The translations under genes were made by a program, and so were the position numbers. Shown piece by piece: positions 1 to 12,582 of a stretch of DNA of 12,582 nucleotides. Position 1 is the first letter of the stretch. Every line of letters starts with the position of its first letter. The notes under the pieces are model-generated. The model had not been told where the DNA came from. It worked only from the letters and a program-made list of their open reading frames with translations, and did no database searches. The DNA comes from Actinomycetes bacterium (lineage in GTDB: Bacteria > Actinomycetota > Aquicultoria > CAJVYJ01 > JAUVQD01). The stretch lies in contig JAUWIO010000007.1 of NCBI GenBank assembly GCA_030605305.1, positions 1 to 12,582 of the forward strand. Direction: 5' to 3'.

Positions 1-939
1 ATAATCCGGCCCCTTATTGCGGCGCGTCGTCAAGACATCATGGCCTTTCTGGAAGCGGCGGGCCTCGTTTTCTTGCAAGATCCCTCCAACACCGATAGAA
101 AGTATTTTCGCAATCAGGTCCGGCATGATCTACTGCCCCGATTGGCGGATTACAACCCGCGCGTTATCGAGCGTCTTATTAATACTGCTGAACTTCTTAG
201 GGAGGACGAACAATATATTGAACGTCTAGTCGAGGCCGTTTACTTACGAATGGCGCGTGCCCGACCGCAAGAGGTGTCTTTTAATATGGGGGAATTAGCC
301 GAGCTGGATCGAGTGATCGGGCGGCGGGTCCTTCGCCGGGCGGTCATGTCTATGGGGGCGCCCGTCGAGGCTCTCGATTCGAACCACATCAAGACCGTCT
401 GGGAAGATATGGTACAGGGCGATGGACGGGCGCACTCACTTCCCGGGGAGACCCAGGTACTAAGAGAGGGTGGTCGGTTGGTGTTCTATCTCGCCCACTC
501 GCCTATGATAGAGACTTCGATCGAGCCTGGGAAGACTGTCAGGGTCGCTGATAAGCGATGCCGGGTCGAGGTGCGGCCCACCGACGATGTCGGGGTCGTC
601 GACGATGACGGCCGGCTTCAGATGGGAACCGCGTTCGGTAGTGAAGGCGATGACGTCATCTGCGCGGACGCCGGCGGGAGCGATTGGCCGGTGACTGTGC
701 GGAGCGTGCGGGCCGGGGACGACTTTAGCCCGCTAGGCCTGGGCGGGAGCAAGAAGGTGCACGACTTTTTGATCGACACTAAGGTGCCGCGGCGGCTGCG
801 GCCGACCGTACCTGTGTATGTCGATGGCCTCGGCGTGATAGCCGTGGGTGGACGGATCGACGAGAGAGTAAGAGTAACGGGCCGGACTGAGCGGGTAGCG
901 GTCTTTGCGATAATGGGCGACACGGCCGGAGAAAGTTAG
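1..939 (+). CDS. tilS: tRNA(Ile)-lysidine synthetase, 3' part (N-terminus outside window)
   Basis: TilS ligates lysine to C34 of the CAU-anticodon tRNA-Ile using ATP, which changes decoding from AUG to AUA; it is a cytoplasmic, essential enzyme. The frame is open from base 1 and 312 residues are visible. The N-terminal PP-loop ATPase half with its SGGxDS motif is missing because the gene starts upstream, probably by about 140 residues. Visible near the start is the family motif RPL...D-SN-D--Y-RNxVR (residues 4-41), typical of the end of the catalytic domain. The substrate-binding middle follows. Residues about 229-300 match the TilS C-terminal domain, with the pattern RAGDDFSPLGLGGSKKVHDF and then DxKVPRRxRPxVPVxVD and IDERVRVT. 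The stop codon overlaps the ribosome binding site of hpt, so the two are co-translated. The tilS-hpt-ftsH order independently supports the call. Confidence 0.95.
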   Translation: MIRPLIAARRQDIMAFLEAAGLVFLQDPSNTDRKYFRNQVRHDLLPRLADYNPRVIERLINTAELLREDEQYIERLVEAVYLRMARARPQEVSFNMGELAELDRVIGRRVLRRAVMSMGAPVEALDSNHIKTVWEDMVQGDGRAHSLPGETQVLREGGRLVFYLAHSPMIETSIEPGKTVRVADKRCRVEVRPTDDVGVVDDDGRLQMGTAFGSEGDDVICADAGGSDWPVTVRSVRAGDDFSPLGLGGSKKVHDFLIDTKVPRRLRPTVPVYVDGLGVIAVGGRIDERVRVTGRTERVAVFAIMGDTAGES

Positions 940-948
940 GAGCGGGGG

Positions 949-1497
949 ATGGACGGGAATATAGACAAGACGATTCTGACCGAGGAAGTGATTCAAGCTC
1001 GGGTCCGAGAGCTGGGAGCGGAGGTATCCGCGGACTACGCGGGACGACAGCCTCTATTGGTGGGGGTGTTGCGCGGGGCCATCCTTTTCATTGCCGATTT
1101 AGTGCGGGCGATGGATGGACCGCTGGAGATAGATTTTATGGCAGTCTCCAGTTACGGCTCGACGACCAGGAGTTCCGGAGTCGTTCGGATACTGAAAGAC
1201 CTGGATCAAGATATCCGGGAGCGCGATGTGTTGATCGTCGAGGATATCCTCGATACGGGCTTAACACTTAATTATTTGATCAAGAACTTGCGTACGCGGC
1301 AGCCCCGTTCTATCGAGGTCTGCGCCTTGTTGGTGAAGAAGGGGAAGCAAAAAGTGAGGCTGACACCAAAGTACCAAGGTTTTGAGATACCGGACGAGTT
1401 TGTCGTCGGTTACGGACTGGACTTGAACGAGCGGTATCGGAACCTGTCTTACGTGGCTACTCTCAAGGAAGGGGTACTCCAAACCGAGCTTCCGTAA
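949..1497 (+). CDS. hpt: hypoxanthine phosphoribosyltransferase
   Basis: Purine salvage enzyme that transfers phosphoribose from PRPP to hypoxanthine or guanine, giving IMP or GMP, in the cytoplasm. The protein has 182 residues, normal for bacterial HPRT. The PRPP-binding motif VLIVEDILDTGLTL is at residues 94-107, with E98/D99 and the catalytic-base position D102. The flexible-loop SYG is at 68-70, the PPi-loop LRG at 41-43, and the purine-binding and Mg-binding end, FVVGYGLDLNERYRNL, at 151-166. The start is ATG with AGGAG at 938-942, six bases upstream and overlapping the tilS stop, so it is the second gene of the tilS operon. Nothing unusual was seen. Guanine versus hypoxanthine preference cannot be told from sequence. 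Confidence 0.96.
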   Translation: MDGNIDKTILTEEVIQARVRELGAEVSADYAGRQPLLVGVLRGAILFIADLVRAMDGPLEIDFMAVSSYGSTTRSSGVVRILKDLDQDIRERDVLIVEDILDTGLTLNYLIKNLRTRQPRSIEVCALLVKKGKQKVRLTPKYQGFEIPDEFVVGYGLDLNERYRNLSYVATLKEGVLQTELP

Positions 1498-1561
1498 CCT
1501 GGTCGCGGGGTATCTATTATGTTACTCTTTCCACTACTTGACTTAAAAGGAGACCACTAGT

Positions 1562-3460
1562 TTGCAGAGAATTTTCAAGAGTGCCGGATTCTACTTGGTG
1601 CTCATTATACTTGTATTTTTCATCGCCCAGTCCTATCTAGGTACAGCCGAGAAGCCGAAATCGGTTCGTTTCGATCAATTCGTTCAAGACGTTCGAGACG
1701 GCAAGGTGAAAAAGGTCGTCGCGAAGGAACGCTCGAGGATCCTCACAGGGACCACGAAGGGCGGGGTCGAGTTCGAGACCAATTTTCCGGAAAACTTCGA
1801 TTACGCGCTCTTGCTGCAAAAAAATAAGGTGCAGCTCACTATAGATCCGCAAAACCGAAACGATTGGATCGGAATCGTCCTGAGCTTCCTGCCGTTCGTG
1901 CTGATATTCGTCTTATGGATGTTTATGCTCCAGCAGATGCAGGGCGGGGGCAACAAAGTCATGAGCTTTGGGAAGAGTCGCGCCAAAAAAGTATCTAAGG
2001 ATCAGCCCAGGGTCACTTTCAAGGACGTGGCCGGCGTTGAAGAGGCGGTCGAGGAGCTCCATGAGATCCAGGAATTCCTGTCCAACCCGATTAAATTCCA
2101 GTCCCTTGGGGCCAAGATACCTAAAGGAGTACTCCTGTTTGGTCCACCGGGATCAGGCAAGACTTTGCTGGCCCGGGCGGTCGCCGGCGAGGCCGGAGTG
2201 CCGTTTTACACTATCAGTGGCTCTGATTTCGTCGAGATGTTCGTCGGCGTAGGCGCGTCGCGGGTTCGCGACCTCTTTGAACAGGCTAAGGCGAACTCTC
2301 CCTCGATTATCTTCATGGACGAGATCGATGCTGTCGGGCGGCACCGGGGCGCGGGCCTCGGGGGCGGTCACGATGAAAGGGAACAGACCCTCAACCAGCT
2401 CCTAGTCGAGATGGATGGTTTCGACGTGAAGGATAATGTCATTCTGATAGCGGCGACCAACCGTCCCGACATTCTCGATCCGGCGCTTTTACGCCCCGGG
2501 CGCTTTGATCGTCAGATCATGGTTCCCCCGCCGGACCTGCCGGGACGCAAAGAGATCATCCGCGTCCACACACGCGGCAAACCACTGGCCAAGGGTGTCG
2601 ATCTCGAGGTTTTAGCTCGGCGTACCTCCGGGTTTACCGGCGCGGATCTAGCAAATGTCGTCAATGAAGCGGCTATTTTGGCTGCCAGGCATAACAAGAA
2701 GGTCATAGACATGGCCGAGCTGGAAGAGGCGACCGAGAGGGTCATGGTCGGCCCCGAGCGTAAATCTCGCCTTATTTCCGATAAGGAGAAAAAGCTGACA
2801 GCCTATCATGAGGCGGTCCATGCCGTGGTAGCGCACATGCTTCCATCGATTAAGGACCCGGTCCACAAGGTGTCGATCATCCCGCGCGGACGGGCCGGTG
2901 GGTATACTCTGATCCTTCCCGGTGAAGACCGCATGTACCGGGCCAAGTCCGAGCTTCTTGATGAAGTCGCGATGTTGTTGGGCGGCCGGGTGGCCGAGGA
3001 AGTCTTCATCGGCGATGTCACCACTGGAGCGCAGGACGATCTTGAGCGGGCCACAAAATTGGCGCGGCGAATGGTCTGCGAGTGGGGAATGAGTGAGGCC
3101 ATCGGGCCTCTCACGCTCGGTCAAAAGCAGCAAGAAGTCTTTTTAGGCCGAGATTTTGCCCACAATCCGGACTATAGCCCCGAGATCGCATTCGAGATCG
3201 ATAAAGAGATCCGCCGCATTATCGACGAGGGGATCGAAAAAGATAGGGTTATTCTGGTAGAGAAGAAAGCAACGCTGGAACGTATCGTGACGGAGCTTCT
3301 CGCCAAGGAGTCTCTGGAGCGCCAGGAATTGACAAGGTTGCTCGATGGTGAGACCGATGATCCACAGCCACCCTCGTCTGGCGAGCAGGAGAAACCTCAA
3401 CGGACCAGAAAGCCAAAGTTGAGCGACTTGCCCGGAAAGCTGCGCCCGGCCGAAAGCTAG
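1562..3460 (+). CDS. ftsH: ATP-dependent zinc metalloprotease FtsH
   Basis: Membrane-anchored hexameric AAA+ protease that extracts and degrades misfolded membrane proteins and short-lived regulators. The protein has 632 residues. TM1 is at about 9-25, a short extracytoplasmic domain at about 30-100, TM2 at about 102-122. In the AAA domain Walker A GPPGSGKT is at 194-201, the pore loop around F226, Walker B IIFMDEID at 249-256, and the second region of homology with arginine fingers R311 and R314. The zinc protease motif is HEAVH at 416-420, with the third ligand probably D493 in TTGAQDD. The usual motif is HEAGH, so Gly is replaced by Val here while His, Glu and His are kept. The start is TTG, chosen because AAAGGAG at 1546-1552 lies nine bases upstream and the frame begins with the expected TM1. 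The gap to hpt is 64 bases. The C-terminal tail (about 597-632) is charged and proline-rich. Confidence 0.97.
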
Positions 3461-3479
3461 GACGGACCGGGAAGTCTAG

Positions 3480-4121
3480 TTAGTCTAGTCGTCGTCCGGT
3501 GGGCTGCACCGCTACAGAGCTGACGCCCATAGAGAATTGACGTCGATGCCGCAGGCGTAAGATATCCTTCAGGTCGGAGACGCCGTGCTTGATAGTTTCG
3601 ACGCTCAGGTCGAGTTGTTTGGCTATCTCCCGATTCGTCGCACCCCGCTGGAGCATTTCGAGAATCTCCTGCTCACGTTCGGTGAGCGGCGTTGTGATTA
3701 TCGGGGTCAAGGGGGCGACACTGCGGATGAAGGACATTAACATCTTCTTCGTGTAGAGCGGTTCGCCATCGGCGGCGCGTTCCAGAGAATCTACCAGTGT
3801 ATCTACATCGGCCTTTGAAAGACACCCGCTCGCGCCACTGGCCATCGAAGCATAGTGGACTTTTTCGTCCCCGGCCCGTTTTGTCAGCCAGACGACAGGG
3901 ATGTCTTGACCGAGTCCCCGGAGGAAACCGGTTACTTCAGCTGCCTCGCTTCCCGCATCGTCGAAATCTACGATACCGAGTGCAGAGGTCGAGTAAATCG
4001 AGCGGTTGCTTTCAATATCCCCGCTCGTTAGCCGTGTTAATTTGTGGCCAAAACTCTCGACAAGCTCGCCGACGGCGATGCTTTCGAGGTTATTGTTGGT
4101 CACCATGAGAAAATTAGCCAT
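3480..4121 (-). CDS. LuxR-type regulator with atypical receiver domain (paralog 1)
   Basis: Probable DNA-binding transcription regulator of 213 residues. Residues about 3-125 follow a NarL-like receiver fold. The phospho-acceptor Asp position (D52 in LGIVDFDD), the switch Thr (T80 in VVWLT) and the Lys (K103 in SGCLSK) are present. The acidic pair that binds Mg in true receivers is replaced by T8 and N9. Residues about 144-196 are a LuxR-type HTH: LTEREQEILEMLQRGATNRE, then IAKQLDLSVETIK. The recognition helix is divergent, HGV where the family usually has x-H-V. It is one of four paralogs in this window, all with the same WL[TS] and G-C/F-x-x-K signatures. It lies 98 bases downstream of the sensor gene on the same strand, so it may share its transcript, and it converges on ftsH with 19 bases between. 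The ATG has GTGAGG only two bases upstream, too close for a normal ribosome binding site. The target genes are unknown. Confidence 0.85.
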   Translation of the reverse strand: MANFLMVTNNNLESIAVGELVESFGHKLTRLTSGDIESNRSIYSTSALGIVDFDDAGSEAAEVTGFLRGLGQDIPVVWLTKRAGDEKVHYASMASGASGCLSKADVDTLVDSLERAADGEPLYTKKMLMSFIRSVAPLTPIITTPLTEREQEILEMLQRGATNREIAKQLDLSVETIKHGVSDLKDILRLRHRRQFSMGVSSVAVQPTGRRLD

Positions 4122-4181
4122 AACCTCACTATGCTAGTTGTATAAACTACCGCTTGAGAAGAATATCACAAGTAAGTCCGG

Positions 4182-4199
4182 CGCAACAAGCGTGTTGCG
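4182..4199. repeat. perfect 7-bp inverted repeat with 4-nt loop
   Basis: CGCAACA and TGTTGCG flank AGCG. The repeat lies 20 bases beyond the sensor stop codon and about 60 bases before the start of regulator paralog 1. No T-run follows on either strand, so a classical intrinsic terminator is unlikely. It could be an operator or an RNA hairpin that separates expression of the two genes. Confidence 0.5.
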
Positions 4200-4219
4200 A
4201 TTGAAATCTGCGACGCGGA

Positions 4220-6343
4220 TCAGCTGTCAGCTGTGTCTGTGGCCGGTGCGGTCGCCATGGCCGACCCTTGAATCTGTCCGACTAATCTAACGCCCATAAA
4301 CTTATTGCCATCCATGACCGTATGAACTTCCATTATCAACTCCCTGACTGTCTCTGAGGACTGAAATGTCAAGGTCAGCGTTGTGCTTGAGTCTCTTTTC
4401 TTCTCGATCACCTCAAACAATCGCTTGGCACTTTCCGGGGTCAGCACGTCACTGATGGTCATCTCGCCAATGTCCGTATCGCCAGCCTCAAGCACCTTGC
4501 GGGCTCCGCCACTTGTCGCGATGATCACGCCGACCGGATCGATCAGGATAACCGGGCCCGGCAAAGAAGCGAGCAGGTCTCTTTGTTGGGTGGAGAAGAC
4601 GTTTAGCTTTCCTAGCATCGTTTCCTTAACAAGCGCGAAGGCGAGCCGCTCTGCCAGGACTTCGACGAGCCGCTTGTCGGCATCGCTGAAGGTCCGCGCT
4701 TCTTCGCTGTGCAGTTGGAGGGCTCCGAGGACCTCATTATTGATGATCATCGGGGTCGCCAGCACGGCTCGCGTCGACATTCTCACGTCCGCGGCTGCCA
4801 AGAAGGGAGATGTCGACAGATCACTGATGTCCAAGGTCTTAGCGGCGCTGATCACGTTCTGTGCCAGCAGGCCCCATTCATCCGCGTGTGCATCCTGACG
4901 CCGCCCTTCATTCCAATAATTCTTCAGGACGGGCTTGCCGGCAGGAGAGAGAAAGATGGCAATGCTGCTCATGCCCATGAGCCTGGCCACTCTCTTCAGA
5001 ACGGGCTTAAGCTTGTTGTCTAGTCGGAGCTCTTCAAGGGGCAGTTCTGTTACGGTGTCGAAAAGGGTCAACAGTGACCGAATGGACTCGATGGTCTGCT
5101 CACTCTGTACCTCTCGCAAAGCGAAGTCCAAGGCGAAGGCCGAGGTTTCCACCACAGCTAAGTGCTCATCCGCCAACGTTCGACGGCACCCGAGCATCAG
5201 GAGTCCGTGCGACTTAGGCCCGTGGCCGAGCGGTATGAGCGCCAAGTGGTCGATAGTAGGGAAGCCCTCGCTGTCCGCCCAGTCCGGGAGCTTGCCTCTT
5301 GCATGTGGTGATTCGAATTTTATTCCGCTTCGTATGGCGTATTCCCCAATATCCCGCCGACCCAGTGTCTTTGCGGGGCTGGAGTCGAGGTCCAAGGCGA
5401 GGGAGCCGCCGATGACAAGATCATAATCGTGCTTGTTATTGAAGATGAAGCCGATGGCGTATTGCACCTCCGGGATGGATTCAAGCCGCGCCAAGGTGAC
5501 GGCGGCGATGTCGTCAGCGGTTGAATGGGTCACGTCGTTGATGGTCGCTCGCACAATCGCCAGGCTGTTCAGGGCACCGCTGCGTTCGCTTTCGCTGCGT
5601 CCTACATTGCGGCGCGCATCGCTGACCGCCCGAAAACTGCTGGTCAAGACTCTTGCCAACTCGCCGACTTCATCATCCCCTGTGACATCGATATCAATGA
5701 CGTCGCCCTGGTTCTTTAGCATATTCCGGGCAGAGTGCGTGATCTGCTTGATCCGCCCCGAGACCATGCGCGTCAACCAAAAACCGAGTCCGAGCGCCAA
5801 CACGATCAAGGTCGTCGAACTGATCAGGATGAGCTCGTTGATTCTCCCGATGTCAGTCTCGAGCGCCGCGTTCATGGCAACCAATTGCTGTCCTTCTAGA
5901 TCATAAAGATCCTTGGCCAAGCTTGACGTGGCCTGTAAGTCGTTTCGATAGTTTTGATCGATATCTCCCAAGACCGACGGCGAGAACAATTTTTTAATCG
6001 ATGACCTCAGATTTCGCAAGCGTCGCGTTTCCTCGGGTATCAGATTTGGCTCGCGAAGGATATCGTTGGCGAGCCGGTGTGCTCGAGAAAGCTCTTCAGC
6101 GAGATGCAGCTGCTCGGCCTCTGATGTGGGAGCCAACTTCGCGTGATTGATCGCGTGGTCCATCTCGCTGCGGATCATCTGGATCTTGTGCGCGCGCTCA
6201 TACCGCTCGGCGTATTGCTGTGATTGACCCATGAACTCAGAGGTGATCAAGTACTTATACGCATCGACACTTATGGCCGCCAAAATAAAGAGCGAGACGA
6301 CCACAATTGCTTTTCCGGCGAGTGTAAGCCTTAGTTTGCGCAT
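4220..6343 (-). CDS. membrane sensor protein, 4HB-HAMP-GAF-GAF-PAS, no output domain
   Basis: A 707-residue signalling protein. TM1 is at about 11-28. An extracytoplasmic, strongly helical region of about 140 residues (30-168) resembles a four-helix-bundle ligand sensor. TM2 is at about 170-190. A HAMP linker is at about 190-245 (DDEVGELARVLTSSF near its end). Two GAF-like domains follow at about 265-410 and 430-570, then a PAS-like domain at about 588-690 (LPGPVILIDPVGVIIATSGG). After the PAS there is only a low-complexity Ala/Thr/Asp tail. No DHp His box, HATPase N/G boxes, GGDEF, EAL, PP2C or methyl-accepting hairpin is visible, so the usual kinase or cyclase output is absent. The following intergenic space (98 bases) has no room for a lost output domain. 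Regulator paralog 1 is next downstream and paralog 2 is divergent, which suggests it acts through those regulators, but that is inference. No Shine-Dalgarno is seen; a TATAAT box ends 6 bases before the ATG. Confidence 0.82.
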   Translation of the reverse strand: MRKLRLTLAGKAIVVVSLFILAAISVDAYKYLITSEFMGQSQQYAERYERAHKIQMIRSEMDHAINHAKLAPTSEAEQLHLAEELSRAHRLANDILREPNLIPEETRRLRNLRSSIKKLFSPSVLGDIDQNYRNDLQATSSLAKDLYDLEGQQLVAMNAALETDIGRINELILISSTTLIVLALGLGFWLTRMVSGRIKQITHSARNMLKNQGDVIDIDVTGDDEVGELARVLTSSFRAVSDARRNVGRSESERSGALNSLAIVRATINDVTHSTADDIAAVTLARLESIPEVQYAIGFIFNNKHDYDLVIGGSLALDLDSSPAKTLGRRDIGEYAIRSGIKFESPHARGKLPDWADSEGFPTIDHLALIPLGHGPKSHGLLMLGCRRTLADEHLAVVETSAFALDFALREVQSEQTIESIRSLLTLFDTVTELPLEELRLDNKLKPVLKRVARLMGMSSIAIFLSPAGKPVLKNYWNEGRRQDAHADEWGLLAQNVISAAKTLDISDLSTSPFLAAADVRMSTRAVLATPMIINNEVLGALQLHSEEARTFSDADKRLVEVLAERLAFALVKETMLGKLNVFSTQQRDLLASLPGPVILIDPVGVIIATSGGARKVLEAGDTDIGEMTISDVLTPESAKRLFEVIEKKRDSSTTLTLTFQSSETVRELIMEVHTVMDGNKFMGVRLVGQIQGSAMATAPATDTADS

Positions 6344-6349
6344 GGCTTA

Positions 6350-6355
6350 ATTATA
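6350..6355 (-). promoter_or_regulatory. -10 box of a probable leaderless promoter for the sensor gene
   Basis: On the minus strand a perfect TATAAT is followed by six bases (TAAGCC) and then the sensor ATG at 6343. Transcription would start at or next to the A of the ATG, and no ribosome binding site is present, which together suggest a leaderless mRNA. The -35 candidate at 17 bp is only TTACTA, three of six matches to consensus. Confidence 0.5.
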
Positions 6356-6377
6356 TTAGAAAGCCATTGATATAGTA

Positions 6378-6394
6378 ACTCCTAAAGCAGGAGT
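6378..6394. repeat. perfect 6-bp inverted repeat with 5-nt loop
   Basis: ACTCCT and AGGAGT flank AAAGC. It lies about 35 bases upstream of the sensor ATG, just upstream of or overlapping the -35 position of the candidate sensor promoter, which is where a repressor or activator could bind. It is short, so chance occurrence is possible. Confidence 0.35.
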
Positions 6395-6421
6395 AAGCCA
6401 CCAAACTAGGTATGGCGTTCA

Positions 6422-6439
6422 GGTAACCATTTGGTTACC
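6422..6439. promoter_or_regulatory. 18-bp perfect palindrome, candidate operator in divergent promoter region
   Basis: GGTAACCATTTGGTTACC consists of two perfect 8-bp arms (GGTAACCA / TGGTTACC) around TT. It sits between the divergent sensor gene and regulator paralog 2. Its centre is about 70 bp upstream of the predicted start of the rightward transcript, a usual activator position, and about 88 bp from the sensor ATG. Two-fold symmetry suits a dimeric HTH protein such as the LuxR-type regulators encoded here. The binding protein is inferred, not shown. Confidence 0.6.
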
Positions 6440-6464
6440 GTATAAGACAGTTCACGGTCGTATT

Positions 6465-6493
6465 TTGACCGCTTACCGAGAAACTGTTATCTT
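6465..6493 (+). promoter_or_regulatory. sigma-70-like promoter for regulator paralog 2
   Basis: TTGACC at 6465-6470 and TATCTT at 6488-6493 are separated by exactly 17 bp, close to the TTGACA/TATAAT consensus. Transcription would begin near 6500. This leaves a 5' leader of about 36 bases to the GTG at 6536 and supports that start over the TTG at 6512. Confidence 0.65.
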
Positions 6494-6535
6494 AGTGTAG
6501 TCAAGCGAGCATTGTCGAAAAAGGGGTCGGTGCAT

Positions 6536-7252
6536 GTGACGGAGAAAAAAACCAACCGTTCGGATCATCCAAAACTCTTTATTATCGATAAGAACCCCCT
6601 TGAGTTGATCGGCCTTCGGACTATCCTTTCAGACTGCACTATCAAGGTCTATTCAGACGACATGATGATCAGCCGAGCTATCATCGCGGAGCTCGAGGAT
6701 TGGGAACCGCAAGCCATTCTTGCCGACGTTGTTTCTTATGACCGGGAGATGGACACATTCACCAGGGCTGTCCGTCGCAAGCTTGATATCCCGATTCTAT
6801 GGCTAACTCCTTCAGATGATCGCGAATACACGATCGATGCGGTCACGGCCGGCGCCGCTGGATGCGTACCGAAGGACGACTTTCAGATGATAGGCGACGC
6901 GCTGGACGCGATTCTCGCGGACAGGGTCTTCTTCTCCGCCAAAGTGCTGGCGAATTTCGCTTTTGATATAGGTCTCTTCTGTCCGCCCAGCGGGCGGCAT
7001 ATCAAGAATCTAACGAACAAGGAGAGGCAGATATTCATGTTGATGCGCGAGGGGGCGACAAACTACCAGATCGCCACAGAGCTCAGCATAAGCGTTGAAA
7101 CCGTCAAGGCCCATATTCGCAGCATCCGGAATACTTATGGAGCGCTCAGCAAACGGCAGCTGGTGCCTCAGATACCCTTTACCGAGCAGAAGGTCCTCGA
7201 TGAGGAAGCAGCGAAACCACCGACCTCGATCGTGGGTCAAAGCGCTAGCTAA
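6536..7252 (+). CDS. LuxR-type regulator with atypical receiver domain (paralog 2)
   Basis: Probable transcription regulator, 238 residues from the chosen start. Residues about 13-130 are receiver-like, starting KLFIIDKNPLELIGLR. D18 keeps one half of the acidic pair, but the second position is K19. The phospho-acceptor position D64, T91 in WLT and K113 in CVPK are retained. The LuxR HTH is at about 157-209 (LTNKERQIFMLMREGATNYQ, then SISVETVKAHIRSIRN), followed by a 28-residue acidic tail. Start choice: GTG at 6536 has AAGGGG at 6521-6526, nine bases upstream, and suits the predicted transcript start near 6500. A TTG at 6512 would add eight residues but lacks a clear ribosome binding site. 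It is divergent from the sensor gene and shares the palindrome-bearing region with it. It converges on regulator paralog 3 with 22 bases between them. Confidence 0.83.
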   Translation: MTEKKTNRSDHPKLFIIDKNPLELIGLRTILSDCTIKVYSDDMMISRAIIAELEDWEPQAILADVVSYDREMDTFTRAVRRKLDIPILWLTPSDDREYTIDAVTAGAAGCVPKDDFQMIGDALDAILADRVFFSAKVLANFAFDIGLFCPPSGRHIKNLTNKERQIFMLMREGATNYQIATELSISVETVKAHIRSIRNTYGALSKRQLVPQIPFTEQKVLDEEAAKPPTSIVGQSAS

Positions 7253-7274
7253 TCCGATCTACCAGGTCAACAGC

Positions 7275-7898
7275 TCAGCAATCTCGGCTATTAAGCCCGA
7301 GAGCCTTGCGTATATGACGCAGATGAACTTTGACCGTTTCCGCACTTATACTCAGCGCTATGGCGATCTGCTTGTTGGTAGCTCCGGACTGCACTTGATC
7401 TAAAACCTCGTTCTCCCGCGCGCTCAGGGATCGACTACGGCCGGGGTGATGAGGCGCCAGTAACTGGACATGCTTGATGTAACGCATCAGCACATCAGGA
7501 GAGAAATGGTAGTCGTCGTCAGCCACCGCTAAGAACGCGTCTGAAATGTCCGTGACCCTTGCTTTATTCGCAAAGCCATCGGCCCCGGCGCGTATGGCTA
7601 GGAATTTCCCGCGATCTGTCTGATCCCGCGACATCCAGACGACCGCTGTCTCAGCAAAACGACCCTTCACTGCCTGCGTCACTCGTTCCGGCTCCAGGCC
7701 CGGTGAGTCGAAGTCTAAGCAGATCACATTTCTTTCGATAAAGGAGTCGATATCCGGTGGCGCGTTCTCATCACATAAGATCATGTGAACGGTGTTTTCA
7801 CTGCTATCTTCCAGCAGCGCCTGCATCCCGACCAGCTCTAGGCGGTTGCTGCCGACGATTACGACCTTGAGTTCGCTGCTCGCCGCCGCTATACTCAT
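7275..7898 (-). CDS. LuxR-type regulator with degenerate receiver domain (paralog 3)
   Basis: Probable transcription regulator of 207 residues, the last gene of the cytochrome operon. Receiver-like residues about 10-130: the acidic pair is lost altogether (G16, S17 in VVIVGSNRLELVG), while D62 (CLDFDSPG), S90 (VVWMS) and K112 (ANK) are kept. The LuxR HTH at about 157-205 includes LSARENEVLDQVQSGATNKQ and ISAETVKVHLRHIRK. The ATG at 7898 overlaps the stop of the upstream cytochrome gene as ATGA, which suggests translational coupling. It also places the receiver about ten residues from the N-terminus, as in paralog 4. An in-frame start at 7985 would run deep into the cytochrome gene. The protein stops at NSRDC, where the other paralogs continue S-[KR]-R-Q-L, so the C-terminus is slightly short. 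Confidence 0.83.
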   Translation of the reverse strand: MSIAAASSELKVVIVGSNRLELVGMQALLEDSSENTVHMILCDENAPPDIDSFIERNVICLDFDSPGLEPERVTQAVKGRFAETAVVWMSRDQTDRGKFLAIRAGADGFANKARVTDISDAFLAVADDDYHFSPDVLMRYIKHVQLLAPHHPGRSRSLSARENEVLDQVQSGATNKQIAIALSISAETVKVHLRHIRKALGLNSRDC

Positions 7899-9055
7899 TT
7901 GCCGGTGAAGGTCGTCCCTGGCGGCGGTTTCTGCCCGGTCGAATGGCATGTAGTACAAAACTCCGGTTGATGACAAGACCAGCACTCATCCGCGCCCGCC
8001 TCTTCAACAAACCGCATGGCCGCCTCCACCCACGGCTTACCGATGTCCGGGTAACGCTCATAAAAACTTTTGTGATGACAGGCCATGCAATAGTCGCTGT
8101 CTCTCTTTTTGTTCCATTTGGAATCGTGGCACATCGCGCATGGCGCCCGACTGGTCTGCTCAGCCACAATAAAGTGAATCTCGCGCCACGGCTTCTCGGT
8201 TTCTGCCGCGAATCTGCCGCCATATTCTTGTATGTTGTGGGGCATCGCTATCCCCCCATGGCACTCCTTTGCGCACCAGTCCTGGCGGTCATGGCAACCG
8301 AAACAGGTCTTGAAATCAACTTTCTTGGCCACTTTGCCGTGGCGTAGTGTCCCGGAACCCCAAGGGATCTCGTTTTCGATTGAATGGTTGATCGAGCCGG
8401 TCGTCGGTTTAAGTTCCCAGTCACTGTCATGGCAGGTCTTGCATTCGGTCGGCGGATTGGCGCTCGCCGGCAGAGAGGCCAGTAATTCGTCGTCTCTTAA
8501 GGCCGGTTCGAGACCGTGGCAGCGCCAGCATCCTTGGATCATGTTGAGCCCGTCGCTTCGCTCACCGATCCGGGCGTCTGTGGGGTCAGCTGGCTTCTGG
8601 AGCGGATGCGCTACCAGGTTATGACAGGTTATACAAGCTATGTCGTTCTCTAAGTGCTTTTCGTGATTCATCTTTAGCCCTCGCGTAACGGTGAAGCGTC
8701 TTTTCTCCGGCGAATGACATTGACGGCACATTTCGTCTGCGACGGGCGGGAGCAAGCTTTGTCCTAACTCTAGGGCGCCGGTGCTGGAACTATCCGGCGC
8801 CATCGCTAAGAAGTGTCCCGGTCCTAGCCTGCTAAAGCTTTGAAGTCCTCGATCGATGTGGCAAGCCGCGCAGGTGACATTGGCATGAGACGATCGGCCC
8901 CAACTCTCGATAGTCTGGGCTTGGGCGTGGCACGCCAGGCAGATTCGCGGCCCCACGGCCGCGCCCATTGTAATGACTCCGGCGAACGTGATGAGCAGGA
9001 CCGCTGAGCCGGCGTAAAGTAATAGTAGGAAACGAGATCTAGTGGCTCGCACCAT
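7895..9055 (-). CDS. membrane-anchored dodecaheme-like c-type cytochrome
   Basis: Multiheme cytochrome of 386 residues, expected to sit outside the membrane on an N-terminal TM anchor (about 9-33) and to carry electrons. Eleven CXXCH haem motifs begin at residues 39, 62, 110, 141, 176, 205, 251, 306, 323, 358 and 367. A CX3CH motif, CAKECH, at 261-266 may hold a twelfth haem. The N-terminal half aligns with the upstream 8-haem cytochrome; compare the RxFTxxxGxxMxHxKH pattern before motif 4, then WRCH and CKTCH. The two are therefore tandem paralogs, this one extended by a C-terminal haem block. Unlike its paralog it has Gln rather than Met after the first motif (CHAQ). Start: ATG at 9055 with GAGGA about six bases upstream, preferred over an in-frame TTG at 9067. 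It overlaps the preceding gene by 17 bases and the following regulator by four. The electron donor and acceptor are unknown. Confidence 0.88.
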   Translation of the reverse strand: MVRATRSRFLLLLYAGSAVLLITFAGVITMGAAVGPRICLACHAQAQTIESWGRSSHANVTCAACHIDRGLQSFSRLGPGHFLAMAPDSSSTGALELGQSLLPPVADEMCRQCHSPEKRRFTVTRGLKMNHEKHLENDIACITCHNLVAHPLQKPADPTDARIGERSDGLNMIQGCWRCHGLEPALRDDELLASLPASANPPTECKTCHDSDWELKPTTGSINHSIENEIPWGSGTLRHGKVAKKVDFKTCFGCHDRQDWCAKECHGGIAMPHNIQEYGGRFAAETEKPWREIHFIVAEQTSRAPCAMCHDSKWNKKRDSDYCMACHHKSFYERYPDIGKPWVEAAMRFVEEAGADECWSCHQPEFCTTCHSTGQKPPPGTTFTGK

Positions 9056-9968
9056 CGGTGTCCTCAACCGGCTCGACTTCCCATGACCGTCCGATCAAGC
9101 TCTCGACTAATGGTTTATCGTGACAAAGCGTACACCATGGCTCAGCTCCATTGGCGAACCTGGCCGTTTCGCTATGACAGTTCATGCAATTGTCAATATC
9201 CTCTTTAGCTTTTGCGCCGTGTTCGGTTGCCCTTCGCCAGATCTCGCGATTGTGCCCCGCTGGTAGATCGAAGTCTTTTGTATGGCAGGTCTTGCAAGCT
9301 TGCGGCGGTTTCTTTCCATTTTTAATGTGCGCCATTGTCTCTTCGGAACGGCCTTCTGCACTGGCGCTATGACAGCGAAAGCAACCATACTTCATGGTCA
9401 GAAAGTCACTGTATTCGAATTCCGGGTCCCAGCTTTTCAGAGGTTCGTATTTTTCAGCCCCCTTATGGACCACTCGATTATGGCAAACTGTGCAGTTGAT
9501 ACCGGCGGCCTTGTGCTTGTTGTGTTCCATATAGATACCTTTGGAGAACGTGAACTTGCGGTTTTCGTTATTGTGGCAGCGCTCGCACCGCTCCATTGGT
9601 ATGAGTTCTTGGCTCAAATGACTATGTTCGTTGATCGGCTGTTCGAAGCGCCCGGTCAGTTCCTGAAAGGGTCCCTTAATATCGACGAACATCTTTCCGT
9701 ACAAGAGTTTCGCGTATGACCTGGGACCGTGACATCCGTAGCAGGGGATCTGCGCGTGTGAGGACTTCTTCCAGGTCTCAATCTGAGGGGTCATACTATG
9801 GCATACATTGCAAAAAGCCGGGTTAGAGGACGCAGTTAGAATAGCCGGGAACGCAAAGGCGCCCACCAACACGACGGCCGCCCCATACAGCATGAGGGCA
9901 AAGCGATATTCCTTTTCGGGCAGCCTCTTTCTGACCGCCCTCAGTCTTTCGCGCAGTCGCAATCTCAT
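9039..9968 (-). CDS. NapC/NirT-like octaheme c-type cytochrome
   Basis: Multiheme cytochrome of 309 residues. A basic N-terminus is followed by one TM helix (about 23-45), acting as a membrane anchor. Eight CXXCH motifs begin at residues 53, 76, 128, 159, 196, 225, 261 and 279. The first pair follows the NapC/NirT pattern: FCNVCHSM, with Met following the His as in quinol-oxidising NapC proteins, then SSHAQIPCYGCH. By family analogy it may take electrons from menaquinol and pass them to the neighbouring larger cytochrome, but this is inference. The start is ATG with AAGGAG five bases upstream, a strong ribosome binding site. It follows regulator paralog 4 after 87 bases on the same strand. 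Its 3' end overlaps the next cytochrome gene by 17 bases, so the two are probably made together. No haem maturation genes are in the window. Confidence 0.88.
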   Translation of the reverse strand: MRLRLRERLRAVRKRLPEKEYRFALMLYGAAVVLVGAFAFPAILTASSNPAFCNVCHSMTPQIETWKKSSHAQIPCYGCHGPRSYAKLLYGKMFVDIKGPFQELTGRFEQPINEHSHLSQELIPMERCERCHNNENRKFTFSKGIYMEHNKHKAAGINCTVCHNRVVHKGAEKYEPLKSWDPEFEYSDFLTMKYGCFRCHSASAEGRSEETMAHIKNGKKPPQACKTCHTKDFDLPAGHNREIWRRATEHGAKAKEDIDNCMNCHSETARFANGAEPWCTLCHDKPLVESLIGRSWEVEPVEDTDGASH

Positions 9969-10055
9969 TGATCTCCTTCAGTATGCATTAAGGGTGCGAT
10001 AGTTTGGTTTTCGTGCGGTGACACCGGGTGGGCGTCGATCTCGTTCACCAAAACC

Positions 10056-10739
10056 CTAAACCAACTGCTTCGTCGGCTGGTTTCTGTTGGAGCGCGTTCG
10101 CGAAGGAATGCCGTCGAGCAACTGACGTCGCGATGCGACGCCGAGTTTCTTTCTGACGTTCTTGACATGTATCTTTACTGTTTCGACGGAGATAAAAAGC
10201 TCTTCTGCTATTTCGCGGTTCTTGGAGCCCACTCTGAGCAGCTCCAATACTTGTCTCTCTCGCGTTGTAAGACCAGCTAGTTGCCGCCCGGACCTAGAGA
10301 ATAAGACTGATGCCCGCCTCGAAAAGTCGAGGAGCAGCTCTTTACTAAACAGTATTTTCCCGCTAGCCGCCCCCTCAACAGCGCCAATGATCGCTTCGAA
10401 GTCGAGTTTCGAGACGCATCCGTCGGCGTGAGCGTTTATGGCATCAAAGGCTAGGAGTTCGTCGTCGCACGCTGAGAGCCAAACAATATAGGTTTTTGGC
10501 AGCTTTGCCTTAACGAAGCGCGTGAACTCTTCGAGTTCGTCCTTGAGAGAGTTGGCGTCGATCAAGAGGACATTAAGGTCAGCATCGTCAAGCCGCGACA
10601 ACATCATTCCTGTTTCCATGAAGTGTTCGGTTACGACGTCGATGTCTGCGCCTTGCAGTATCCGATCGATGCCCGTGGCCTCTAAATAGCTGTTGTCGAG
10701 AACAGCTACCTTTGTGGTTTTATCGGTCAAGCTTCTCAT
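10056..10739 (-). CDS. LuxR-type regulator with atypical receiver domain (paralog 4)
   Basis: Probable transcription regulator of 227 residues. Receiver-like residues about 9-130 start KVAVLDNSYLEATGI. D15 keeps one acidic-pair position and N16 replaces the other. The phospho-acceptor position D61 (LLIDAN), S89 (VWLS) and K111 (CVSK) are present. The LuxR HTH at about 156-208 has the most typical sequence of the four (LTTRERQVLELLRVGSKNRE, then SVETVKIHVKNVRKKLGV). The C-terminal tail is basic. It is upstream of the cytochrome pair on the same strand and is likely to control it or to be co-transcribed with it. No clear Shine-Dalgarno precedes the ATG. TAAAAT lies ten bases before it, so a very short leader is possible. 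Confidence 0.85.
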   Translation of the reverse strand: MRSLTDKTTKVAVLDNSYLEATGIDRILQGADIDVVTEHFMETGMMLSRLDDADLNVLLIDANSLKDELEEFTRFVKAKLPKTYIVWLSACDDELLAFDAINAHADGCVSKLDFEAIIGAVEGAASGKILFSKELLLDFSRRASVLFSRSGRQLAGLTTRERQVLELLRVGSKNREIAEELFISVETVKIHVKNVRKKLGVASRRQLLDGIPSRTRSNRNQPTKQLV

Positions 10740-10755
10740 CTTGAGTTACATTTTA

Positions 10756-10769
10756 CGTGCTAAAGCACG
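10756..10769. repeat. 14-bp perfect palindrome upstream of regulator paralog 4
   Basis: CGTGCT and AGCACG flank AA. The palindrome is immediately upstream of a TAAAAT sequence (minus strand) that could be the -10 box of paralog 4, so it would lie between the -10 and -35 positions, a repressor-type location. No good -35 hexamer was found. No T-run follows on either strand, so it does not look like a terminator. Confidence 0.4.
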
Positions 10770-10834
10770 CCCCAACAGCGGTCACTTAGGGTGTTTTCCG
10801 TTACATGGAGGAGGGGCAAGCTAAACCGAAACGG

Positions 10835-11023
10835 TTAAGTGTCTTCACCTAGTTGGGGAATCGTGGAGGTGTCGGTCATGACTGACACCCGCCGTTCTTC
10901 AGTATCCACCAGCGACTGCCTTGAGATATGCCGGGCCGCCGCGATCAGTAAGCCGGCCCCGATAAAGACCGAAAAACCGAATCCGACAACATAGAGGTAG
11001 ACAAACGTCTCTACTGCCATCAA
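10835..11023 (-). CDS. small single-helix membrane protein (paralog A)
   Basis: Protein of 62 residues with no recognised family. A short N-terminus with Glu5 leads into one hydrophobic helix (about 6-29, FVYLYVVGFGFSVFIGAGLL), then a basic turn (R31, R35) and an acidic-polar tail, presumably cytoplasmic. It is a real gene because a second copy upstream (11177-11362) shares 20 of the first 33 residues by hand alignment, including ETFVYLY, VGF and LLI, and nucleotide similarity extends into the ribosome binding region. The start is taken as TTG at 11023, nine bases after GGGAG; an ATG at the next codon is possible. Its place upstream of regulator paralog 4 and the cytochromes suggests a small accessory subunit of a membrane redox complex. 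The length and topology are loosely like CcmD, but the sequence match is too weak to name it. Confidence 0.65.
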   Translation of the reverse strand: MMAVETFVYLYVVGFGFSVFIGAGLLIAAARHISRQSLVDTEERRVSVMTDTSTIPQLGEDT

Positions 11024-11082
11024 TTAAATCATCTCCCTAAGGGTCCGTTATGGCTATCCTTAACTTACCTATGGAGGAAGCG

Positions 11083-11124
11083 CCTTGGTATAACACCTTT
11101 AGACAGATATGCGTTAAACCAAGG
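11083..11124. repeat. imperfect 12-bp inverted repeat between the small membrane protein genes
   Basis: CCTTGGTATAAC at 11083-11094 and GTTAAACCAAGG at 11113-11124 pair with a single mismatch around an 18-base spacer. It lies in the 153-base gap between the two paralogous small genes. It could form a hairpin in their transcript (processing or stability) or be a spaced operator. No T-run follows. Confidence 0.45.
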
Positions 11125-11176
11125 GGTGTGTTTCCGGCTCAGTCAAAGCCGCCGCGATTGCAGGCCCCGGCCACGA

Positions 11177-11362
11177 TCACTCGGAATCGGACCAGCTGCG
11201 CAGGATCTCCTTGCCTTTGCCGTTTGTCTGAATGGTCTTCGATCGGCTTTTTTCGGATTTCGCGATTTGGCGGGCGGCACCGATCAGTAGCGCGACAGCC
11301 ACGCCCGTGCTCACGATGAATCCAACGATGTAAAGATAGACAAATGTCTCTATCGCCAGCAA
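11177..11362 (-). CDS. small single-helix membrane protein (paralog B)
   Basis: Protein of 61 residues, paralog of the small membrane protein at 10835-11023. One hydrophobic helix (about 6-29, FVYLYIVGFIVSTGVAVALL) is preceded by Glu5 and followed by a basic, Lys/Ser-rich cytoplasmic-type tail that differs from paralog A. The start is taken as TTG at 11362: it lies nine bases after GAGGGG and aligns exactly with the TTG start of paralog A. A GTG at 11371 would add three residues with worse spacing. It is divergent from panB and may be the first gene of the leftward cytochrome transcript, though no convincing promoter was found for it. Function unknown. Confidence 0.62.
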   Translation of the reverse strand: MLAIETFVYLYIVGFIVSTGVAVALLIGAARQIAKSEKSRSKTIQTNGKGKEILRSWSDSE

Positions 11363-11448
11363 ATAAAACACCCCCTCACACCTTCATGAACAGTACTTTC
11401 CCAAAGAACGGCTCGTCTCCCGCTCTGGTCTCCGGCCCGAGTGCCCTT

Positions 11449-11454
11449 TATAAT
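11449..11454 (+). promoter_or_regulatory. -10 box of a probable leaderless panB promoter
   Basis: A perfect TATAAT is followed by six bases (CCAGTC) and the panB ATG at 11461. This is the same spacing as at the sensor gene. There is no ribosome binding site, so translation of a leaderless mRNA is the simplest reading. No good -35 hexamer is visible at 16-18 bp (TGGTCT at 17 bp). Confidence 0.55.
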
Positions 11455-11460
11455 CCAGTC

Positions 11461-12306
11461 ATGGATATGAACAAGATGACGGTGCAAGGGCTCAGGGAAA
11501 AGAAGGCCGCGGGCGAAAAGATAGTCGCTCTGACCGTCTGGGATGACTTCTCGGGCGGCCTAGCACAGGCGGCCGGGGTCGACCTGGCCCTGGTCGGAGA
11601 CTCTTTGGCCATGACCGTGCAGGGTGAAACCGACACCCTTGCCGTCACGTTAGATGAGATGATCTATCATTCGCGTTTGGCCGCTCGGGCCTGTCAGTCT
11701 CCGTTGCTTATTACCGATCTTCCCTTTATGTCATATCAGGTCGGCTCAGAGCAGGCGTTGCAAAGCTCCGGGCGTGTTTTGAAGGAAACGAAAGCCCGCG
11801 GCGTGAAAATGGAGGGTGGCCGCGAGCTTTCGGAGAGCGTGGCCAGGGTGACGGCGGCCGGTATCCCGGTCGTCGGACACATAGGGTTGACGCCCCAAGC
11901 CGTCCATCAGCTGAGCGGCTATAAGGTTCAGGGCAAGTCGGTAGATGCGGCTCGCCGCCTGGTGTTAGACGCTCGGGCTCTTGATGACGCCGGTATTTGT
12001 GCTTTGGTCCTAGAGTATGTCCCGAGCGAACTAGCCGCCCACATATCAAAGATAATCGGGGCGCCCACCCTTGGTATCGGCGCCGGTGCCGGTTGTGATG
12101 GCCAAATCCAGGTGACCGCCGATATATTGGGGCGGGGAACGCGAGTGCCGAGGCACGCGAAAGGCTTTGCCAACATACGGGATAAAGCCGCGAGCGCGTT
12201 GCTTGCGTATGCCGAGGAAGTGCGCGGCGGCGAATTTCCCAGCGCCGAGCAGGCCATTTCGGCCGATGATGAGTTGCGTCGAGCCATCGAAGCTGGAGAT
12301 CTGTAG
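11461..12306 (+). CDS. panB: 3-methyl-2-oxobutanoate hydroxymethyltransferase (ketopantoate hydroxymethyltransferase)
   Basis: First committed step of pantothenate (vitamin B5, coenzyme A) synthesis: it adds a hydroxymethyl group from 5,10-methylene-THF to alpha-ketoisovalerate, giving ketopantoate. The protein has 281 residues, normal for the family. Mg- and substrate-binding residues are in place: VGDS with D47, TDLPF with D86, GVKMEGG with K116, and the catalytic Glu E185 in VLEYVP. Also present are GHIGLTPQ (139-146), GYKVQGK (153-159) and GIGAGAGCDGQIQV (205-218). The usual TAYD near the N-terminus reads TVWD here. Start: the ATG at 11461 gives the family-standard N-terminus and follows a TATAAT box by six bases. 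A frame open from 11344 would add 39 unconserved residues. No panC or panD is in the window. Confidence 0.96.
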   Translation: MDMNKMTVQGLREKKAAGEKIVALTVWDDFSGGLAQAAGVDLALVGDSLAMTVQGETDTLAVTLDEMIYHSRLAARACQSPLLITDLPFMSYQVGSEQALQSSGRVLKETKARGVKMEGGRELSESVARVTAAGIPVVGHIGLTPQAVHQLSGYKVQGKSVDAARRLVLDARALDDAGICALVLEYVPSELAAHISKIIGAPTLGIGAGAGCDGQIQVTADILGRGTRVPRHAKGFANIRDKAASALLAYAEEVRGGEFPSAEQAISADDELRRAIEAGDL

Positions 12307-12331
12307 GGAGTTGGTCGGCGGCCCGGCGCGG

Positions 12332-12582
12332 TTACGGTTGGAGGGCGTGCTCGGAGATGAGCGTCCCCTTGATTGAATCTAGATAAGCATGAATGGTCTC
12401 AAGGGCCCCATGGCAGTACGGAGAGTCAAGTGACCCGTTGATGTTCGCCGCCGAGATGGCGCATCCGCCCCCGCAAAGAGTGGCGATCGGGCAGTCGCGG
12501 CAGGCCTTTAGCGACAGAATGCTGCGGCCGTTCCAATTCGACAGCGCTGCTTCGTTCAAGAAAAAATCCGGATAGTATCGAC
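12332..12582 (-). CDS. radical SAM protein, C-terminal SPASM domain (partial, start outside window)
   Basis: The last 83 codons or so of a gene that enters from beyond the right edge. The visible end has the SPASM auxiliary iron-sulfur signature CX2CX5CX3C (CRDCPIATLCGGGC), followed after a gap by PYC. This is the arrangement seen in radical SAM enzymes that modify ribosomal peptides or proteins (PqqE, anaerobic sulfatase-maturating enzyme and thioether-forming families). The radical SAM core with its CX3CX2C motif lies outside the window, so the substrate cannot be told. The frame is open to the window edge; a TTG inside it at 12559 is not the real start. It converges on panB with 25 bases between. 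Confidence 0.8.
   Translation of the reverse strand, partial: RYYPDFFLNEAALSNWNGRSILSLKACRDCPIATLCGGGCAISAANINGSLDSPYCHGALETIHAYLDSIKGTLISEHALQP

Follow-up and report, generated by a model that had tools for sequence, protein, structure and literature searches.

The locus between ftsH and panB raises the question of why four regulators of one subfamily are packed around two multiheme cytochromes, and what such regulators might respond to. The window analyzed here is one whole contig of 12,582 bp from a genome assembly of 1.31 Mb (305 contigs, 75% complete). The ftsH-panB interval of about 8 kb was found to carry two single-helix peptides, two cytochromes, a kinase-less membrane sensor, and four regulators of the NarL/FixJ type (RR1 to RR4). 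RR2 lies on the plus strand, and all other island genes lie on the minus strand. The features are as follows:

1562 to 3460, plus strand: ftsH, left flank
3480 to 4121, minus strand: RR1, atypical NarL/FixJ-type regulator, 213 aa, GerE 43 bits
4220 to 6343, minus strand: membrane sensor, 707 aa, HAMP, GAF, and PAS
6422 to 6439: perfect palindrome GGTAACCA-TT-TGGTTACC, candidate operator in the divergent sensor/RR2 intergenic region
6465 to 6493, plus strand: sigma-70-like promoter match upstream of RR2, a consensus match only
6512 to 7252, plus strand: RR2, atypical regulator
7275 to 7898, minus strand: RR3, atypical regulator
7895 to 9055, minus strand: cytB, 12-heme membrane-anchored c-type cytochrome, 386 aa
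9039 to 9968, minus strand: cytA, 8-heme c-type cytochrome with a NapC/NirT (NrfH-like) N-terminal part, 309 aa
10056 to 10739, minus strand: RR4, atypical regulator, 227 aa, between tm2 and cytA
10835 to 11020, minus strand: tm2, single-helix peptide
11083 to 11124: inverted repeat between tm1 and tm2, possible operator or hairpin
11177 to 11362, minus strand: tm1, single-helix peptide, first gene of the presumed operon
11461 to 12306, plus strand: panB, right flank

Every element that a first-pass annotation had listed between the two housekeeping genes was located in the sequence, and the three sets of paralogues that it had proposed hold up. The regulators each possess a GerE/LuxR DNA-binding domain (PF00196; 43-69 bits, cut-off 23.5) and share about 29-37% pairwise identity; the cytochromes are 37% identical (query residues 10-262, E 5e-39); and the peptides are 54% identical over 39 residues, in a match that runs slightly past the tm2 start through a stop, and 38% over the whole alignment. 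Helix-turn-helix models of the resolvase and transposase types also match the LuxR domains, but weakly and below cut-off. The crowding of one regulator subfamily around two cytochromes, which had been called unusual, is clearly non-random, as the genome search found five NarL-type regulators and four of these sit in the island. A search of the assembly with RR4 returned six matches at E<=0.01, four of them in the window; the other two were one ordinary regulator and one MalT-type protein, matched at its DNA-binding end only.

Phylogenetic analysis placed RR1 to RR4 within one divergent subfamily (100/100), and recovered orthologue groups for RR1 (3 rows, 100/100), RR3 (5 rows, 99/100), and RR4 (8 rows, 98/92). 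The orthologues of these three in the protein databases are 43-78% identical to them, including P0030 (75%) and P0031 (73%) for RR1. Because each has its own orthologue group, RR1, RR3, and RR4 appear to be old, separately kept paralogues, and a recent tandem duplication of the regulators was rejected. RR2 is the sister of the RR4 group, and no orthologue of it was found among the regulator matches listed (120 of 184). An exclusive clade of the island regulators was neither shown nor rejected (p-AU 0.44); the same topology test on the island types and their orthologues, with the orphans removed, gave p-AU 0.42. For RR3 the most probable start is ATG 7898, which overlaps the stop of cytB (ATGA); GTG 7985 is less likely. 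The protein ends 17 residues past the recognition-helix Lys, compared with 13-16 in its orthologues and a minimum of 27 in 103 others; as judged from these lengths, the RR3 group lacks the last helix usual in the DNA-binding domain.

A regulator is classed as atypical if its receiver lacks at least one of the residues DD, D, T, and K, as set out in an excerpt of PMC12632262, and all four island regulators lack at least one phospho-site residue. In the same order, the receiver residues are T-N/D/T/K in RR1, D-K/D/T/K in RR2, G-S/D/S/K in RR3, and D-N/D/S/K in RR4, and the switch position K-3 is occupied by Cys in RR1, RR2, and RR4, and by Phe in RR3. The full set of five phospho-site residues was present in 1 of the 24 rows of the subfamily, which include three window-own or near-identical copies, versus 122 of 131 others, and Cys was present at K-3 in 17 of the 24 versus 1 of the 131. 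Leaving the window copies aside, both RR1 orthologues and six of the seven RR4 orthologues have this Cys. The receiver model PF00072 gave below-cut-off matches to RR1, RR2, and RR4, and no match to RR3. By sequence, RR1 to RR4 are probably pseudo-receiver regulators in which part of the phosphorylation site is lost, and this partial loss suggests that they sense something else, perhaps the redox state of the cell.

The membrane sensor consists of a hydrophobic helix (residues ~3-33), an intervening region, a second hydrophobic helix (~168-191), and HAMP, GAF, and PAS domains, of which GAF scored above its Pfam cut-off (55.7 bits) and HAMP (21.4) and PAS (20.0) a little below. The absence of an output domain, read in the first pass, was borne out: no kinase (HisKA/HATPase) or other output domain was present among the Pfam and NCBIfam matches, and kinase models matched only the HAMP, GAF, and PAS regions, far below cut-off. 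No orthologue of the sensor was found in 36 genomes of the class, the best match outside the window scoring 33 bits over the GAF stretch. Matches to the sensor occur in 26 of the 36, counting the window's genome. Its structure, predicted from the single sequence, was of low confidence and uninformative (mean pLDDT 41.8).

One alternative is that the regulators are ordinary NarL-like phospho-switches, served by a kinase encoded elsewhere or by a small phosphodonor, and that the cytochromes are nitrate/nitrite- or metal-respiration targets. None of the four regulators has lost the phospho-acceptor Asp or the Lys, and in one RR4 orthologue, P0025, the phospho-site is complete at all five residues, so some phosphorylation may still occur. 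Of the two acidic residues, one survives in RR2 and in RR4, but neither does in RR1, in RR3, or in the RR3 orthologues, and RR1, RR2, and RR4 no longer have the aromatic residue at K-3. NarL-type models (NarL, MctR) match RR2, RR3, and RR4 over nearly their whole length and RR1 in part, in all cases below cut-off, and far below it in the three. The assembly lacks a quarter of the genome, which speaks for this alternative; the island sensor has no kinase domain, and the one HisKA_3 kinase found in the genome lies on another contig. Taken together, a conventional phospho-switch is considered unlikely.

The minus-strand genes tm1-tm2-RR4-cytA-cytB-RR3 probably form one operon, because of their order, the ATGA overlap of cytB and RR3, and the 17-bp overlap of cytA and cytB. 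CytA contains eight CXXCH motifs, and cytB eleven plus one CX3CH. Both were matched by the NapC/NirT N-terminal module (PF03264; 58.6 bits for cytA and 38 for cytB, cut-off 24.1), and both scored below the cut-off of 134.2 for the NrfH model TIGR03153 (78.8 and 32.6 bits). CytA also matched PDB 2j7a_C (E 3e-7). The structure predicted for cytB from a 9-row alignment was of low confidence and uninformative (mean pLDDT 42.5), and neither tm1 nor tm2 matched any Pfam family above its cut-off. The sensor/RR2 palindrome, a pattern chosen after being seen, is the sole such site in the window's genome at up to two mismatches, with none in G001-G003. The inverted repeat between tm1 and tm2 has 12-nt arms, 92% complementary, spaced by 18 nt. 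Promoter and terminator scans gave counts no higher than in shuffles, with six sigma-70-like matches in the region versus 4.9 expected.

A second alternative holds that the regulators and sensor, on the one hand, and the cytochromes, on the other, were joined by chance at a tolerant ftsH/panB site, and that the regulators act on other genes. In four relatives (G002, G003, G004, G006) ftsH is followed directly by panB, with a gap of 26-67 bp, and the island is therefore specific to the window's lineage; the empty site also speaks for this second alternative. Among the 36 class genomes, subfamily regulators were scored only in G018, G029, and the window's genome, and those in G018 and G029 have only unrelated genes for neighbours on the stretches read. 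In G005 and G012, of the same class, an octaheme cytochrome likewise has a single-helix peptide immediately upstream, with no regulators on the stretches read. Chance lodging sits poorly with RR3 starting inside the cytB stop, RR4 lying between tm2 and cytA, and the share of the genome's NarL-type regulators held by the island. The RR1 orthologue P0031 and the cytB orthologue P0004, moreover, have matching contig sizes (57,577 bp) and sources, and appear to lie on one contig. Evidence for regulator-cytochrome linkage outside the window is thin, and consists of this one shared size: the cytB orthologues P0006, P0008, and P0002, whose contigs measure 18.7, 13.5, and 10.3 kb, had no same-size regulator contig among the 120 of 184 matches listed, and the RR3 orthologue P0034 (12.1 kb contig) had no same-size cytB contig among 17, in a comparison where both searches can miss. 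The window's own contig likewise appears at 12,582 bp in both match lists. A chance association is judged improbable. The first-pass annotation had named recurrence of the set in related genomes as support for a module, and the neighbourhood analysis upheld this in part: RR1, RR3, and RR4 are kept as orthologue groups elsewhere, the peptide/octaheme pair recurs, and RR1 and cytB apparently share one contig, but no general module was found in the relatives, where the site is empty or the regulators stand alone.

The island is also unlikely to be a mobile element, a candidate rejected on three grounds: none of its nine genes matched an integrase or transposase family above cut-off in Pfam, only short repeats lie near its junctions, and no cytB relative was found among viral contigs and plasmids. 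Nor was an alien composition seen: the tetranucleotide correlation of the island with other genome pieces (0.886) falls within the range of 0.843-0.944 for six other contigs, chosen because they carry cytochromes or regulators and so no random sample. An assembly or binning artefact, with the block foreign to this position, is very improbable: the window is a short contig of a fragmented draft and the sole assembly read across the junctions, but its ftsH shares 75-79% identity with members of its family, its composition fits, and near-identical tm1 and RR4 copies occur on other contigs, listed without a source.

The reading favored here, with slightly better than even confidence, is that of a lineage-specific respiratory island, combining a membrane electron-transfer operon with phosphorylation-independent pseudo-receiver NarL-type regulators. 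CytA, an octaheme protein with a NapC/NirT domain and NrfH similarity, would take electrons from membrane menaquinol and hand them to the 12-heme cytB, with tm1 and tm2 as putative small membrane partners of the chain. The regulators would work without ordinary aspartyl phosphorylation, acting as homo- or heterodimers on candidate island operators, with RR3, short of its last DNA-binding helix, as a possible modulating partner. The kinase-less sensor may provide their input, either by contact or through control of how available they are. More speculative, and on balance doubtful, is a private phosphorylation-free redox circuit, in which the four regulators, three of them with Cys instead of the aromatic of the Y-T switch, would read the redox state produced by the island cytochromes through thiols or quinone, heterodimerize with the truncated RR3 as partner, and set expression of the chain.

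Several known systems resemble parts of this arrangement. CytA shares an N-terminal membrane helix and a NapC/NirT module with the NrfH/NapC/NirT quinol dehydrogenases (PDB 2j7a), but has eight hemes and does not reach the equivalog cut-off for NrfH, and none of the nine island genes was identified as a nitrite reductase. NarXL, NarPQ, and other LuxR-type two-component systems, which control respiratory genes, likewise join a receiver-like domain to GerE, whereas the island has no kinase and its phospho-sites are incomplete. BldM and WhiI are of the NarL/FixJ type, and KaiA binds quinone via its pseudo-receiver. In Streptomyces, of the same phylum, BldM and WhiI are orphan atypical regulators that use a palindromic operator and form heterodimers, as described in part of PMC4125116, a logic like that proposed here; they are two developmental regulators, in contrast to the island's four co-located with cytochromes. 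An excerpt of PMC12632262 presents HP1021/Cj1608 (CemR) and RitR as redox-switched atypical regulators, and KaiA as binding a redox-active quinone, so that pseudo-receivers can follow redox state or quinone rather than phosphorylation. Their cysteines lie at DD+19 in the HP1021 type and in the linker of RitR, whereas those of the island regulators lie at K-3, and the families differ. In the literature search, the only paper combining "multiheme" and "atypical response regulator" was PMC6456294, an extract of which concerns Geobacter GacA.

The on/off switching of bacterial pseudo-receivers has been called a mystery (PMC12632262, in excerpt). The island places four members of one divergent subfamily beside plausible targets, and provides a residue-level prediction, Cys at K-3 and no phosphorylation, that is testable in the laboratory. 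It also ties a small one-helix peptide to octaheme cytochromes, a pairing present in three of the class's genomes.

The contig that forms the window (G000:C109) comes from a 1.31-Mb draft genome that is 75% complete, and nine genes were counted between the ftsH stop (3460) and the panB ATG (11461). On the minus strand, the order of transcription is tm1, tm2, RR4, cytA, cytB, RR3, and then the sensor and RR1; RR2 is a plus-strand gene that diverges from the sensor and converges on RR3. The cytA and cytB genes overlap by 17 bp, and the likely ATG of RR3 overlaps the cytB stop. The two cytochromes are paralogues, as are the single-helix peptides tm1 and tm2. Pfam searches identified GerE in all four regulators, NapC/NirT plus c7/c3-type domains in both cytochromes, and a HAMP-GAF-PAS arrangement in the sensor (HAMP and PAS scoring below cut-off), with no kinase domain among the sensor's matches. 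When a cytB profile was run against the named public genomes, the five best matches were actinobacterial MAG contigs, four titled 'Actinomycetes bacterium isolate CSMAG_...' and one 'uncultured actinobacterium'; we take CSMAG to denote a cold-seep MAG. At the contig end, a 75-aa ORF (12332-12559, minus strand) contains a Cys-rich stretch, CRDCPIATLCGGGCAISA, and presumably resembles the terminal part of a radical-SAM SPASM domain.

The first-pass annotation had placed the four LuxR-type regulators in one subfamily, and a tree of 35 class regulators bore this out: RR1-RR4, one protein of genome G018 and two of G029 formed one group (100/100), with 28 ordinary regulators outside it. An RR4 search of the window's own genome gave six matches at E<=0.01, four of them inside the window, the others being an ordinary regulator (C28) and a MalT-type protein (C179) matched through its DNA-binding end only. 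Across 396 phylum genomes, with at most seven candidates scored per genome, matches above 260 bits were confined to G000 (four), G029 (two) and G018 (one); the next best reached 138 bits, a gap widened by building the profile from those same seven regulators. A profile of the four regulators was compared with 5.8 billion proteins, of which the 7,995 with the most words in common were scored; it yielded 184 matches at E<=1e-10, with details taken from the best 120. Among the matches listed, P0022, P0023 and P0024 correspond to the window's own regulators or near-identical copies, and orthologues were found for RR4 (P0025-P0029, P0033, P0036), RR1 (P0030, P0031) and RR3 (P0032, P0034, P0035, P0037), P0025-P0037 being 43-78% identical to their island regulators. 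A second tree, of 38 rows picked by hand, supported the RR1 (100/100), RR3 (99/100) and RR4 (98/92) groups, and placed RR2 as sister to the RR4 group (97/86); no RR2 orthologue was seen among the best 120 of the 184.

The receiver domains were aligned as 24 subfamily rows and 131 others (28 from the class and 103 listed protein matches). The complete five-residue phospho-site was present in one subfamily row (P0025), compared with 122 of the 131 others; four of the 131 have gaps at the acidic pair. All four island regulators keep the phospho-site Asp and Lys, while RR1 and RR3 have lost both acidic residues and RR2 and RR4 one. Past the recognition-helix Lys, 13-17 residues remain in RR3 and its orthologues, at least 27 in 103 others, and 20-21 in three of four orphan-type rows. 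We take the RR3-group shortening to remove the final helix of the GerE domain, although database rows could be cut by contig ends; in GerE-type domains this helix serves dimerisation. Cys occupies the position three residues before the Lys (K-3) in 17 of 24 subfamily rows (15 of 21 without the three window copies), compared with 1/131 others; the RR3 group has Phe there, and P0036 Tyr. K-3 is the aromatic position of Y-T coupling, and RR1-RR4, each lacking at least one phospho-site residue, would fall within the definition of atypical regulators, both as described in PMC12632262.

The intergenic region between the sensor and RR2 holds a perfect 8+8 palindrome (6422-6439). The pattern, picked after being seen, has no other site in G000 with up to two mismatches, and is absent in G001-G003. 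Either this palindrome or an inverted repeat in the tm1/tm2 gap (11083-11124) could, from its sequence, be a candidate operator.

Linkage of such regulators with cytochromes in relatives, as a dedicated module would imply, held up in part. In its favor, the RR1 orthologue P0031 (73%) and the cytB orthologue P0004 (~50%) are each listed with 57,577 bp as the longest contig and with ncbi + ena as database sources; because size and sources agree, we read them as lying on one contig. The window's own contig shows likewise as 12,582 in both match lists, and no further size coincidence was found among the matches listed. Against it, the subfamily members of G018 and G029 stand isolated among unrelated genes in the stretches read. 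In G001-G005, regulator matches and listed cytochrome matches lie on different contigs; G006 gave no regulator match at the same threshold. On G003:C29, two other multiheme genes are ~9 kb away from an ordinary regulator. For cytB orthologues on 10.3-, 13.5- and 18.7-kb contigs, no regulator on a same-sized contig was among the matches listed, possibly through search misses.

The flanking genes were sought in 12 genomes, including G000. In four (G002, G003, G004 and G006), ftsH and panB are adjacent on one strand, spaced by 26, 29, 29 and 67 bp, respectively; thus, the island is specific to the window's lineage. They sit on separate contigs in G005 and G008, and ~3.6 kb apart on one contig in G012; in G001, G009, G011 and G017, one or both genes went unmatched at the search thresholds. 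G001, the sole same-genus genome (74% complete), matched neither, and is therefore uninformative on this site. Since ftsH and panB touch in two families, gain in the window's lineage is a simpler reading than loss elsewhere. The composition of the island fits the genome (tetranucleotide correlation 0.886, against 0.843-0.944 for six other contigs), none of its nine genes matched a Pfam mobility family above cut-off, and its ends showed no clear terminal repeat.

A tm1 search of 36 genomes gave three weak matches outside the window. Each of those on G005:C193 (E 2e-4) and G012:C15 (E 0.013) is closely followed by a same-strand octaheme gene, and their translations look like short peptides ('MAVGMFIWIYAV...' and 'VAIGEIVWLYF...'); the third (G006:C113, E 0.08) is on a contig with no heme gene among its ORFs. 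In G012, a clear ribosome-binding site precedes both peptide and cytochrome. A profile built from the four peptides recovered these four alone above noise (E ~1e-19 or below, against 0.017 for the next match), in line with how it was made. No such peptide was found in the upstream stretches read for the cytA-like genes of G001:C96 and G000:C124, the latter stretch being cut by the contig end. On G005:C193 (L101, 2-2195), a tandem row of octaheme cytA-like genes follows the peptide: two, plus a third truncated at the contig end. The first is apparently frame-shifted near its start, with start and body in different frames.

Two further arrangements were observed at other multiheme loci. In two genera of the family, genes for O-antigen-ligase-like proteins (PF04932; 12-transmembrane, with TPR repeats) are placed right among those for multiheme cytochromes, and a 12-heme cytB-like gene is convergent to a gene pair in G001, G003 and G004.

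Features at other multiheme loci
L094 3455-5317 (G000:C144), O-antigen-ligase-like protein, PF04932 + TPR
L104 5083-7080 (G002:C99), O-antigen-ligase-like protein, PF04932 + TPR
L097 1460-5445 (G001:C166), cytB-like gene and pair matching MotA/TolQ/ExbB and a putative Ig domain
L103 2174-6006 (G003:C171), cytB-like gene and convergent pair
L105 1-3611 (G004:C30), cytB-like gene and convergent pair

The N-terminal part of cytA is similar to NrfH (2j7a_C, E 3e-7), but cytA scores below the NrfH cut-off and has eight hemes, and is therefore not filed as NrfH; we infer that it works like a quinol dehydrogenase. Because the island has no kinase, and one HisKA_3 kinase was found elsewhere in the genome, control of the regulators independent of phosphorylation is the simpler reading. 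Precedents are the BldM/WhiI heterodimers (PMC4125116) and pseudo-receivers that respond to thiols or ligands (PMC12632262).
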